Shown here: positions 1 through 64,000 of the stretch, piece after piece | Position numbering within the stretch: the first letter of the stretch is position 1 | Layout: every line of letters begins with the position of its first letter | IMG/VR virus record: IMGVR_UViG_3300025093_000012 | Span: 1-64,000 of that record | DNA from: a virus | Reading direction: 5' to 3' (one strand) | DNA: 64,000 bases | The notes under the pieces: model-generated | The model's database searches: none | Told to the model about the DNA's origin: nothing | The model's input: only the letters and a program-made list of their open reading frames with translations | Program-made: the position numbers and the translations under genes

Positions 1-137
1 TTAGTTGGTCTACAAGCAGGATATGGTCTTTTAGATCCTGATCTAGACTTTCTGCCACAAGGCTTTCCTGTCTTACAGTCTATCCAACCTTTACCGTTGT
101 TTCTGCTAAACCATTTACGTAAACCTTCCTTAGCCAT
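1..137 (-). CDS. Small basic virion-type protein, cut by the left edge
   Basis: The frame opens with ATG at 137-135 and runs off the window without a stop, giving 45 residues. The visible part begins MAKEGLRKWFSRNNGKGW and is rich in Lys, Arg, Gly and Cys, with paired cysteines in IDCKTGKPCGRK and again near PACRP. I recall this pattern from small basic proteins in structural modules of marine phages, but assign no activity. The start overlaps the stop of the next upstream leftward gene by one base (TAATG), typical of translational coupling. A virion or DNA-packaging association is inference. Confidence 0.75.
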   Translation of the reverse strand, partial: MAKEGLRKWFSRNNGKGWIDCKTGKPCGRKSRSGSKRPYPACRPT

Positions 138-346
138 TACTTCTTCTTTTTCTTTTTCTTTTTAGAGTTGCCCCAATTAGCAGCCCCCACCTTTCTACAC
201 TTAACCAATGCCCCCGAACCATATGCTGATGGCCAAGTACCCCCGTTCCTAGTGTATCTTGCTTTCACTTTATGGTAGCATGCATCCTTCTTACTACCAC
301 CCTTTTTATATTCCTTGTCTTCTTTGACCTTTTTTAGTACGCTCAT
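137..346 (-). CDS. Small Lys-rich phage protein with WPSAYGSGALVKCRK motif
   Basis: 69 residues, strongly basic, ending in eight lysines. The core reads ACYHKVKARY followed by WPSAYGSGALVKCRKVGAANW. I recognise this signature from small phage-encoded proteins of marine viruses, where it often occurs at the ends of structural proteins; its function is not established to my knowledge. It overlaps the MazG-like gene by ATGA and the partial gene on its other side by TAATG, so the three form a tight leftward operon. The poly-lysine tail suggests nucleic-acid contact, which is inference. Confidence 0.8.
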   Translation of the reverse strand: MSVLKKVKEDKEYKKGGSKKDACYHKVKARYTRNGGTWPSAYGSGALVKCRKVGAANWGNSKKKKKKKK

Positions 347-591
347 ATCCTATACCTTTTACGTTTCTTCTGAACCCTCTGTTGAATTTTAGCGAGATTA
401 TAGTATTGGCTCAGGTGCTCCACCCATACCAACACATCTGCTATCTCCTCTTCTATCTCATCAGTGTGATCCACTTGCTTATTCATATCCTGCATCAATG
501 CGGTTGCAAGTTCACAGCATTCTTCCACTGTCTTCTGTCTTGCAAACTGCTTTCCGCTTTCAACCTTTGTTTTTTTAATAATGCTGTACAT
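343..591 (-). CDS. mazG-like: MazG-like nucleotide pyrophosphohydrolase
   Basis: 82 residues counted from the ATG at 591. An in-frame ATG at 690 would give 115 residues but would overlap the neighbouring gene at 632 and adds a poor-looking segment. The all-alpha NTP-PPase metal site is visible as EECCE (E23, E24, E27) and EEIADV (E49, D52), the usual EExxE...ExxD pattern. Such enzymes hydrolyse (d)NTPs to monophosphates and pyrophosphate; phage versions are proposed to sanitise nucleotide pools or lower host ppGpp. The substrate cannot be read from sequence. A leftward promoter-like motif lies about 25 bases upstream. Confidence 0.85.
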   Translation of the reverse strand: MYSIIKKTKVESGKQFARQKTVEECCELATALMQDMNKQVDHTDEIEEEIADVLVWVEHLSQYYNLAKIQQRVQKKRKRYRI

Positions 592-616
592 AATTGTTTG
601 ATTTAATTTTACTACA

Positions 617-628
617 CAATATACAACA
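617..628 (-). promoter_or_regulatory. Variant of the leftward promoter-like motif
   Basis: Read on the minus strand this is TGTTGTATATTG, in the 40-base gap upstream of the MazG-like gene. It matches the TTGTATATTAT motif found before other leftward units, with one change at the end. Promoter function is inferred from recurrence and position only. Confidence 0.4.
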
Positions 629-631
629 CAA

Positions 632-952
632 TTATTCAACCACAGCTTTACGTGCGTCAATGATGTCACGTATCTCAGCACACTTCTCATACTCCTCTGT
701 ATCTACAAAATAGTACATCATATTCTCCAAAGTATCCATAGACGGATCTTCATCTGGGTTGTGCGCACATAACGCCTGCACAGTTGCCTTATCATTTGAT
801 TCTTCACTGAACATCTTCTCAATACTACTTCTACCTGTAATAATCATGAATGAATTCCTAAATGCAGTATCAACTATTAAGTCCTCTAGATCCTGTTTTT
901 GTTGAAATGATAAATCATCCATACCTTCAAATGCGTCAAATTCTTCTGACAT
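632..952 (-). CDS. Small acidic hypothetical protein with UVR-like C-terminus
   Basis: 106 residues, acidic, no signal or membrane segment. The C-terminal part (about residues 76-98) reads TLENMMYYFVDTEEYEKCAE and then IRDII. This resembles the UVR helical hairpin of UvrB/UvrC (a two-helix element ending in YEKAAELRD), which mediates protein contacts. The resemblance is my reading and could be a generic helical hairpin. It is the first gene of the leftward unit; a leftward promoter-like motif lies at 1009-1023. Function unknown. Confidence 0.75.
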   Translation of the reverse strand: MSEEFDAFEGMDDLSFQQKQDLEDLIVDTAFRNSFMIITGRSSIEKMFSEESNDKATVQALCAHNPDEDPSMDTLENMMYYFVDTEEYEKCAEIRDIIDARKAVVE

Positions 953-1008
953 TTTTATTTATTTTTTTTGGTTAAACATTCCCTTCTCTAAAGGATTACT
1001 GTACATAC

Positions 1009-1023
1009 ATAATATACAAAAAA
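1009..1023 (-). promoter_or_regulatory. Leftward promoter-like motif
   Basis: The minus strand reads TTTTTTGTATATTAT, about 57 bases upstream of the start codon at 952. Nearly identical strings occur at 33581-33596 and 35123-35136, each also upstream of a leftward gene. It does not match the Bacteroidetes TAnnTTTG box, so recognition by a phage polymerase or factor is possible. Confidence 0.55.
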
Positions 1024-1149
1024 TTCCTGGGTATTGAAAATTTACTGTGTGTGAAGTTCTTGGAACCTTATAACAATCAGCTCCCCGTCTTAACATTGGG
1101 TAACGTCCACCCCCTATGTCAAAGTGTGGACAAGCTAAAATCAAAAAAT

Positions 1150-1437
1150 ATGGCTAACGCAATTTTTTTCCACAAGATAGTAAATAACACTATCATTGTC
1201 AAGTCCTCAGTCCTATCTCTTAACAAGAAAGAACTGAACGGACAGACAACCTACAGTAGACAACAAGGTCAGGTGACCTATGGTCTACTATGCCTTTGTG
1301 ATGCTGATGGTAATACCATCAACCCACAAACACTGGGCCTCAAGAAGGACCAAGAGCTAAAGGGCTACAGGTTGACTAACAACCCTGTCCTTGACCAGGA
1401 AACTGGTGAAGAAACAGGTATGTTCTGGGCTGAATAA
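1150..1437 (+). CDS. Hypothetical protein, first rightward gene
   Basis: 95 residues from the ATG at 1150; an in-frame ATG at 1051 would add 33 residues of unconvincing sequence. No domain is recognised. The C-terminus reads LDQETGEETGMFWAE, and the body contains GLLCLCDADGNTI. The reading frame looks less A+T-rich than the genes further right. The leader (953-1149) holds a 6-bp hairpin, GTCCAC 1105-1110 with GTGGAC 1126-1131. It is followed directly by a long hairpin-rich stretch, so its transcript may continue into the structured RNA region. Function unknown. Confidence 0.65.
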   Translation: MANAIFFHKIVNNTIIVKSSVLSLNKKELNGQTTYSRQQGQVTYGLLCLCDADGNTINPQTLGLKKDQELKGYRLTNNPVLDQETGEETGMFWAE

Positions 1438-2050
1438 GCCTGGAACTTGCCTGCCTGTGGAAACACAGGTTCTGAAGATGTGGTGACCCATTATAGTTAC
1501 GTGGACTTTGTGTACACTAACTATGTGGTTCCACTTACACTCTGCTTAATAATGTACTACTAAACACTCCAACTCCAGTTGATAGCTGTTGCAGTTGCAA
1601 TTTAGTTACATTTTTATTTGTTGTGTACGTTAAATTGTGTGTGTGAGGTCTTAATCACCACAATTACCCACTTCTTCCCACTACTATTACTGTCTATGAT
1701 AGTAATATATAATATAGCTATAACCACTGTATTTGTGAGTTTTAATTTGAGTCTGTTTGTTTCCTACACACTCTTATAGTGGTTATGGCTTTCTCTTGTT
1801 CTTTCTCTATAGGATAAGAGCTATATCAACCGCAATATTAAAAAATATAGAAAGGCTGTACTATTAGTCAATGACACATTGGCAACAGCGTATTCCTAAG
1901 CAAGAAGACAAACTGCTTAAATAATATTCTAGTTCCAAAGGGTAGGATTGATCACCTGTAATAATTTCCTAAAAAGTGGGAGACTGTTTAACAGTTCGTA
2001 GTAGTCACATTATGTGGAACCACAACTAGAATATTAAATTAATTAACCTC
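1438..2050 (+). ncRNA. Candidate large structured RNA A (about 600 nt)
   Basis: No credible reading frame, yet many perfect or near-perfect hairpins. CCTGTG-GAAA-CACAGG (1454-1469) has a GNRA tetraloop. TAGTTA 1494-1499 pairs with TAACTA 1518-1523, extended by GTG/CAC. AATTGTG 1633-1639 plus GTGA 1643-1646 pair with TCAC and CACAATT 1655-1665. TATTACT 1685-1691 pairs with 1701-1707. A 13-bp helix joins 1716-1728 to 1778-1790 with one G-U. CAATG-ACA-CATTG is at 1869-1881 and TAAGCA/TGCTTA at 1897-1919. A 12-bp perfect inverted repeat, 1923-1934 with 2024-2035, closes the 3' domain. The GNRA loop and rightward neighbours favour the plus strand. The size is similar to ROOL-class RNAs; I cannot assign it to a family. 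Confidence 0.65.
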
Positions 2051-2063
2051 AATCTTAAAACTT

Positions 2064-2270
2064 ATGACACCACTAAATCCAATTGTGAGAACAGTAATCA
2101 AAGTATTATACCTAATTGTGTTACCTACTATATCTGTAGCACTATGGGTAATGTTATACAACAATGGAATCTTGAATACACCAATCAAGATATTCCTTGT
2201 TAGTTTCCTTTCCTTTCTAGGTCTATTTGCATCAGGATTATTCTGGTGGATAGCTTGGATTAATAGATAA
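2064..2270 (+). CDS. Small two-helix membrane protein
   Basis: 68 residues with two hydrophobic segments (about 9-29 and 40-65) separated by YNNGILNTPIK. There is no signal-peptide cleavage site. The A-rich leader ending AATCTTAAAACTT-ATG matches other starts in this genome. It lies between two hairpin-rich stretches without genes, and the next two genes rightwards also encode membrane proteins. Function unknown; a host-envelope role during infection is inference. Confidence 0.6.
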   Translation: MTPLNPIVRTVIKVLYLIVLPTISVALWVMLYNNGILNTPIKIFLVSFLSFLGLFASGLFWWIAWINR

Positions 2271-2274
2271 ATAT

Positions 2275-3190
2275 ATATTAGGTTCTATAGAGTTACCTAA
2301 GTACACAAAACTCTTGACACTGATCAGATGCATATGATCACCGTTTAAAAGGAGATACAATAGAATTCAGCCTTTAATGCGTAACCGTGTCTTATCAGAA
2401 TGGTGAGAATCCATACAACGTTTAATATATACCGTGGCTCATGTCTTGTCGTGAACAAGCATTAGTGTCTATAGAATATATTTGGCTGCTTATAGTCATT
2501 AGGATAATCCTGGTAACAGGAATAAAGTTTACACAGAAGATTAAAACAGTTCTGTGTAGGCGTTGCATTATTGCAATCCATGTAAGCAAGGTAGCAACCA
2601 CAACAATAGCCGTATGGTGGAGTTGTGATTCCATTTGTCAGTGGAATTGAGTGTGAAAGCACAATAGGGGAACTACTAGGTAATGAAGAGAACTGTAGGT
2701 ATACAGTAATCTTTGTTATTAGTGTAATAGATGTGGTAACAGCATCTTGATTCACCGTGGGTAGACATATCTACACTGGATAGTTGTACTGCGTTGTCCT
2801 CAAAAGGGATGATGGGTAGCATTCTCATGCACTATCTGGATTCTGACATCTAGTGATTTTAATTAAACAATTAGAAAAGCTTAAGTCATGAGACATCTAG
2901 TAAGGACAATTACCTTATCACCTTGCAATATAGGTGGACTTTAGATCCGCAAGATCTATGGTTAGATGAAATTAAGTTCTACATAACAGCAGGGATGTTG
3001 TGAACCGTACCAGCGGGTGTGAATAAGATGGATTCTATAACTTACTTGATGAAAAACTGGTAGCACAGGATAAACTAGCGGTAATGTTGTCTACTATGCA
3101 GTAATGCATGGTGTGTATAATAGCAAAGACATTTGTTATAATGGCAATAGTTATGGTCACTTACTCAGCCTTAACATTTTTTACTCAATC
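2275..3190 (+). ncRNA. Candidate giant structured RNA B (about 900 nt)
   Basis: More than 900 bases without a convincing gene. Hairpins in order: TTAGGT/ACCTAA 2278-2300; TGATCA twice, 2321-2340; CTTGT-CGTGA-ACAAG 2445-2459; TCCTG-GTAA-CAGGA 2508-2521; TACACAGAA/TTCTGTGTA 2530-2558; TTGCA/TGCAA 2563-2576; CACAAC/GTTGTG 2599-2627; ATTCCA/TGGAAT 2628-2647; GTGT-GAAA-GCAC 2651-2662; ACTGTA/TACAGT 2692-2707; AGATG..GTAA..CATCT 2729-2747; GTAGA/TCTAC 2761-2774; GCAT/ATGC 2819-2830; TAGATC-CGCAA-GATCTA 2942-2958; CATAACA/TGTTGTG 2982-3002; ATGCA-GTAA-TGCAT 3096-3109. Four loops are GNRA and two are C-GNRA pentaloops on this strand. Size, ornate structure, phage origin and nearby tRNA recall GOLLD/ROOL RNAs. 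Family membership is inference. Confidence 0.72.
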
Positions 3191-3214
3191 TTTAATAATT
3201 TAAAAACTACTACA

Positions 3215-3559
3215 ATGAAAGTATTATTTAGCATGAAAAAGGATATTCTTATTCATATTCTTTTACCAATGATGGTTATTGCATTAACCGTATTAATTTT
3301 CAAAGCAGAGGTGTTTGACTGGAGTCTTATTGCCTGTGTTACACCACTTGCATTAGCTACTGTTTTCTTACAGTGGGCACAGTGGTCATCTTATCCTAGA
3401 CAATCTAGAATAAAATTTACACGTGAGTTTATTCCTTCTGTAGGATTTTCTTTCGTAGTAAATCACCATCAGAAGGGAATTGGTATTCTATTACCATGCT
3501 TCTTCTTTTGTATTGAGTTTCAAGACTTGTATTTATTTCATAAAAAGCAAGTATCATGA
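3215..3559 (+). CDS. Small membrane protein
   Basis: 114 residues from the ATG at 3215. Its A-rich leader (TTTAAAAACTACTACA) fits this genome, whereas an upstream in-frame ATG at 3104 lies inside the structured RNA region. Hydrophobic segments are at about residues 10-30 and 35-53, with a third weaker one near 85-105 (IGILLPCFFFCIEF). Its stop overlaps the next start (ATGA), so it is co-translated with another membrane protein. No family recognised. Confidence 0.7.
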   Translation: MKVLFSMKKDILIHILLPMMVIALTVLIFKAEVFDWSLIACVTPLALATVFLQWAQWSSYPRQSRIKFTREFIPSVGFSFVVNHHQKGIGILLPCFFFCIEFQDLYLFHKKQVS

Positions 3560-3783
3560 GACATATCAAGAGATTAATTGCACCAATCAAGCTATTCGTA
3601 GCTTGGTTGTTTGCACACTTGTTATCTTGGGTAACAGTGTTTATTAGCATTCCTACAGTAGAATTCTTACTTGCAAAAGAATATTGGAGTACTGCAGGTC
3701 ACATAGTATTCATCATATCATTCATTATATACTTTGCAATGACAATAGTATTCTTGTTTGATTTAAAACGTAAAGGATCATGA
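3556..3783 (+). CDS. Small two-helix membrane protein
   Basis: 75 residues; membrane segments at about 10-32 (IKLFVAWLFAHLLSWVTVF) and 46-68 (IVFIISFIIYFAMTIVFLF), ending in the basic tail DLKRKGS. It overlaps both neighbours by four bases (ATGA), forming a three-gene cassette with 3215-3559 and 3780-4319. Holin-like size and topology are possible, especially since a lysozyme-like gene follows at 4511, but there is no specific holin signature. Confidence 0.7.
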   Translation: MRHIKRLIAPIKLFVAWLFAHLLSWVTVFISIPTVEFLLAKEYWSTAGHIVFIISFIIYFAMTIVFLFDLKRKGS

Positions 3784-4319
3784 TTTTTGATTTAGCTAAG
3801 TCTTTTTGGAATAGACTCTTCAATACTGAGGAGTCTTTCCAAGAGGATGAACACAACTACAAAAGAGTATTTAAAACTGATAGAGGTCAGATTGTTAAAG
3901 TCCCTAAGATACTTTCTGTAAGTAATGATATAATTATTTACACAAGTGAGTATTTTATGGGTACTTGTCAGCAATCTTACTGTACCAGAACAAATACCAT
4001 GAGTGTTCAATTTCGTATAATGGATTGGAATTTACCAAAATACTTTCTTAAGAATATTGGTAAGTACTTCATTGAAGTAAATGAATTTGAATACCAAGGC
4101 TTTACTGTTAAAGCATCAGCATGTGAGCAGTCAATCATTATAAACTTCCATAAGGATTATGCAAATGGTCCTAAATATTTGGATAGTTATGAAGAGATTA
4201 ACTACTTAAAAGACTTTGATCGTCTAAGAAAAAAGATGAAACATTTTGTTAAGCAAAACAAACATCTTAATTTTGAGCATGATCAATTGCTGATTGCTGT
4301 AGATATTTCTCAAATATGA
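3780..4319 (+). CDS. Hypothetical soluble protein
   Basis: 179 residues, no signal or membrane segment, mixed alpha/beta composition, five cysteines (two in GTCQQSYC, residues 61-68). Its start overlaps the stop of the membrane protein before it, so it is probably made with it. A Lys-rich helix lies near residues 148-160 (DRLRKKMKHFVKQNK). I do not recognise the family. It is the last gene before the hairpin at 4387-4418 and tRNA-Arg. Confidence 0.7.
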   Translation: MIFDLAKSFWNRLFNTEESFQEDEHNYKRVFKTDRGQIVKVPKILSVSNDIIIYTSEYFMGTCQQSYCTRTNTMSVQFRIMDWNLPKYFLKNIGKYFIEVNEFEYQGFTVKASACEQSIIINFHKDYANGPKYLDSYEEINYLKDFDRLRKKMKHFVKQNKHLNFEHDQLLIAVDISQI

Positions 4320-4386
4320 GAAACATAACAGTACCAGTATATAGTTAGAGATTTAGTAGTCAGTAATGGTTATTAAGTTTGAGTGG

Positions 4387-4418
4387 GTAGTGGGGTAGTG
4401 TAATAGCTACCTCACTAC
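4387..4418 (+). terminator. Strong hairpin before tRNA-Arg
   Basis: A 12-bp stem, GTAGTGGGGTAG (4387-4398) with CTACCTCACTAC (4407-4418), with one G-U pair and an eight-base loop. It is followed by TATTT rather than a full T-run. It lies directly before tRNA-Arg and after the 3780-4319 gene. It may terminate the upstream transcript weakly or mark an RNA processing site. Confidence 0.5.
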
Positions 4419-4423
4419 TATTT

Positions 4424-4497
4424 GCTCCCATAGCTCAACTGGATAGAGCAACAGCCTTCTAAGCTGTAGGTTCTAGGTTCAAGTCCTAGTGGGAGTA
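4424..4497 (+). tRNA. trnR: tRNA-Arg (anticodon UCU)
   Basis: A full cloverleaf can be drawn. The acceptor GCTCCCA pairs with TGGGAGT (first pair G-U). The D-arm is GCTC...GAGC, the anticodon stem ACAGC/GCTGT encloses loop CTTCTAA, and the T-arm is CTAGG-TTCAAGT-CCTAG, with discriminator A. CCA is not encoded. It reads AGA, a frequent codon in this A+T-rich genome (many Arg codons here are AGA), which explains why the phage carries it. Confidence 0.95.
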
Positions 4498-4510
4498 CTA
4501 AAGGTGAATT

Positions 4511-4957
4511 ATGAATGTAAATAGAAAGTTAGCATGTATTATGGCATGTTTGATGTCAGTATCATTATACGGAAGTAATGACACATTTCCTCCATTAGAG
4601 TTTTTTGTTGATGCACTTATACAAGTAGAATCAAGAGGTGACTCAACTGCAGTAGGAGATGGTGGCAAAGCAGTAGGAGTATTGCAGATACATCCAATAA
4701 TGGTTAGAGAAGTAAATAGAATATTAAATAAACAAGGTTCTGATAAGAGATATGAATATGAAGATAGGTGGTCTGTTAGATCTTCTATAGAAATGTTTCA
4801 TATTTGGAGAAAGTATTATCACTCAAACTCATCATATGAAGTCATGGCTAGATCATGGAATGGTGGACCAGGTGGTCCGTACAGTAGATACACATTGTGC
4901 TATTGGAAGAAAGTGAAAAATGCTATGCTTGTTATTAGTGCCTCTAATGGATTATAA
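4511..4957 (+). CDS. Secreted lysozyme-like / transglycosylase-type muramidase
   Basis: 148 residues with an N-terminal signal peptide (basic MNVNRK, hydrophobic core to about residue 20). The catalytic region reads ALIQVESRGD with the expected Glu at 40, followed by GGKAVGVLQIHP and then MARSWNGGPGG, the order seen in small SLT/lysozyme-fold enzymes of Bacteroidetes and their phages. It would cleave peptidoglycan in the periplasm, probably for lysis, since export by the host Sec system removes the need for a large holin pore. It lies just after tRNA-Arg and one gene before a membrane-anchored protein that could be a lysis partner. Confidence 0.85.
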   Translation: MNVNRKLACIMACLMSVSLYGSNDTFPPLEFFVDALIQVESRGDSTAVGDGGKAVGVLQIHPIMVREVNRILNKQGSDKRYEYEDRWSVRSSIEMFHIWRKYYHSNSSYEVMARSWNGGPGGPYSRYTLCYWKKVKNAMLVISASNGL

Positions 4958-4959
4958 AT

Positions 4960-5388
4960 ATGAAAGAATTAATTGAATTTATTAAGGATGACTTTGCAGG
5001 ATTTGTAAAGTTAATCTTTGGAGCTGCAGCTACATCAGCTGTAGTAATAGTATTATTAGTAATGATTATGACCTGTACAGGTTGTGAAAAAGCAGAAGAC
5101 CTTCAGCCACCAACTAATGTTGAATTATCTGTAAATCTTAATGGAAGAACGTGTGGATGTGTAATAGAACAGACATCTCCTAATATGGATTATGATTGTA
5201 AATACAGAGGTGAAGGAACTTTGAATGGTGATTCTTGTGAAATTGTTATATGGGCTTTGCAAGAAGGACCATACTTTCCTTTCTTGGAGTCTTTTCCAAT
5301 TTATTTGAATGGTAACCCTGAAGGTAATGTAGATTGGTACACTACCTATGAAGGATCAAATGTAGTCATCCATGCAGAAAAATATTAA
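4960..5388 (+). CDS. Membrane-anchored extracytoplasmic protein
   Basis: 142 residues. A hydrophobic helix at about 15-38 ends in TCTGCEKAED. C42 could be a lipobox cysteine, but the preceding CTG is atypical and the N-terminus is long for a signal peptide, so a plain membrane anchor is equally likely. The rest is Cys-containing (TCGCVIE, DYDCKYRG, GDSCEIV) and predicted beta-rich. It starts two bases after the lysozyme-like gene. A spanin-like role in outer-membrane disruption is possible from context only. Confidence 0.65.
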   Translation: MKELIEFIKDDFAGFVKLIFGAAATSAVVIVLLVMIMTCTGCEKAEDLQPPTNVELSVNLNGRTCGCVIEQTSPNMDYDCKYRGEGTLNGDSCEIVIWALQEGPYFPFLESFPIYLNGNPEGNVDWYTTYEGSNVVIHAEKY

Positions 5389-5833
5389 AGTAGATGTGAG
5401 TCAGATTAAATATCTACTCAGAGATATGTTTAATGAAAAGTATATAAAGAATGGAGTAGCAATTGATGCTATATTTAATATGCTAAGTGAATCAGATATT
5501 GATTTGCTTATGCATATTTATAGTAGACCTGATTATAAGTTTCTAAGTTTAAACCAGAGGGTTAAGTTTAAACCTTCAAAGTATGACTTGGAGAATACAA
5601 ATATTGATACTCTTATTGATACAGGATATGCTAACCTAGATGGTTGGCATTATGGCATTGTTAAAGGAGATACCAGTTATAATAGTGGTTTCAATCCAAC
5701 TTATCATAGAATGGTTGTTCAAACTATGACAACAGATGCTGATAATTGCACTATACCAATTGAAATAGAAGTTTATACTTCTACTTTATATCCTGTTGAA
5801 GACAATGAAGGCAAATGGAAAGGTTTGGAATAG
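5372..5833 (+). CDS. Hypothetical protein
   Basis: 153 residues, no signal or membrane segment. The N-terminal half looks helical (YLLRDMFNEKY, MLSESDIDLLMHIYS) and the C-terminal half beta-rich (HRMVVQTM, IPIEIEVYTSTLYP). It overlaps the genes on both sides by about 17-19 bases, indicating tight coupling. No family recognised. Confidence 0.7.
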   Translation: MQKNIKVDVSQIKYLLRDMFNEKYIKNGVAIDAIFNMLSESDIDLLMHIYSRPDYKFLSLNQRVKFKPSKYDLENTNIDTLIDTGYANLDGWHYGIVKGDTSYNSGFNPTYHRMVVQTMTTDADNCTIPIEIEVYTSTLYPVEDNEGKWKGLE

Positions 5834-6057
5834 TTTCATATGAAGTTATAACTGATCCTGAGTTATCATTGATAGCCAAAAGCGTATATTGTGTGTATTG
5901 TATACATGCAGATAAAAGACGCATGTGTTTTCCTAGTAATGGAACTATAGCTGACATGTTAGGTGTTGGTTATAGTACTGTTAGTAGGGGTATAAAGGAG
6001 CTGAAAGATGCTAAGTATATCACTAGACAAGGTAGATATATAAAACTTTTGAAGTAG
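5815..6057 (+). CDS. Winged-helix DNA-binding protein (HTH_36-like)
   Basis: 80 residues, essentially one winged helix-turn-helix domain. FPSNGTIADMLGVGYSTVS and the following RGIKELKDAKYI show the recognition-helix pattern of MarR/HTH_36-type domains. Proteins of this type act as transcription regulators or as initiator domains in phages and plasmids. There is no second domain, so a small repressor or activator is the simplest reading. It overlaps the end of the previous gene by 19 bases; an 81-base A+T-rich gap follows. Confidence 0.8.
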   Translation: MERFGIVSYEVITDPELSLIAKSVYCVYCIHADKRRMCFPSNGTIADMLGVGYSTVSRGIKELKDAKYITRQGRYIKLLK

Positions 6058-6138
6058 ATAGCTATACTACTCTAAATTATTATATGTCTATCAGCAAGAT
6101 TAAGTTAAATACGTTGTTATTTTACCTAGTTTTGTACT

Positions 6139-6405
6139 ATGATTTACCAATTACCAAACGGCAGAGTAATCCATCTGAGTCTAGAACAATATCTAGATAT
6201 GTCAGATGAAGAATTACATGAGTTAGCCTGTCTTGGTGATGCATATACATCAGATCCTGTTGATCCTTTTTATAAATCAGTGGCTGGAAGATCAACAGCC
6301 ACACCAGAAATCCCAGAAGTAGAAGAAGAAAAAGAAAAAGATTTAGATGAATTTTCTACGGAAGAGAAACTACAGGATGATTACTTTCATCCTGATGATG
6401 TGTAA
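6139..6405 (+). CDS. Small acidic hypothetical protein
   Basis: 88 residues, very acidic in its second half (VEEEKEKDLDEFSTEEK). The N-terminus MIYQLPNGRVIHLSLEQYL, followed by DMSDEELHEL, is a pattern I have seen in small phage proteins of unknown function. There is no membrane segment. It is transcribed with 6440-7054 after a 34-base A+T-rich spacer. Confidence 0.75.
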   Translation: MIYQLPNGRVIHLSLEQYLDMSDEELHELACLGDAYTSDPVDPFYKSVAGRSTATPEIPEVEEEKEKDLDEFSTEEKLQDDYFHPDDV

Positions 6406-6439
6406 ACCCTTTTATTAATTATTTAAAACCAATTTTGAC

Positions 6440-7054
6440 ATGACAAATGGTAAAGTAACTATTGTTGCAGATGACAATGGTAGTGTAATTAGAGTGTCCA
6501 AGAACAATCCTGAGTATGGACATGTAAGATTAGTTCAGGAGAAAACGTTTATTGGTTCAGGAAACTGGGCTAAAAGACAAACAAGAAGTACCTTAATTCA
6601 TGGTACAGTAGAAGATCTACAAGCTACAGGGCTAGCTGAGGCAAAAGAATTGCCAGGTCATATTGTAATTAGAGAACAACTTGAACCATTTCAAGAGAAA
6701 GATGGTGATAGAGATCTTAAAGTTGCTGGAGATACAGGTGTTATCTGTTGTTCATATGGTCAACCTATTTATAGGAAAGCCTTCTACTCTATGGATTTAA
6801 GTGAACCAGATGTTCTTATCCAACACACAAATCAAGATGCTATTAGAGAAGCTAATGGTCTTGAGCCACGTGGAACTCAAATTTCAAAAGAGCATATGGA
6901 AGAAATAACTGCTAACGTTCAAGAAGAAGAGCCTAAGTCAACAAGACGCAATAAGGCTAAAGAGAATGAGCAGGTAGATCTTGAAGACTCTATTGAAGAA
7001 GTAGAGAACACTGAAGAAATTGAGGTAGAAGAGGATGATTCCTTTGAACTTTAA
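6440..7054 (+). CDS. Conserved phage protein with SSB-like acidic tail
   Basis: 204 residues. Residues 1-130 form a probable beta-rich domain (KVTIVADDNGSVIRVS, HVRLVQEKTF, GVICCSYGQPIYRKAFYS). The last 50 residues are a disordered acidic tail ending EEDDSFEL. That layout, a folded domain then an acidic linker then a short hydrophobic tip, is the layout of single-stranded DNA-binding proteins. The same FEL ending occurs on two other proteins in this window. A DNA-binding or replisome accessory role is inference. A strong terminator follows. Confidence 0.7.
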   Translation: MTNGKVTIVADDNGSVIRVSKNNPEYGHVRLVQEKTFIGSGNWAKRQTRSTLIHGTVEDLQATGLAEAKELPGHIVIREQLEPFQEKDGDRDLKVAGDTGVICCSYGQPIYRKAFYSMDLSEPDVLIQHTNQDAIREANGLEPRGTQISKEHMEEITANVQEEEPKSTRRNKAKENEQVDLEDSIEEVENTEEIEVEEDDSFEL

Positions 7055-7065
7055 TATTTGTTAAT

Positions 7066-7093
7066 GGGGTTGTGTAATGCAACCCCTTTTTTT
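7066..7093 (+). terminator. Intrinsic terminator
   Basis: GGGGTTG (7066-7072) pairs perfectly with CAACCCC (7080-7086) over a seven-base loop, followed by seven T. It ends the unit containing the 6440-7054 gene. Confidence 0.9.
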
Positions 7094-7117
7094 ATTTTTG
7101 ACTCTTAAATTATCATT

Positions 7118-7306
7118 ATGAAAAATTTATTTGTTTTAATGCTTGCAGTAGCAGGCTTATCTATTGCTTCTTGTGGAGTATTTGTAGAAGAAGAAGTTCA
7201 AGAAGAAACTTCTACGGATGTTGATACTCTAGAAGTACCAGTAGAAATACCAACAGATACAGTTGTTTCAGATACTTGTGAAGACACAGTTCTTCTAAGC
7301 ATCTAG
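7118..7306 (+). CDS. Small acidic lipoprotein
   Basis: 62 residues. The signal peptide MKNLFVLMLAVAGLSIASC has a clear lipobox (IASC, Cys19). The mature part is short, acidic and repetitive in Val/Glu/Thr (EEEVQEE, EVPVEIP), probably unstructured. Phage-encoded lipoproteins of this size can block receptors against superinfection (for example Llp of T5), but that role is not shown here. The gene is enclosed by terminators at 7066-7093 and 7330-7351, so it appears to be its own transcription unit; any promoter would lie in the 24 bases between 7093 and 7118 or inside the upstream terminator. Confidence 0.85.
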   Translation: MKNLFVLMLAVAGLSIASCGVFVEEEVQEETSTDVDTLEVPVEIPTDTVVSDTCEDTVLLSI

Positions 7307-7329
7307 TTACTAAGTTATCTTTATTTAAG

Positions 7330-7351
7330 AGGGGCTTCGGCCCCTTTTTTT
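7330..7351 (+). terminator. Intrinsic terminator with TTCG loop
   Basis: AGGGGC-TTCG-GCCCCT followed by six or seven T: a textbook UUCG-capped intrinsic terminator just after the lipoprotein gene. Confidence 0.95.
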
Positions 7352-7389
7352 ATGCTCAAACTTTATTAATAACTAAAACCCTTACTAAA

Positions 7390-7866
7390 ATGCTAAATCA
7401 AAATCAAATACAACAGTTAAAACAAGCACAATATGTAGCACGTTTAAAGAAGCTAGAAATTTATGATGAATATCTAGCTTATGACAGGAAGATAGATTAT
7501 TCCAAGCTTAATCCTCAACAGCACTTCTTATTTAAAAGAGTATTACATGGATTGAAACTGTATACTAAAGAAGAAATTAATAGTATGCACTGGGATAAGA
7601 AGAGAAGAATAATAAAAGTCTGGAAAAGATCTCAAGATGTAATAAATAGGTGGAAACAAAAGCTATGTTACAATGACTCTCAAAAGATATTTGCTATATT
7701 TGCAAAGAGAGGAATAGGTAAAGCTTTTTATGATTCACCGTTTGAATACATACCAGACTTTAGAAACAAACTTACTCTCAAGGAAATGGGAATTGAATAT
7801 GAACATTTGATTGTTAAGTTCATAGATGAAGGTTTGTTACCAAGGAATTTCTTTGATATTAAATGA
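7390..7866 (+). CDS. Hypothetical basic phage protein
   Basis: 158 residues, basic, mostly helical, no signal or membrane segment. Recognisable stretches are YVARLKKLEIYDEYLAYDR and HFLFKRVLHGLKLYT. I do not know a function; similar-looking proteins sit beside nucleases and helicases in Bacteroidetes phages. Its stop overlaps the start of the HNH gene (ATGA), so the two are coupled. Confidence 0.75.
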   Translation: MLNQNQIQQLKQAQYVARLKKLEIYDEYLAYDRKIDYSKLNPQQHFLFKRVLHGLKLYTKEEINSMHWDKKRRIIKVWKRSQDVINRWKQKLCYNDSQKIFAIFAKRGIGKAFYDSPFEYIPDFRNKLTLKEMGIEYEHLIVKFIDEGLLPRNFFDIK

Positions 7867-8261
7867 AACCAAAAAAGAAATATTGTAGTGGGTGTGATTC
7901 TAATCAGTATATTTGGAAGAATCATGAAGGTAATAAGTATTGCAAGAGTTGCTGGTTAAAATCTAATGGTCAACCTTTGAAACCTAAAAAGGTTAAACCA
8001 ATTAAATTTAAATCTGCAAAAATGCAAAAGCTTGATGCATTGTATAGTAAGTTACGTAGAGTATACTTAACAAAACATCCAATGTGTCAAGCAGCTTTAC
8101 CTAATTGTACAAAACAATCAACAGATGTACATCATAAGAAAGGGAGAGGTAAGTATCATAATGAGGTAGAAACATGGTTATCAGTATGTAGAAATTGCCA
8201 TACTTGGATAGAAGAAAATCCAAAAGAGGCAATAGAGTTAGGCTTTAGTATGCCACGGTGA
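7863..8261 (+). CDS. HNH endonuclease with N-terminal zinc ribbon
   Basis: 132 residues. An N-terminal zinc ribbon (C8, C11, C27, C30) is followed by a Lys-rich linker and an HNH domain. The latter has zinc cysteines C75, C82, C109 and C112, the catalytic DVHHKKGRG (H90, H91) and the late CRNCH. Such proteins nick or cut DNA; near replication genes they may be homing-type or packaging-related nucleases, but no intron is visible. The last three codons and the TGA stop lie inside the tRNA-Leu gene that begins at 8252. Confidence 0.88.
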   Translation: MKPKKKYCSGCDSNQYIWKNHEGNKYCKSCWLKSNGQPLKPKKVKPIKFKSAKMQKLDALYSKLRRVYLTKHPMCQAALPNCTKQSTDVHHKKGRGKYHNEVETWLSVCRNCHTWIEENPKEAIELGFSMPR

Positions 8262-8337
8262 TGGAATTGGTAGACATGACAGACTTAAACTCTGTTGGAC
8301 AGTATAGTCCGTGTGGGTTCAAATCCCATCCGTGGTA
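8252..8337 (+). tRNA. trnL: tRNA-Leu (anticodon UAA)
   Basis: The acceptor GCCACGG pairs with CCGTGGT, discriminator A. The anticodon loop CTTAAAC gives UAA. There is a long class II variable arm (GGACAGTATAGTCC) and a T-arm GTGGG-TTCAAAT-CCCAT. CCA is not encoded. Its first ten bases are also the end of the HNH coding sequence. Confidence 0.95.
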
Positions 8338-8344
8338 CAAATCT

Positions 8345-8418
8345 GCTCTCTTAGCTCAGTTGGTCAGAGCAACTGACTCATAATCAGTAGGTCACAGGTT
8401 CAAGCCCTGTAGGGAGCA
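8345..8418 (+). tRNA. trnM: tRNA-Met (anticodon CAU)
   Basis: The acceptor GCTCTCT pairs with AGGGAGC, the anticodon stem CTGA/TCAG encloses CTCATAA, and the T-arm is ACAGG-TTCAAGC-CCTGT, discriminator A. The first pair is G-C, so it is not an initiator. Elongator Met is most likely; a lysidine-modified Ile tRNA cannot be excluded from sequence. It lies seven bases after tRNA-Leu. Confidence 0.92.
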
Positions 8419-8435
8419 CCTTAAAACAATTTATT

Positions 8436-8558
8436 ATGACTTTTAAGAAACAAGATTTAGAGAAACTTCAACAACTTAAAGAATCTCTTAAAAAAATGGA
8501 ACAAAAGAATGAGAGAAGAAATACAAAAAGAAGCACTAAGTCTAGCAACAAACAATAG
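8436..8558 (+). CDS. Small charged coiled-coil protein
   Basis: 40 residues, beginning MTFKKQDLEKLQQLKESLKK and almost entirely Lys, Glu, Gln, Arg and Ser. The ATG has the usual A+T-rich leader just after tRNA-Met. It overlaps the helicase start at 8509 by 50 bases in another frame. It may be a real small protein or only a leader that couples helicase translation. Confidence 0.5.
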   Translation: MTFKKQDLEKLQQLKESLKKMEQKNERRNTKRSTKSSNKQ

Positions 8559-9603
8559 TAGATGCGGCCTTGGTATTTCTATGGGTGTAGGCAAAACTAG
8601 AATTGCTATACAACATCTAATGAAAAATTATGATCCATTTATTAGAGCTTTGGTAGTTGTACCAAAGAAAACTATAATGGAATCCTGGATAGATGAACTT
8701 AAAAAGATGTCATTGACAGATAAGTTATCTTCCCATATAGAGTTTGTAACATACCTATCTTTAAATAAAAAGAATCCAAATGATTATGACATAGTCTATT
8801 TAGATGAGTGTCATAGTTTATTAGATACACATAAGACTTTCTTGTCTGAATTTAAAGGTAAGATACTGGGTCTAACAGGTACACCACCTAGAAAAGGCAC
8901 AGAAAAATATAATATGGTCAATAAATATTGTCCCATTATATATAATTATAGTGTTGATCAAGCAACGGATAGTAAAATCCTGAATGATTATAAGATTATT
9001 GTTCATGAGTTACAACTATCTAAGCTTAAGACACACAAAAAGAAAGGTAAGAATGGTGGTTTCTGGTATACTTCAGAGCAAGATGATTATAATTACTTTA
9101 CTGCACGTGTAGGTGAGGCACAGACACAAAAACAAAAACAGTTTTCATCTATTATGAGAATGAAAGCAATGATGGACTATGGTACAAAAGAAGCATATGC
9201 AAAAGCATTGCTTAAAAACATAGATCAAAAGTGTTTGGTGTTTGCTAATACAAAGAAACAAGCAGATAGGATGTGTAAGTATAGTTATTACTCAGGTAAT
9301 AGAAAGTCTGAAGAAAACCTAGAAATGTTTAGTGATGGAAGAATTAATCAGATGTCATGTGTGTTACAACTTAGTGAAGGTGTATCTATACCTGATCTAA
9401 AGCAAGGTGTTATTATGCATGCATATGGTAATGAAAGAAAAACATCACAAAGAATAGGGAGACTGCTAAGACTCTTACCTTATGAACAATCTATATGTCA
9501 TGTATTGTGTTATGCAAATACAATAGATGTTAAATGGGTTAACTCAGCATTATCATCATTTGATCAAGATAAAATACATTTTTATAATCCTCTAGAAGGT
9601 TAA
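8509..9603 (+). CDS. Superfamily 2 DNA helicase (DECH box)
   Basis: 364 residues with ordered SF2 motifs: Walker A GISMGVGKT (K29), ALVVVPKK (motif Ia), DECH at 99-102 (motif II), TGTPP near 123-127 (motif III) and a second RecA domain with CLVFANTKKQ, QLSEGVS and QRIGRLLR (motif VI). The gene uses ATP to unwind or remodel DNA; the SNF2/UvsW-like short form without accessory domains is common in phages and serves recombination or replication restart. The start at 8509 gives an N-terminus that runs straight into the Q-motif region. Confidence 0.92.
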   Translation: MREEIQKEALSLATNNSRCGLGISMGVGKTRIAIQHLMKNYDPFIRALVVVPKKTIMESWIDELKKMSLTDKLSSHIEFVTYLSLNKKNPNDYDIVYLDECHSLLDTHKTFLSEFKGKILGLTGTPPRKGTEKYNMVNKYCPIIYNYSVDQATDSKILNDYKIIVHELQLSKLKTHKKKGKNGGFWYTSEQDDYNYFTARVGEAQTQKQKQFSSIMRMKAMMDYGTKEAYAKALLKNIDQKCLVFANTKKQADRMCKYSYYSGNRKSEENLEMFSDGRINQMSCVLQLSEGVSIPDLKQGVIMHAYGNERKTSQRIGRLLRLLPYEQSICHVLCYANTIDVKWVNSALSSFDQDKIHFYNPLEG

Positions 9604-9613
9604 AAGTTTAGTT

Positions 9614-9862
9614 ATGGGAAGAATGAAAGAGATTTTTATGGAACAACGTCAACAGTTTAATCAATCAGATGAAGAGAAACAACATCTTGAATATCTTAAA
9701 TGGTATTATGAAACCAGAAAAGATGTTCCAGTAGATATGACAATGGCCTGTCCTAATTGTTCTGAAAAGAAATTAGAATATCTAGATATGAATAACATTG
9801 AATGTACTGGCTGTGGTCAAGAGTTTATTCTTGTTGATGCAAATACATTAAGATTTAAATAA
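9614..9862 (+). CDS. Small zinc-ribbon protein
   Basis: 82 residues. The N-terminal half is helical and charged; the C-terminal half is a four-cysteine zinc ribbon (CPNC at 46-49, CTGCG at 64-68). The role is unknown; a DNA- or protein-binding accessory to the preceding helicase is plausible because only ten bases separate them. Confidence 0.75.
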   Translation: MGRMKEIFMEQRQQFNQSDEEKQHLEYLKWYYETRKDVPVDMTMACPNCSEKKLEYLDMNNIECTGCGQEFILVDANTLRFK

Positions 9863-9867
9863 CTATT

Positions 9868-10236
9868 ATGGAAATAATACTAGCATTTACAACTGGCTGT
9901 TTAGTAATGGCAGGTTTGTATGTAATTTATAAAGAGGTAAATTTTATGTTACCTGAAGATGATTGTGTAAATCTACCTATTAGAATAGATGCAACTTACA
10001 TTAGTCAGTCTCCCAATACATTTTATGGAATGTATTTATATTATAATGAGAATGATTCATGGAGATACAAAATGAGATCATTAGAAGAAGCTAATGTAAT
10101 TTTGCAACTATATGGTATTAGAACTAAACTTCCTGCAAGATATGATTCTGTTGGTTATCATACTTTGATACAAATTGCAACAGAAGCTGATGGCAGAGTT
10201 GTATTTGAATTTAATGATGATTTTGATGTATCATGA
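9868..10236 (+). CDS. Hypothetical protein with N-terminal membrane anchor
   Basis: 122 residues. One hydrophobic helix (about 2-20, IILAFTTGCLVMAGLYVIY) is followed by a probably soluble alpha/beta domain with no Cys cluster. It overlaps the next start by four bases (ATGA). No family recognised. Confidence 0.7.
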   Translation: MEIILAFTTGCLVMAGLYVIYKEVNFMLPEDDCVNLPIRIDATYISQSPNTFYGMYLYYNENDSWRYKMRSLEEANVILQLYGIRTKLPARYDSVGYHTLIQIATEADGRVVFEFNDDFDVS

Positions 10237-10616
10237 AAACAAATCTCTTTGCAAATCTTACAAAAAAGAATGGTAAGCTTGAGTATAACATTAAAGCTCA
10301 ACAGAATATATACAATCAGTTTGTAAAAGACTTGCCTGAAGGTGCTAAAGTAGAAATATTTGTTAGTGTCTCAGGTGATAATGGTACTAATGCACAGATA
10401 GCTAAGATACATGTAAGTATTAGACAACTTGCAAATGATATTGGTTATAGTTTTAGTGAAATGAAACTATTAGTAAAAAGAAAAGCAGGACTCTGTTTCA
10501 ATAAGAATGGAACGGAGTACTGCAAATCTTTTGGTGACTGTAGTAAAGAAGAACTTAACTCTGTAATACAAGAGATTATAGAGTTAGGTGATGAGGTTGG
10601 ATCTAACCTCCGTTAG
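10233..10616 (+). CDS. Putative NinB-like recombination protein
   Basis: 127 residues. The pattern AKVEIFVSVSGD, AQIAKIHVSIRQLANDIGYS and KAGLCF resembles the NinB/Orf family of phage recombination mediators, which bind single-stranded DNA. The resemblance is moderate and from memory of the family layout, not from an alignment. It converges with a leftward gene, overlapping it by 14 bases. Confidence 0.6.
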   Translation: MKTNLFANLTKKNGKLEYNIKAQQNIYNQFVKDLPEGAKVEIFVSVSGDNGTNAQIAKIHVSIRQLANDIGYSFSEMKLLVKRKAGLCFNKNGTEYCKSFGDCSKEELNSVIQEIIELGDEVGSNLR

Positions 10617-11106
10617 ATTCAGCTCTCATTCTAGCAGCTGCCTCATCTTCTTTTCTCATTGTCTCATAGTCAGCTTTACTTTGTTTGAAAGCTTTCTTAA
10701 GATCTTCATCATTGAATGTTTCAAATGATTTAATTATCTTTTGTAACTCTTCACTGTGATCTTCATCAGTTATAATGACCTTACCTTGCTCTACTGCACG
10801 TAAATTAATTTCAGTTTGCAATGACATTAGAGTCCATAAAGCGTTCATAAAAGGATTTACTGGAGCATCTTCTGGAATATTTTCAAAACCAGTTCTGATG
10901 TGTTCTAAAGCTACAACTATTTCATCTTCTTCATGTAATGAAAATAAATAGTTCATAGATTCTTCTAAGTATATTCTAAATGAACCTACAATAGGAACAT
11001 CAATTGTCTCTTCAGGATCAACATACATAACTTTCTTGTTAGCTCTTGCTTCCTGAGCAGCTTTGATATTAGCTTCTATTTGCTTCTTTGTTAATTTCTT
11101 TGCCAT
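10603..11106 (-). CDS. Hypothetical helical protein, lone leftward gene
   Basis: 167 residues, charged, with helical ends (KKLTKKQIEANIKAAQEARA; FKQSKADYETMRKEDEAAA) and no membrane segment. It is the only leftward gene within the rightward replication block and converges with 10233-10616. Its promoter must lie in the 158-base divergent region 11107-11264. Being transcribed against its neighbours suggests separate timing; function unknown. Confidence 0.75.
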   Translation of the reverse strand: MAKKLTKKQIEANIKAAQEARANKKVMYVDPEETIDVPIVGSFRIYLEESMNYLFSLHEEDEIVVALEHIRTGFENIPEDAPVNPFMNALWTLMSLQTEINLRAVEQGKVIITDEDHSEELQKIIKSFETFNDEDLKKAFKQSKADYETMRKEDEAAARMRAESNGG

Positions 11107-11235
11107 GTGTAAATTTTTTAATTAAAGCAGGACGGATTAATATCCTGGGTGTTTTTATAGTTGGATCTTCCAACGCAATCAATAAATCAGTGTGTGTTTT
11201 ATTAAAATACATGCAACAAATATAGTAAAATATAT

Positions 11236-11243
11236 TATCTTTG
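11236..11243 (+). promoter_or_regulatory. Bacteroidetes-type -7 box TATCTTTG
   Basis: TATCTTTG matches the TAnnTTTG -7 element of Bacteroidetes primary promoters and lies 21 bases upstream of the DnaA-like start codon. No good TTTG -33 box is seen at the usual distance. The divergent gap (11107-11264) also holds the perfect hairpin GTTGGA-TCT-TCCAAC. Confidence 0.5.
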
Positions 11244-11264
11244 TTAACTTTAAAACCAATAAAT

Positions 11265-11846
11265 ATGTTTCCAGATCAAGTGAAAGAGATGATGAGGGAA
11301 GTTGAGATCTTTAAGAATAGATTTGAATTTACCTTCAACAGAAAACTACACATCATTATTGCTGATAAAAACAGCAAATCTAAGATAGATAACTACAGTG
11401 TACAATGGAAGGATGAAATTGATGCATTGGGGAATCATAAGATAACCAATAAGCTTGAAGAGTTACAAGGTATTGTTCTTCGTGCTATGCATAAGGTTAA
11501 CCCTGATTTACGTAATATTGATTCAATGGTAATTAGTACTAGAAGAAGAGAGGTGTTAGTATGGATACAAGCATTTACACATATTGCAAGAAGGATAGGT
11601 TTTACTACAACAAAAATTGGTGAGTTCATTGGTAGAGATCACTCTACTATTGTACATCAAACTAAAGCTACAAGTAATATGCTTTTCACAAAAGAAGAAC
11701 TATTTATGCAAGCTTATAATGCAATCATTAATGAAATCCGAGATTATGTGGGAATTATTTCAACAAATACTGAAGGAGAAGATGACACCAAATCAGTTCT
11801 TAATTCTTTACGGAATAAAGAAGAGTCTGGCATTACCATTACCTGA
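11265..11846 (+). CDS. DnaA domain IV-like DNA-binding protein
   Basis: 193 residues from the ATG at 11265; an in-frame ATG at 11241 overlaps the promoter box. The C-terminal half carries RRREVLVWIQAFTHIARRIG and then TTTKIGEFIGRDHSTIVHQ, the signature helix-turn-helix of DnaA domain IV (GRDHST contacts the DnaA box). There is no AAA+ ATPase domain, so it cannot act as a full DnaA. It could bind the phage origin, or host DnaA boxes as a competitor. It heads the replication operon: primosome-type protein, helicase, recombinase, SSB-like protein and primase follow. Confidence 0.85.
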   Translation: MFPDQVKEMMREVEIFKNRFEFTFNRKLHIIIADKNSKSKIDNYSVQWKDEIDALGNHKITNKLEELQGIVLRAMHKVNPDLRNIDSMVISTRRREVLVWIQAFTHIARRIGFTTTKIGEFIGRDHSTIVHQTKATSNMLFTKEELFMQAYNAIINEIRDYVGIISTNTEGEDDTKSVLNSLRNKEESGITIT

Positions 11847-12330
11847 TCATGCAAATGAAATAAATCATTTAAAAGCTGAAGGTTTTTTGGATAATGATGG
11901 AACACTGAGTATAAAAGCAAGAAAAGTAATTACAAGATTTGAGAATTACTTTGTTAAGGCAAAGAAAAGAACAAACATCCAGCTTATGGGTAAAGAGTTC
12001 TTAACCAGGATAAATGAATATAGAGATATATTTCCTGCAGGTAAGTTACCAAGTGGTAAACCTGCACGTGTAAATGTAAAGACTCTTGAAAATTCATTTA
12101 GATGGTTCTTTGAAAACTATGATTTCACTTGGGATGAAATTATAGAAGCAACAAGAAGATATGTTAATGCATACAGAGATAATGAGTATATGTATATGAA
12201 AACAAGCCAATACTTTATTTGTAAACAGGACAAGTCTAAAGTCAGAACATCTGATCTTGCAGACTATTGTGATATGATTAGAGATGGAGTAGAGCCTGAT
12301 GACAACCACTTTAAAGAGAAGGTGGTATGA
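11782..12330 (+). CDS. Replication-associated protein, possible helicase loader
   Basis: 182 residues from ATG 11782, which lies inside the 3' end of the DnaA-like gene in another frame (65-base overlap); the upstream ATG at 11617 would add 55 residues of shadow sequence. It contains FPAGKLPSGKPARVN and WDEIIEATRRYVNAY, a pattern I recall from proteins encoded just before DnaB-type helicases in Bacteroidetes phages. It has no Walker motifs. Its position and four-base coupling to the helicase suggest a helicase-loading or primosome role, which is inference. Confidence 0.75.
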   Translation: MTPNQFLILYGIKKSLALPLPDHANEINHLKAEGFLDNDGTLSIKARKVITRFENYFVKAKKRTNIQLMGKEFLTRINEYRDIFPAGKLPSGKPARVNVKTLENSFRWFFENYDFTWDEIIEATRRYVNAYRDNEYMYMKTSQYFICKQDKSKVRTSDLADYCDMIRDGVEPDDNHFKEKVV

Positions 12331-13277
12331 GTAAGGAAGCTTGGCATGGACAATATCAATCATTTAATGATGCATTAAAATATATGCTTGATAGACAATC
12401 TGGTAAAGAGAAGTCTATATACACACCGTGGCCTAAGTTTAATGATGCTGTAACAGATGGATTAGAGTGGAATACTCTTACTGTTATTGGCGGTAGACCT
12501 GGGTCAGGTAAGACACTGATTAAAGATCAGATAGTTAGAGAATCATTTGTTCTTAATCCTGAAGAAAACTACAGAGTTCTTGAGTTTCAATTTGAGATGG
12601 TAGGTAGAACTTCAGCATTGAGAGAATTTAGTTCTATAACTGGTAAGACATATAAAGAATTGTGTAGTGCAGGTACTAAACTAACTACTGCAGATTTCAA
12701 TAAATGTCATATGTATGCTAAAGATAGAGTCAAAAGTCCTGTAGATATAATCTCAACACCGATGACAGTAAACCAAATGCGTGAACAAATAGATATGTAT
12801 ATGGACACACATAAAGGACAGAAGACTATTATCACATTAGATCATACTATTCTAGTAAAGAGAGCACCCTATCAGAATAACAGACTTGATATGTTATTTG
12901 AGTTAGGTGAATTCTTTACGCAAGTTAAACGTGAATACCCATGCATGTTTATTGCACTCTCACAGCTGAACAGAAATATAGATAATCCTGATAGAGCTGT
13001 TGATGGTAAGTATGGTAACTATGTACTTGAATCAGATATATTTGGTTCAGATGCAATGTTACAGCATGCTGATACCTTGATTGGTATTAACCGTCCTGCC
13101 AAACAGAAGATTAGATTCTATGGCCCAGATAGATATATAATACAAGATGATAAGACACTGGTATTACATTTTCTAAAGGCAAGAAATGGTGACACTAGAA
13201 TGAGTTTCTTTAAAGCTCAGTTTGAGAGAATGCAAATAGCAGAGATGGACACACCACCTCAGCAAGAAAGAAGATAA
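12327..13277 (+). CDS. dnaB-like: DnaB-type replicative helicase (RecA core only)
   Basis: 316 residues. Walker A GGRPGSGKT (K62), an EFQFEM segment where DnaB has its catalytic Glu, KTIITLDHT (Walker B-like), MFIALSQLNR (the SQL/sensor region of DnaB) and LQHADTLIGINR. It corresponds to the C-terminal domain of DnaB; the N-terminal primase-interacting domain is missing, as the whole protein is about two thirds of bacterial length. It should act as a hexameric 5'-3' helicase at the phage fork. Confidence 0.92.
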   Translation: MSKEAWHGQYQSFNDALKYMLDRQSGKEKSIYTPWPKFNDAVTDGLEWNTLTVIGGRPGSGKTLIKDQIVRESFVLNPEENYRVLEFQFEMVGRTSALREFSSITGKTYKELCSAGTKLTTADFNKCHMYAKDRVKSPVDIISTPMTVNQMREQIDMYMDTHKGQKTIITLDHTILVKRAPYQNNRLDMLFELGEFFTQVKREYPCMFIALSQLNRNIDNPDRAVDGKYGNYVLESDIFGSDAMLQHADTLIGINRPAKQKIRFYGPDRYIIQDDKTLVLHFLKARNGDTRMSFFKAQFERMQIAEMDTPPQQERR

Positions 13278-13278
13278 T

Positions 13279-13821
13279 ATGGATACAAAAATTAATAATA
13301 TGACTCCAACTGAACGTAAACAGAAAGTTGCTGAACTTAGGAAGGAGCATCAACCTTACTTTAATAGTATTGGTGATAAGGATGCTTTGTTTATACCTAA
13401 GATGGCCTATAGACCTTCTGGAAAGGATGAATTAATTATCTCATTTTTTCCAAGTGAACTAGAAAAAGGTAAAGATATTTATACAGAATTTGTAAGTAAG
13501 CAGTATGAATCTGAAGATCCAAAGAGAACTTTGTATTTATCAAAGTATAATCCTCATTGGAAAGAAGAATATGAAATGGTTACAAGCAATGCTGGATTTG
13601 AAAGACATATCATACCTGTTTCTGAATTGAAAGTGATTAATGATGCAGCAAGTAGAGGACAAAAATTTACAACACAGTCCTTTCAAGAAGCTCAAAAAAC
13701 TTTTAATAATATAAAATTACCAGACCCAGAGACTGGTAGAGATATGCTAGATGTACTTAAAGGCATTGAGAAAGCATTAATAGGAATTCAAAAAACATTG
13801 TACAACTCATTAAATAAATAA
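13279..13821 (+). CDS. Hypothetical protein in replication operon
   Basis: 180 residues, soluble, mixed charge. A long N-terminal helix (TPTERKQKVAELRKEHQPYF) precedes an alpha/beta region and a C-terminal helix (LKGIEKALIGIQKTLYNS). It is set one base after the helicase and two before the RecA-fold ATPase. No family recognised; the tight spacing implies a replication or recombination accessory. Confidence 0.7.
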   Translation: MDTKINNMTPTERKQKVAELRKEHQPYFNSIGDKDALFIPKMAYRPSGKDELIISFFPSELEKGKDIYTEFVSKQYESEDPKRTLYLSKYNPHWKEEYEMVTSNAGFERHIIPVSELKVINDAASRGQKFTTQSFQEAQKTFNNIKLPDPETGRDMLDVLKGIEKALIGIQKTLYNSLNK

Positions 13822-13823
13822 AC

Positions 13824-14504
13824 ATGGCACAAAGCGTATTAGTTATTGCTGACTCAGGTACTGGTAAATCTACATCTATCAGGACTCTAGATCCAAAAGA
13901 AACATTTATTGTTAACATTGCAAACAAGCCTTTACCATTTAAAGGTTGGAAGAAGAATTACACAAACGTAAGTAAAGAGAATCCAAAAGGTAATATGACT
14001 TCTGCATCATCCGCTAATGGAATTGTAAAAGCTATGATGCATGTTAATGATAAGATGCCACACATCAAGACATTAGTTATTGATGACTGGCAGTATATGT
14101 CCAGCTTTGAATACTTTGATAGAGCTAGTGAGAAAGGTTATGATAAGTTTACTCAGATTGCGGCTAACCTAGCACAGGTTGCTAAGATGCCTAAAGATAT
14201 GAGAGATGACTTGACTATCTTTTTCTTAACTCACTCAGAAGATTCAACTGATATTAACGGACACAGAAAAGTTAAGGCTAAAACTATTGGTAAAATGATA
14301 GATAATACTTTAACTTTGGAAGGTCTTTTCTCTATTGTTTTATTTGGTAGAGTAAAGAAGAATGAGGACTCATTAGAATATGGGTTTGATACACAAAATA
14401 ATGGAGAGAACACATGTAAGTCTCCAATGGGAATGTTTGAAGATTCCTTTATACCCAATGATTTACAATTTGTAAAAGATTGTATTAATGAATATGAAAA
14501 TTAA
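13824..14504 (+). CDS. RecA-fold ATPase, Sak4-like recombinase
   Basis: 226 residues. Walker A ADSGTGKST (K15), Walker B KTLVIDDWQ (D87, D88), and LTIFFLTHSED as the sensor strand. This is the compact AAA_24/Sak4 layout, a single RecA core that promotes ssDNA annealing together with a phage SSB. The gene directly after it (14507-15211) is a probable ssDNA-binding partner, a typical pairing. No RecA N- or C-terminal domains are present. Confidence 0.85.
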   Translation: MAQSVLVIADSGTGKSTSIRTLDPKETFIVNIANKPLPFKGWKKNYTNVSKENPKGNMTSASSANGIVKAMMHVNDKMPHIKTLVIDDWQYMSSFEYFDRASEKGYDKFTQIAANLAQVAKMPKDMRDDLTIFFLTHSEDSTDINGHRKVKAKTIGKMIDNTLTLEGLFSIVLFGRVKKNEDSLEYGFDTQNNGENTCKSPMGMFEDSFIPNDLQFVKDCINEYEN

Positions 14505-14506
14505 TT

Positions 14507-15211
14507 ATGGAAAATTTAAAAAAAGCAACTATGTTTAATACTAAAGACATGTCTGCAGGTTCAAGCAGACCAAAGCCAGTAATGAGCCCAGGTAATCAAA
14601 CTATTAGAATTAATTCTGTAACGTTTGATAAGACCCCATATGATACAGAAGCATACAATATTACATTGCATGTGGAAACTCAACCTGTCAAAGGAGACTT
14701 TGAAGGATTCTACAAAGACATGAATGATCAGTCTAAAGGTAGATATGATGGCCAAGTTGGTAGAGTTAGAATGACTCCTTATCCATACAAAGATGCAAGC
14801 TTACCAAGCGGGCGTGAAGTTAGTAGAGATCAGGAGATTCTTAAGTCTATGATTTTCTTGTCTGAGCAATTGGGTAAGAGAGATCAGCTTGATGCTATTG
14901 AGGCAGACTCAATTGATGGATTCATGACTAAAGCTGCTGCTTTGTTTGCAAACAGTGATTTCTTTAATGCATGTATTGGGTCAAGACAATGGGAGAATAA
15001 AGATGGATACATCAATGATGATCTTTATCTTCCAAGACCATCAAAAGATGGTGTACCTGTTGAAGGTATGGATGTGGATACAAGTCAATCACGTTTGTTG
15101 ATTTATGATAAGTCTAAACATCTTAGAGAAGTTGTAAAGAAAGATACTACTCAGAGTGTTGATTCTTCATTTGAAGGAACATCAGGTAGTGGTTCTGACT
15201 TTGAACTTTAA
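14507..15211 (+). CDS. Putative single-stranded DNA-binding protein
   Basis: 234 residues. A central region (about 30-200) has beta-strand patterns (NQTIRINSVTFDKTP, AYNITLHVETQPV) compatible with an OB-fold-type phage DNA-binding protein. The C-terminus is Ser/Gly-rich and ends SGSGSDFEL, an SSB-like tip. It sits two bases after the Sak4-like ATPase. The assignment rests on architecture, tail and neighbours rather than on a diagnostic motif. Confidence 0.7.
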   Translation: MENLKKATMFNTKDMSAGSSRPKPVMSPGNQTIRINSVTFDKTPYDTEAYNITLHVETQPVKGDFEGFYKDMNDQSKGRYDGQVGRVRMTPYPYKDASLPSGREVSRDQEILKSMIFLSEQLGKRDQLDAIEADSIDGFMTKAAALFANSDFFNACIGSRQWENKDGYINDDLYLPRPSKDGVPVEGMDVDTSQSRLLIYDKSKHLREVVKKDTTQSVDSSFEGTSGSGSDFEL

Positions 15212-15333
15212 TAAATAGTTTGGATTCGGAAGGTGTTGAATGGTGTAAGACCAGACGTGGCAATACCAACTTAATTGAGGAGAAAACAATTGCGTTAACC
15301 AAGCCTCATGCCTTCCCCTTTCCAACTTTTGTT

Positions 15334-16311
15334 ATGATTAGTACAAAGAATCTTGTATCCAATGAAGGCAATGTCCCAAGTGCATGGGTGTTTCAATACT
15401 ATTTGGATCTACCAGAGAGTTTGACAGGACAAAATGTAAGAATACATTCTATATTTAATCCTGGTGAGAGAACACCAAGTATGTGGGTCTTTGTAGATAA
15501 AGCTACAAGGCAGTATAAGTATAAAGATTTCTCAACTGGCAACTATGGTAATAAGATTGATTTGATTAAGGAGCTTTTTAGTATAGACTACTCAAAGGCT
15601 GTATTTAAAATGATTAATGATTACAACAAGTTTGCTCTAGAAAAAGGTAAGTATAACGTAGAGGTTAAAGATCATCCTAGATATAAGGTTGATAACTGCA
15701 ATGAACGGCCATGGAATAGACTAGACCAACAGTATTGGTTACAGTTTAATATTGGCAAGTCAACATTAGAGAAATATAATGTAAGACCTCTTGAATACTA
15801 TACAATGTCAAAGGATGATCCTGATGGTTTAAAAACTATTAAGATTGAGTATCCCAAACTATATGGTTACTTTGACAAGGATGGTAATGTCTATAAAATA
15901 TACCAGCCGTCACAAAAAAAATATAAATTCATAAAGGTTAAAGCACATTTGCAGGGCTTTGATCAGTTAGAATATAATCAACCTTACTTAGTTATATGCT
16001 CCTCATTGAAGGATGCAATGTGTTTGAAACAGTTTGGTTATAACCTTGAGGTTATTGCTCCTGACTCAGAGAATACACTAATTAAACCATATATAATACA
16101 TAATTTAAAAGAGAAGTACAGAAAAGTTATAACTTTGTTTGATAATGATGTGGCAGGTGGTAAAGCAATAGATAAATACAGAGAGATGTATTCTATTAAT
16201 GGCTTTGCACTTGATGAATGTAAAGATTTATCAGATGCTGTACAGGCACACGGGTTTGAAGTAGTCCATAAGATGCTTAAACCAATGCTACTTAAAACTT
16301 TAAAATTATGA
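15334..16311 (+). CDS. DnaG-like primase with TOPRIM domain
   Basis: 325 residues from ATG 15334. A longer frame opening with TTG at 15220 is less likely, because the protein from MISTKNLV begins like other phage primases. The N-terminal domain keeps the DnaG zinc-domain pattern IHSIFNPGERTPSMWVF but has lost the cysteines. The TOPRIM domain shows YLVICSSLKDAMCL (the usual Glu is replaced by Ser), VITLFDNDVAGGKA (the DxD pair) and ECKDLSDAV. It should lay RNA primers for the phage fork. 15212-15333 upstream is a 122-base gap where I see nothing definite. Confidence 0.87.
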   Translation: MISTKNLVSNEGNVPSAWVFQYYLDLPESLTGQNVRIHSIFNPGERTPSMWVFVDKATRQYKYKDFSTGNYGNKIDLIKELFSIDYSKAVFKMINDYNKFALEKGKYNVEVKDHPRYKVDNCNERPWNRLDQQYWLQFNIGKSTLEKYNVRPLEYYTMSKDDPDGLKTIKIEYPKLYGYFDKDGNVYKIYQPSQKKYKFIKVKAHLQGFDQLEYNQPYLVICSSLKDAMCLKQFGYNLEVIAPDSENTLIKPYIIHNLKEKYRKVITLFDNDVAGGKAIDKYREMYSINGFALDECKDLSDAVQAHGFEVVHKMLKPMLLKTLKL

Positions 16312-16736
16312 AATGGTTTATACCAGGCAATGTACCTTCCAGTAAGAACGGAAGAAGATGGACAGGTAAATATTTTATATCTAGTAAAGCTACTATGAAG
16401 TATAGAAAGGATACTGCTAAATACTATAAACAGTATGCTGCTTCCTTTGCAAAAGAGTTATCTAAATATGATCTACCTGTAATAGTTTCTTTTAAATTTT
16501 TTAGAGGCTCTAGGCATAAGTTTGATTATATAAATCCTGCACAAACAGTTCAAGATGACATGGTAAAACATGGATGGATAGAAGATGATAATATGACATA
16601 TATCATTCCTCGTTTTGAAGAGTATGTGTATGATAAGGAAAACCCAGGAGTTCAAATTAAAATAATGAAAAATGGAAAAATTAACAATAGAACAAAAACT
16701 ACTACTAAGAAAACTAAAAGACCACGGACTAAGTGA
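16308..16736 (+). CDS. rusA-like: RusA-type Holliday junction resolvase
   Basis: 142 residues. The acid cluster of RusA is visible: FDYINP (D73), QDDMVKHGWIEDDN (D83/D84, D93/D94), spaced as in RusA endonucleases. It would cut branched DNA during recombination and before packaging. The start overlaps the primase stop by four bases, and the Lys/Thr-rich tail (TKTTTKKTKRPRTK) overlaps the next gene by 65 bases. Confidence 0.88.
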   Translation: MKWFIPGNVPSSKNGRRWTGKYFISSKATMKYRKDTAKYYKQYAASFAKELSKYDLPVIVSFKFFRGSRHKFDYINPAQTVQDDMVKHGWIEDDNMTYIIPRFEEYVYDKENPGVQIKIMKNGKINNRTKTTTKKTKRPRTK

Positions 16737-17079
16737 AGTACAAATTAGTTATTCAGGTGGTGGTGATGATGGTTGCATAGATGATGTGTGTGGATATGCA
16801 TTAGATAAAGATGGACGTTCTAAATATCAAGGTAACAAGTCTATACCAGAAAACTTTATGAATGTTTTTGAAGATCTATTTTATGATATGATTAGCAAAA
16901 ATGTAGAGTGGGATTGGGTTAATAATGAAGGTGGTTTTGGTAGTCTTTATATTGATGTTGATACAGGTGCAATAACAATTGAACATTCTCAAAGAGTTGT
17001 AGAAGAACATACATACAATGTTCATGATGATGATTTTGTAAATACATTAGATAATGGCTCATCCGTTAGTACACGCTAG
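16672..17079 (+). CDS. DUF6878-like conserved protein
   Basis: 135 residues. VQISYSGGGDDGCIDDV, then EDLFYDMI, WDWVNNEGGFGSLYID and AITIEHSQR match the pattern I associate with DUF6878, a family of unknown function common in phages and plasmids. The 65-base overlap with rusA places its start inside the resolvase tail. Its acidic C-terminus overlaps the next gene, of the DUF6915 type. Confidence 0.75.
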   Translation: MEKLTIEQKLLLRKLKDHGLSEVQISYSGGGDDGCIDDVCGYALDKDGRSKYQGNKSIPENFMNVFEDLFYDMISKNVEWDWVNNEGGFGSLYIDVDTGAITIEHSQRVVEEHTYNVHDDDFVNTLDNGSSVSTR

Positions 17080-17401
17080 ATCATCAGCAAAAAAGTTTGG
17101 AGGTAAACCAGAAGACTATACACATATACATGAATGGTTTGATGCTACAAAGGCATGGTTAGGGACCAGTATGCATAGAGTTTATAGACATCACTCTGAA
17201 GGTATCTTTGAATGTGAAGAGGTATTTGGAAAAAGTTTTACTAATTCAGATGGTAAGACTGTATATACTAGATATGTTGGTGAGCAACATGTAAGAGAGG
17301 ATTGTAATAACTATATACCATCTGCTAAAGAATGGTTTGATATTATAAGTACAAACAAGATGCCTGTGTGGGCATTAAAAACAATGAAAATAAATGATTG
17401 A
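17054..17401 (+). CDS. DUF6915-like conserved protein
   Basis: 115 residues. HARSSAKKFGGKPEDYTHIH, RVYRHHSEGIFECEEVFG and RYVGEQHVREDCNNYIPSAK show a conserved His-rich pattern that I associate with DUF6915. The paired HH and EQHVRED suggest a metal site, but no activity is known to me. It is coupled to both neighbours by overlapping frames. Confidence 0.78.
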   Translation: MAHPLVHARSSAKKFGGKPEDYTHIHEWFDATKAWLGTSMHRVYRHHSEGIFECEEVFGKSFTNSDGKTVYTRYVGEQHVREDCNNYIPSAKEWFDIISTNKMPVWALKTMKIND

Positions 17402-17795
17402 ATTAAATTTAGAATTATATATCAGTAATAAAAAACTTATAAATGGTTCAGATGAAGATATGGAGATTGGCATTGCTAATCTTAAGAATGCAAAAGCATC
17501 TGATATAGTTCTTTGTAGTCTAGCAAAATCACTTGGTGCTCATCGTAGACAAATGTTTTTGCATAGATATTGTCGTGATGTAAACATGTTGGATGATGCA
17601 GATCAAGATGCACGGTTGGTATACTTACAAAACTTGTGTAAACCTTGGAGTGTAGTATTTGAAGAACTGAAAGGAACTGATGTTTCTGATTTAGATAAAG
17701 AGATAGTTCACTATGAACTTTATAATCTTTATATGAAGACTATCTGTGAAGATCATAAGTTTATTAAAAACATAACCTTTGAATTAGAATGGTAA
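17394..17795 (+). CDS. Hypothetical protein
   Basis: 133 residues, soluble, helical, acidic. LCSLAKSLGAHRRQMFLHRY and a Trp-containing segment (KPWSVVFEEL) stand out. It precedes the VWA/MoxR pair and overlaps the VWA gene by seven bases, so it may belong to that module. Not recognised. Confidence 0.7.
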   Translation: MIELNLELYISNKKLINGSDEDMEIGIANLKNAKASDIVLCSLAKSLGAHRRQMFLHRYCRDVNMLDDADQDARLVYLQNLCKPWSVVFEELKGTDVSDLDKEIVHYELYNLYMKTICEDHKFIKNITFELEW

Positions 17796-18952
17796 ATATT
17801 TCAGATCAACTTGCTAGAGCAAGTAAGACCCTTATACTAGATGAGCCCTTTTACGGGCTCTTTTTAGTTGGGTTAAATAAAGTTATACGTAAAGACATAC
17901 CTACTGCAGGTGTGAGTAAAAATGGTATAGGTGTTCAACTATCTATTAACCCAACATTCTTTTCTGAGTTAGATGATAAGAAAAGGATTGGTTTGTTGAA
18001 GCATGAGCTTCTTCATATATCCTTTGGTCACTTGGTAATGAGAGATAGATATGATAATCATAAGCTATTTAATATTGCAGCAGATCTTGAAATCAATCAA
18101 TACATTGGTAGAGATTATTTACCAGAAGGTGGTATAACTATGGATACTTTTCCTGAGTTAGATTTACCTGAGAAAGCAGGTACTGCAAAGTATTATGAAC
18201 TCTTACAACAGGCTAAGCAAGATGGGACATCTCCATCATTAGAATCTTTGATGGATCAAATGAATGGTGATAGTCAATATGATCATACTACATGGGATGA
18301 GTTTGATGAATTATCTGAAGCAGAAAAGAAACTAGTTCAAAAACAAATTGAGCATCAGTTAAAAGAAACTGCAGAGCAAACTGAGAAAAAGCGTGGTAAC
18401 ATACCAGGTGAACTTGCTGAATTGATTGGCAGACTAAGACATATTGAACCTGCTAAGTTTGATTGGAAAGGTTATCTCAGAAGATTTGTAGGGAACTCTA
18501 GTGTATCATATACTAAAAAGCTAAGACGTAAGCATAATAAAAGATATACGGAGAATCCAGGACTTAAGATTAAGTTTAAGAATAATATACTTGTTGGTGT
18601 TGACACATCAGGATCAGTATCTAGTTCTGAACTAAAGGAATTTATGAATGAGTTGTGTCATATGCATAAGACTGGTCATAAGATTACAGTTGCACAATGT
18701 GATACACGTTTGAATTCAGTAGAAGAGTTCAATCCAAAAAAGGATTGGGAGATCAAAGGTAGAGGTGGTACAGACTTTCAACCTGTAATTGATCACTTTA
18801 ATGAAAAGAGAGGGACATATACAGCCCTTATATATTTAACTGACGGAGAAGCATACTCTCCAGAGAACTGTCCACAAAATACCTTATGGGTACATAGTTC
18901 TCGTTGTAATATTAATGAAGACTTACCAGGTCTAAAAATCCAATTAAATTAA
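17789..18952 (+). CDS. VWA-domain protein with metallopeptidase-like N-terminus (DUF2201 type)
   Basis: 387 residues. The N-terminal domain contains HELLHISFGH (H72, E73, H76) followed by IAADLEINQY (E101), a zincin-like HExxH...E site. The C-terminal von Willebrand A domain carries a complete MIDAS, VDTSGSVS (D272, S274, S276), the GGTDF threonine and a TDG near the end. This two-domain layout is the DUF2201 type, encoded with MoxR AAA+ ATPases in bacteria. The adjacent gene is such an ATPase, so the two likely form a chaperone or remodelling complex. Confidence 0.88.
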   Translation: MVNISDQLARASKTLILDEPFYGLFLVGLNKVIRKDIPTAGVSKNGIGVQLSINPTFFSELDDKKRIGLLKHELLHISFGHLVMRDRYDNHKLFNIAADLEINQYIGRDYLPEGGITMDTFPELDLPEKAGTAKYYELLQQAKQDGTSPSLESLMDQMNGDSQYDHTTWDEFDELSEAEKKLVQKQIEHQLKETAEQTEKKRGNIPGELAELIGRLRHIEPAKFDWKGYLRRFVGNSSVSYTKKLRRKHNKRYTENPGLKIKFKNNILVGVDTSGSVSSSELKEFMNELCHMHKTGHKITVAQCDTRLNSVEEFNPKKDWEIKGRGGTDFQPVIDHFNEKRGTYTALIYLTDGEAYSPENCPQNTLWVHSSRCNINEDLPGLKIQLN

Positions 18953-18959
18953 AATAATT

Positions 18960-20222
18960 ATGGCACAAGTAAATTTGAATATTGAAGAAGTAAAAGGTTT
19001 TGTAAACCATATAATTGAGAACAATAGATTCTTGCAAGAAGGAGGTAAAAATCCTGTAGCTATTGAAATTGTAGGTGAGTCTGGTATTGGTAAGACCTCT
19101 ACTGTTATTGAATTGGCTAAAGAAAACAATTTGAATTTTGTTAAACTTAATCTTGCACAGATTGAAGAGCTTGGTGATTTAGTTGGTTTTCCTGTACGTC
19201 AGTTTCAGATGTATAAAGAAAAGCAAGTTGCAAAGAAGCTTGATGATCTAACATATACTGCTGCACAGAAAGCTGCAGCTGCTGCTCAAGTTGGTAATGC
19301 TTCTGTCACAAAGAAAGTTGGACAGTGGGTTGATGAACTTGCTGTTGAAGAATATCTGAGACAAGGTTGGAAAATGACAGGTAAGAATAGAATGTCTTAC
19401 TGTGCACCTGAGTGGATTGCAGACAAAAAAGATGGAGGCATCCTTCTTCTTGATGACTGGAACCGTGCAGATGTTAGATTCATCCAGGCTGTGATGGAGT
19501 TGGTTGATAGACAAACTTACATCTCTTGGGCTCTTCCAAAAGACTGGCATATCATATTGACTAGTAATCCAGATAATGGAGACTATATGGTTAATAGTAT
19601 TGACTCAGCTCAAAAGACTCGTTACATTACTGCAAACTTGAAGTTTGATGTAGATGTATGGGCCAAGTGGGCAGAAGAAGCAGGAATTGATACACGTTGT
19701 ATTAACTTCTTGTTGCTACATCCAGAGTTGGTTACACAAGAGACTAATGCAAGATCTATTACTACGTTCTTTAATGCTATTTCTAGCTTTGAATCTTTTG
19801 AGGATAACCTTTCTCTAATTCAAATGATTGGTGAAGGTAGTGTTGGTGATGCATTTGCATCTATGTTTACCACCTTTATTAATAACAAACTGGACAAGCT
19901 TGTTACACCTAAAGATCTATTGACTCATGATAATGAGCAGTATATTCTTGGTGAACTTAGAAGTTGTGTTGGAAAGGATGACAATTACAGAGCAGATATT
20001 GCTTCAACTCTAGCTACTAGATTGGCAAACTATTCTGTAGTTTATTCTAAGGAAAACAAGATTGACCAGAAGATTACTGATAGATTGATTTCACTATGTA
20101 CTAAGGATTACTTTACTGATGATCTTAAGTATTTGGTAGTGCGTACAATCTTTAATGGTAACAAGCAGAAGTTTAACAAGATGATGATGAATCCAGAAAT
20201 CATCAAAATGACTGTAAAGTAA
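18960..20222 (+). CDS. MoxR-like AAA+ ATPase
   Basis: 420 residues. Walker A GESGIGKTS (K45), Walker B GILLLDDWNRA (D165, D166), sensor 1 HIILTSNPDNGDY, and a C-terminal helical lid. The AAA_5/MoxR-type pattern and the neighbouring VWA protein define a MoxR-VWA pair. Such pairs remodel protein complexes or insert cofactors using ATP. In crAss-like phages their substrate is unknown. It has no signal peptide and acts in the cytoplasm. Confidence 0.9.
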   Translation: MAQVNLNIEEVKGFVNHIIENNRFLQEGGKNPVAIEIVGESGIGKTSTVIELAKENNLNFVKLNLAQIEELGDLVGFPVRQFQMYKEKQVAKKLDDLTYTAAQKAAAAAQVGNASVTKKVGQWVDELAVEEYLRQGWKMTGKNRMSYCAPEWIADKKDGGILLLDDWNRADVRFIQAVMELVDRQTYISWALPKDWHIILTSNPDNGDYMVNSIDSAQKTRYITANLKFDVDVWAKWAEEAGIDTRCINFLLLHPELVTQETNARSITTFFNAISSFESFEDNLSLIQMIGEGSVGDAFASMFTTFINNKLDKLVTPKDLLTHDNEQYILGELRSCVGKDDNYRADIASTLATRLANYSVVYSKENKIDQKITDRLISLCTKDYFTDDLKYLVVRTIFNGNKQKFNKMMMNPEIIKMTVK

Positions 20223-20223
20223 T

Positions 20224-21267
20224 ATGGCAAGAACTGTACACCAGGAGTTTAATCCTGATGCAGTTGCTCACTTTGGTATCAGCTGTGACCCTTATGGGGT
20301 CATGGTTGATTCAAGTGGCAACTTTGAAACTGTATTTATAGATGAGTCAGAGAGATTAACAAAAAGATTAATTAATATTCTTGACAAGTCTGACTGTGAT
20401 GTCCAACCAGACATGACATTATATAAAAGAGCATTTGTTCTTCCTAATTGTCCTGTATCAAATGATAGAATAAAATCTGCATTGAAAGAGCATAGTATTA
20501 CTATTACTAAAGATTTATCAAAAGCAGATATAATTGTATCTCATACTGATATAGATACCTCAAGGGAAAATGGAGTTAACATTAACCATAATTACATGTT
20601 TAATCATTTATGGAATTATAGTTCAATTGACACTGGAAATGTTTTGATAGATAACTATTGTAATGAAAATGCAAGAGAGGGTGTAAAGGCTAGAGTAATA
20701 CTTGATGCAAAAGCTGAAGAGTGGATTAACCGTTATAATGTTATGTATCACAGCATGCCTTATGATTCATATTTAATCACAGGTCTTGCAGTTAATGTTG
20801 CATATGAAGCTGAAGTTAATGGTATTCCTGTGTTTGATGTACAAAAAGTTATGCATCAGTCTGCAAATAAGATAAATATCACTGAACAATTGATGTCTGA
20901 TATTTCATCTATGGTGTCATCTGGAGGTGAGGATAATTGGAATATGATTGGAGCAATACTTCCTACTATTGATTATAAATATAAGCCACATCTTATATGG
21001 CAGTTAAGTCAAGATATAGGTCATTCTTTATATAGGATTAAAAGAAATAAAGATGTGCAATACTGGAGAAGTGCTTCTGACTTTGATCTGTATTACAATA
21101 TGTCTGCATTAGATATGATTCAACACATGGAAAAATCAAACATATTGAATAGTGAATCATTTAAGTTTCTAGAATCTATTGTAAGAAAAGAAATTAGAAT
21201 TGACAATAGAGACTTATATGTATTTAAAGTGAATGTGAAACCTGAATATAAAAAATATTTAAAATGA
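20224..21267 (+). CDS. Hypothetical protein with BRCT-like segment
   Basis: 347 residues, soluble. Residues about 75-105 read LPNCPVSNDRIKSALKEHS then ITITKDLSKADIIVSHTD, which resembles a BRCT repeat core (strand, helix, KADxIV strand). The same pattern recurs in the next gene, so the two look like divergent relatives. They follow the MoxR ATPase by one base and may be its partners. No catalytic motif seen. Confidence 0.7.
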   Translation: MARTVHQEFNPDAVAHFGISCDPYGVMVDSSGNFETVFIDESERLTKRLINILDKSDCDVQPDMTLYKRAFVLPNCPVSNDRIKSALKEHSITITKDLSKADIIVSHTDIDTSRENGVNINHNYMFNHLWNYSSIDTGNVLIDNYCNENAREGVKARVILDAKAEEWINRYNVMYHSMPYDSYLITGLAVNVAYEAEVNGIPVFDVQKVMHQSANKINITEQLMSDISSMVSSGGEDNWNMIGAILPTIDYKYKPHLIWQLSQDIGHSLYRIKRNKDVQYWRSASDFDLYYNMSALDMIQHMEKSNILNSESFKFLESIVRKEIRIDNRDLYVFKVNVKPEYKKYLK

Positions 21268-22469
21268 GAAAGTTAATTGAAATAAAATGTATAGGTAATT
21301 CAAAACACTATAATATAAAAGGTGAAGATCTTGGTTATTATCTAGGTGTTGCAGATAGATGGGGTGCTAGTATACTTGCAGCTGATCCAATCAATGGTGT
21401 CAAGCTTGAAAACAAAGACCACATTGATTCAGATTATATTACTAATAATGTGAATCATCTTTATAGATTACCAAAACTATCCTTGTCAAGAGATAAGTTA
21501 TCTTTGTTGCAAGAGAAATGTGATTTTAAAGTTACTAGAAATAAATCTAAAGCAGATTTAATTGCTATATCAGATAAGACTTTGGATTCTTTACAGGTTA
21601 TAACTTGGAATTCTGCTCCAGCTTTATTTAAAGATATAAAGCAAAAGATTTATAGTCTTATAAATAATTCTAAATTATCTACTGAGATGAAAGATGAATT
21701 TATTGAAGGCTTTCAAAGCGTAGAAGCAATATATGGTGATGATGTATATCTTTTAGCTGATCATAGTTATTACAGTGGATCTTCAGATCCTTTAACTGTG
21801 TTTTTACAAGCTTTTTATTCTTTATGTAGGAACAATAATCCTAGAGCTTATATTGGTTATATACCTAATGAGGCTTATGATACATATAAGTTTATAATGG
21901 CCAATAAGGATAAGCTTATAACTGATACACAGTTGAATGAACTTTGCACTGAAGATTCAATACCACTAGATAAAGAATCTTTTAAAAGTATACATAAACT
22001 TGTTGTTTCTGAAGACATGGAAAATGTAAGTGTTGGTTTGACTATGATAGCTAATTGTAATCAAGAAGCTTCTAAAACATTTTTATCTTTATTGTTTGCC
22101 TTTAATTCTGAGAGTATGAAAAGATCTAAAGTTTGGAACCAGGTTAACTTCAAACATTTAAGAAGTAAGTATAGTGCTTACGTTAATATGTCTCTTGGTC
22201 AGTGGGGTGGTCAATATGATTACCTTGTAAAGCAAATGTGTAATGATAAGTGTCTTACTTTATTTGCATCAAAGGTTATTGCTAATACAATGTTTAAAAG
22301 AGTTCTTCAAGGTTACAGTGCAGCAGGTAATAAAGATTCTGTATTTACATTATCTCCTGCAGATTTAAAGTTGAAACCTGAATATGCTAACCAGATTATT
22401 AATGAATCTGATACTAGGTTAAGCAATGTTATTAATGCTGGAGGCCATAATGATGATTTACCCTTTTAG
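21264..22469 (+). CDS. Paralogue of preceding protein with DDLPF tip
   Basis: 401 residues. LSLSRDKLSLLQEKCDFKVT followed by RNKSKADLIAISD corresponds to the BRCT-like segment of the preceding protein. The C-terminus ends in GGHNDDLPF, essentially the DDIPF tip of bacterial SSB, which binds many DNA-repair proteins. It overlaps its partner by four bases. The gene ends in TAG and is followed by a long hairpin at 22499-22557. A DNA-bound role is suggested by the tip; nothing in the body shows an activity. Confidence 0.72.
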   Translation: MRKLIEIKCIGNSKHYNIKGEDLGYYLGVADRWGASILAADPINGVKLENKDHIDSDYITNNVNHLYRLPKLSLSRDKLSLLQEKCDFKVTRNKSKADLIAISDKTLDSLQVITWNSAPALFKDIKQKIYSLINNSKLSTEMKDEFIEGFQSVEAIYGDDVYLLADHSYYSGSSDPLTVFLQAFYSLCRNNNPRAYIGYIPNEAYDTYKFIMANKDKLITDTQLNELCTEDSIPLDKESFKSIHKLVVSEDMENVSVGLTMIANCNQEASKTFLSLLFAFNSESMKRSKVWNQVNFKHLRSKYSAYVNMSLGQWGGQYDYLVKQMCNDKCLTLFASKVIANTMFKRVLQGYSAAGNKDSVFTLSPADLKLKPEYANQIINESDTRLSNVINAGGHNDDLPF

Positions 22470-22498
22470 ATTTTAGTTTAGTGAATCATTTCCAGCTG

Positions 22499-22557
22499 TA
22501 GAAAGGAGCACGGGTTAGATTGAAAAAACTATCTTGTGGAAGCCCGTGCTTCTTCTA
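22499..22557 (+). terminator. Long hairpin element between transcription units
   Basis: TAGAA (22499-22503) and AGCACGGG (22507-22514) pair with CCCGTGCT (22543-22550) and TTCTA (22553-22557) around a small internal loop. A weaker inner stem (AGAT/ATCT) lies at the tip. No T-run follows, so it may be an inefficient terminator, a processing site or a small RNA. Confidence 0.5.
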
Positions 22558-22574
22558 CTTAATTATTTTATATT

Positions 22575-23555
22575 ATGAAAAGAGATCCAATAAAAGAAGA
22601 AAATTTTTACAGTGGGGATTATAAGTTTAGTTACTCATCATTGAACAAGCTTTTATTCTCACCTCAACTTTTTTATAAAGATTATATCCTTAAAGAAAGG
22701 GAAGAGAAGACAGATAAACACCTCATTGAAGGTAAGTTGTTACACCTGTTGTTATTGCAACCAGAGAAACTACATGAAGAGTTTTCTATTGTCCCTAATA
22801 AAGTACCATCAGATAATGTTCGTAAAGTCTTAAATGATTTAAAGAAGGTTGCTGCTGGTGATTTGAATGGTCTTGGTTTAGAGATTCTACAAATATTAAA
22901 GGAACACAATCTATATCAATCTTTCAAAGAAGATGAAAAAAGACTAAGCAAAATTCAGACTACTGAAAATGCAGAGTATTTTAAGTTCTTACTTGAGAGT
23001 GGTAAAGATGTGATAGATAATGATATGTTATCTAAAGCCAATGAAAGAGTAGATATTATCAAAGCCAATCCTACAGTGATGAGTTTGCTAGAAGATAATG
23101 TTACTGACTTTGAGATGGATCCAATTGAATCATACAATGAGAAGTATCTTGAATGCAATCTTAAGGACCATAACTTTGGTTTAAAAGGTTATATAGATAG
23201 ATATGTTATTGATCATGAGTCAAAAGAGATTACAATCATTGACTTTAAGACTACATCTAAACCATTGGATAAGTTTGCAGAGACGGTAGACTATTATAAC
23301 TATTGGATGCAAGCAGTTATCTACATTACTCTGGTGATAAAAAGTCATGAGCAGGACATTACTGATTACAAAATTAATTTTAAGTTTGTAGTAATTGATA
23401 GTTATGATCAAGTATACACATTTGATGTTGCTGATGAAACAAAATCAGAGTGGTACACAGGTTTCTATGAAGTATTAGAACAAGCCAAATACCACTATGA
23501 TGAAAGAGATTATACTTTACCCTATCAATTTGCAAAAGGTAACGTTATCTTGTAG
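22575..23555 (+). CDS. PD-(D/E)XK exonuclease (RecE/Cas4-like, DUF3799 type)
   Basis: 326 residues. YSSLNKLLFSPQLFYKDYI is the usual N-terminal helix, followed by IEGKLLHLLLLQPE. The nuclease core has GYIDRYV (D208) and IIDFKTTSK (D223, K225), and later YYNYWMQAVIYIT, the QxxxY-type helix. It should resect double-stranded DNA ends, supplying ssDNA to the Sak4-like annealase encoded upstream. The TAG stop overlaps the GTG start of the next gene. Confidence 0.88.
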   Translation: MKRDPIKEENFYSGDYKFSYSSLNKLLFSPQLFYKDYILKEREEKTDKHLIEGKLLHLLLLQPEKLHEEFSIVPNKVPSDNVRKVLNDLKKVAAGDLNGLGLEILQILKEHNLYQSFKEDEKRLSKIQTTENAEYFKFLLESGKDVIDNDMLSKANERVDIIKANPTVMSLLEDNVTDFEMDPIESYNEKYLECNLKDHNFGLKGYIDRYVIDHESKEITIIDFKTTSKPLDKFAETVDYYNYWMQAVIYITLVIKSHEQDITDYKINFKFVVIDSYDQVYTFDVADETKSEWYTGFYEVLEQAKYHYDERDYTLPYQFAKGNVIL

Positions 23556-24118
23556 TGGAAGGTTTATATAAAGAATATTTTCAAAAGAGTAAAATCTTTT
23601 TGTATCCTTTATTAGGGATAAAAAAAGGTGCAAGGTTTGTTCCTGTACAAACATACATTTCATGGGGTGAAAAGTATAGTGAGTGCAGGAGCAAATTGCT
23701 CTGTCTTTATACTTTAGATGAAGATAATTTGAAAGACTTTATAGATTTTAGTAATGGTGTTCTTGAGACATCAAAGTTTTATGTAGAAAAAAATGAAATA
23801 GATAAATATAATATAGTATATATTTTCAATCTTAAAGGTTATGGTACTGACTACAAGAAATTTATCAACGGAAAGTATTCTAAATTTAAAAAAGCAACTA
23901 AAGAAAAGATCATAGCATTCTTTGGAGAGTATGGAAAGTCTGCAGAATATGTAGAAAGTTATCTATACCCTGAATATTATTGGGATGATTATGCAAGTTT
24001 TCTAGCAATAAGAGCTGAGGATCTTCAAGCTGTTGGAGAACTGTGTAGTTTACCAGATTTAGAGAAAGAAAACTTTGAAAAAGATTTGGAAATTATAAAA
24101 AATGAATTAAGTTTGTAA
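23555..24118 (+). CDS. Conserved hypothetical phage protein (GTG start)
   Basis: 187 residues, beginning with GTG at 23555 in a TAGTG overlap. KSKIFLYPLLGIKKGARFVP, QTYISWGEKY and EYVESYLYPEYYWDDYASF are a pattern I recall from crAss-like and related Bacteroidetes phages, always beside nuclease or polymerase genes; function unknown. Tight coupling with the exonuclease suggests a shared role in DNA processing. Confidence 0.78.
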   Translation: MEGLYKEYFQKSKIFLYPLLGIKKGARFVPVQTYISWGEKYSECRSKLLCLYTLDEDNLKDFIDFSNGVLETSKFYVEKNEIDKYNIVYIFNLKGYGTDYKKFINGKYSKFKKATKEKIIAFFGEYGKSAEYVESYLYPEYYWDDYASFLAIRAEDLQAVGELCSLPDLEKENFEKDLEIIKNELSL

Positions 24119-24135
24119 CCTTAAATAAAACTGAT

Positions 24136-24585
24136 ATGGCAAAGAAAACAAAAAAGTATGTAGAGGATAACCCAAAGAGCATGATGCTAGTCAAGAGTGC
24201 TTTTGGCTCTATGAAAAGCTTTAAGCTTATTCCTATTACTAATGACTGTCCTTATGTAGAGTGTTTATTTTCACCTGAACAAAAGATGATGGTTGTTATT
24301 ACTAAGTTTATGAAACAAAGTTATCATATGGTACAAAAGCTAGATGATAATGGAGATCCTGTACCTGTAAAAGGTAAACCAAGGGAAAATGGTAAACAGT
24401 TCAGAGAAGAAAGAAGACTTGTTGATACTTGTTCAGAGCAGTACATTGTTACTGAAGAAGAGATTAGAGAAATTATTGACATGTTTGCTGTAAATCCAGA
24501 TGCATTTGACTTAGATGAGTTCTTCCTAAGTGATAGTAATATCATTGGTGGAACTGCAGAAAAACCGTTGATTACAGCGGTATAG
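24136..24585 (+). CDS. Hypothetical protein before DNA polymerase
   Basis: 149 residues, soluble; beta-strand-rich start (SMKSFKLIPITNDCPYVE) and an acidic helical end (EEEIREIIDMFAVNPDAFD). It ends the transcription unit at a clear terminator (24629-24660). No family recognised. Confidence 0.75.
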   Translation: MAKKTKKYVEDNPKSMMLVKSAFGSMKSFKLIPITNDCPYVECLFSPEQKMMVVITKFMKQSYHMVQKLDDNGDPVPVKGKPRENGKQFREERRLVDTCSEQYIVTEEEIREIIDMFAVNPDAFDLDEFFLSDSNIIGGTAEKPLITAV

Positions 24586-24628
24586 GTCTGAGGTCCTATA
24601 AATCCTCCTTTTATTTATTTTTTCACTG

Positions 24629-24660
24629 GAAGAGGGCCTATCAACATGGGCCCTTTTCTT
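24629..24660 (+). terminator. Intrinsic terminator
   Basis: GAAGAGGGCC pairs with GGCCCTTTTC (one G-U) over a ten-base loop; the 3' arm merges into a TTTTCTTTT tract. It separates the 24136-24585 gene from the DNA polymerase gene. Confidence 0.85.
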
Positions 24661-24685
24661 TTGTACTAACTAATACTGACATGAC

Positions 24686-26587
24686 ATGAATCATTGGATA
24701 ATGGATTATGAAACTTTGTCAAACTGTTTTGTAGCCGTATTCAAACATTACAAAACAGATGAGACACATATTTATTCTGTATGTAAATTGCAGAATGATT
24801 ATGAAAAGTTTATTGATTTCCTAAAACAAAATATAGAAAATAAGGAGTGGCACATATCTTATAATGGATTGGCGTTTGATGCCCAGGTAACTCACAATAT
24901 AATTAAACATCATGATCAACTCCGTGACATGGAGGGAGAGGATGTTGCACATGAGATATATAAATATGCTCAAGCTTGCATTCAGAAATCTAATGATGGT
25001 GAGTTTCAAGAGTATGCTGAATGGAATATGTCTATAAAACAAATTGACGTTTTTAAATTGAATCATTGGGATAATGCTGCTAAAAGATCTAGTCTTAAAT
25101 GGATTCAGTATAGTATGGATTGGGACAACATGGTTGACATGCCGTTACCTCATGATACAAAAATAAATACACAACAACAACTTGATATGATAATTAGTTA
25201 TTGTATTAATGATGTTGACTCAACAAAAGAAATTTTTAATCAGTGTAAACCTTTGATTGCATTACGTAAGAACCTTACTGATCAGTATGGTATTAACTTA
25301 TATAGTGCATCTGAACCACGGATCAGTAAAGAACTATTTGCATACTACCTAAGTAAGGAGTTAAGAATATCAAAGTATGAATTAAAAAAGCTAAGGACGT
25401 ATAGAAATGTAATCAAAGTAAAAGATATACTGCTTGATTATATAAAGTTTAATACTCCTGAGTTTAATAATCTGCTTGACAAGTTTAAGACAGTTGAGGT
25501 AAATCCCAATCAAACTAAAGGAGGTTTTAAGTATTCTGTTATTTACAAAGATGTAAAAACAGACTTTGGTTTGGGTGGTGTTCACGGTTGTAATAAACCA
25601 GGTGTTTATGAATCAGATGAAGAGAATGTAATTATGTCTTCTGATGTTGCAAGCTTTTATCCTAATCTAGCTATTATGAATAAGATTGCACCAGCTCACC
25701 TACCAAAAGATCAGTTCTGTAAACTGTATGAATGGTTCTTTACAGAGAGAAAAAAGATTCCTAAGAGTAATCCTATGAACTATGTATATAAAATTATACT
25801 GAACAGTACATATGGTCTTAGTAATGATAAGAACTCTTTTCTGTATGATCCTCAGTTTACAATGTTTATTACTATCAATGGTCAGCTTACCCTGATGATG
25901 TTATATGAAATGATCATGGAGGCAATACCAGAGGCTATACCATTGATGCAAAATACTGATGGTGTTGAGACAGTGATACCTAGATCTAAAAAAGATTTAT
26001 ATCTAGAAGTGTGCAGGCAATGGGAAGAGATAACTAATCTTGTTCTTGAGCACGGCACATATTCTAAGTTAGTTCTTGCTGATGTCAATAATTATATTGC
26101 AGTAGATGAGAATGGTAAAGCTAAGTGTAAAGGCAGATTTGAATTTGAAGATTTAGCCCTTCATAAAAATAAGTCTAAGCTTATTATACCAAAGGCTCTA
26201 TATGCATACTTTGTTGACGGAACCTTACCAGAACATACACTTAAGCACAATAGAAACATATTAGACTACTGTATAGGTGGAAAGTCTAAAGGTAACTGGC
26301 AGCAGGTATCTAGATCTATTGAGCACAATTTGCCTGTAGAAAGAAAACTACAGAAAATAAATAGATATTACATTTCTAATAATGGTTGTAAGATTATAAA
26401 AGTAAACAAGACTGATGGTCGTGAAATACAATTAGAATCTGGAAGATGGATGCAAACAATAATGAACAATATAGAACACAAAAAGTGGGAAGATTATGAC
26501 ATTAATGAAACATATTATCTAAATGCAATTGAGAAAGAAATAAATAATATCATAGGAATGGAGAGCAATCAACTATTGCTTTTCTAA
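24686..26587 (+). CDS. Family B DNA polymerase with 3'-5' exonuclease
   Basis: 633 residues, compact. Exonuclease motifs: DYE (D7, E9), SYNGLAFDAQ and YCINDVD. Polymerase motifs: SSDVASFYPN (motif A), KIILNSTYGL (motif B) and MQNTDGVE (motif C). In motif C the first Asp of DTD is Asn, but the second, metal-binding Asp remains, so activity is expected. It lacks the N-terminal domain of T4/RB69-type enzymes and has no visible TPR motifs of protein-primed enzymes. An earlier ATG four codons' width upstream is closed at once by TGA, so 24686 is the start. Confidence 0.93.
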   Translation: MNHWIMDYETLSNCFVAVFKHYKTDETHIYSVCKLQNDYEKFIDFLKQNIENKEWHISYNGLAFDAQVTHNIIKHHDQLRDMEGEDVAHEIYKYAQACIQKSNDGEFQEYAEWNMSIKQIDVFKLNHWDNAAKRSSLKWIQYSMDWDNMVDMPLPHDTKINTQQQLDMIISYCINDVDSTKEIFNQCKPLIALRKNLTDQYGINLYSASEPRISKELFAYYLSKELRISKYELKKLRTYRNVIKVKDILLDYIKFNTPEFNNLLDKFKTVEVNPNQTKGGFKYSVIYKDVKTDFGLGGVHGCNKPGVYESDEENVIMSSDVASFYPNLAIMNKIAPAHLPKDQFCKLYEWFFTERKKIPKSNPMNYVYKIILNSTYGLSNDKNSFLYDPQFTMFITINGQLTLMMLYEMIMEAIPEAIPLMQNTDGVETVIPRSKKDLYLEVCRQWEEITNLVLEHGTYSKLVLADVNNYIAVDENGKAKCKGRFEFEDLALHKNKSKLIIPKALYAYFVDGTLPEHTLKHNRNILDYCIGGKSKGNWQQVSRSIEHNLPVERKLQKINRYYISNNGCKIIKVNKTDGREIQLESGRWMQTIMNNIEHKKWEDYDINETYYLNAIEKEINNIIGMESNQLLLF

Positions 26588-26623
26588 TAGAATTTAATTA
26601 AATTTGAAACTAAATTATTAAAA

Positions 26624-27496
26624 ATGGGATACAAAAAACCAACTAGTTGCAGTGCAGATTATCTGGCTGCAGCTAAGTTCCCAAATCATGGGAGCACATA
26701 TACAGTAATACGCCATAAATTTCTTATTGATGCTAGCAGAAGTCTATTAAAGACTCATGGTTTTGATATTGTAAATGAGGAATATAAAGCTACTGGAGAT
26801 TGCAATATTGCGCAAGGTATCTACCACATCAAATCACAGCAAGATCCAGAGTTAGGAATGATGTTTGCCTGGACAAACAGTTACAACAAACAAATTAGAT
26901 TTCAATGTGGTATTGGAGCCTATGTATTTGTTTGCAACAACGGAATGGTAGCAGGTGACATGTCAACCTATGCAAGAAAGCATACAGGTAATGCTGACTC
27001 TGAGGCATTTAATCAAATAATGTCACAGATTAAAAATGCCAACAAGCACTATACTAAACTTGTTAATGATAAGGAGGCAATGAAAAATGTATCACTATCT
27101 AATAAGGAGCAGGCAGAACTTGTTGGACGTTTATTTATTGAAGAAGAGTTATTAGATAGTAGCCAAGTTTCTTGCATTAAGAAAGAAATGAACAAGCCAT
27201 CTTATAACTATAATATTGGACAAGATACAGGATGGGCATTTTATAATCATGTTACACATGCATTAAAAATGTCACACCCTAGATCATGGATGTCTGATCA
27301 ACAAAAGTTTCATGAGTTTATGATTGCAGAATGCTTAAGTCAATCTACAATCCAAGCTACTGATGTAAATGAAGTTGAACCAGACTCAATAGATCCAAAC
27401 CAACTTACTCTTGATCAACAATTTGATGAAGACACTGTGATAGAAGAAGCACCTGTCTTTAATATAGATGAAGAGGATTTTGATTTTGAATTATAA
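26624..27496 (+). CDS. DUF932-like protein with FEL tip
   Basis: 290 residues. IGAYVFVCNNGMVAGDMSTYARKHTG is split here as a marker region (about residues 98-123), followed by a long helical part and WAFYNHVTHALK, a layout similar to DUF932 phage/plasmid proteins of unknown function. The C-terminal 40 residues are acidic and end EEDFDFEL, the third occurrence of this tip. Position after the polymerase and the tip suggest a replication accessory. The DUF932 assignment is moderate. Confidence 0.68.
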   Translation: MGYKKPTSCSADYLAAAKFPNHGSTYTVIRHKFLIDASRSLLKTHGFDIVNEEYKATGDCNIAQGIYHIKSQQDPELGMMFAWTNSYNKQIRFQCGIGAYVFVCNNGMVAGDMSTYARKHTGNADSEAFNQIMSQIKNANKHYTKLVNDKEAMKNVSLSNKEQAELVGRLFIEEELLDSSQVSCIKKEMNKPSYNYNIGQDTGWAFYNHVTHALKMSHPRSWMSDQQKFHEFMIAECLSQSTIQATDVNEVEPDSIDPNQLTLDQQFDEDTVIEEAPVFNIDEEDFDFEL

Positions 27497-27503
27497 TCTG
27501 AGT

Positions 27504-27577
27504 CATGTCAGGATGCATGGTAGAGGTTTATCCATCAGAGGATAATTAAATGCGGCCTATTTGTGGTTATGCCTCTA
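27504..27577 (+). ncRNA. Possible small structured RNA or leader
   Basis: In the 98-base gap before the thioesterase gene, TAGAGG (27521-27526) pairs with CCTCTA (27572-27577) and encloses TATCC-ATCAGA-GGATA (27529-27544). A CATG/CATG hairpin precedes it (27504-27519). It could be a 5' leader structure of the downstream gene or a processing element. Length is short and chance pairing is not excluded. Confidence 0.35.
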
Positions 27578-27594
27578 TTATGTTTTTATACTAA

Positions 27595-28005
27595 ATGTAT
27601 ATGGAATTATTAAATACACATCCAGTAAAAAAATCAGACTTAGGATTTCACGGTAATCTATTTGGTGGAAAGTTATTAGCATGGCTTGATGCAAGTGCGG
27701 CAGCTTTTGCAGCACAATGTTGTGATACACCAAGGATGGTTACAGTGTCTATAGATAAGTGTATATTTAAAAGACCTGCTAAAGAGGGTCAGCTTGTTAA
27801 AGTTTATGGATCAGTGGTCCAAGTAAACAATACAAGTATTGAGTTAGCTTTAGAAGCTAGATCTCATAATGTATATAATGGAAGACAGCATCTAATTCTT
27901 TCTACAAATATTACTTTTGTAAGGATAGATGAACAGGGTGAACCCATTCCTATTAGTCATAAGGTAAGGGATAACTTTAATGAAGCCAGGTCAGAGATTA
28001 AATAA
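27595..28005 (+). CDS. Hotdog-fold acyl-CoA thioesterase (YciA-like)
   Basis: 136 residues. FHGNLFGGKLLAWLDASAAA is the hotdog helix signature of YciA/BFIT-type thioesterases, with the catalytic Asp in WLD. VTVSIDKCIFKRPAKEGQLV and the ELALEARS strand complete the fold. It would hydrolyse acyl-CoA to free acid and CoA in the cytoplasm. The start is ATG 27595 or 27601 (MYMELL). It is unusual among the replication genes and is probably an auxiliary metabolic gene acting on host lipid or CoA pools. Confidence 0.88.
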   Translation: MYMELLNTHPVKKSDLGFHGNLFGGKLLAWLDASAAAFAAQCCDTPRMVTVSIDKCIFKRPAKEGQLVKVYGSVVQVNNTSIELALEARSHNVYNGRQHLILSTNITFVRIDEQGEPIPISHKVRDNFNEARSEIK

Positions 28006-28420
28006 AGCAGATGTAGAAGCAATAGCTACATTAGCTCTAAATTGGTGTGAGCTGAAGTATGGAGATTCATTTAATAATGAACCTGTATGCCTATGTGTAG
28101 AGTATCAGGAATTAAAGAAGCCTATTGAATATGGTATATATGATTTTAAAAATAATATAATTATTATATTCTACAATACAGCCAGAACACCCAGACTTAT
28201 ATGCAAAACAATCATTCATGAATACACGCATGCTCAACAGGATATGAATAAATATACTGAGCATCATGAACAATACAGGTATCATAATAATCCCTATGAA
28301 AAGGCAGCGTATGATAGAGAAGATGATTGGCGTGAATGTTTTAATAATATAATAAAATTAAAAAATGGAACCAAAGCAGATAGCAGCCATACAAACAGGG
28401 CTGATAGACAAGAAACTTAA
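27980..28420 (+). CDS. Small zincin metallopeptidase-like protein
   Basis: 146 residues. TIIHEYTHAQQ gives the HExxH site (H80, E81, H84) and NPYEKAAYDRE supplies the third ligand (E107), the compact minigluzincin/SprT-like arrangement. The C-terminus is charged and overlaps the uracil glycosylase start by 56 bases; the start overlaps the thioesterase by 26. No signal peptide, so it is cytoplasmic. Substrate unknown; SprT relatives act on DNA-protein crosslinks, which would suit the neighbouring repair genes, but that is inference. Confidence 0.8.
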   Translation: MKPGQRLNKADVEAIATLALNWCELKYGDSFNNEPVCLCVEYQELKKPIEYGIYDFKNNIIIIFYNTARTPRLICKTIIHEYTHAQQDMNKYTEHHEQYRYHNNPYEKAAYDREDDWRECFNNIIKLKNGTKADSSHTNRADRQET

Positions 28421-29072
28421 ACATACAGATGGTTGGAGCCATCATATGACAACTAGTATTATATCAGAGGGGTTTACCTCAGCTCTAGTAGAACTTAAGA
28501 AGTGTAGTGATGAAGGAAAGAAGTTTACTCCAGAGTTTAAAAATATATTTAAGTCATTTGAATTGTGCTCTTATCAGAATTTGAAAGTAGTTATTGTAGG
28601 ACAAGATCCATATCCACAAGAAGGTGTTGCAGATGGTGTGTCATTTAGTTGTTCTAGGACAAAAAAAGAACAACCTTCTCTTAGATATATCTTTGATGAG
28701 TTACAGAATCAGTATCCTGATGCATCCCGTGATTGTGATCTAAGTAGATGGTCAAAACAAGGTGTGCTTATGTTAAACACTGCATTGACATGTGAGGTAA
28801 ATAATATTGGCTCACACGTATCTATATGGAAAGATTTTATGGTTGATGTATTCATTAATACTCTTAATAAACATCATAATGACTTACAATTTGTATTTTT
28901 AGGTAAGAAGTCTGAAGTGTTTGGTAAATATATTGACAATAGACACACTAAACATTTTGTAATTCATCCTGCAGCTGCTGCATATCGTGGTGGTAAATGG
29001 AATTGTGATAACCTATTTAAGAAGATAAATGAAAAACTCAGACAAAAAGGTGAAACAGAAATCCAATGGTAA
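28365..29072 (+). CDS. ung: Uracil-DNA glycosylase (family 1)
   Basis: 235 residues, full family length. VVIVGQDPYPQEGVADG carries the catalytic Asp (D81), followed by SWSKQG-type region RWSKQGVLMLNTALT and the late HPAAAAYRGG, where most enzymes have HPSPLS. It removes uracil from DNA, so this phage does not use uracil-substituted DNA. With the SPL-like protein encoded after it, it forms a repair cluster. Confidence 0.94.
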   Translation: MEPKQIAAIQTGLIDKKLKHTDGWSHHMTTSIISEGFTSALVELKKCSDEGKKFTPEFKNIFKSFELCSYQNLKVVIVGQDPYPQEGVADGVSFSCSRTKKEQPSLRYIFDELQNQYPDASRDCDLSRWSKQGVLMLNTALTCEVNNIGSHVSIWKDFMVDVFINTLNKHHNDLQFVFLGKKSEVFGKYIDNRHTKHFVIHPAAAAYRGGKWNCDNLFKKINEKLRQKGETEIQW

Positions 29073-29157
29073 GCCAAAGGATCTCAAAGAAAAAACCAAA
29101 GAAAAGAAAGATAAAGGAAATGGAAAAAACTTTATCTTCTGCTACTGGGATTTCTAA
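29029..29157 (+). CDS. Small Lys-rich protein
   Basis: 42 residues from ATG 29029, overlapping the end of the ung gene by 44 bases in another frame. Over a third of residues are Lys (KEKTKEKKDKGNGK), and it ends in the aromatic KNFIFCYWDF. Coding status rests on frame length, leader and the otherwise unexplained 97-base gap. Confidence 0.45.
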   Translation: MKNSDKKVKQKSNGKPKDLKEKTKEKKDKGNGKNFIFCYWDF

Positions 29158-29169
29158 TATTGTAGTTAT

Positions 29170-30006
29170 ATGGCCATAAAGCACCAGAAAACAAAAACAT
29201 TAGTAACCAAAACAAATAATAATAGTAGTGACTGCATAGCACCCAATATCATCTATGGATGCTTTGGAGGTTGTGTAGACACCTATTGTTATATGTCTAG
29301 ATATAATGGTCATAGAGTATTTGTTAATACAAATGTTGATGACATTTTTAACTCTGTAGTTGAGTGGGAAAAGACTTATAATAAAGTGCCCAATCAACAG
29401 GACCCTGTGTATACAATGGTAGACATTGCTTGTAACTCAGATTTAGTTCTGATGCAGAAGCATATGCCAGAACCGTTAATGGATTACTTGAAGAGGTATG
29501 ATGATCATCCTCAACTTAATAGTACAATGGCTACTAAGTATCCTCACATGTTAAAGTTAGATGTTAACCATTTTAATAAAAAGCCTAGAGTCCGTGTAAG
29601 TCTCATGCCTCAGAAGTATTCTTTTATATTAGAACCAAAGATGCAAGGGATAAGATCCAGAATAAAGGATGTAAATAGACTAAAGGATTTAGGGTGGGAA
29701 GTACATTTAAATTATTCACCTTTAATTTTTTATCCAGGTTGGAGGGAAGAGTATGATAATTTATTTAAATTTGTCAAGAAGTACGCAGGTGAAAATAAAT
29801 GTGAAGTTATTGCCTTAACTAATCACGTATACCAAATGAATAGATCAAGTGAAGAAGCAAGAGAATTAATGAAATACTCTGATGAGGTTAAGAATCACAA
29901 TGGTATCATGAGGTATCCAGTTAAACAGAAAGCACGTCTTCTTGAAGATTTTAAATCTATATATGCAAAGTACTTTGACCTAGATACAATTAGATATATA
30001 TTTTAA
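29170..30006 (+). CDS. Spore photoproduct lyase-like radical SAM protein
   Basis: 278 residues. YGCFGGCVDTYCYMSRYNG resembles the iron-sulfur loop of SPL-family radical SAM enzymes, followed by VFVNTNVDDI. The second half, VRVSLMPQKYSFILEPKM and NRLKDLGWEVHLNYSPLIF, matches the SPL strand-helix pattern. SPL repairs thymine dimers using S-adenosylmethionine. Here the cysteines (C31, C35, C40) are spaced CX3CX4C rather than CX3CX2C, so cluster geometry may differ. It follows ung, supporting a repair role. Confidence 0.78.
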   Translation: MAIKHQKTKTLVTKTNNNSSDCIAPNIIYGCFGGCVDTYCYMSRYNGHRVFVNTNVDDIFNSVVEWEKTYNKVPNQQDPVYTMVDIACNSDLVLMQKHMPEPLMDYLKRYDDHPQLNSTMATKYPHMLKLDVNHFNKKPRVRVSLMPQKYSFILEPKMQGIRSRIKDVNRLKDLGWEVHLNYSPLIFYPGWREEYDNLFKFVKKYAGENKCEVIALTNHVYQMNRSSEEARELMKYSDEVKNHNGIMRYPVKQKARLLEDFKSIYAKYFDLDTIRYIF

Positions 30007-30007
30007 T

Positions 30008-30376
30008 ATGAAAGAAAAAAGAAGAGCAATAAAATGTGAGCTTGAAAGAAAGAGTTCAAGTAACCCAGGTTACTACAAATACAATGTAACCATTAGAGAA
30101 AAGGATGGCACTACTCATAAGCAACCTGCCTACGGTAAGGATATGCAAGATGCATTATCTAGATTATTAAGAAAGGAAATCACTGTTAAAGTTGAAAACA
30201 AAGTTTTGAATAATCCTTCTTTATTAGTAGCTTTGTGGTTACTTATAATGGGATGGCCAGCTATATTAAGTGAAAAATTTGATAAACCTATATTCTTATT
30301 ATTAGCTTTTGCTGGAGTAGCTGTTATAGTTCTATGTTACTACTTGTGGATGAAACACCTTAATAAAGGTGACTAA
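30008..30376 (+). CDS. Hypothetical membrane protein
   Basis: 122 residues. A basic cytoplasmic N-terminal domain of about 60 residues (YKYNVTIREKDGTTHK) is followed by two membrane helices (about 70-87 and 93-114) and a short KHLNKGD tail. It starts one base after the radical SAM gene. No family recognised. Confidence 0.72.
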   Translation: MKEKRRAIKCELERKSSSNPGYYKYNVTIREKDGTTHKQPAYGKDMQDALSRLLRKEITVKVENKVLNNPSLLVALWLLIMGWPAILSEKFDKPIFLLLAFAGVAVIVLCYYLWMKHLNKGD

Positions 30377-30401
30377 TTATTAACCCTTTAAATTTCAAAA
30401 A

Positions 30402-30569
30402 ATGAATGAAAATTTAAAACCAATGATTGAGAAAGAACCAGATCTTTCTAATGTAAATTTAAGTCAAGAACCAAATATTGATCTAAGCAAGATTGATATG
30501 GATGGTGAAGCAATTCTGAGAAGAAATGCTGAGACAATTCGTAATGCTGATAAATATGCAGCTAGATAA
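30402..30569 (+). CDS. Small acidic hypothetical protein
   Basis: 55 residues beginning MNENLKPMIEKEP, acidic, with a C-terminal helix (EAILRRNAETIRNADKYAA). The leader AAATTTCAAAAA-ATG fits the genome. It overlaps the next gene by 14 bases. Function unknown. Confidence 0.6.
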   Translation: MNENLKPMIEKEPDLSNVNLSQEPNIDLSKIDMDGEAILRRNAETIRNADKYAAR

Positions 30570-30879
30570 ATTTAAAAATTTATTACAACATATATATAGG
30601 AGGACTGATGAAACCTTTGACATCAAGCGTGATGAATATGCAAATGATGTAGATGTTTTTAAATCACTAAAAAATGGAACAGCTTTTTCATTTCAATCAG
30701 AACCTGAACAGGTAGCTTGGAATTACCTAGCTAAACATCTAGAATCTATTCAGTCAATCCTTAGTAAGTTACCAGATGAAGAACCATCTGTTGAACTGAT
30801 TAATGAGAAACTAGGAGATGCCATAAACTATTTGATCATTATTGAAGGCCTCTTAAGAGAGAGGAAAACAAAGAAGTAA
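30556..30879 (+). CDS. Small helical hypothetical protein
   Basis: 107 residues from ATG 30556 (an in-frame ATG at 30526 overlaps the previous gene more deeply). All-helical, charged, with ending INYLIIIEGLLRERKTKK. It is the last rightward gene before the bidirectional terminator. Not recognised. Confidence 0.65.
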   Translation: MQLDKFKNLLQHIYRRTDETFDIKRDEYANDVDVFKSLKNGTAFSFQSEPEQVAWNYLAKHLESIQSILSKLPDEEPSVELINEKLGDAINYLIIIEGLLRERKTKK

Positions 30880-30912
30880 GTATAAAACCAACATTTTATA
30901 TTTACTGAAAAA

Positions 30913-30952
30913 GGCTAGCAGGTTTATTCCATTTTCCTGCTGGTCTTTTTTT
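30913..30952. terminator. Bidirectional terminator between converging units
   Basis: GGCTAGCAGG (30913-30922) pairs with CCTGCTGGTC (30936-30945), with G-U pairs, followed by seven T; on the minus strand the same stem is followed by five T. It lies exactly between the converging rightward replication block and the leftward virion block. Confidence 0.9.
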
Positions 30953-32012
30953 ATGGGGCCCATGCCATAGCAGTAGTTTGTATTGCTAAGTCTGTAATAT
31001 TTCCAGCCTTAGAACCACTTGTAGTTGTAAACTCATAGGCAATACCCCAATAATCACCCATAGCTAAGGGAGTAGTTAAAGTTCTACTAGATTCAGTTTT
31101 TTGTAGTCTTTGTGCTGTTGCATTAAAATCTAGAACATCTAGTGTTTCCTTAGAAAATGTTATAAGACTATTACCGTTAGTTGGTGTATATCTAATAAGA
31201 ATAATTTTAACGGCAGCTCCTGTACCTAATGCTGCAATATCTGCAGCGGTTAATGCAGATTTACACATTGAATACAAAGTAATCTTGGTAAAAGGGGCTG
31301 TTGCCCTTTGATAATTACTGCCTTGAAATATACCAAAGATATCATCTGGATCATAAGCTAATCCAGTACCAGTAACTGCTGAATATATTACAGTTCTAAA
31401 CAAAGATGGAAATAAATAAAAATCAGATACAGACCAGTTTGAAATGTATAATGAATGATTAACACGTTGCTCTCTACGGTCTGCTGCTGCTGGAATATTT
31501 ACTGTAACATCAGGTCCTACATTAGTTGCAGTTACACCTCCTCCAGTAAAGTCTAAACTTGCAAGGTTAGTTGTCTTAGTAACCCCTTCATCTTTTACAG
31601 TGATGGCTGTACCACCACCTCCTCCAGAACAACATGTACCAAATGTAACTGTTGCTGTAGTAAATTCAGGTCTTAATGATTTACCTACTTCATCACTAAC
31701 AATTGTGATAATTGCAGTTGTAGACTTATGTACTTGATGATATAGTGGAGCATTAATAAGCATATCTGTAACCTCTTCTTCAGTTACAGTTGAGCCAGTA
31801 AAATTAACTTCAACAAGATCTTTAGCATTTACATCTTTAGCTCCTTTAAAATATATACCTACACTGTTTGCACCTGCTTGAGTATCAAAACCAAGTATAT
31901 CTGAATATTTATAATATACCCATTCCGTGCTTGCAGCAATATAAAATTTATAAATAACGGATGGTGGATCTCCTAAGAACTGTGATCCACCTGCTTGAGT
32001 ATTCTTATCCAT
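30951..32012 (-). CDS. Virion structural protein, probable fibre/appendage
   Basis: 353 residues, Thr/Gly/Ala-rich and beta-rich. A GGGGG linker precedes ITVKDEGVTKTTNLASLDF and then TGGGVTATNVGPDVTVNIP, a strand pattern common in phage tail-fibre and head-decoration proteins before a receptor-binding end domain. There are no transmembrane segments. It is the last gene of the leftward virion block. Its exact place in the particle is unknown. Confidence 0.75.
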   Translation of the reverse strand: MDKNTQAGGSQFLGDPPSVIYKFYIAASTEWVYYKYSDILGFDTQAGANSVGIYFKGAKDVNAKDLVEVNFTGSTVTEEEVTDMLINAPLYHQVHKSTTAIITIVSDEVGKSLRPEFTTATVTFGTCCSGGGGGTAITVKDEGVTKTTNLASLDFTGGGVTATNVGPDVTVNIPAAADRREQRVNHSLYISNWSVSDFYLFPSLFRTVIYSAVTGTGLAYDPDDIFGIFQGSNYQRATAPFTKITLYSMCKSALTAADIAALGTGAAVKIILIRYTPTNGNSLITFSKETLDVLDFNATAQRLQKTESSRTLTTPLAMGDYWGIAYEFTTTSGSKAGNITDLAIQTTAMAWAP

Positions 32013-32024
32013 AGTAAAATAGTA

Positions 32025-32396
32025 TTACTCTCTAGTCCAGTAATGCCACTCTACACTTGTAGCAGCTGTGTCATACTTTAGTCTCATCCCTACACCTGCC
32101 TTTATAGGAAGGAATGCAAAGTCATTTGGTTTTAATAAAGCAATATTATTAGGTGTGCCATCATCATCAGTAACAAGAATGTTACCCCCTGTACTAGTAG
32201 ACCCTGTGTTTCTAACAAAGACATAAGTATCTTTAGTGTGTGCACGGTCAACAATCTCTTGATCAGTAGTAGTTATAGTAGTTATAGTACCACTCTTAGT
32301 AGGATCTGTTACATTCAATGTTGGTGCAACAGTAATACTAAGGATATCAGTATAACTTAAACTTGCTAATTTTAGTGTTGATGTGATTGTTGCCAT
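32025..32396 (-). CDS. Virion structural protein, beta-sandwich type
   Basis: 123 residues, Thr-rich with alternating strand pattern. YVFVRNTGSTSTGGNILV and LKPNDFAFLPIKAGVGMRL recall small decoration or fibre proteins of marine phages. It sits 12 bases upstream of the fibre-like gene and is transcribed with it. Confidence 0.72.
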   Translation of the reverse strand: MATITSTLKLASLSYTDILSITVAPTLNVTDPTKSGTITTITTTDQEIVDRAHTKDTYVFVRNTGSTSTGGNILVTDDDGTPNNIALLKPNDFAFLPIKAGVGMRLKYDTAATSVEWHYWTRE

Positions 32397-32405
32397 AATA
32401 TTACT

Positions 32406-32543
32406 TTATCTTCCTTGACCTACATATTTCTTTTTGTAGTTCTTGGATGTTTTTGTTTTACTAGTCTTGGTTTTGGCATGAACTCCTGGTCTTTTCTTTT
32501 TAGTGACTACAGTGAATTCATATGCACTTATCTTTCTTGCCAT
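32406..32543 (-). CDS. Very small basic phage protein
   Basis: 45 residues, starting MARKISAYEFTVVTKKKRPG and ending KKKYVGQGR; 17 are Lys or Arg. It fills the gap between two small structural genes with four- to ten-base spacings. I recall near-identical small proteins in virion gene clusters of other phages of this type. A DNA-condensing or head-associated role is inference. Confidence 0.75.
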   Translation of the reverse strand: MARKISAYEFTVVTKKKRPGVHAKTKTSKTKTSKNYKKKYVGQGR

Positions 32544-32546
32544 GAA

Positions 32547-32795
32547 TTATCTTTTCTTAGGCTTCATGGATGTACCATACTTAGCCTTTTTCATTTTCTT
32601 TGGATCCATTGAAGTTCCATACTTAGCTTTCTTTTTATAAGTAAGCTCTGGATTTGCAGCAGCTAAAGCTTCTAAACCTTTACTAGCTTTTTTCATCATT
32701 CTTTTTGCAGCTGGTCCAGCTCCGTAAGCTCCTCCATCTCCATAAGTTACAAGGCCATTTTTACTTTTAAAGCCTCCTTTAATGTGCATTGGCAT
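32547..32795 (-). CDS. Small basic virion-type protein with internal repeat
   Basis: 82 residues. The C-terminal third contains the repeat KKAKYGTSM-D-PKK and KKAKYGTSM-K-PKK back to back. The N-terminal part is Gly-rich (GDGGAYGAGPAAKRMMKKA). Small, basic and repetitive, it lies among other small virion genes. Function unknown. Confidence 0.72.
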   Translation of the reverse strand: MPMHIKGGFKSKNGLVTYGDGGAYGAGPAAKRMMKKASKGLEALAAANPELTYKKKAKYGTSMDPKKMKKAKYGTSMKPKKR

Positions 32796-32820
32796 AATTT
32801 CTAATTTTTATTATTAATAT

Positions 32821-33054
32821 TTAAAGTAACCCGTTAGGGCCCATTTCCATTCCATATGGACAACCACATCCCTGTACTTGCCCACCTTCTTTTTTCTTAA
32901 AACTTTTTAATGTCTTAGCTAAGTTACATCTACGTTTTGCTTTAGTAGATGGTGGATTTTCACAATACTCAGATATACTCATTCCTTTTGCCTTTGCAGC
33001 AGCAGTTAATGAACCTGGTTTTTTTATTGCATCTTTAATCCAATTCTTAGCCAT
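32821..33054 (-). CDS. Small basic phage protein (KAKGMSISEYC family)
   Basis: 77 residues. TAAAKAKGMSISEYCENPPS then TKAKRRCNLAKTLKSF is a frequent pattern in small phage proteins encoded near head genes; the function is not known to me. The tail contains GCGCPYGMEMGPNG, a Cys-rich end. It could bind DNA through its basic helix. Confidence 0.78.
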   Translation of the reverse strand: MAKNWIKDAIKKPGSLTAAAKAKGMSISEYCENPPSTKAKRRCNLAKTLKSFKKKEGGQVQGCGCPYGMEMGPNGLL

Positions 33055-33059
33055 AACTA

Positions 33060-33353
33060 TTACTTTGCGTGTGAACCATCACAATTTCCATCAGGATCTT
33101 GTGTATTACCGCAAGCACACTTCTTTGTCATATACTTATCAAATGCTCCTGACTTAACTACATCAGTAAACAATTTGAATTGTTCTTTAGTAAAAAAAGT
33201 ATACCCTTCTTCATCTCCACCTACAACTACTTTGTCTGATTCAGTTGAGATGTCAATTGCTGGGCATGATTTACAGTTAGCACAAAATGTCATTTGTGAT
33301 CTACCATTAGATACACTAACATTCTTTAATCCGTCAAAATTTTCTAAGTTCAT
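33060..33353 (-). CDS. CDGSH-like iron-sulfur protein candidate
   Basis: 97 residues with two cysteine clusters. The first is CANCKSCP (C24, C27, C30). The second, at the C-terminus, is CACGNTQDPDGNCDGSH, matching the CDGSH [2Fe-2S] site: ligands C79, C81, C91 and H95. Between P and the third Cys there are three residues instead of one, so the loop is longer than usual. Between the clusters lies YTFFTKEQFKLFTDVVKSG, a folded segment. It lies among virion genes. Redox or iron sensing is suggested by the ligands only. Confidence 0.72.
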   Translation of the reverse strand: MNLENFDGLKNVSVSNGRSQMTFCANCKSCPAIDISTESDKVVVGGDEEGYTFFTKEQFKLFTDVVKSGAFDKYMTKKCACGNTQDPDGNCDGSHAK

Positions 33354-33364
33354 ATTGGTTCTAT

Positions 33365-33556
33365 TTAAATTTCAAATCCTACATTAAAAATTACAAATCT
33401 AAATCTTTTTGAGTCACACGTTTCTCTATCACAACGTACACAAAGATTAAATTCAAATACTGTAACCTTACCAATTCTTAGTAAGAGTTCATATTTAAGT
33501 TTTTTATTTGGAGCTTTCCAGCTGTTAATCCAATTGATTGTAGTGCTCTTTGCCAT
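33365..33556 (-). CDS. Small hypothetical protein with Cys motif
   Basis: 63 residues, basic, beta-rich, with CVRCDRETC in the second half, which could bind zinc. It is the first gene behind the promoter-like motif at 33581-33596. The ending RFRFVIFNVGFEI resembles small phage proteins with a terminal beta-hairpin. Function unknown. Confidence 0.7.
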   Translation of the reverse strand: MAKSTTINWINSWKAPNKKLKYELLLRIGKVTVFEFNLCVRCDRETCDSKRFRFVIFNVGFEI

Positions 33557-33580
33557 AATTTTTTATTTTATACTTATACT

Positions 33581-33596
33581 ATAATATACAAAAAAA
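33581..33596 (-). promoter_or_regulatory. Leftward promoter-like motif
   Basis: The minus strand reads TTTTTTTGTATATTAT, 25 bases upstream of the start at 33556, in the only sizeable gap (48 bases) of this gene cluster. It is the closest copy of the motif at 1009-1023. Confidence 0.6.
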
Positions 33597-33604
33597 CATC
33601 TAGA

Positions 33605-34015
33605 TTACCTCATTCTTCTCTTATCATACCTTCCACCAGGAAGACCACAACTACTTCCACCATGTCTCATAGACATACCTGGACCAGATGTAGTTACAAT
33701 CTCAATAGGACCTCTTCTTCTTTTAGTATTAGAACCACCTTTTCTTTTAGGAGAGTTCATTGGGCCAACTTGTTTCTTAGTTGTCCTTGCACTATTAATC
33801 AGATCCATTTTCTCAATTTGAGTTCTCTGTAATTCATTCTGATCTTTTAACAACATGTTTTGCATTTGCAAATCCTGCATCATCTTTTGTTGCATCATTT
33901 GTTGTTGAGCAGCCATCTGCATTTCAAACTGCATCATATTATTCTGAGCCCCAAGATTTCTTTGGTTTGTCTCCATTCCTTTTCTTGCTCTCATTTGTGG
34001 TCTTCTATATCTCAT
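33605..34015 (-). CDS. Met/Gln-rich virion-type protein
   Basis: 136 residues from the ATG at 34015; a longer frame from 34093 would overlap the upstream gene. The centre is a Met/Gln-rich helix (QMAAQQQMMQQKMMQDLQMQ is about residues 33-52) predicted as coiled coil. The tail is Arg/Lys/Gly-rich (KRRRGPIEIV, GGRYDKRRM). Likely a structural or scaffold-type protein. Confidence 0.68.
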   Translation of the reverse strand: MRYRRPQMRARKGMETNQRNLGAQNNMMQFEMQMAAQQQMMQQKMMQDLQMQNMLLKDQNELQRTQIEKMDLINSARTTKKQVGPMNSPKRKGGSNTKRRRGPIEIVTTSGPGMSMRHGGSSCGLPGGRYDKRRMR

Positions 34016-34022
34016 AATACTA

Positions 34023-34772
34023 TTATCTTGATCCTCTAGATGATCTGGTTGTTCTACTTTTTGATACTGTCTTACCTTTTCTTGTTTGAGCATTCATGAA
34101 CTTTGCCATCTCACGTTTATATTGAGTTTTTCTTTGCGTGTTAGTTCTCTGAGCACTATCAAACTGAGACTTAGCTATGTTATAGTTTGGTAAGGTTCTA
34201 TCATTAAAATCTCTTAAATTAGTTTGATAAGCTTGGTAATCTTGCTGATACCGTGGTAAAACTTTACTAGTATAACGGGTATATTCTGCTACCTGTGCTG
34301 AAACTGTTTTATCTTTTGAATTAGTAATCTCACTTATTGCCTCCTTAGTTGCTTTTGCTTCTTTTTCTAAACTTGCTTGTTCTTCTTTATTTTTAGTAGC
34401 CTTAAGTTTTGTTTCTATCTCAGCTAATCTATCTTGATACGTTGTTGTGGGTTTACTCTTTGGTATAGTATATGGATTAGTTGGAGCTTTAGGTTGCTCA
34501 GGTGCTTTAGGAGCAGTAGGAGCTTTACCAGGATCACTTACTTGTAACAATAATTTTTGTACAGGTTTAGTACCTTGATCTGACTTTTTTGTAGCTCTAC
34601 CTCTTACCTTTGCAGAAGACTCTGGATACTCTACAGTTCTCTGAACTGGAAGAATACTATTAAGTTGTGTACCTGATACAGATAAAGACTTTAATGCTTG
34701 ATTAAGTCTAGTACTGTGGGACATAGCTTGTCCCTTGGTCATTTTCTTTTTTGAATTTGCTTTTTTAGCCAT
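34023..34772 (-). CDS. Coiled-coil virion-type protein
   Basis: 249 residues, basic. A Pro/Lys-rich linker (APTAPKAPEQPKAPTNPY) separates an N-terminal helix region from a long coiled-coil stretch (about 115-215, LAEIETKLKATKNKEEQASL). The C-terminus is Ser/Arg-rich. It has no membrane segment. It is encoded between a membrane-anchored coiled-coil gene and the Met/Gln-rich gene. Probable internal virion or tail protein. Confidence 0.68.
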   Translation of the reverse strand: MAKKANSKKKMTKGQAMSHSTRLNQALKSLSVSGTQLNSILPVQRTVEYPESSAKVRGRATKKSDQGTKPVQKLLLQVSDPGKAPTAPKAPEQPKAPTNPYTIPKSKPTTTYQDRLAEIETKLKATKNKEEQASLEKEAKATKEAISEITNSKDKTVSAQVAEYTRYTSKVLPRYQQDYQAYQTNLRDFNDRTLPNYNIAKSQFDSAQRTNTQRKTQYKREMAKFMNAQTRKGKTVSKSRTTRSSRGSR

Positions 34773-34774
34773 AG

Positions 34775-35074
34775 TTATAATTTTTTAAGACGCTCATTCT
34801 CTGCTTCAAGAAACTTAACTTTCTCTCTTAGAGTTGCAACTTGTTCTGTTAAAGTAATGATACATATACGTAGATCATCCTTTTCTTTAGAAGACTCAGA
34901 CAAAAGAATTTCTAACCTATGTACTCTTTTCTTTAGGTCTTCTTTGTATTCTCCTTGTAAATCCATACTTTTGCTTTTCAGTGCTAGTTTGGATTTGTAA
35001 AACTTGAATGCCTCATTGCTCCCTAAAACTGTTAGGGCAGTAACAATGATCGTTCCAATGATATTCCAATCCAT
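34775..35074 (-). CDS. Membrane-anchored coiled-coil protein, holin/spanin-like
   Basis: 99 residues. One N-terminal membrane helix (about 4-20, NIIGTIIVTALTVLGS) is followed by a short basic stretch and a long coiled coil (about 45-99) with regular Leu spacing. Similar small proteins are frequent in phage structural or lysis regions. The one-helix plus coiled-coil form suits an inner-membrane spanin or pinholin, but no diagnostic motif separates these. It is first behind the promoter-like motif at 35123. Confidence 0.7.
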   Translation of the reverse strand: MDWNIIGTIIVTALTVLGSNEAFKFYKSKLALKSKSMDLQGEYKEDLKKRVHRLEILLSESSKEKDDLRICIITLTEQVATLREKVKFLEAENERLKKL

Positions 35075-35122
35075 TTTTATAAATATATAATATGATAGTA
35101 CCTATCTAAAGGAGGTACACAT

Positions 35123-35136
35123 ATAATATACAAAAA
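35123..35136 (-). promoter_or_regulatory. Leftward promoter-like motif
   Basis: The minus strand reads TTTTTGTATATTAT, about 50 bases upstream of the start at 35074, within the divergent gap 35075-35158. The gap also holds GGTAC..GTACC-type inverted sequence (GTACC at 35098-35102, GGTAC at 35113-35117). Confidence 0.58.
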
Positions 35137-35158
35137 TTAAATATAAAACAGAAATAAA

Positions 35159-35341
35159 ATGAAATTAAAAAGACATCAATTTTTTGTAGAGTTTCTACCT
35201 AAGACATGCTTATTAGGCTTGTCTATTTCACAACATGAAACCAAGATAGCGGAAGATGATTCTGAGTGGCATCCTGCCTTCAGTATTGAACTTGGTTTAG
35301 CATTTATTAAATTTTCCTATATAAACATTTCTATATCATAA
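35159..35341 (+). CDS. Small hypothetical protein upstream of RNR
   Basis: 60 residues. The end, FSIELGLAFIKFSYINIS, is a beta-hairpin pattern seen in other small phage proteins of this kind; the middle contains one His and two Asp. The A-rich leader (ATAAAACAGAAATAAA-ATG) is strong. A terminator follows at 35363-35390, so it may be a separate unit from the ribonucleotide reductase. Confidence 0.65.
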   Translation: MKLKRHQFFVEFLPKTCLLGLSISQHETKIAEDDSEWHPAFSIELGLAFIKFSYINISIS

Positions 35342-35362
35342 TTAAAAGTGGTATATTATTAC

Positions 35363-35390
35363 TACCTCCAAATCTTGGGGGTATTTTTTT
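35363..35390 (+). terminator. Intrinsic terminator
   Basis: TACCTCC (35363-35369) pairs with GGGGGTA (35377-35383, one G-U) over seven bases, then seven T. It lies between the small gene at 35159 and the RNR gene. Confidence 0.88.
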
Positions 35391-35421
35391 CTTTATTGTT
35401 TAACATTTAAAATAACTTGAC

Positions 35422-37281
35422 ATGAATTTAAATAACCAAATTCTGAGTGACATCACTGTCCATATGAAGTATGCCAAGTATCTTCCTGAATTTAAAAGAA
35501 GGGAGACTTGGGATGAGCTTGTTACTAGAAACAAAGCAATGCACATTAAAAAATTTCCTACTCTCAAAGAAGAGATAGATGAAGTATACAAACTTGTATA
35601 TGATAAAAAGATTTTACCATCAATGAGATCAATGCAATTTGGTGGCAAACCAATTGAAATTAGTCCTAATAGAATATACAACTGTGCTTATCTACCTATA
35701 GACAGTCTTTACTCATTCAGTGAAACTATGTTTCTACTCTTGGGTGGGACAGGTGTTGGTTATTCTGTACAGAAGCATCATGTAGAAAAGCTTCCTCCTA
35801 TCAATAAACCTTATAAGAAGAGAACAAAAAGATATGTGATTAGTGACTCTATAGAAGGTTGGGCTGACGCAGTAAAAGTTCTAATGAAGTCCTATCTAAA
35901 TGGTAGATCATCTAAGATTGTATTTGACTTTTCAGATATTAGACCCAAAGGTGCTAGACTTGTAACATCAGGTGGTAAAGCTCCTGGGCCTCAGCCACTT
36001 AAAGAATGTCTATTTAAAATAGAAGGCATTTTAAACAGTAAAGAAGATGGAGACAAACTTTCTACTTTAGAAGTACATGATATTGTATGCTACATTGCTG
36101 ATGCTGTCTTAGCTGGTGGTATCAGACGTGCTGCATTAATTAGTTTATTTAGTGCGGATGATAGTGAAATGATTTCTTGTAAGTCTGGATCATGGTGGGA
36201 ACTAAACCCACAACGTGGCCGTGCTAATAACTCTGCAGTATTAATGAGACACAAAATCACCAAAGAGTTCTTTATGGACCTATGGAAACGTGTTGAGTTA
36301 TCTGGAGCTGGTGAGCCTGGTATTTATCTTAACAATGATAAAGACTGGGGAACTAATCCATGTTGTGAGATTGCACTACGTCCATTCCAATTCTGTAACT
36401 TGTGTGAAGTAAATGTATCAACCATTGAATCACAAGAGGATCTTAATGAAAGAGTTAAGGCCGCTGCATTCATTGGTACATTACAAGCTGGTTACACTGA
36501 CTTCCACTATCTCAGACCTATTTGGCAAGAGACTACTGAAAAAGATGCTTTGATCGGTATCTCCATGACAGGTATTGGATCAGGCAGAATCTTAGGTTAT
36601 GATATGACCCAGGCTGCTGAGATTGTAAAGAAAGAAAATACAAGAGTAGCTAAAGCTATTGGTATCAATAAGTCAGCAAGATGCACCACTGTAAAACCTG
36701 CTGGTACAACTTCATTAACTTTAGGTACGTCATCTGGTATTCATGCTTGGCATAATGATTATTATGTAAGAAGAATCCGTGTAGGTAAAAATGAATCTAT
36801 CTATACTTATCTGGTAAATAATCACCCAGAGTTAGTTGAAGATTGTGTATTCCGCAGTCATGACACTGCTGTAATCAGTATTCCACAGTCAGCTCCTGAA
36901 GGATCTATACTTAGAACAGAGTCTCCTTTTGCACTTCTTGAAAGAATTAAAAAGGTTGCAACTGAATGGGTTAAACCAGGTCATAGATCTGGAAGTAATA
37001 CTCACAATGTCTCTGCTACTGTAAGTCTTAAAAAGGAAGATTGGGAGATGGCAGGCCAATGGATGTGGGAGAATAGGGATCATTATAATGGATTGTCTGT
37101 ATTGCCTTATGATGGTGGTACGTATACTCAAGCTCCATTTGAAGACATCTCAAAAAGAAAGTTCAATGAGATGGTTAAGTCTTTAATGGATGTTGATCTT
37201 ACAAAGATAGTTGAAGATGATGATAATACAAATCTCTCAGGTGAATTAGCATGTGCTGGTGGATCTTGTGAAGTTAAGTAA
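35422..37281 (+). CDS. nrdJ-like: Class II (adenosylcobalamin-dependent) ribonucleotide reductase
   Basis: 619 residues. LLGGTGVGYSVQK, NPCCEIALRPFQFCNLCEVN (active-site region), TVKPAGTTSLTLGTSSGIH and the C-terminal redox pair CAGGSC (C611, C616) match the monomeric class II enzyme of the Lactobacillus leichmannii type. No radical-generating partner subunit or NrdG activase is nearby, consistent with a B12 cofactor. It turns ribonucleotides into deoxyribonucleotides for phage DNA synthesis and requires host cobalamin. It is encoded rightward between two leftward virion blocks. Confidence 0.93.
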   Translation: MNLNNQILSDITVHMKYAKYLPEFKRRETWDELVTRNKAMHIKKFPTLKEEIDEVYKLVYDKKILPSMRSMQFGGKPIEISPNRIYNCAYLPIDSLYSFSETMFLLLGGTGVGYSVQKHHVEKLPPINKPYKKRTKRYVISDSIEGWADAVKVLMKSYLNGRSSKIVFDFSDIRPKGARLVTSGGKAPGPQPLKECLFKIEGILNSKEDGDKLSTLEVHDIVCYIADAVLAGGIRRAALISLFSADDSEMISCKSGSWWELNPQRGRANNSAVLMRHKITKEFFMDLWKRVELSGAGEPGIYLNNDKDWGTNPCCEIALRPFQFCNLCEVNVSTIESQEDLNERVKAAAFIGTLQAGYTDFHYLRPIWQETTEKDALIGISMTGIGSGRILGYDMTQAAEIVKKENTRVAKAIGINKSARCTTVKPAGTTSLTLGTSSGIHAWHNDYYVRRIRVGKNESIYTYLVNNHPELVEDCVFRSHDTAVISIPQSAPEGSILRTESPFALLERIKKVATEWVKPGHRSGSNTHNVSATVSLKKEDWEMAGQWMWENRDHYNGLSVLPYDGGTYTQAPFEDISKRKFNEMVKSLMDVDLTKIVEDDDNTNLSGELACAGGSCEVK

Positions 37282-37283
37282 TC

Positions 37284-37466
37284 ATGAGTAAGAAGAAGGA
37301 TTGGATACATGATTTATATGTTAGAGAATTTCTCAAACCTAAACATCACCCTGACCACTTTTATTGGGAGAATGGGAAGATGGTTATGACAGAGAAGTAT
37401 CATCTTGCCAGGGGCAAGTGTTGTGGCAGTGGCTGCAAGCACTGTCCTTGGAGAAAGAAGAATTAG
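37284..37466 (+). CDS. Small Cys-rich protein (DUF5522-like)
   Basis: 60 residues. HFYWENGKMVMTEKYHLARG then KCCGSGCKHCPWRKK is the DUF5522 pattern of small bacterial proteins; the CC...C..C cluster probably binds metal. It starts two bases after the RNR gene and is co-transcribed with it, which might reflect a thiol or metal-linked role. It overlaps a leftward gene tail-to-tail by four bases. Confidence 0.82.
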   Translation: MSKKKDWIHDLYVREFLKPKHHPDHFYWENGKMVMTEKYHLARGKCCGSGCKHCPWRKKN

Positions 37467-37633
37467 TCTGCAGTGTATAAGGGTTTAACCTTTGCTGTAA
37501 TTAATTCATCTTCCGTACCAATCACGTAATAGATACCTTCTATTATAAATAAATCTAGGGGAGTATGATGTTCTTTTTTAAGTCTGTCATACTCCTCTTT
37601 TTTTACTATCACTACTGTTTTCTCAATTGCCAT
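37463..37633 (-). CDS. Small hypothetical protein
   Basis: 56 residues, beginning MAIEKTVVIVKKEEYDRLKK and ending KVKPLYTAD, mostly beta/alpha with no Cys. It starts one base after the next leftward gene ends. No family recognised; coding status is supported by exact fit into the gap and leftward coupling. Confidence 0.65.
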   Translation of the reverse strand: MAIEKTVVIVKKEEYDRLKKEHHTPLDLFIIEGIYYVIGTEDELITAKVKPLYTAD

Positions 37634-37634
37634 T

Positions 37635-38420
37635 TTACCATTGTAAAAATTTAGGTGTGTACTGAATCCCTACACCAACGTAGTTTCTAAACTGTCCAGT
37701 GGTTGTCATTCCCACACCCATTTGTATTCCTAATCCTATTGTCTTGCGTGAGTTTCTTTGAAACTTTTTAAGGCCCTCATCATCTTGGACAAGGATTCCT
37801 GATGCATTATTAAATGATACACCAGGGTAATCCGTCTTCAGATTGATGAACACCTCTTTGGTTTTTCTGTCTTGTAAGAGTGTTGACTCAAGCCAAATAT
37901 TTTGTCTTAAAGTAAGGTTTGCTTTGCCTCCATAGAGTAGACTATCATGGACAAATATGGGCATATTAAAGTCAACTATCCTGTAGCTCTGTCCAAATGT
38001 AGTTGTATCGTTATATTTCACAACGTGTTGTTGGCCATCAGGATTCTCTGCTATAAACAGTGTGTCAAACACTTGTTCAATCACAGGTGTGAATACAATG
38101 CTGTCTCGTATTTCAGTCTTGTATTTCACTATTGTTATTGGTGGTTTGTTTTTTTCAAACTCTACCTCATCACCTAGTTCATCTATGGTTAAGTTTAGTC
38201 CTCGTATCTCACCGTTGAGCAAACCGTTCTCATCTATGTAGTGTTCTAATGTGTCCGTAAGAGCTGTATTATTGTTTGTTATTCGTGTAACTTCATCCTT
38301 AGCTTTCTGTGTTGACTCACACTGGCGTAAAAAGAGCATTATTAATACTGCTATTATTACCAGCATGATAACCTTAGAGTTATCAGAAATTATCTTTATT
38401 ATATCTACAATACTTTTCAT
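37635..38420 (-). CDS. Membrane-anchored envelope-spanning protein (spanin-like candidate)
   Basis: 261 residues. A membrane helix at about 15-31 (SKVIMLVIIAVLIMLFL) is followed by a coiled-coil segment (about 35-95), a beta-rich middle, and a C-terminus GLGIQMGVGMTTTGQ..NYVGVGIQYTP that looks like an outer-membrane-type beta-hairpin. I recall this architecture from Bacteroidetes phages. An inner-to-outer membrane protein acting in lysis is the natural inference, not proven. Confidence 0.68.
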   Translation of the reverse strand: MKSIVDIIKIISDNSKVIMLVIIAVLIMLFLRQCESTQKAKDEVTRITNNNTALTDTLEHYIDENGLLNGEIRGLNLTIDELGDEVEFEKNKPPITIVKYKTEIRDSIVFTPVIEQVFDTLFIAENPDGQQHVVKYNDTTTFGQSYRIVDFNMPIFVHDSLLYGGKANLTLRQNIWLESTLLQDRKTKEVFINLKTDYPGVSFNNASGILVQDDEGLKKFQRNSRKTIGLGIQMGVGMTTTGQFRNYVGVGIQYTPKFLQW

Positions 38421-38421
38421 A

Positions 38422-38526
38422 CTAACATTTAATCTTTCTGCACAATTCTTCTATAGTGAACACCCATTCTGAATATGGTCTGTTTCTATTGTACTGTTCT
38501 ATTCTCCACTTATCTGATCTACTCAT
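38422..38526 (-). CDS. Very small hypothetical protein
   Basis: 34 residues, starting MSRSDKWRIEQYNRNRPYSE and ending EELCRKIKC. The ATG at 38526 overlaps the stop of the 1883-residue gene (TAATG), and the stop lies one base before the next leftward start. The tight fit favours a real gene. Confidence 0.5.
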   Translation of the reverse strand: MSRSDKWRIEQYNRNRPYSEWVFTIEELCRKIKC

Positions 38527-41500
38527 TACTTAACAAAGAAATCATTGACTGTATCATATGCTTGCCATCTGTTGTACATATAAATCAATGGTAATACATC
38601 ACCCCACTCTTTTAAAATCTTTGGTTGACCCTTACGGCCAGTTCTTTGATAATAAACTCTAGTGTCTTTTGTAATATCATAATCTTCTTCAAACAGACCA
38701 TAGTATCCCATGTTTGCTAGTCCAAACTTACCAGTTGCTTGAATAGCACCAGCCAACTCACCTAATGATCTCATGATTGGAATAGGAGACTTAGCCATCA
38801 TATACTGTTCACTTGCACCAGCAACTGGGAAGAAGAACATAAATTCTCTAGCTTGTCTATTAAACTGATAAACTAAAGCATTCTCTAATCTTGTTCTTGA
38901 TTGTGTATCATCGTCATCATCATCTTCAAATAGATTTGCTAATATCATTGCCATAGCAAAACTTGACATTGCAATACCAAAGTCTGCAAGAGATCTATAG
39001 AAGTTTTTGATTTTATTATCAGTCTTTTCTTTACCTTCTTGGAACTCCAGCTCTCTGTAAGCTTTACCTATCTGTCCTTTTGCTTTAATAATGTAAGCCA
39101 TCACATTTACAAAAGACTTGTATCTTCCTTCTACCCAACCAAGATTTTCATTGTAGTATTCTTTTCTAAATCTTGCATCTAAACCTGGCACAACCCACTT
39201 ATGGAACTGTGCTACCAGCATACCCAAAGTATGGTCTTGAATAACCATTCTATCAGCATATGCATAGTTACCATGAATCTGTTTGTTGACCTCACGGATC
39301 TGGTTTCTTACATCATATCTAGTATTCTCATCTAATAAACTTTGTGTAATTAGATTACCGTCACTATCAGTTCTTCTTTCATTAAACCTTATAAGCTCAG
39401 TGAATCCTTCTTTTAGAGTCACTTTACCAGTTTGACTATTATACTGTAGTGCATCATAGTATGACATCTCTTCTCCTGTTTCAGGATTTCTAACTGTAGT
39501 AGACATCATTATTGCCACACCAACTTTTGTCTGAACATTATATTCTGCAGAGTCCTGGAACATATAGGCTGCAGAGAATGCTTTTTCTCTAAGACCTTTC
39601 TGACCTTCTGATGATTGCTCACGTATATCTGCTTTAGCATCCATCATTCTCATGTAATCAGCTACAGCTTCATATTTACTAGCAGGTTTGTACAGCTTAT
39701 ATCCATCACCACCAATAATAGGTGACCAAGTTGATTCATCACCTAGCTTTCTCATCATTAGAGGTATAGATTTATTATACTCTATTACAGCTCTACCATA
39801 AGCTTTTGGATCAAAGTATCTACCACCAGCAACCTCAACCATGTTGTTAAGTCTACCCATAGCATAGTTATTGATGTTACCAAACCAGTTTAGACCCACA
39901 TATGTTAAAGAAGTATATGAAACTAAACCTCTAGCAACTTTCTCCATGAATCCTCTAGTCTTCTTATTGTTATCAAAATAGACCATGTTAACCCACTTCT
40001 TAGCTCTCTTTACAATATTAGATTCATAGTCAGCCCCTATCTCAGTAATCTGACCTTTACCTATTGCAGTTTTAGTTGCATCAACAACACTTGCAAAGCC
40101 TGATGGAGTATACTTTCTTTTCTCCATTGTTTTAATGATAGCTGTGACAGTGTTTTTAATCTCTCCCATTGTCTCATAGTTCTGAGCCATTCCATTAAAG
40201 AGCAGAAGATTCTTACCCATATCAAGACTAAGTTCATTCTTAGAAGGTGCAGCTTGGATAGAGTTTCTTTCACTCTCTAAAAGATTTAACTCCTCTTTAT
40301 ACTGACCAACCTTAATCTTTTTATTTTCAAAGTCTTGCTTTAGTGCATTGATCTTATCATTAATAAACTCTAGTCTCTTTTCATCTCTGGTATTTCCTAC
40401 ATAAAAAATAGGAAGAGTGTCTTCAATAAAGTTACCCTGCTCATCAGTTATAACTTTTTCTACTCTAGTAGTTGTACTTATAAGATTTTTAAAACCTCTG
40501 TTTGCTTTAGCTGTAAGTTTACCAATAAGACCGCCCTCTCTTCTAATCTCATCAACAAAGTTTTCTCTGATGATTAAAGAGTTACCAAGCATTTTAGATT
40601 GTACAGATGAAGGTAGTTTCTTCAATAGATCATCTTCAAATAATCTTATGTACATTAAATAGAACTCCTTTTGAGCTAATGCTAGTGAGTCATTAGCATT
40701 AGGATTCATTAGTTGCTGATACTTATCACTAACCATGACTGTACCATTTCTAGCTATATCTCTAACCTCAACAAACTCAGACTTAACAAAACCTATTCCT
40801 CCACCATCATAACCACTGTCCATTCTTTTTACAACACCAGTAGGAGATCCATCTGCATTTTTAGCAATATAGTTTGATGGTTCTACTCTATGATACTTAT
40901 CTAAGAATTCTCTCTTCTGTCTTGCTGATGCACTTCTTTTAAACTTCCAACGTCCAGATTCTTTATTTGCAAATAATGAGAAGTACATAAGTTTCTCTCT
41001 TGCATCTTTATATTCTTTAGTATATCTGTGGAAGTCTCCATCTTCTGGTTGACCATCAATAACTCTTTCACCTCTCATAAAATCACTATATGCTTTTCTT
41101 TTCTCATATAGTTTTCTATTAAAAGCTAGCTCTTCATCAGTGTAATCTTCTAAATTATCTTTATAGATATACTGCTGTCTAAATATAGACTCACCTTGCT
41201 CATCGTATCTAAGTGATGTCCACTGTGCATTATACTGTGGTCCAATTTTCTTTACATAAGTTCCTAAGAAGTTGCCATCCTCATCAAAGTTCAACATGAA
41301 ACTATAATCTACTTTACCACCTGGTGAAAGCTTTGCAAGTTTACCTGCTCTGTTTCTAATTTCATCTGCTCTTTCTTCCGCTAAATCTAAAGTCTTTTGT
41401 ACTTGTCTTTTATAAAGTTTATCTAACAATTGAGATAATGGATCTGGACTTGTTGCCAAATCACTAACTCCCATTCTCAATGTACTTATATCTGACATAG

Positions 41501-44177
41501 CTTTAACATTACCAGAAAGATCATATCCAGTAATAATTGCACTTATATCATCTTCAGTTAGATCTGCATTTGTTGTATTAGTTCTGTATAGTTCTAATAC
41601 ATAGTTTTGTATCCCTGAATTAATTAAACCTTTTTCTTTGTATGCACCCTCACCTAGAACTTGGTCACTAAGAGTTCTTAGTTTGTTTCTTAAACCTTCT
41701 GTTGTTGCTCCTAAAGGAACACCTTTTGGATTCTGTACATTATCTAGAGATTGATAAGATCTAGCAACACCTTCCATTGCTAAAACTCTATCAATATACT
41801 CCATCTTATTTTGTTGAACGGGGTCATTTATATACTCTATAAAATCCTCCATTTCATCTATAGATCTTTGCAATAGCTCATCATAGATGACATCTGACTT
41901 ACCCTCCATTCTTGCTGTCTGTATATCAGATATTGCTCTGTCAAGAGCATCTATAATTTTTTCTACATTAGTAGTTTGCTTTTGTCTATCTTGAAGTGTT
42001 TCTAAAGCTTGTCTTCTTGTGACAAGTTTTATCTGGTATGACTTGAGTACATCATTTTTAATTTGATATATATCATTCTCTATATACTCACCATCTGGCT
42101 GCTTCTCATCTTCATTCAATCTATTTGGATCAGCCTCTTCTTCAACTTGATCTTTATAAAAAGTATCTTCATTGATAGGCACAACCTGATCAACAAAGTG
42201 AGCCATCATACTTGGATTATGATATGTAGTACCCTCTACTCTAAAGTTTACAACCTTATCATCTGTAAGATCTACCTTGATATGTACAGTCTGTGAATCA
42301 GTACTTACTTCATAACCCATATTACCTAAGATTCTTCTATAGGTATTTACTTGAAGGTTATGTTGTGTTCTAGTTGTAAACCCTTGTTGCATTGATTTAG
42401 GAAGAGCAGGATCATAGAAAATACTTCCTTCATTTACAGGATACTTTCTATTAGAGTATGCATCCTCCTTTATAGAGTTCTTACTAGTCTTTAGATCAAT
42501 TATTGTTAATGATCCATCCGTATGTACAACAAGCAAGTCAATTGTTCCTGAAGTAGATGTAGCAGCATCTGTTATAACAACCTGTGGGATAACAACCGCA
42601 CCCTGATCTCTATACATTGCAAGTATAGTTTGTATTTGATCTACAGCTCTTACAACTTGTTCTTTATTAAGAACATTCATTTTTTCTTTGAGGCCTTCAA
42701 CATCAGGATCTTCTGACATAGGCATAACTGCTAGATACTCCATAATGACATCAAAGTCATCTCCTATATCTCTATTAATTTTATACTTATTCTCAGGATC
42801 ATTTAGATTACCTTTAATTCTACCCGTAACTGAAGCATTTACTTCACCTGTTTCTACATTAATGTATTTATGATCTTCTTTATTTAATATAACTAAAGGT
42901 GTGTCAGTTCCAGTCAGTGTACTACCTACAGTAAAATCATCAAAGCTTTCTTTGTTATCTATATCTAATCCTGTAAGTTGAGCAACTCTTTTAGCTTGTA
43001 CATCTGTTGTAGATTGTGCTACTAGCTCATTTGCTTGTGTCTTTCTTTCAGGAGTCAAAGAAAACTTAACTCTACTGTCTCCTGTAGTATCCTCCCTTTC
43101 AAATCTAAACTCAAGAGCATCATTGTTTAATAGCTTAGCTAGATTAGTTAGTGTGTTATCAGACCTTAGCATATTAGCTCTAACAGGAATTCTTTGACCT
43201 GCAATATATTTACTAAGGTCTTCTATAACATCAAGGATAAATTTGAGAAGCTCAGATATTTTTTGCTTCCAAGTTAGTGTGGGTCTTTCTTCATATTCTT
43301 TATTGAAGTGTCTAGATAATGCTTGAGTAACTAACTCTATATCTCTATCTTGCTGATTAAACCCTCTTCTTGCTGTATATGTACCATCTATTTGCAACTT
43401 GAGTTGAGGAAACATCTGCTTTGCTTCAGCTAACAAAGATCTGTATAATGCTGGCTTTTGGATCATTACAGCATCTACAAATGGGTGAAGTACTTCTTCT
43501 ACTGCTGTATCAGCATTCACTCTCCCTTTTATAATATATGCCACTCCTTTTACATAGTAACTTCTAAGGCTATTAAAGCTAACACCTCTTCTATTTGCTG
43601 GAGCTAATGAGTCATAATATTCTCTAGCCTCTTTTACAGAAGCCACTCTTATATCTAGCTGAGGAAATATTCCCTGCATGTGATCAACAATATCTAAAAT
43701 ATGTGTGTGATCTTTATTAGTACTTTCTTGAATAATATCCTGGGGCCCAAAGACTACTGGATCAATAGATACCTTATATGTTTTATTAGTTCTATCTAAA
43801 TTGATAGATTCTGCAGATATGTTCCAGAAGTCTATAAGCTTTAAAAGTTTCAACCTATTACTTTCTGCAACTGTTCTATCTAAAGCTACAACTTGATCTC
43901 CCTCAGTATTATTTATATAGTAGTCACCATTAAACTTACTGATCAGTCCAGCATTACTTAAATTTGCAAGTATAGCATCTGCATAGTTCTTTTGCTTCAA
44001 TGCAAACTTTACCTTTTCATTTTGCACATACTTCTTTGCTTGGTATACAGTAGGAAAAGCATCTGAGTTTGTACTCTTTTGCCACTTATCTATAATACTA
44101 TTAATAACTATGACATCTCCGTACTCACCCTCAAGTGCTTTATACTCTGGAGTATTTCTATTAAAACATTTTGCCAT
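38526..44177 (-). CDS. Giant virion protein with PD-(D/E)XK nuclease domain
   Basis: 1883 residues. Around residue 231, EEVLHPFVDAV looks like a degenerate zincin region. At about 440-640 there is a PD-(D/E)XK nuclease core with GTIDLLVV (D547) and IIDLKTSKN (D561, K563). Long coiled-coil stretches follow, and near the C-terminus a hydrophobic segment (GIAMSSFAMAMILANLF) precedes a run of Asp. It ends one base pair into the polymerase-containing gene start (TAATG overlap). By size and position it corresponds to the large ejected capsid-cargo proteins of crAss-like phages. Confidence 0.82.
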   Translation of the reverse strand: MAKCFNRNTPEYKALEGEYGDVIVINSIIDKWQKSTNSDAFPTVYQAKKYVQNEKVKFALKQKNYADAILANLSNAGLISKFNGDYYINNTEGDQVVALDRTVAESNRLKLLKLIDFWNISAESINLDRTNKTYKVSIDPVVFGPQDIIQESTNKDHTHILDIVDHMQGIFPQLDIRVASVKEAREYYDSLAPANRRGVSFNSLRSYYVKGVAYIIKGRVNADTAVEEVLHPFVDAVMIQKPALYRSLLAEAKQMFPQLKLQIDGTYTARRGFNQQDRDIELVTQALSRHFNKEYEERPTLTWKQKISELLKFILDVIEDLSKYIAGQRIPVRANMLRSDNTLTNLAKLLNNDALEFRFEREDTTGDSRVKFSLTPERKTQANELVAQSTTDVQAKRVAQLTGLDIDNKESFDDFTVGSTLTGTDTPLVILNKEDHKYINVETGEVNASVTGRIKGNLNDPENKYKINRDIGDDFDVIMEYLAVMPMSEDPDVEGLKEKMNVLNKEQVVRAVDQIQTILAMYRDQGAVVIPQVVITDAATSTSGTIDLLVVHTDGSLTIIDLKTSKNSIKEDAYSNRKYPVNEGSIFYDPALPKSMQQGFTTRTQHNLQVNTYRRILGNMGYEVSTDSQTVHIKVDLTDDKVVNFRVEGTTYHNPSMMAHFVDQVVPINEDTFYKDQVEEEADPNRLNEDEKQPDGEYIENDIYQIKNDVLKSYQIKLVTRRQALETLQDRQKQTTNVEKIIDALDRAISDIQTARMEGKSDVIYDELLQRSIDEMEDFIEYINDPVQQNKMEYIDRVLAMEGVARSYQSLDNVQNPKGVPLGATTEGLRNKLRTLSDQVLGEGAYKEKGLINSGIQNYVLELYRTNTTNADLTEDDISAIITGYDLSGNVKAMSDISTLRMGVSDLATSPDPLSQLLDKLYKRQVQKTLDLAEERADEIRNRAGKLAKLSPGGKVDYSFMLNFDEDGNFLGTYVKKIGPQYNAQWTSLRYDEQGESIFRQQYIYKDNLEDYTDEELAFNRKLYEKRKAYSDFMRGERVIDGQPEDGDFHRYTKEYKDAREKLMYFSLFANKESGRWKFKRSASARQKREFLDKYHRVEPSNYIAKNADGSPTGVVKRMDSGYDGGGIGFVKSEFVEVRDIARNGTVMVSDKYQQLMNPNANDSLALAQKEFYLMYIRLFEDDLLKKLPSSVQSKMLGNSLIIRENFVDEIRREGGLIGKLTAKANRGFKNLISTTTRVEKVITDEQGNFIEDTLPIFYVGNTRDEKRLEFINDKINALKQDFENKKIKVGQYKEELNLLESERNSIQAAPSKNELSLDMGKNLLLFNGMAQNYETMGEIKNTVTAIIKTMEKRKYTPSGFASVVDATKTAIGKGQITEIGADYESNIVKRAKKWVNMVYFDNNKKTRGFMEKVARGLVSYTSLTYVGLNWFGNINNYAMGRLNNMVEVAGGRYFDPKAYGRAVIEYNKSIPLMMRKLGDESTWSPIIGGDGYKLYKPASKYEAVADYMRMMDAKADIREQSSEGQKGLREKAFSAAYMFQDSAEYNVQTKVGVAIMMSTTVRNPETGEEMSYYDALQYNSQTGKVTLKEGFTELIRFNERRTDSDGNLITQSLLDENTRYDVRNQIREVNKQIHGNYAYADRMVIQDHTLGMLVAQFHKWVVPGLDARFRKEYYNENLGWVEGRYKSFVNVMAYIIKAKGQIGKAYRELEFQEGKEKTDNKIKNFYRSLADFGIAMSSFAMAMILANLFEDDDDDDTQSRTRLENALVYQFNRQAREFMFFFPVAGASEQYMMAKSPIPIMRSLGELAGAIQATGKFGLANMGYYGLFEEDYDITKDTRVYYQRTGRKGQPKILKEWGDVLPLIYMYNRWQAYDTVNDFFVK

Positions 44178-47100
44178 TACTTACAATTTTTTAATGTCTC
44201 CATCCAATCTTCTTGAGATATAGGAAACAGTGAATTACTAGCTTTGTATGCAGCTATTGCTTCTTCAACACTAGATATTTTTCTATTTTCTGAAATCTCT
44301 CTTTTTGCATCAGGAGTTATGTTATCCCATTCAGTTTCTATAGTAGTGTAATCTGCATTAGGATCTTCTTTAGCTTTTATTTTTACACTACGCCCTTCTG
44401 TGTCTATACTTGGACCTTCTTCTACATTCTGCTCACTCATTCTTTGTATTTGTTCCAACTGAGAAGGAGTAGGATCTGTAACTTCAACTGTTACTTTTAC
44501 ATTACCTGTTTGGCCTGCTACATTTTCTACAGTATAGTTTTTATCTGTAGCATTGACTCTTACTCCTGGTTTACCCATTCCTGTTGGATCTTGTGAAGCA
44601 GCTGCTGCCCATTTTTCCATACTACTTTCACTAGTATTTGTAGCTGAATCTCTTTGATCTTTTTTCTCTTGAAGATATTTATAATCTGATCTATCACCAT
44701 GTACAAACCCTGCATCATATTGTTGCATAGATCCTTTAGCTTCTACTTCTTCATACTTTGCACGTAATCCATAAGCTATATTTTCATTAGTGAAATCAAT
44801 CATATCTTGATAATTACCAGCTTGCTTAGGCGTATACAAATATACAAGTTTAAATTCTCTTACATCTGCTTTTTTTCTTTGACCTGGCTTTGCAGGAGGT
44901 GCTACATCCATTTTTATAATCATAGGAAATCCTATCAAGTCAATAGTTTGTGTACCACCACCTTTCTTTGGTACATCTTGTTTTGCAGTTGCAAATCTAC
45001 CAGCTCTTACAATTGCTTTTGTATTCCTTTCTCTATTCATAGAAAGTTCAAAGTCTTGGTATCTACCTTTCTTACGTGTTTCCTTTTTAGTTTTCTTTGT
45101 CTTAGAGAAGTTAGCGTTAATATCTATAGTATACTGGCCTTCTTCATTTTCTTCTACTAGAATAGCCTTCTGTCTAGTTTTAACTTTTGACTTTTGTTTT
45201 ATTACTTGAACTGGCCCTCTTTGTCTTCTTTTAATTTCACTCAAGAAATATATATTACCTCTTGACTGTGAGTAGCCTTCAACCCATTCTTTAAGAAGCT
45301 CTGTTTGTGTATCACCAAACATTGAAACAAACTGACCATCTGATACTCTATCATTATCAAATAGATTTGTAACTCTACCAGATACATTTAATATATCATC
45401 AAGCAATGGAACAGGAATAATATCTAAGAATGTATCCCTAGCATATTGTAATCCATCTTTTAATATTAAATAGTGGATTATATGTCTCACATCTTCTCTT
45501 AGCTCAGGCATTGCATATAAGTCACGTAAACCATTTTGAAGTTGTGTCACTTGACTAGCATTAAGATTGGTCCAAGTTTTTCCAACAAGCATGTTAATCA
45601 TAGCTTTATTTGCTGGATTGTTTGTATCCTTTTTAGCAACAAAATCCATGAATGCATTAGACTGACCTTTTGATTTAAGTACAGTTCTAATATTATTTAC
45701 TACACTATTGATAGTAATAGGTCCTGCCATTTCATCATAGATAAATCCATTATCAAGAGAAACATTTAATTTAGCATTACCATTATCAGATAAAGCTTTC
45801 ATATATGCTTTAACTATAAAATAGCTTAATAAGTCTTTAGCAACTTTAGGCTCTTGAGCAAAAGGTATATTTTGCATTGCTGCATTCTTAAATCTTAAGA
45901 AAGTAGGAGACATAGTTACAAAGACAGATGGCATTGTCTGAGTTAGATTATCTAAGATAGCTGCATATCTTCCTTGGAATGTTTTATTTTTATCAAATAA
46001 AGATCTGGCATCTACAGGAATGCTAGATTCAGCCCATTCTTTTTCACTCATAAATAGACCTACAGATTCCATTTTTTGATATGCTCTATTAATATCATCT
46101 ATTGAAGTAAAATCAAATGAAGTATTTGTAGATAACACTTGCAAATCACCTAATGTAGAAGATAAAACAGTTGCATTTCTAAACAACAATAATGTAGCTA
46201 GTTTTTCTGTTGAATCTATTTCACCTGGATTTCTTATCTCATTGATAAGCATGTCCGTAGTTACCTTTGTTTTTTTAGCATTTGTTATAGCATCATCATT
46301 TTGAGCAGCTAGTTCATCTATAGCTTCATTTAGTAGAGCAGTCATAGATGCTTCACCAGCTTCAGCTCTTGCATATATTTCTCTAACAGTTGGTTGATTA
46401 ATTAACATTATTGCTGTTTTAAGATCAACTCCTAAACTAACTAATCCAACTGTTGTAGCTAATGCATTTTTATTTAATCCTAGTTTTCCAAGAAGTCTTT
46501 CTTTAGCATTATCTGTAGCTGCAGTAACCAATGCAGAAATAACAAATTGCTTTCTATCACCGCTAGTTAGAGGTTTACCAGTAGCTGGATCTATAAAATA
46601 GTCACCTTTAAATGATGTATAATTATAATCATTGATGCTTATATTACCACCTGCAATAGGACCTAATCTATTTGTAGATCTTAAGGATATATTATACTCC
46701 TTAAGCATGTTAACTATAATGTTTGGTAGTACCGCTGCACCAATTGCTCCAGCTCCTGCTTTATTATTTACCCAAGATCTATACATACCTACAGGGCTTT
46801 CAATAATAACACCTTCTTCTCTTACTAAATCTGCAAGTTCTGGAAGTGATTCTTCTATTTCATTCCATACCTCTTCTACAGGATCTAATACTGCAGGTTC
46901 ATAAGCTGCACCAACAGGTCTATCAAATCTACCTTCAGTCATTCCCTTATTACCAAGCATAGCATACTTAAGATTAATTGCCTCATTGCTTTGTGCTGCT
47001 GTATATGGTAATCTGTCAAACTTTTCTTTATATTGAATGAACTCATCTTTAGTTACAGGCAGGCTTAATATCTTCAGTGCACCTATAATACTATCAGAAG

Positions 47101-50100
47101 GAAGAGATAAATCATTAACTTTTGCAGGATCAGTGATTCTTCCACGTGACTTCCATAAATCAACTGCATAGCTCATAGAAGTTCCCTTCTTCTTAGCATC
47201 TGCAATCATGTAGTCTATGTATTCTTGATACTGCTGATCTACATTTTCTGTTGCACCATACTCAATAAACTCTCCATCCTTTACATAGAACTCTTTAAAG
47301 TGAGTATACAATTTATCAATATCAAAGTCAGCCCCAGATATTTCAACTAGTTCAGTAGGGAACATTGCTGATGAACCATACTCTACAGGCAAGAAGTCAA
47401 CTACTTTTAAGTTAATAGCTGAGTGCTTATCCTGTGAAGGAATACGTACACCAAACATTTTTGCAACTACATCTGGAATAGGTTGGTCAGCTTTAATTTT
47501 ATTTAATCTAACATCCCAAGCAGGCATTGCTGTCTCAGAGTAAGTAAGACCAGTTTCATTACCATTCTTGTCATACTCTTTTACATTCATTCTTAACTCA
47601 TCTAAGTATATATCACCAACCTGTAGACCAACAAAGGTTCTATTGTCTTGGTTATCATACTCTGTTTTAGCTAGCTCTTGTCTATTCTTTAGATAGTCTT
47701 CTCTTCTTATTACCTCCCATCTTGTTGGATTACCAACCTCATCAACAGCTAGAGCTCTCTTATAAAACTTCTTACCAAAGTTTGATACAAGAGCAAAGCT
47801 ATCTCCTGCAACTTTTTCTGATACTTCTCCTTTTGAGAAAAATGCTAAGAATAACTGTTGGAATTTATTCTGAGTAATTGGATTGTTAAGATCATACTTT
47901 TGTGATCCTGTTTCATCCATCTCAAATATCTCCATAAACTGTGGTCCAGCTCCAGAGGCAGCTAATGCTTGTTGTGCATACTTTAAGAATGCATGTAGAT
48001 CAACTGTAACCGTACCAAGTTCAATACTATCCTGTAATTCATCTTGAGCTCTTTGGAAGTCAAAGATTAAGTTTCTTCTTTGTAAGTATTTAATCTCTAC
48101 CCTATCACCCAATGTTTTGTTGTATAAAGCCCTTACTTCACCCAAAGACATTTCTTTATCACCAACAGTAACTCTAACAGAATTATCTTGCTCACTAGTT
48201 ATTAGTTGTTTTATCTGAGTAGGATCAGTGATAGTCCCTTTATTAGAAGGTGTGATCTGCTGTAATCTCATGTACTTAGCAGATAGGTCAGTTACATATC
48301 CACTATTCACAAAGTCATCATATTGTGCTTGATCACTTAGATTAAAGTTAGGATTTAAGATTACCTCTTTAGGAATTATATTTTTCTTTGCCGTTTTAGA
48401 AGCAGAAGCAGGTACTGCTATTGCAATAGTATCTACACCATTTGCTTCTACAGATTCCATTGCAACTCTAAGGTTATGCAAATGAACTGTATCTGGTAAA
48501 GCTTTTTCAAAGTTAGTCTCTGGATCAGAAGTTAAATTCTTTGATAGTACAAAAGCAGACATCTTCAAGAATACCTCACCATCAAAGTATACAAATTTCT
48601 TAGAGTTCATTATACCACCAAGAGCTTTGTATCCTTGTTGTGTAATACCTGCACCATAGAATTCATCCAAAGAAATATTTTCTCCAGCATCAACTCTATC
48701 CATAATTCTTGCTTGTGCTGTATTAAGACTTCCTATACCAAACATTAAATATCTAAATGCTTTTGATGTATAGTAAAGTTGTGCATCAGTAGATGTAACT
48801 GGTTTATCCTCTGTACCTTTTCTACCAAAACGTGCTGGTGTTTCTATGTCTTCAAAAGTCATAAGACTAATGTGGTTCACCTTATGGTTTACACCAAGAC
48901 CTGATTTTATGTTACCTGCTGAATCATATACATATGGAGCAGCAATAAGACTTTGTGCACTTGGTCCTGCAGCATTTAATGCCTTTGCTCTTTTAATTTC
49001 ATCTACAGAATTCTTAAAAAGCATAGATGGATCTTGCAATAGTATTTGCTTAAATAAAGTTCTATTCAACCACTCATTGTAGAAGATCTGTTTTAAATTA
49101 TGATTATCAGGATTATTAGCAATAAGGTTAAGTCTCTCTGCAGACTTCTTAGTTATCTTATTGTTTGTTCCAGTGCTAGTTGCTAATGTTCCTGTAATTC
49201 TTTTATCAACGGAGTCTAAGGTTTTGTTATTCTGCAGTATTGTTAAATGCTCATTAAACTCTTGTTCTAGTCTTTCTTTAATTAGATCTCTAACTGAGAT
49301 TCCTAATTCAGCCTCTATCTCAGCTTTTGTTTTATCATAATCAAAGTTAGGATCTTCATTTGCTGCTTTCTCAAACATCTCAATGACTTGATCATTAACA
49401 TCTTTTTGTTCAAAATCTACTTCTTCTGTCACCTCAGTAACACCAAGAGCATCAAACATTTGCTGCTCTACAGAATTCATTTTTCTTAATGTAGCAATGT
49501 CAAATGTTTGCTTTCCTTGCAACCATTGTTTTATTGCTCCAGTTCTTACAAAATATTGCGTATCTCCAAGATACAGCATATTGTTATTCTGTTTTGTCTT
49601 TGTCTGGCTTATGTCACCACCTAATAAAGCAAGGAGCTCTTCAATAGAATAATTCTCTGAACTTTGAACACCTTGATATTCAATCATATATTTTTCAGAA
49701 CTTAATTCATTAGACTTTCCTGTTGTATAGATAGATCCTACTACTTGTCTACTTCTATTTAAATCTAATCTTTGTACCTGATCATTACTAAGAATAAAAA
49801 GTTGACTCTCATCTTCCTTTCTATTTTCTAAAGTTTTTCTTGCTTCTGCATTAAGAGCTAAGCCTTGATTTTCTCCTAATGAATTTAATTTAGTAACTCT
49901 AGTTTTACTTTTACTAAGTAAGTTTCTACCGTTATAAAATTTAAATGCTCTACCAGAAGCACTATCATTATACCCAAAAACTTCATCCTCTGTAAACCCT
50001 TCTTTCTCAAACTTCTCACGGTTTATTCTTTCTGTTTCAGTTCTAATTACAGCATCTTCAAAACGTTCAACTGTTTCATCTGTAAGTTCTGACTTACCAT

Positions 50101-53100
50101 TTTTAAGTGCTACTGTCATAAGTACAGGAAGAGGAACAAAGTCTGCTGTATTAGATTCTGATATTACAGTTATGTTCTGCAATGATGTTGCATACGGAAC
50201 TCTTTTACCATTTTCATCTAAATGGTATCTTTCTTTTAATTCACCAGTGGAATTATTATAGTCAGATAAGTATAAGTTAATTGCCAATGCTTGGAACTCA
50301 GCTCCTGAAACATCCCCAAAGGTTTTATTATTTTTATTATCCTTTAGTTTATTGTTAGCTTTAAAATTACCATTCTCATCTGCTTCTAGATTAGTATACT
50401 TAACACCACCCATTCTAGATATTCTAAGCTTACCACTAACCACCAAGTCTCTAAATCTAGGATCAGTCAACATAAACTGTTTAGTTAAGAATGGATTATC
50501 TAACAATTCATCCATTGCATCTTCTGAGTTCAGTTCTGCTACTTTCTCTAAATTGTATGTAGGCATCTGATGTGCATAGATCAACTTACCTTCAGCATTT
50601 CTAAATACTGTAGCACCAACAGTGCTATCAAAAACAGCATTTAGTTGTGCAAGCTTCTTAATTCTAAACTTAACATCAGTACCAGTCTCTTGACCTGTTG
50701 AAGTATCTTCAGTTACATCTTCTTCTATTTGATCATAGTAAAGATTTGCTTTTACTCTACCATCTTCAGTTCTACCATGTAAGCTTATTGCAACTCCTAT
50801 CTCTTGAACATCTTCTAAATTAAATGTAGGTGTAGGTACTGATGAAGCATACAATTTCATAAATGTATTCTGATCATCATTCTTATTTGTTACACCATTA
50901 TTTAGAATTATAAACTTAACTGTTAAAGCAGTAACATCTATACCAACTTTGTTAAACAGATCAGAAGATATTTCTCTTGCTGCTTTGTCTAATACTGCTG
51001 AGTCAATCTGATCTTTACCAGCTAAAAACTCTATTCTTTCAAATACAGCCTGTGCACTATTTCTTAATCCTTCTTTATCAGTTAGACCGTCTACTAATGT
51101 AGCATAGTGGTCTTGCCAATTATCAATCTGTGTAGAAGCATCATCTCTACTAGTTGCTTTAAATATATTTACAAGCTTTGCATTCTGATCTACCTCTAAT
51201 TGATAGTAATCAGATCTTAACTGTGTAAATCCTTTTAATACAGCCTGGAAGAATCCTTGACTTCTAACCTGGTCAACATTGTAGTTACCATTTAATAGCT
51301 GCTCTAATGTATACTCTGATAAATTAAACTTTGCAAATAGATCACCTATAACTGCTCTAGTATCATCATTTTGATTTTCAAAATACTTTAATCTTGCAAG
51401 CATTTGATTAGGATCTGTAATCCCAGCCAAAGCTTTCATAAATGTATTATAAGTATTTACATAGTTTACTGGTGCTAATGTTTGTTTACCAGTCAATGGA
51501 TCTATAACACTTTTTAATCTAGTAGCAAAGAATACACGGATACCCTTACTTACAGATTTAAACCCACCTATCTCATTTGCAGAAGCTTCAAAGTCCTCAT
51601 CATTCTTAAGTGATGCATCAAGAGCTAGTGCGTTTCTATCTAATACAACTTGTTGATCTTCAATTTGTGTATCAAATAAATTCAATAAATCAGATACAGA
51701 TTTTCTTACATCATCTTTATATGTACGTAAACCTTCATATCTTTCTTCCAACTGATCTGAGTAGTCAAAGAAGTTTTCATCTTCTGCATAATATAAATTA
51801 CCCTCTTCATCAGTTCGTGCAGGATCTTGTTCTTCTATGTACTCATCAATAACTCTATCTAAAAGTTCTTTTGGATTATACTTACCATTAAAATCATTTG
51901 CTTTTGTAAGCTTTTCCTGAGCTCTAAAGAAGTTTGCAGTAATAGAACCAACTATTGTTTCTGTTTCTTGCTGAGTAAAGTAGTTATTGATATAATATAT
52001 CTCAGTGTCATCTGTTCTACCAATTAATCTAGAAGATGGAATAGGATCTCCTTTACGTATAGCAAAAGCAATATTACTTGGTGCACCTGTTTGTTCAAGA
52101 ATAGTTGAATCAGTTATAGCTGATTCTGTAAATCTATTTTTCTGTATAGGTGCTGCCTTATACTTACCTGTGTTAATGTCATTAAATAATCCTTGTAAGT
52201 CACCTTTGCTATATGATAAGAAGATGCTCTTAATAAAGTCAATAAGTCTTTGGAAAAAACTCTTAACCTCTGTATCAACTTTACTACTTCTTGGATTTAT
52301 TTTAAATAGTTCAAACTGATCTGCCAAGTACTCTTCAAAAATTGTACTATCAAGAGTCTTATTATCCATATCAGCATATGTCTGAGACAAAGTTTTCATA
52401 TAAGCTCTTGCCTCTGCCATGGTTTTCACAAAGACACCAGACTCAATCTCATATCCTTTTGAAGTCTTCATTAGAGATCTTACATTATCTCTAGCTATAC
52501 CTAAGAATTTAGTAATCTCTGCTTCACTAAGCATCATTCTAAATACAGCGTGAAATGCTTCATGGTATCTAAAACCTGTTTCTTTACCAACATATAGACT
52601 ACCTGATAATGCCTCTATACCTTTAGATACTTTACCTAGTTCTATAACAAAGGCTCCTAATGTAATCCCATTACTAATAAGCCTTCTACCTAAGTCTTCT
52701 ATATCCTTTATTTGAATGTATTCAGGAAGGTTGTCATTAGCCCACTTGATAAACTCATTAATTTCTTCAACATTTCTACCATCAAACTTGTCACTTACTA
52801 TTTTACCAATAAGTTTTTCTTTTAAAGACTTAATCTCTTTCTCAAGCTTCTGCACCTCTTCAGAGTTTTTAACTGCATTAAGTGCTTGTAGATTATACTG
52901 TCCTTTTGTTTGTCCAGGGTTAGCTTCTTTAAACTCTTTTATAAATTGATTACGTAAGGATACTCTTAAAGCTTTTAACTCTATTTCTTTTTCTGCAATA
53001 AGTGAGGCTAAGTCTTGATTATTATATTCAGCTTGTAACCCGTCCTCATCTTTTTGTGTTGCAGCTTCTATTGTGGAATTATCCGTAGCTAGTGCTAGAT

Positions 53101-56100
53101 CAACACCACTTGATAGTTTATATGCTTCAGCAACATCTTTTTCTATTTGTGATAATGAATCATATCCATCACTGATTATCTTTTTTCTAATATCTTCAAT
53201 AATCTCTTCAGGAATATTTTCAAAATTATTTTCAAAGAGTTCATTATATACTTCTTGATTTAATGATATAGGTCCTCCTTCAACTGTATCCTCTGCTTTT
53301 GCAACATCTCCTTCTGGAGAAGAACTTTCATACTTATTGATAGAGTTCATCTCATTCTTAATAGCATCCTCATTTGTATAGTTAAGGTCTGCAGCTAAGC
53401 CCCATTTTAACTCTGGTATTATATTAGCTGATAATCCTATTCCTTGTAACTCAGATACATTAGATAAGTTTCTTGGTAAGTTAGGTACAAAACTTTGATC
53501 ATTAAGTTTAATTTTTATACCTGCCTCTTTTGCTTGCGGGCTATTTTTTATTTTATTATTTATAGCAGTAGCAAAATCAGAAAGAGTTCTTATCTCTGCA
53601 AAGTCTGGTGCATTTAAAAATACACTCACTGATTCACCTTGCTTGTTTTTTACAGTAACTTCAAAACCACCTCTTTTATTAAACCTCATAAAGACATTTA
53701 ATCCAGGTTGGCTAGTTTGCACATAAAATATGTCAGCTATCTTATCAGTGGCTTGATCTCCTAATGTTTCAGGATCAAACTTATCAGTCTTAGTTTTAAA
53801 CTCACCCTTATCATCAGTTACATTATCTAATAACTCCTGTTGAGTTTCTTTTATATTAGTTACTACTTCTACACCAGCTTCTTTAGAAAGAGCATCCAGT
53901 TTAATTTCAAAGTATGAAATAGTACCATTTGGTAATGTAACAAACTGTACATATCTACCCATCCCTAATGCTGGTATAGTATCAAACCCATCCCTTCTTA
54001 ACTGTTCTGCAATAGCTGCGGTTATAGCTTGATCTGTTACAGACCCAGGTTCTAAATTATCAGTGGGTACTTTTTTAGATATTCTTACACCTCTCTTATC
54101 CTTTCTAGTATCATATATAATTGTATACTCTTCACCGTTGTATGTAAAGGTATTTGATTCTAAATCTTCATATGCCGTAGTTGCAGTCTGTCCACCTTTA
54201 AGAACTGGATTACCGTTAGCATTAACTCTCCAACCATTGTAACCAGGTGTTATATTAAGTTCTATGTTTTCAAGATCATTAATACCAAAAAATAAAGTAG
54301 GTGTACTACCAAGTTTAGATTTAAGTTCTTCTGTAATTAATTTAGCTTTTGAATAGTTTCTTCTAACTGATGCAGCTAACTCTTCTGCAGACTGACCTTT
54401 GTTCTTTATAAATAATCTTTCTGCTTGCTCTGCAGTAATTTTTGTAGCATCAATTGTACTACCATCTACATCTAACAATAATGTTTGATCTATACCTGCC
54501 ATAATACCTAATGGCTTTCCGTCAGACATAATTGTGATTTGGTATTTATTTACACCATATGCTAATAAAGGATTAGCAGCAAAACCTTCATTTACATTAT
54601 AGGGTTTTACCTTACCAGCTTCAATATCTTTTATTTGCTGATCATAATTAGGGTTTAACTCAACAAGCAATTCAAGATCTTTAATTTGTGTTGGAGTTAA
54701 CTCTCTAAGTTTCTTTTCAAAGTCTTCTTTATTGCTTAAATCTAAATCATCGTATTTACCATGTAATAAAAATCCAGGCATAACTTTAGCACCATTAAAA
54801 CCATATATAGTTAACGGATAAAACTGTGAAATTTTAGTTACTAGTGTACCTACTAAATTAACAGAAGCATCATCAACTCTTTGGAAACCTTGTGCTTCCC
54901 ATTGCTTCACAGTATAGAACTTCTCTTTTTTAGGTGTATTCTTGCTTTGTTCAGCATCAAGCGGCTCTAAGTAAATATTCTTAAACGTAGAAACCATTTT
55001 ATTAGAAGACTTAACCAGATATTTATTACCTACTGAATCTACCACAATATCACCACTCTTCAAAAATTGCCCAGCAAACTTAAATGTTTCATTCTTGGGC
55101 ATATTGTTTTGGTAATACTTATAAGCTTTCTTAGCTCTCTTAAATGCATCTTTACCTGTATAACCAAGTTGAATGTATTTACCATTTGGATCTATACTAC
55201 CAAACTTATCATATAGGTTGTTACCTTTACCGTCTACAATTGTATACACTACTTCAGTTTGACCATTGTCATCTACTGTAGTAGTCTTTAGAAGATTGAT
55301 TCCCATTACATCATCAGAGGCCACAACTTCTTCAGTGGCATCTAACTTATCTTTTGGTAATGTACCTTTCCCTGCAAACTCAGGAGATACATCAGAATAA
55401 TCTACATCTAAACGTGTTAAAAGACCATTAGTTCCAACTAAGAGTGGGTTACGTGCATTTGCTTTTAACCATTCATCCATTGTAGGATACTCTGTCTTAT
55501 CTATAGAGTCATCATTCTTATAGAACTCATTCAGCTCATACCTTGCTTGTAGTATATTCTTACCACCTTTCTTTGATGCTAACCACTTGTTCTTATCTAA
55601 AAATGGTCCATCTGTAACACTGTATGTAGCTTTATACTGCTGATAAAGTTTATCAAGTATCTCTTGTGTGTTCTTATCTGAGTTATAAAACTGTTGGTAC
55701 TTACTTCTACCTACAATACTTTCAAAATCAGGTGTTGCACCTTCTTCTGTTTCTTGCTGGCTTTCAGCTTGTGTTTCTTGTCTTTGTGCATCTACACTTT
55801 CTGCTGTTTCTACACTCTGTGATTTCTGTAAGTCAGATATTCTACTTTGTATTCTCTTAAATAATACTGGATCACTTTGAGCAGTAATCTTTCCTTCAGC
55901 ACTATAGTAGTTAGTAGGTATAATACCTCTTTCTAAAAATGCAATTGTCTCATCAGGATCAGGCTGCACACCTTCTTCTTCAGATAAAGTCTGTAACCAC
56001 TGAATACGTATCTTTTTATCTTGGTATCTCTTTAATTTTAAAGTTTGATTATTCTTATCCGTGTACTTCTCATACACTTCTTTCATTACACCAGAGATTC

Positions 56101-59100
56101 TCTCAATGTACTCATCCATATATTCAGGATTCATAAGAGTCATGTGAGCTCTATAATAATCTCCAGCTCTACCTTTCAGATAACCGTAGTCAATAATATC
56201 TACTAAAACACTCTTAAGATCTTTACCTTTTAAAGTATCTCCTTTTGCATCAGCTAAGAATGCTATATAATCTATAAATGCTTGCTGTAATCCAGAAGAC
56301 TTAATCTTTCTTCTATCAAATCTACCTATTCTTCTAGTTTTACCAACACCGTCCTTAGTTCCAAATATAGGTCTACCTTCTTCATCAAGAGCTACAATAT
56401 CTTGAAACTCAATTCCTTCACTTACAATAGCATATTCAGGATTAGTTAGTATATCACTTAAGACAGTTAAGAGTTCTAACTTTTTCTTTTTAAACTCAAT
56501 CTGTTCTTTCTCTTCTTTTGTCTTTCCTTCCTTCTTAACCTCTTCCTCTAACAAACCTAACTCTTTTACAAGTTTAGTTGGATCAGTTAAAATATCTATA
56601 TCTAAAGCTGTAAGAGATTCTAATGCTTCTTGGTTTCCAAGTTTGGTAAAGATTTCATTAGATCTTATAAGAGATGTTTCAAAAGTATTCTTAGTATATA
56701 AAGCCATTTCTCTTGCATGCTTAAATGCAACAGACTTTAATACTTCCTGCTGATACTCTCTTGTGCCTTTTTCAAACTTATCAGGCCTATATGGGTTTAT
56801 AAACTCTTCATTAAACTCATCATAGTTTTTCTCAACCTCATTTGCTCTATCCTCAAACTTATCTAATCTTTTTCTTAATGTAGATGCAGAAGATCTATTG
56901 TCTGGAAATGCTTCTTTTAAAGCCTTATCATCCATCTTCTTCATGTCTTGGATGTAGTCTTTAAATATTCCCATTCTTCCTGTAGCAAGTACAGTATTTA
57001 AATGAGAGAAGATTGCTGCATCAGCTGCATCATAATAACTTAAAATATCTCCAGCATCTGCTGCTGCAAACATTGTTTGATTATATGCTTTTTGAGTAAG
57101 TAGGTTTATTCTATCAGGATTAAAAAACTTATCTGGATCAGCATACACATTATTAAGTTGTTCTACAGCATTAGCAATAACTTTTTCTTTATTATCTACA
57201 AACTCCTGCCACTGCCCATCCTTCATTATTTTACTCTTACCCCATCTAAATATATTTGGAACACTGTCCATCATAAATTTCTGAGGGCCTTGAACTAAAC
57301 CACCCATAAGGAATCCAGACATAAACACTTTAAATCCTTCACCACTCATTTGTGATCCCATACCTCTACTTACAGCATCCATAATATCTAATGACGGATT
57401 TCTTTGTAATGTATCTGTACCTAAGAAAGTTCTTCTAGCATTATTATAGTTCTCTGTCATTTCTGCTAACTGCATATCAATATCAGCTGATAGATCTAAA
57501 CTATATAAACCATCGTAGTATGATCTAATTCCAGCAGATGATGCTTCTTGAGCTAATTCTTGAAAACCTTCAGCAAAATTTGCTACAGAATATTTTAAAC
57601 CAGTTGCAGCTAAATGTTTCATAGAACCTCTAGCACCAGCTTTATACATTCTTCTAAATGTCTCTCCTATAATCCACTCCTTCCCTAAATCACTAAAAGG
57701 CTTTTTACCAGCCTTAGTTCCACCAAAGAATATTCTACCAAATCTACTGTCTAGTGCATCATCCATTACCCTACCTAAAGGTCTAAAACCTCTCATAGCT
57801 GGACCAAGAACTAACTTATTAGATAAGTAAATGATTGGTAAGTTTATCATCTGATTAGTAAATGCAGCTTGCCTTGCATCAGACGCAATCATATTCAGTT
57901 GCTCTTGTGTTGGAGCACTATTATTATTGTACTTGTATATATCTTCATACAATGACATTCTTCTTTCAGCCTCAGTCATACCACCTTCCATCTTAGACTC
58001 TGACCACGCTAAGTTAACAGCTCTAATATCTCTATAGAATCCACCAAGATGAGCATTAGCTCTAGCTATGTTTGTCATGTTCTCTCCAGCTTTAGCTGCA
58101 GTTCTGACTTTATGAAAAGAATATAATGTTTCTGGTGTAAGAAATCTAGCCATACCAAGACCAAGCTTAGTACCACCACTTCTTACAGCAGTATAAAATG
58201 ATTTAGCTGCATCAAAGTTTTTTAACTTACCCAGCATTTTAGAACCAGCTGATGCATATGTTTTTACATCTGCTAATCTAGATAAAGCCTTCACAAATCT
58301 ACCTGCATTATATGCAGTTCTTGTAGCTAATGCACCAGCTGTACCACCACCACTAAAGTATGTTGCTAAAGCTAATACAGCTTCTTCTACCATTATGTTA
58401 GAGACAATACCAAATGTATAAGCACTATTTACATATAAATCATTAAAGAATCCTCTTGTACCACCACTAGATGATCTACCAATTCTCATTGCATCATCCA
58501 TTGCTTGTGCACCTTGCATATCAGATAGACTTGTTCTTCCTGAAAATGCATCAGCTATAGATCTATAACTAGAAGTAAATGCATCATCAAACATTGAAGA
58601 GAATGCAGCACGTGATCTAGTAAAGTTATCCCATTTACTAGAATTAGTATTATAGTATGCATCATTATTAGCAAAAGGATGAAAACCTAAATCTTTAAAT
58701 CTAGGATGATGGTAGTATCTATCCATCTCATACTTTCTACTATTGTAACTTACAGGATGTGTATATGCAGGAGTTGATGTAGGACTCTCTAAAGCAGAAG
58801 TTAAATTTTCACCTGATGCAAAAAATGCTTTTCTACCTGCTGCAGAATTTAAATTAAAGTTACCTGTATCAGCTTCAAAAGGATTAAATGCATCACCAGC
58901 ATTTCCTGGATGTGCAGTATTCATATTACTATTAGGCAATTGAACTGCATATTTAGACATATCAACAGCATGCTGATCAATCATATCTCTAAACGGTTGA
59001 TCATCAAATGCTGGTTGTGATGCAATTGCAATATCAACAGCACCATTAAATGAACTATCATCAACCATTGCTACAGGATCAAACCTGTAAGGAATATCAA

Positions 59101-59266
59101 TAGCTCCTGTTCCAGGACCAACAACATCTTCTGGAAAATTATCAACTGCAATTTGATTTGCATCAACAGTTGACTCCATTGGCAAACTTACTTCAGGTGT
59201 ATTGCTTAATGATGCATCTGGCGTAACATTTGGAGATACAGGTAAATTTTCATTTAATTCTGCCAT
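44177..59266 (-). CDS. Giant fusion protein containing the crAss-like virion RNA polymerase
   Basis: 5029 residues in one frame. The polymerase signature SGADFDIDKLY has the metal-binding D3980, D3982 and D3984, preceded by RIPSQDKHSAINLKVVDFLP; this matches the DFDID motif of the phage phi14:2 gp66 polymerase, related to eukaryotic QDE-1 enzymes. Residues 1-700 contain hydrophobic helices typical of ejected cargo proteins. A zincin site, HEAFH at 2235-2239 with EYLAD (E2312, D2316), lies in the middle. gp66 has about 2180 residues, so this is more than twice as long. It would enter the cell with the DNA and transcribe early genes. Confidence 0.9.
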   Translation of the reverse strand: MAELNENLPVSPNVTPDASLSNTPEVSLPMESTVDANQIAVDNFPEDVVGPGTGAIDIPYRFDPVAMVDDSSFNGAVDIAIASQPAFDDQPFRDMIDQHAVDMSKYAVQLPNSNMNTAHPGNAGDAFNPFEADTGNFNLNSAAGRKAFFASGENLTSALESPTSTPAYTHPVSYNSRKYEMDRYYHHPRFKDLGFHPFANNDAYYNTNSSKWDNFTRSRAAFSSMFDDAFTSSYRSIADAFSGRTSLSDMQGAQAMDDAMRIGRSSSGGTRGFFNDLYVNSAYTFGIVSNIMVEEAVLALATYFSGGGTAGALATRTAYNAGRFVKALSRLADVKTYASAGSKMLGKLKNFDAAKSFYTAVRSGGTKLGLGMARFLTPETLYSFHKVRTAAKAGENMTNIARANAHLGGFYRDIRAVNLAWSESKMEGGMTEAERRMSLYEDIYKYNNNSAPTQEQLNMIASDARQAAFTNQMINLPIIYLSNKLVLGPAMRGFRPLGRVMDDALDSRFGRIFFGGTKAGKKPFSDLGKEWIIGETFRRMYKAGARGSMKHLAATGLKYSVANFAEGFQELAQEASSAGIRSYYDGLYSLDLSADIDMQLAEMTENYNNARRTFLGTDTLQRNPSLDIMDAVSRGMGSQMSGEGFKVFMSGFLMGGLVQGPQKFMMDSVPNIFRWGKSKIMKDGQWQEFVDNKEKVIANAVEQLNNVYADPDKFFNPDRINLLTQKAYNQTMFAAADAGDILSYYDAADAAIFSHLNTVLATGRMGIFKDYIQDMKKMDDKALKEAFPDNRSSASTLRKRLDKFEDRANEVEKNYDEFNEEFINPYRPDKFEKGTREYQQEVLKSVAFKHAREMALYTKNTFETSLIRSNEIFTKLGNQEALESLTALDIDILTDPTKLVKELGLLEEEVKKEGKTKEEKEQIEFKKKKLELLTVLSDILTNPEYAIVSEGIEFQDIVALDEEGRPIFGTKDGVGKTRRIGRFDRRKIKSSGLQQAFIDYIAFLADAKGDTLKGKDLKSVLVDIIDYGYLKGRAGDYYRAHMTLMNPEYMDEYIERISGVMKEVYEKYTDKNNQTLKLKRYQDKKIRIQWLQTLSEEEGVQPDPDETIAFLERGIIPTNYYSAEGKITAQSDPVLFKRIQSRISDLQKSQSVETAESVDAQRQETQAESQQETEEGATPDFESIVGRSKYQQFYNSDKNTQEILDKLYQQYKATYSVTDGPFLDKNKWLASKKGGKNILQARYELNEFYKNDDSIDKTEYPTMDEWLKANARNPLLVGTNGLLTRLDVDYSDVSPEFAGKGTLPKDKLDATEEVVASDDVMGINLLKTTTVDDNGQTEVVYTIVDGKGNNLYDKFGSIDPNGKYIQLGYTGKDAFKRAKKAYKYYQNNMPKNETFKFAGQFLKSGDIVVDSVGNKYLVKSSNKMVSTFKNIYLEPLDAEQSKNTPKKEKFYTVKQWEAQGFQRVDDASVNLVGTLVTKISQFYPLTIYGFNGAKVMPGFLLHGKYDDLDLSNKEDFEKKLRELTPTQIKDLELLVELNPNYDQQIKDIEAGKVKPYNVNEGFAANPLLAYGVNKYQITIMSDGKPLGIMAGIDQTLLLDVDGSTIDATKITAEQAERLFIKNKGQSAEELAASVRRNYSKAKLITEELKSKLGSTPTLFFGINDLENIELNITPGYNGWRVNANGNPVLKGGQTATTAYEDLESNTFTYNGEEYTIIYDTRKDKRGVRISKKVPTDNLEPGSVTDQAITAAIAEQLRRDGFDTIPALGMGRYVQFVTLPNGTISYFEIKLDALSKEAGVEVVTNIKETQQELLDNVTDDKGEFKTKTDKFDPETLGDQATDKIADIFYVQTSQPGLNVFMRFNKRGGFEVTVKNKQGESVSVFLNAPDFAEIRTLSDFATAINNKIKNSPQAKEAGIKIKLNDQSFVPNLPRNLSNVSELQGIGLSANIIPELKWGLAADLNYTNEDAIKNEMNSINKYESSSPEGDVAKAEDTVEGGPISLNQEVYNELFENNFENIPEEIIEDIRKKIISDGYDSLSQIEKDVAEAYKLSSGVDLALATDNSTIEAATQKDEDGLQAEYNNQDLASLIAEKEIELKALRVSLRNQFIKEFKEANPGQTKGQYNLQALNAVKNSEEVQKLEKEIKSLKEKLIGKIVSDKFDGRNVEEINEFIKWANDNLPEYIQIKDIEDLGRRLISNGITLGAFVIELGKVSKGIEALSGSLYVGKETGFRYHEAFHAVFRMMLSEAEITKFLGIARDNVRSLMKTSKGYEIESGVFVKTMAEARAYMKTLSQTYADMDNKTLDSTIFEEYLADQFELFKINPRSSKVDTEVKSFFQRLIDFIKSIFLSYSKGDLQGLFNDINTGKYKAAPIQKNRFTESAITDSTILEQTGAPSNIAFAIRKGDPIPSSRLIGRTDDTEIYYINNYFTQQETETIVGSITANFFRAQEKLTKANDFNGKYNPKELLDRVIDEYIEEQDPARTDEEGNLYYAEDENFFDYSDQLEERYEGLRTYKDDVRKSVSDLLNLFDTQIEDQQVVLDRNALALDASLKNDEDFEASANEIGGFKSVSKGIRVFFATRLKSVIDPLTGKQTLAPVNYVNTYNTFMKALAGITDPNQMLARLKYFENQNDDTRAVIGDLFAKFNLSEYTLEQLLNGNYNVDQVRSQGFFQAVLKGFTQLRSDYYQLEVDQNAKLVNIFKATSRDDASTQIDNWQDHYATLVDGLTDKEGLRNSAQAVFERIEFLAGKDQIDSAVLDKAAREISSDLFNKVGIDVTALTVKFIILNNGVTNKNDDQNTFMKLYASSVPTPTFNLEDVQEIGVAISLHGRTEDGRVKANLYYDQIEEDVTEDTSTGQETGTDVKFRIKKLAQLNAVFDSTVGATVFRNAEGKLIYAHQMPTYNLEKVAELNSEDAMDELLDNPFLTKQFMLTDPRFRDLVVSGKLRISRMGGVKYTNLEADENGNFKANNKLKDNKNNKTFGDVSGAEFQALAINLYLSDYNNSTGELKERYHLDENGKRVPYATSLQNITVISESNTADFVPLPVLMTVALKNGKSELTDETVERFEDAVIRTETERINREKFEKEGFTEDEVFGYNDSASGRAFKFYNGRNLLSKSKTRVTKLNSLGENQGLALNAEARKTLENRKEDESQLFILSNDQVQRLDLNRSRQVVGSIYTTGKSNELSSEKYMIEYQGVQSSENYSIEELLALLGGDISQTKTKQNNNMLYLGDTQYFVRTGAIKQWLQGKQTFDIATLRKMNSVEQQMFDALGVTEVTEEVDFEQKDVNDQVIEMFEKAANEDPNFDYDKTKAEIEAELGISVRDLIKERLEQEFNEHLTILQNNKTLDSVDKRITGTLATSTGTNNKITKKSAERLNLIANNPDNHNLKQIFYNEWLNRTLFKQILLQDPSMLFKNSVDEIKRAKALNAAGPSAQSLIAAPYVYDSAGNIKSGLGVNHKVNHISLMTFEDIETPARFGRKGTEDKPVTSTDAQLYYTSKAFRYLMFGIGSLNTAQARIMDRVDAGENISLDEFYGAGITQQGYKALGGIMNSKKFVYFDGEVFLKMSAFVLSKNLTSDPETNFEKALPDTVHLHNLRVAMESVEANGVDTIAIAVPASASKTAKKNIIPKEVILNPNFNLSDQAQYDDFVNSGYVTDLSAKYMRLQQITPSNKGTITDPTQIKQLITSEQDNSVRVTVGDKEMSLGEVRALYNKTLGDRVEIKYLQRRNLIFDFQRAQDELQDSIELGTVTVDLHAFLKYAQQALAASGAGPQFMEIFEMDETGSQKYDLNNPITQNKFQQLFLAFFSKGEVSEKVAGDSFALVSNFGKKFYKRALAVDEVGNPTRWEVIRREDYLKNRQELAKTEYDNQDNRTFVGLQVGDIYLDELRMNVKEYDKNGNETGLTYSETAMPAWDVRLNKIKADQPIPDVVAKMFGVRIPSQDKHSAINLKVVDFLPVEYGSSAMFPTELVEISGADFDIDKLYTHFKEFYVKDGEFIEYGATENVDQQYQEYIDYMIADAKKKGTSMSYAVDLWKSRGRITDPAKVNDLSLPSDSIIGALKILSLPVTKDEFIQYKEKFDRLPYTAAQSNEAINLKYAMLGNKGMTEGRFDRPVGAAYEPAVLDPVEEVWNEIEESLPELADLVREEGVIIESPVGMYRSWVNNKAGAGAIGAAVLPNIIVNMLKEYNISLRSTNRLGPIAGGNISINDYNYTSFKGDYFIDPATGKPLTSGDRKQFVISALVTAATDNAKERLLGKLGLNKNALATTVGLVSLGVDLKTAIMLINQPTVREIYARAEAGEASMTALLNEAIDELAAQNDDAITNAKKTKVTTDMLINEIRNPGEIDSTEKLATLLLFRNATVLSSTLGDLQVLSTNTSFDFTSIDDINRAYQKMESVGLFMSEKEWAESSIPVDARSLFDKNKTFQGRYAAILDNLTQTMPSVFVTMSPTFLRFKNAAMQNIPFAQEPKVAKDLLSYFIVKAYMKALSDNGNAKLNVSLDNGFIYDEMAGPITINSVVNNIRTVLKSKGQSNAFMDFVAKKDTNNPANKAMINMLVGKTWTNLNASQVTQLQNGLRDLYAMPELREDVRHIIHYLILKDGLQYARDTFLDIIPVPLLDDILNVSGRVTNLFDNDRVSDGQFVSMFGDTQTELLKEWVEGYSQSRGNIYFLSEIKRRQRGPVQVIKQKSKVKTRQKAILVEENEEGQYTIDINANFSKTKKTKKETRKKGRYQDFELSMNRERNTKAIVRAGRFATAKQDVPKKGGGTQTIDLIGFPMIIKMDVAPPAKPGQRKKADVREFKLVYLYTPKQAGNYQDMIDFTNENIAYGLRAKYEEVEAKGSMQQYDAGFVHGDRSDYKYLQEKKDQRDSATNTSESSMEKWAAAASQDPTGMGKPGVRVNATDKNYTVENVAGQTGNVKVTVEVTDPTPSQLEQIQRMSEQNVEEGPSIDTEGRSVKIKAKEDPNADYTTIETEWDNITPDAKREISENRKISSVEEAIAAYKASNSLFPISQEDWMETLKNCK

Positions 59267-59277
59267 AGTATTATGTC

Positions 59278-62200
59278 TTATTGGTTTCCTTGGATTTCGT
59301 CAGAAATCTTTTTATTATTCACACCAAGGTTATGTAATCTTTGATTTTGAACTATTCTATGTCTATCTAATTGTTTAGCATCAAGATTTAATACAGTAGC
59401 TGATACTGGATCAGGAACAATGTTTCCTGTCTTTGGATCTACACCATATGTTGTAAATTCTTGTATATATTGTCCTTTGCTATTTTGATATATAGTAAAG
59501 TTACCCCCGTTTGCAATAAATGGACTTTCATATCTACCGTCTCTAGCAATTGTAGAAGCTACTTGATTTATTATTTGATTATCACTCTTGTATGCATTAT
59601 TATCATATGATTCAGGATACATAATAGTAATACCATTTTGCAATAACTTAAAATCATTCTCACTTAAATTACTTTTTCTAGAGTTAATGTAATCATCTGA
59701 AAATCTAATATGTCTTGCAGCCACCTGTTGATCTGCAGGTTGTTCTGGTCCACCTGCTTTTTCTACATAAGTATCATTAATAACAAACCTACTATCAGTT
59801 TTATCAGGAAGACCTCTTCTAAGATCTGTAAAAGCTCCTTCTAAAAATCCTCTTGCTGTTGGATTCTCTTCTATATCAGCATATGGAGTACCACGTTCAT
59901 CACCAAAAGTAATTCTTAAATCAGCTTTAGGTGTATTATAGAATACATTCACAAGATCTTTCATCTGTTCTGTAGCTTGTGCACTTGGAGCAGCAACATC
60001 ATAAACACTAGAATATTGATTCTCTAAAATCTGATCACCGTATTCTGTTTGTCCTAATGTATAAGCTCTTCTATCAAATGTAAGCTCCATATCATCTGCA
60101 GCTGCATCATCACCCATAGTATTCATATTAGAAACAAAATCATCATAAAGAGAATCTGCATCATTAGCTGCTTTTTCATCATTAAATGCCCACCTATTAT
60201 TCATGACTGTTTCAGCTGTATACTCACTAGTCATTTGAGTATAACTATCACGGGCCCAGTACTCATATCTTTTTGTCTCTCTATCATCACCAAAGAACCC
60301 TCTCTTATCTCTCATCCAGAAAGGATAGTCATCCATATCCCAATTATTCGTACTTATAGCTCTATTTATTTGAGCCATATCAGCTGAAGTACCTCTCATT
60401 ACAGAACTATATATCTGTCTATATTCATCTTTACCAACCATCCTATATGTTGGTTGACCATTTGCATCTAACATAGGATGCTCATAATCAGGAGATGACA
60501 TTATTTCATTAACCTCTTGTGGGCTATGGCCTTGTTTATATAATTGTATTTCTCCTTCTGAAAGAATAATCCCTGGTATTTCTTGAATAGGCTTTCCGTC
60601 ATTACCATTTCCTTTATAACCACTATATCTACCAAGATTACCTTGCTCTAATTCATTTGCTAAAGTAAAATCATGAATATTTTTATATATTCTATTTTGT
60701 TCATTTTCAGCATCAATCATAACTTGTTGTTGAGTATTTAAATCCTCAACATATGCACCTATCTGTTGTGTAATAGCAACACCTTCTGTTGTTTGTGTAA
60801 GTGTAGGAAAGTTAAGATTAACTACTGAACCATCTTGTAGAGTAACATAAGGTGCATCTGAGTCTCCTGGTTTAGTAGTTGTAAAGAAATTAATTAGACC
60901 ATTAGTTCTATTATCTAAAAACTGAAGATTAGCTTGATTATATCCTTCGTATTGTTTTTTAATATCCTCTTTTGTAAGAGTACTACCTGATGGTCTAGCA
61001 TCATACATTTGATCTATAAATTCATCAGTAACCTCAACAGGAGAAAGATCAGCAAACATTTGATCTACTGTACCAACTTTTACTTGACCATTTGGATATT
61101 GTGTATTTTGAACAGTATATTCAAACTGTCCACCTCCTTTATAACCACCTGTACCTTGAAATTCAGCTGGAAGGTTTTGTGCTAAAAACTCATAAAACTC
61201 TTTAGAAGTTTTATTATAAGCTCTTGTTTGTTGTATAGTAGCAGCTTCATTTCTTTCCATCATTGTATGAAGTCCAACTGGATCACCACTTATAGCCTCA
61301 TCACCAGGTAATTGTATAACACCACCAAACAAATCTGCAGCTGCTGCTTGATTATCCATATCTTTCAAAGCTACATCATACTCAAACTTTTTAGCCATCT
61401 TAGCCATGTCATAAGCATGCTGAGCATTCATTCTAGATAATGCAAACTGATGTTGCATTTCTAATTGTTTAAATGGATTAGCTTTTAATGTTCTTTCAGC
61501 ATCTATCATGCTGTATGCTTTTGCAGCAGCCAACATTTTAGGAGCCATATTACCACCCATATATGCACTATAAGCTATATTCATAAGCTTATTTACATCA
61601 TCAGTTGGTTGTCTTACTTCCTTTAGACTTTGCTCAGTAGCTTTTTTATTTGCTTCAGCAATAGAAAGATTGTATGCATTCAAAGCAAGAGCTTCCTCAG
61701 CAGATGAGCCAGGAGTTATATTATTTCTTTTAGCCCATTCTTTCCAATTGTTATCTGCTTGTACAGCATTTTCATAAACAGCATTATCATTAACTAGCTT
61801 CTTAGTTTGCTCATCAGCATATACCTCAATTGTTTGTTGAGCCCATGCTTGTTCTGCTTGCTGTCTCCCACCATACTGTTCAGCATTTTCTTTACCAAAA
61901 TTATATGCTTTAACCTGTGCTTCTAACATATAAGCTTGACGCACTTGTGGATCTTGCATTACTGTATTTTGAATATACTCAGCAGCTGGATTTGAATAAA
62001 TAGGAATTGGTTGTTTATTATCATCATAAATTAATGAGCCATCTTGATTTCTTTGATAACCTGTAACTTGACTTGTAAGAGCATTACCATTCTGTGTAGT
62101 AACAATCCAATCACCTTCTAGTGTAGTTTGTTTTACTTTTAAACCACTGTCTTTTAGTGCCTCAAAAGATTTCTCATATAAATTAGGGTTAGATATATAT

Positions 62201-62700
62201 TTAGGTAAACCCATTGTTTGTGCTTCCTCTGCAGATGCGTCTCTAAACTTTTCCATTTGCATCTGTAAACCTTGAACACCAATGTCCCAATACCTATCTC
62301 TTGTCTCATCTACACTAGAGTTCTTAAATCTATTAGCATTCATCATCTCTTGTCTATAAGACTTAGTGAACGCCATATCTTTTAGAAGTGCTTTATCTTC
62401 AAAAAATGGTTTAAACACACCTTTTGCTACATCAACATTCTTTTGTAAAGAAAGGTCTAATCCAGAAACCTGCTTAAGACCATTACTAATTCTATTAGCA
62501 TACTGATCTTGTTTCTCTTTACTATCTTCTCTAGTCAAAGGTGCATATACAACTTTACTATATAGATTATTCAATGATTGGAAGTTGGTATCATACCTAT
62601 CCTGCCTAACTGTTAAAACATCAGATAGAAACTTATAGTCTGGCTTGAATGGCTCCAAGACAGGTATATAATCCGTTACTCCTTTTATATAAGTTGCCAT
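59278..62700 (-). CDS. Large virion cargo/ejection protein
   Basis: 1140 residues. The N-terminus MATYIKGVTDYIPVLEPFKP then DYKFLSDVLTVRQDRYD is a pattern I know from structural proteins of crAss-like phages. The rest is helical, Gln-rich and coiled coil, without membrane segments. It sits 11 bases upstream of the polymerase gene and behind a promoter-like motif at 62732-62745; a TATCTTTG box is seven bases from its start codon. Probably stored in the capsid or portal and ejected with the polymerase. Confidence 0.78.
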   Translation of the reverse strand: MATYIKGVTDYIPVLEPFKPDYKFLSDVLTVRQDRYDTNFQSLNNLYSKVVYAPLTREDSKEKQDQYANRISNGLKQVSGLDLSLQKNVDVAKGVFKPFFEDKALLKDMAFTKSYRQEMMNANRFKNSSVDETRDRYWDIGVQGLQMQMEKFRDASAEEAQTMGLPKYISNPNLYEKSFEALKDSGLKVKQTTLEGDWIVTTQNGNALTSQVTGYQRNQDGSLIYDDNKQPIPIYSNPAAEYIQNTVMQDPQVRQAYMLEAQVKAYNFGKENAEQYGGRQQAEQAWAQQTIEVYADEQTKKLVNDNAVYENAVQADNNWKEWAKRNNITPGSSAEEALALNAYNLSIAEANKKATEQSLKEVRQPTDDVNKLMNIAYSAYMGGNMAPKMLAAAKAYSMIDAERTLKANPFKQLEMQHQFALSRMNAQHAYDMAKMAKKFEYDVALKDMDNQAAAADLFGGVIQLPGDEAISGDPVGLHTMMERNEAATIQQTRAYNKTSKEFYEFLAQNLPAEFQGTGGYKGGGQFEYTVQNTQYPNGQVKVGTVDQMFADLSPVEVTDEFIDQMYDARPSGSTLTKEDIKKQYEGYNQANLQFLDNRTNGLINFFTTTKPGDSDAPYVTLQDGSVVNLNFPTLTQTTEGVAITQQIGAYVEDLNTQQQVMIDAENEQNRIYKNIHDFTLANELEQGNLGRYSGYKGNGNDGKPIQEIPGIILSEGEIQLYKQGHSPQEVNEIMSSPDYEHPMLDANGQPTYRMVGKDEYRQIYSSVMRGTSADMAQINRAISTNNWDMDDYPFWMRDKRGFFGDDRETKRYEYWARDSYTQMTSEYTAETVMNNRWAFNDEKAANDADSLYDDFVSNMNTMGDDAAADDMELTFDRRAYTLGQTEYGDQILENQYSSVYDVAAPSAQATEQMKDLVNVFYNTPKADLRITFGDERGTPYADIEENPTARGFLEGAFTDLRRGLPDKTDSRFVINDTYVEKAGGPEQPADQQVAARHIRFSDDYINSRKSNLSENDFKLLQNGITIMYPESYDNNAYKSDNQIINQVASTIARDGRYESPFIANGGNFTIYQNSKGQYIQEFTTYGVDPKTGNIVPDPVSATVLNLDAKQLDRHRIVQNQRLHNLGVNNKKISDEIQGNQ

Positions 62701-62731
62701 ATTACAAAGATACTAAATTTTTATGGTTTGT

Positions 62732-62745
62732 CATATTATACACAA
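62732..62745 (-). promoter_or_regulatory. Leftward promoter-like motif, variant
   Basis: The minus strand reads TTGTGTATAATATG, a variant of TTGTATATTATATG seen at 35123. It lies 32 bases upstream of the 1140-residue gene. Closer to the start, the minus strand reads TATCTTTG (about 62704-62711), a Bacteroidetes -7 box. Confidence 0.45.
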
Positions 62746-62762
62746 TACACTTTTAAAGTTTA

Positions 62763-64000
62763 CTATTTACCCATTGGCAAGAAAAAATCTCTTAATTCTG
62801 CTCCTTTTCTAAGGATTCTCATTTCTCTTCCCATCTTACCTTGATATCCTGCATTTGTAATTACATCTTGCTGCTGTCTACCAAATGTAGTTGGTGCAGT
62901 TTGATTAGGCATTTTAAATACAGGCCACTGATCCTGTGGTACACCTGCAGCATCTAGCTTTTCTGTAATAGCAACATACTGATCAACTGCATCTTGTGGA
63001 TCTTTATAATTAGGATCTGCATAAAATGCTTTAGGATCTGTAATATTAATTATACCTCCTGACGCTGGATCAATATCAAACTGAGGATATATACTATTTA
63101 GATTTGCTGTATTAGCTCTATTAGTATATGCATTCTGAAGCTGTGCAGTAATAGCTGCATTTGCTTTTCTCATTGCATTATCATAGTTCTCATCAGTTAG
63201 TACAGTGTTATCATATAACTGTTTCTTTTCGTTATTATTAAGAAGTTGAGTTTTATACTCTAGCTCTGCATTTTTAACACCTATAGTATTAGCTAGTTGT
63301 ACATTATCATTTTGAACTTTATTTATTGTATCAGCAATAGCTGTATTAGCTTTACCTTGTGCTGCTAGTGCAGCAGACATAGCTCTACCAGAACCAGATC
63401 CAAATGCTTTAGCTACTTCTGCAGCTGTAGCTGCTTGCTCACCTATAGCTGCAATCTCTCTTGTAGGATCTTTAAATACTCCGTCAATTTGTGGTTGGTC
63501 ATAAAATGGAGCCCAAGGATAACGTTTTTGCAAACTCAGTTTAGCATCTCTTGCGTTAGCTAAACCTAGTTCATCTTGTAACCAAAATGGAGTATCTTTT
63601 TTCTCACCTACTTTTTCTTGAACATCAATTTCCTTATCACACTCACAACCAGATGCAGGTGTAGTTACATTTCCTTCAGCATCTTTTACAGCTGCAGTAT
63701 AAGGTGTCCAAGTTCCTCCAGCTTCAGTACATGCTGCTTGCATCTCTTCTGCATTTGCACAAGGCACAGCATCCACGGCTTCTGTAGTTTCTACAGTACC
63801 CATCAACTCTCTGTTAGTGGTATTACCCCAAAAACCATCATCTCCTGAAACCATTCCATCAAATAGTTTATCATCGGCAACACCAGTATTAAAGTACTCT
63901 TGAGTTTTATCATCTCCTGCTTCAACATACTTACCAGCAATAAAACCTGCTTGAGCATGACTAATCATATCCTTATCTAATGGAGTAAAGCCTTGCTCTT
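62763..64000 (-). CDS. Virion structural protein, N-terminus beyond right edge
   Basis: The frame stays open to the window edge (the last visible codons read EQGFTPLDKDM), so the ATG at 63968 is not necessarily the start. At least 411 residues are visible. A central Ala-rich helical segment (AAIGEQAATAAEVAKAFGSG), a Cys pair region (VPCANAEEMQAACTEAGG, later GCECD) and an Asn/Gln-rich C-terminal half are seen. There are no membrane helices. Its place upstream of the giant genes suggests a tail or portal-associated virion protein. Confidence 0.75.
   Translation of the reverse strand, partial: EQGFTPLDKDMISHAQAGFIAGKYVEAGDDKTQEYFNTGVADDKLFDGMVSGDDGFWGNTTNRELMGTVETTEAVDAVPCANAEEMQAACTEAGGTWTPYTAAVKDAEGNVTTPASGCECDKEIDVQEKVGEKKDTPFWLQDELGLANARDAKLSLQKRYPWAPFYDQPQIDGVFKDPTREIAAIGEQAATAAEVAKAFGSGSGRAMSAALAAQGKANTAIADTINKVQNDNVQLANTIGVKNAELEYKTQLLNNNEKKQLYDNTVLTDENYDNAMRKANAAITAQLQNAYTNRANTANLNSIYPQFDIDPASGGIINITDPKAFYADPNYKDPQDAVDQYVAITEKLDAAGVPQDQWPVFKMPNQTAPTTFGRQQQDVITNAGYQGKMGREMRILRKGAELRDFFLPMGK

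What the first reader, a model, noticed from the sequence alone, without database searches (positions are those of the whole stretch)
2275..3190. Giant hairpin-studded noncoding RNA candidate with repeated GNRA loops
About 900 bases carry no credible gene but at least sixteen short perfect stems. Four have GNRA tetraloops (GTAA at 2513, 2736 and 3101; GAAA at 2655) and two have C-GNRA pentaloops (CGTGA 2450, CGCAA 2948). GNRA loops are strand-specific, and all read correctly on the plus strand. Phages are known to carry giant ornate RNAs (GOLLD, ROOL) near tRNAs that form large symmetric assemblies; this could be a new family or a distant member in a crAss-like phage.
Basis: partly seen in the sequence, partly recalled or inferred. 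Interest (0 to 1): 0.92.

Follow-up and report, generated by a model that had tools for sequence, protein, structure and literature searches.

The report
Divergent GOLLD giant RNA in phage
A marine virus related to crAssphage carries an 0.9-kb non-coding gene for a distant version of GOLLD, a giant RNA known elsewhere to build hollow all-RNA cages, and an almost identical copy in a different phage shows that the gene travels as a separate piece.

Summary
In detail: 2274-3171 is a non-coding, strand-specific structured RNA. Fold z-score is -4.5 on the plus strand and -0.6 on the minus. There are 5 GNRA tetraloop hairpins against 0.8 expected.

It is a divergent GOLLD. Rfam's GOLLD model (RF02032) matches 2778-3171 over its full length: 73 bits, E = 5.5e-17, although the curated cut-off is 150. 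Of 98 consensus pairs, 84 form here, 55 of them with both bases changed. The 5' half carries the GOLLD 5' hairpin pair, GNRA loop included, in the same order.

A second phage (L081) has a 92.5% identical copy that ends at the same bounds, while its neighbouring genes are only 33-56% identical. The RNA therefore moves as a cassette. Its six indels are 1-2 bases long, which rules out a protein.

Most likely it is an abundant infection-time RNA that oligomerises into a GOLLD-type cage. The cage is inferred, not shown.

New here: a sub-lineage below Rfam's cut-off, in marine crAss-like phages, with a 5' module shared with a different large RNA that ends in a twister-like ribozyme (L006, L083). GOLLD's function remains unknown.

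The parts
2274..3171 (+). Whole GOLLD-like RNA cassette (about 0.9 kb)
   Evidence: 92.5% identical to L081 9687-10583 with sharp ends; flanks unrelated
2278..2404 (+). 5' module: hairpin UAGGU/ACCUA whose loop AGAGU can pair downstream with ACUCU (pseudoknot, inferred), then a GACAC/GUGUC closing helix; shared with the unrelated large RNA of L006/L083
   Evidence: alignment A4; nhmmer E 2e-8 to L006
2475..2528 (+). GOLLD 5'-domain core: hairpin UGGCU-GCUUAU-AGUCA followed by GNRA hairpin UCCUG-GUAA-CAGGA (2508-2521)
   Evidence: 72% identical and collinear with 5' domains of ordinary GOLLDs, E 4e-4; stems differ but pair
2651..2662 (+). GAAA-tetraloop hairpin GUGU-GAAA-GCAC, aligned with GUG-GGAA-CAC of ordinary GOLLDs
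2778..3171 (+). GOLLD 3' domain, full RF02032 model 1-416
   Evidence: 73 bits, E 5.5e-17; 84 of 98 consensus pairs canonical
2785..2821 (+). 3'-domain hairpin with UCAAAAG-type loop, 14 of 14 pairs kept, 11 with both sides changed
2840..2890 (+). AU-rich variable linker (no tRNA in it here)
   Evidence: position in RF02032 alignment; no tRNA
2942..2958 (+). Hairpin UAGAUC-CGCAA-GAUCUA; loop equals the GOLLD consensus CGCAA
3092..3113 (+). Hairpin with GUAA tetraloop, 8 of 8 model pairs
3155..3171 (+). Terminal GOLLD hairpin ending ..CUCAGCCU
   Evidence: GG..CUCAGCC conserved in GOLLD
4424..4498 (+). tRNA-Arg (TCT), 1.25 kb downstream

Best explanation
2274-3171 is the gene of a divergent GOLLD RNA in a marine crAss-like phage. 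Shown: a non-coding, plus-strand RNA with both GOLLD domains, exchanged between phages as a unit. Inferred: during infection it is transcribed as an abundant stable RNA, each copy folds into a 5' cap domain and a 3' ring domain, and the copies dock through loops and A-minor contacts into a closed RNA-only cage that holds the AU-rich linker inside. Inferred, less sure: the cage acts as an accessory late-infection compartment or sink for a translation-related cargo (tRNA or ribosome), helpful but not essential, which fits its patchy, cassette-like distribution. My estimates: GOLLD homologue 0.95; forms a cage 0.65; translation-related cargo 0.3.
For: Full-length RF02032 match, 73 bits, E 5.5e-17 in 64 kb and 70.9 bits in the homologue L081. 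The best other GOLLD score in the 58 relatives' whole records was 14.5 bits. Pairs: 84 of 98 canonical, 55 changed on both sides; identity 30% at paired columns, 66/96 at strongly conserved unpaired columns, 33/97 at weak ones. The 5' core is collinear with ordinary GOLLD 5' domains. Double changes kept as pairs between window and L081: 5 against 0.74 expected on the window-only fold, p = 0.0002. Minus strand shows no structure signal. GOLLD env-38 forms a 14-mer cage, and GOLLD rises during lysis (PMC12286853). GOLLD of an L. brevis prophage accumulates in lytic growth but is dispensable (PMC7567579).
Against: The score is below Rfam's gathering cut-off of 150 bits; ordinary phage GOLLDs found here mostly score 150-329. 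The pair count uses an alignment fitted by the model. On the 84 Rfam-derived pairs alone, window-to-L081 changes are not significantly structure-preserving (1 double, 4 broken, p about 0.18-0.19). The L21a self-kissing loop, GC/CG in known GOLLDs, reads GGGA/GGGGA here, so at least one half-shell contact may differ. A small model built from window and L081 alone did not recover ordinary GOLLDs. No expression data.
Confidence: 0.82

Rival explanations
1. A new, unrelated ornate RNA family that resembles GOLLD by convergence or chance.
For: Below the Rfam gathering score; sequence-only search with ordinary GOLLDs sees only a 55-base 5' patch; the 5' ~200 bases have no counterpart in ordinary GOLLDs; one kissing loop differs.
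Against: E 5.5e-17 over all 416 model positions, the same in L081, plus collinear 5' hairpins outside the modelled region.
Confidence: 0.05
2. GOLLD-derived RNA that no longer forms the 14-mer cage: a monomer or a smaller or open oligomer with another role, for example as a scaffold for phage or host proteins.
For: Loop aligned to L21a lost its GC/CG dinucleotide; extra 5' module; shortened 5' core.
Against: All 3'-domain helices are represented; conserved loop residues such as UCAAAAG, CGCAA and CUCAGCC are kept.
Confidence: 0.25
3. A long structured leader or regulatory UTR of the downstream membrane-protein genes (3215-3783).
For: It lies directly upstream, on the same strand, of small ORFs.
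Against: Moves as a unit into L081, where the next gene is different; homologues are free-standing GOLLDs; identity stops at 3170, before the gene.
Confidence: 0.05
4. Protein-coding gene or decayed gene.
For: None beyond short ORFs.
Against: 1-2 base indels between 92.5% identical copies and stops in all frames.
Confidence: 0.01

Closest known systems
GOLLD RNA (RF02032)
   Same: Full 3'-domain architecture, conserved unpaired motifs, collinear 5' hairpin pair with GNRA loop, AU-rich linker, phage setting near tRNA genes, ~0.9 kb length
   Different: 73 bits against a gathering score of 150; paired positions almost fully replaced; extra ~200-base 5' part; no tRNA in the linker; L21a loop altered; carried by marine crAss-like phages
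ROOL RNA
   Same: Large phage RNA near tRNAs that forms a cage (PMC12286853)
   Different: No match to the ROOL model at E <= 5
ICP1 ~800-base orf-less transcript (PMC7567579)
   Same: Abundant large non-coding phage RNA in an orf-less space of about 1 kb
   Different: No tRNAs in ICP1; no sequence relation tested
Large RNA of L006/L083 (this work)
   Same: Same conserved element upstream, same ~125-base 5' module, same kind of island
   Different: No GOLLD match; ends in a twister-P1-like ribozyme

Membership tests
GOLLD | Significant full-length match to the RF02032 covariance model (E < 1e-5, criterion of PMC12286853) | tested here: met
   E 5.5e-17, positions 1-416; E 4.5e-18 in L081
GOLLD | Rfam curated gathering score of 150 bits | tested here: not met
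   73 and 70.9 bits. A curator's cut-off, not a structural feature; hence filed as a divergent sub-lineage outside RF02032's curated boundary
GOLLD | Conserved 3'-domain secondary structure | tested here: met
   84 of 98 pairs canonical, 55 doubly changed; all helices represented
GOLLD | 5' domain upstream, less conserved | tested here: met
   Collinear hairpin pair at 2482-2521
GOLLD | Self-complementary GC/CG dinucleotide in L21a (bridge B8) | tested here: inconclusive
   Loop reads GGGA here and GGGGA in L081, but the alignment there is of low confidence
GOLLD | Kissing of L20 with J13/15 (bridge B7) | tested here: inconclusive
   CGCAA loop present (2948-2952); partner strand could not be assigned
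GOLLD | Phage-borne, near tRNA genes | tested here: met
   tRNAs at 4424, 8252 and 8345; viral record
GOLLD | Homo-14-mer RNA cage | not testable with these tools
   Needs cryo-EM or mass photometry
GOLLD | Accumulates during lytic infection | not testable with these tools
   No RNA-seq available
ROOL | Match to the ROOL model | tested here: not met
   No hit at E <= 5
OLE | Match to the OLE model | tested here: not met
   No hit at E <= 5

The most novel reading that the evidence does not exclude
One recombination-prone site in marine crAss-like phages holds interchangeable giant RNAs of different classes (GOLLD-type in the window and L081; a non-GOLLD, twister-terminated RNA in L006/L083) that share a common 5' pseudoknot-like module. 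That would be a modular large-RNA system in which a shared 5' part gives a common function (stability, delivery or docking) and the body is swapped.
Probability: 0.25. Interest if true: 0.75.

Novelty: new variant of a known kind. Interest (0 to 1): 0.52.

Why it matters
GOLLD is one of very few natural RNAs shown to self-assemble into a large symmetric cage, and nobody knows what the cage is for. A member with nearly all paired positions replaced, an altered self-kissing loop and an extra 5' module is a natural experiment: it tells which contacts the cage needs. Clean cassette transfer between phages with 33-56% identical neighbouring proteins shows the RNA works as a self-contained unit. It also shows that Rfam's cut-off hides real GOLLDs in environmental phages.

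Tried and rejected
1) Protein gene: rejected by frame-breaking indels.
2) Minus-strand RNA: no structure signal.
3) ROOL and OLE: no model match.
4) Homologues by DNA similarity in annotated phages and plasmids: none.
5) GOLLD in the 58 syntenic relatives by the genome search: none, but the same search missed L081, whose match is real, so that negative is weak.
6) More window-type copies by three exact patterns in IMG/VR: only L081; other hits were chance. Hits of one pattern in bacterial genomes were isolated 18-mers.
7) Reciprocal covariance model from window and L081, last 92 bases: finds only those two significantly; too little information.
8) Partner of loop L20 for the B7 kissing contact: could not be assigned by eye; dropped.
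9) Sigma-70 promoters and intrinsic terminators: no more than shuffles.

Full report
Observation. The stretch contains many short stems and plus-strand GNRA loops, more than shuffled sequence gives: five GNRA tetraloop hairpins with stems of at least four pairs against 0.8 expected and two on the minus strand; 13 perfect stems of five or more pairs against 5.5. As RNA it folds 4.5 standard deviations below shuffles on the plus strand, and not on the minus strand. Two of the listed loops need correction: GTAA at 2736 is not a closed tetraloop, and CGTGA at 2450 is not conserved in the homologue.

Identity. At gathering thresholds Rfam reports only tRNAs. With an E-value threshold it reports GOLLD at 2778-3171 over the entire model (E 5.5e-17 for the whole 64 kb, both strands). 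In the same 64-kb scan the only other strong matches are the three tRNAs and their antisense look-alikes. The alignment was counted pair by pair: 98 consensus pairs, 84 canonical here, 22 unchanged, 7 changed on one side, 55 changed on both sides. Identity is 30% at paired columns but 66 of 96 at strongly conserved unpaired columns. This is the pattern of an old homologous RNA whose helices have been replaced while loops and junctions stayed. Caveat: the alignment is fitted to the model, so the E-value, not the pair count, is the formal test.

Second copy. A pattern from the 5' end found L081 (IMGVR_UViG_3300024581_000252), which holds a 92.5% identical copy. It scores 70.9 bits with the same model. 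Identity begins at window 2274 and ends at 3170, exactly the RNA. The neighbouring genes that do match between the two phages are 33-56% identical, and flanking DNA is unrelated. The RNA has therefore moved between related phages as a discrete cassette. The copies differ by 63 substitutions and six indels of 1-2 bases, so no frame is conserved. On the fold predicted from the window alone, five pairs change on both sides and stay paired against 0.74 expected (p = 0.0002); 17 break against 23 expected. On the 84 Rfam-derived pairs the same test is not significant (1 double change, 4 broken), so covariation inside the sub-lineage is suggestive, not decisive.

5' domain. RF02032 models only the 3' half. 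A GOLLD 3'-end pattern collected 59 IMG/VR stretches; 50 records were tested (48 of these plus L081 and L083), and 35 pass the RF02032 cut-off at 157-329 bits. Compared with their 5' parts, window 2475-2528 matches collinearly at 72% (E 4e-4). A profile made only from ordinary GOLLDs also finds this spot in window and L081 (E 0.006 and 3e-4). It contains two hairpins present in nearly all 15 non-redundant GOLLDs: a 6-base-loop hairpin whose stem differs (UGGCU/AGUCA here, GGGCC/GGUCC there), and a GNRA hairpin (CCUG-GUAA-CAGG here, CCAC-GAAA-GUGG there). Upstream of it the window RNA has about 200 extra bases.

Context. The phage is crAss-like. A search with the nearby helicase gave 58 relatives, mostly syntenic. 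They share a conserved DNA element at about window 1605-1850, just after gene 1150-1437. Downstream of it lies a mosaic island of short cassettes that differ between close relatives. The GOLLD sits in this island. No relative in that set showed GOLLD, but the search used misses L081-like copies, so their absence is not proven. In L006/L083 the element is followed directly by the same ~125-base 5' module (88% over 43 bases; nhmmer E 2e-8) joined to a different ~600-base structured RNA (z -2.5 on plus, -0.5 on minus) that ends in a twister-P1-like ribozyme (43 bits, E 8e-7, below its cut-off of 67).

Mechanism. From the published structure (PMC12286853) GOLLD's 5' domains form caps and 3' domains form rings of a 14-mer cage whose variable linker lies inside; the function is unknown. 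The window RNA has both domains, the linker and most conserved loops, so cage formation is the best-supported reading, by inference. The loop aligned with L21a lacks the GC/CG dinucleotide, so the contact between half-shells may differ. A late-infection accessory compartment is the most likely role: GOLLD rises during lysis and is dispensable in one prophage (PMC12286853; PMC7567579), and the cassette distribution here fits an accessory gene. Cargo is speculation.

Novelty. No paper in the held library connecting GOLLD with crAss-like phages was found; subscription papers and the supplements were not searched. I class it as a new variant of a known kind: a deep GOLLD sub-lineage outside Rfam's curated boundary.

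Noticed in passing
window about 1605-1850; also L003-L058 and 63 stretches: Strongly conserved non-coding DNA element (AATATATAATATAGCTATAA, then TTCTCTCTCTATAGGATAAGAGACATAGTAACCGCAA) found once at this place in most of the relatives and in more than 60 IMG/VR stretches. Consensus RNA folding is negligible, so promoter or replication origin is more likely than an RNA.
   Followed up: partly
L006 2535-3192, L083 9478-10137: About 600-base structured non-coding RNA with no Rfam match except a twister-P1-like ribozyme at its 3' end (L006 3136-3190, 43.4 bits); shares its 5' ~125 bases with the window's GOLLD.
   Followed up: partly
window 1850-2040; L003/L005 equivalent: Possible second structured cassette (AATATTCTAGTT ... 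AACTAGAATATT arms, fold z -1.9); its 5' part is shared with L003 and L005.
   Followed up: partly
L072 143-590 minus (in the record of L054): A relative carries a phage-encoded tmRNA (75.9 bits, above cut-off; tag DHQAIGAKIINMAFANARVAVAA by ARAGORN) and a tRNA-like gene with an unassigned anticodon.
   Followed up: partly
islands downstream of the conserved element in L003-L058: Hypervariable mosaic island: short ORF and non-coding cassettes with repeated ~25-base boundary sequences, shuffled between close relatives. Looks like a recombination hot spot for accessory cassettes.
   Followed up: partly
L085, L094, L095, L097, L104, L110, L111, L121 (upstream of GOLLD): A shared TTAACTTTGTAAAA block, resembling the Bacteroidota promoter (TAnnTTTG), lies about 100-120 bases before the first conserved GOLLD hairpin; it would place the transcription start of ordinary GOLLDs. 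Not present before the window's RNA.
   Followed up: no
L105 (G081) GOLLD linker: A tRNA-like sequence (TAGCTCAGTGGTAGAGC...GGTTCAAATCC) lies inside the GOLLD linker, as known for some GOLLDs.
   Followed up: no
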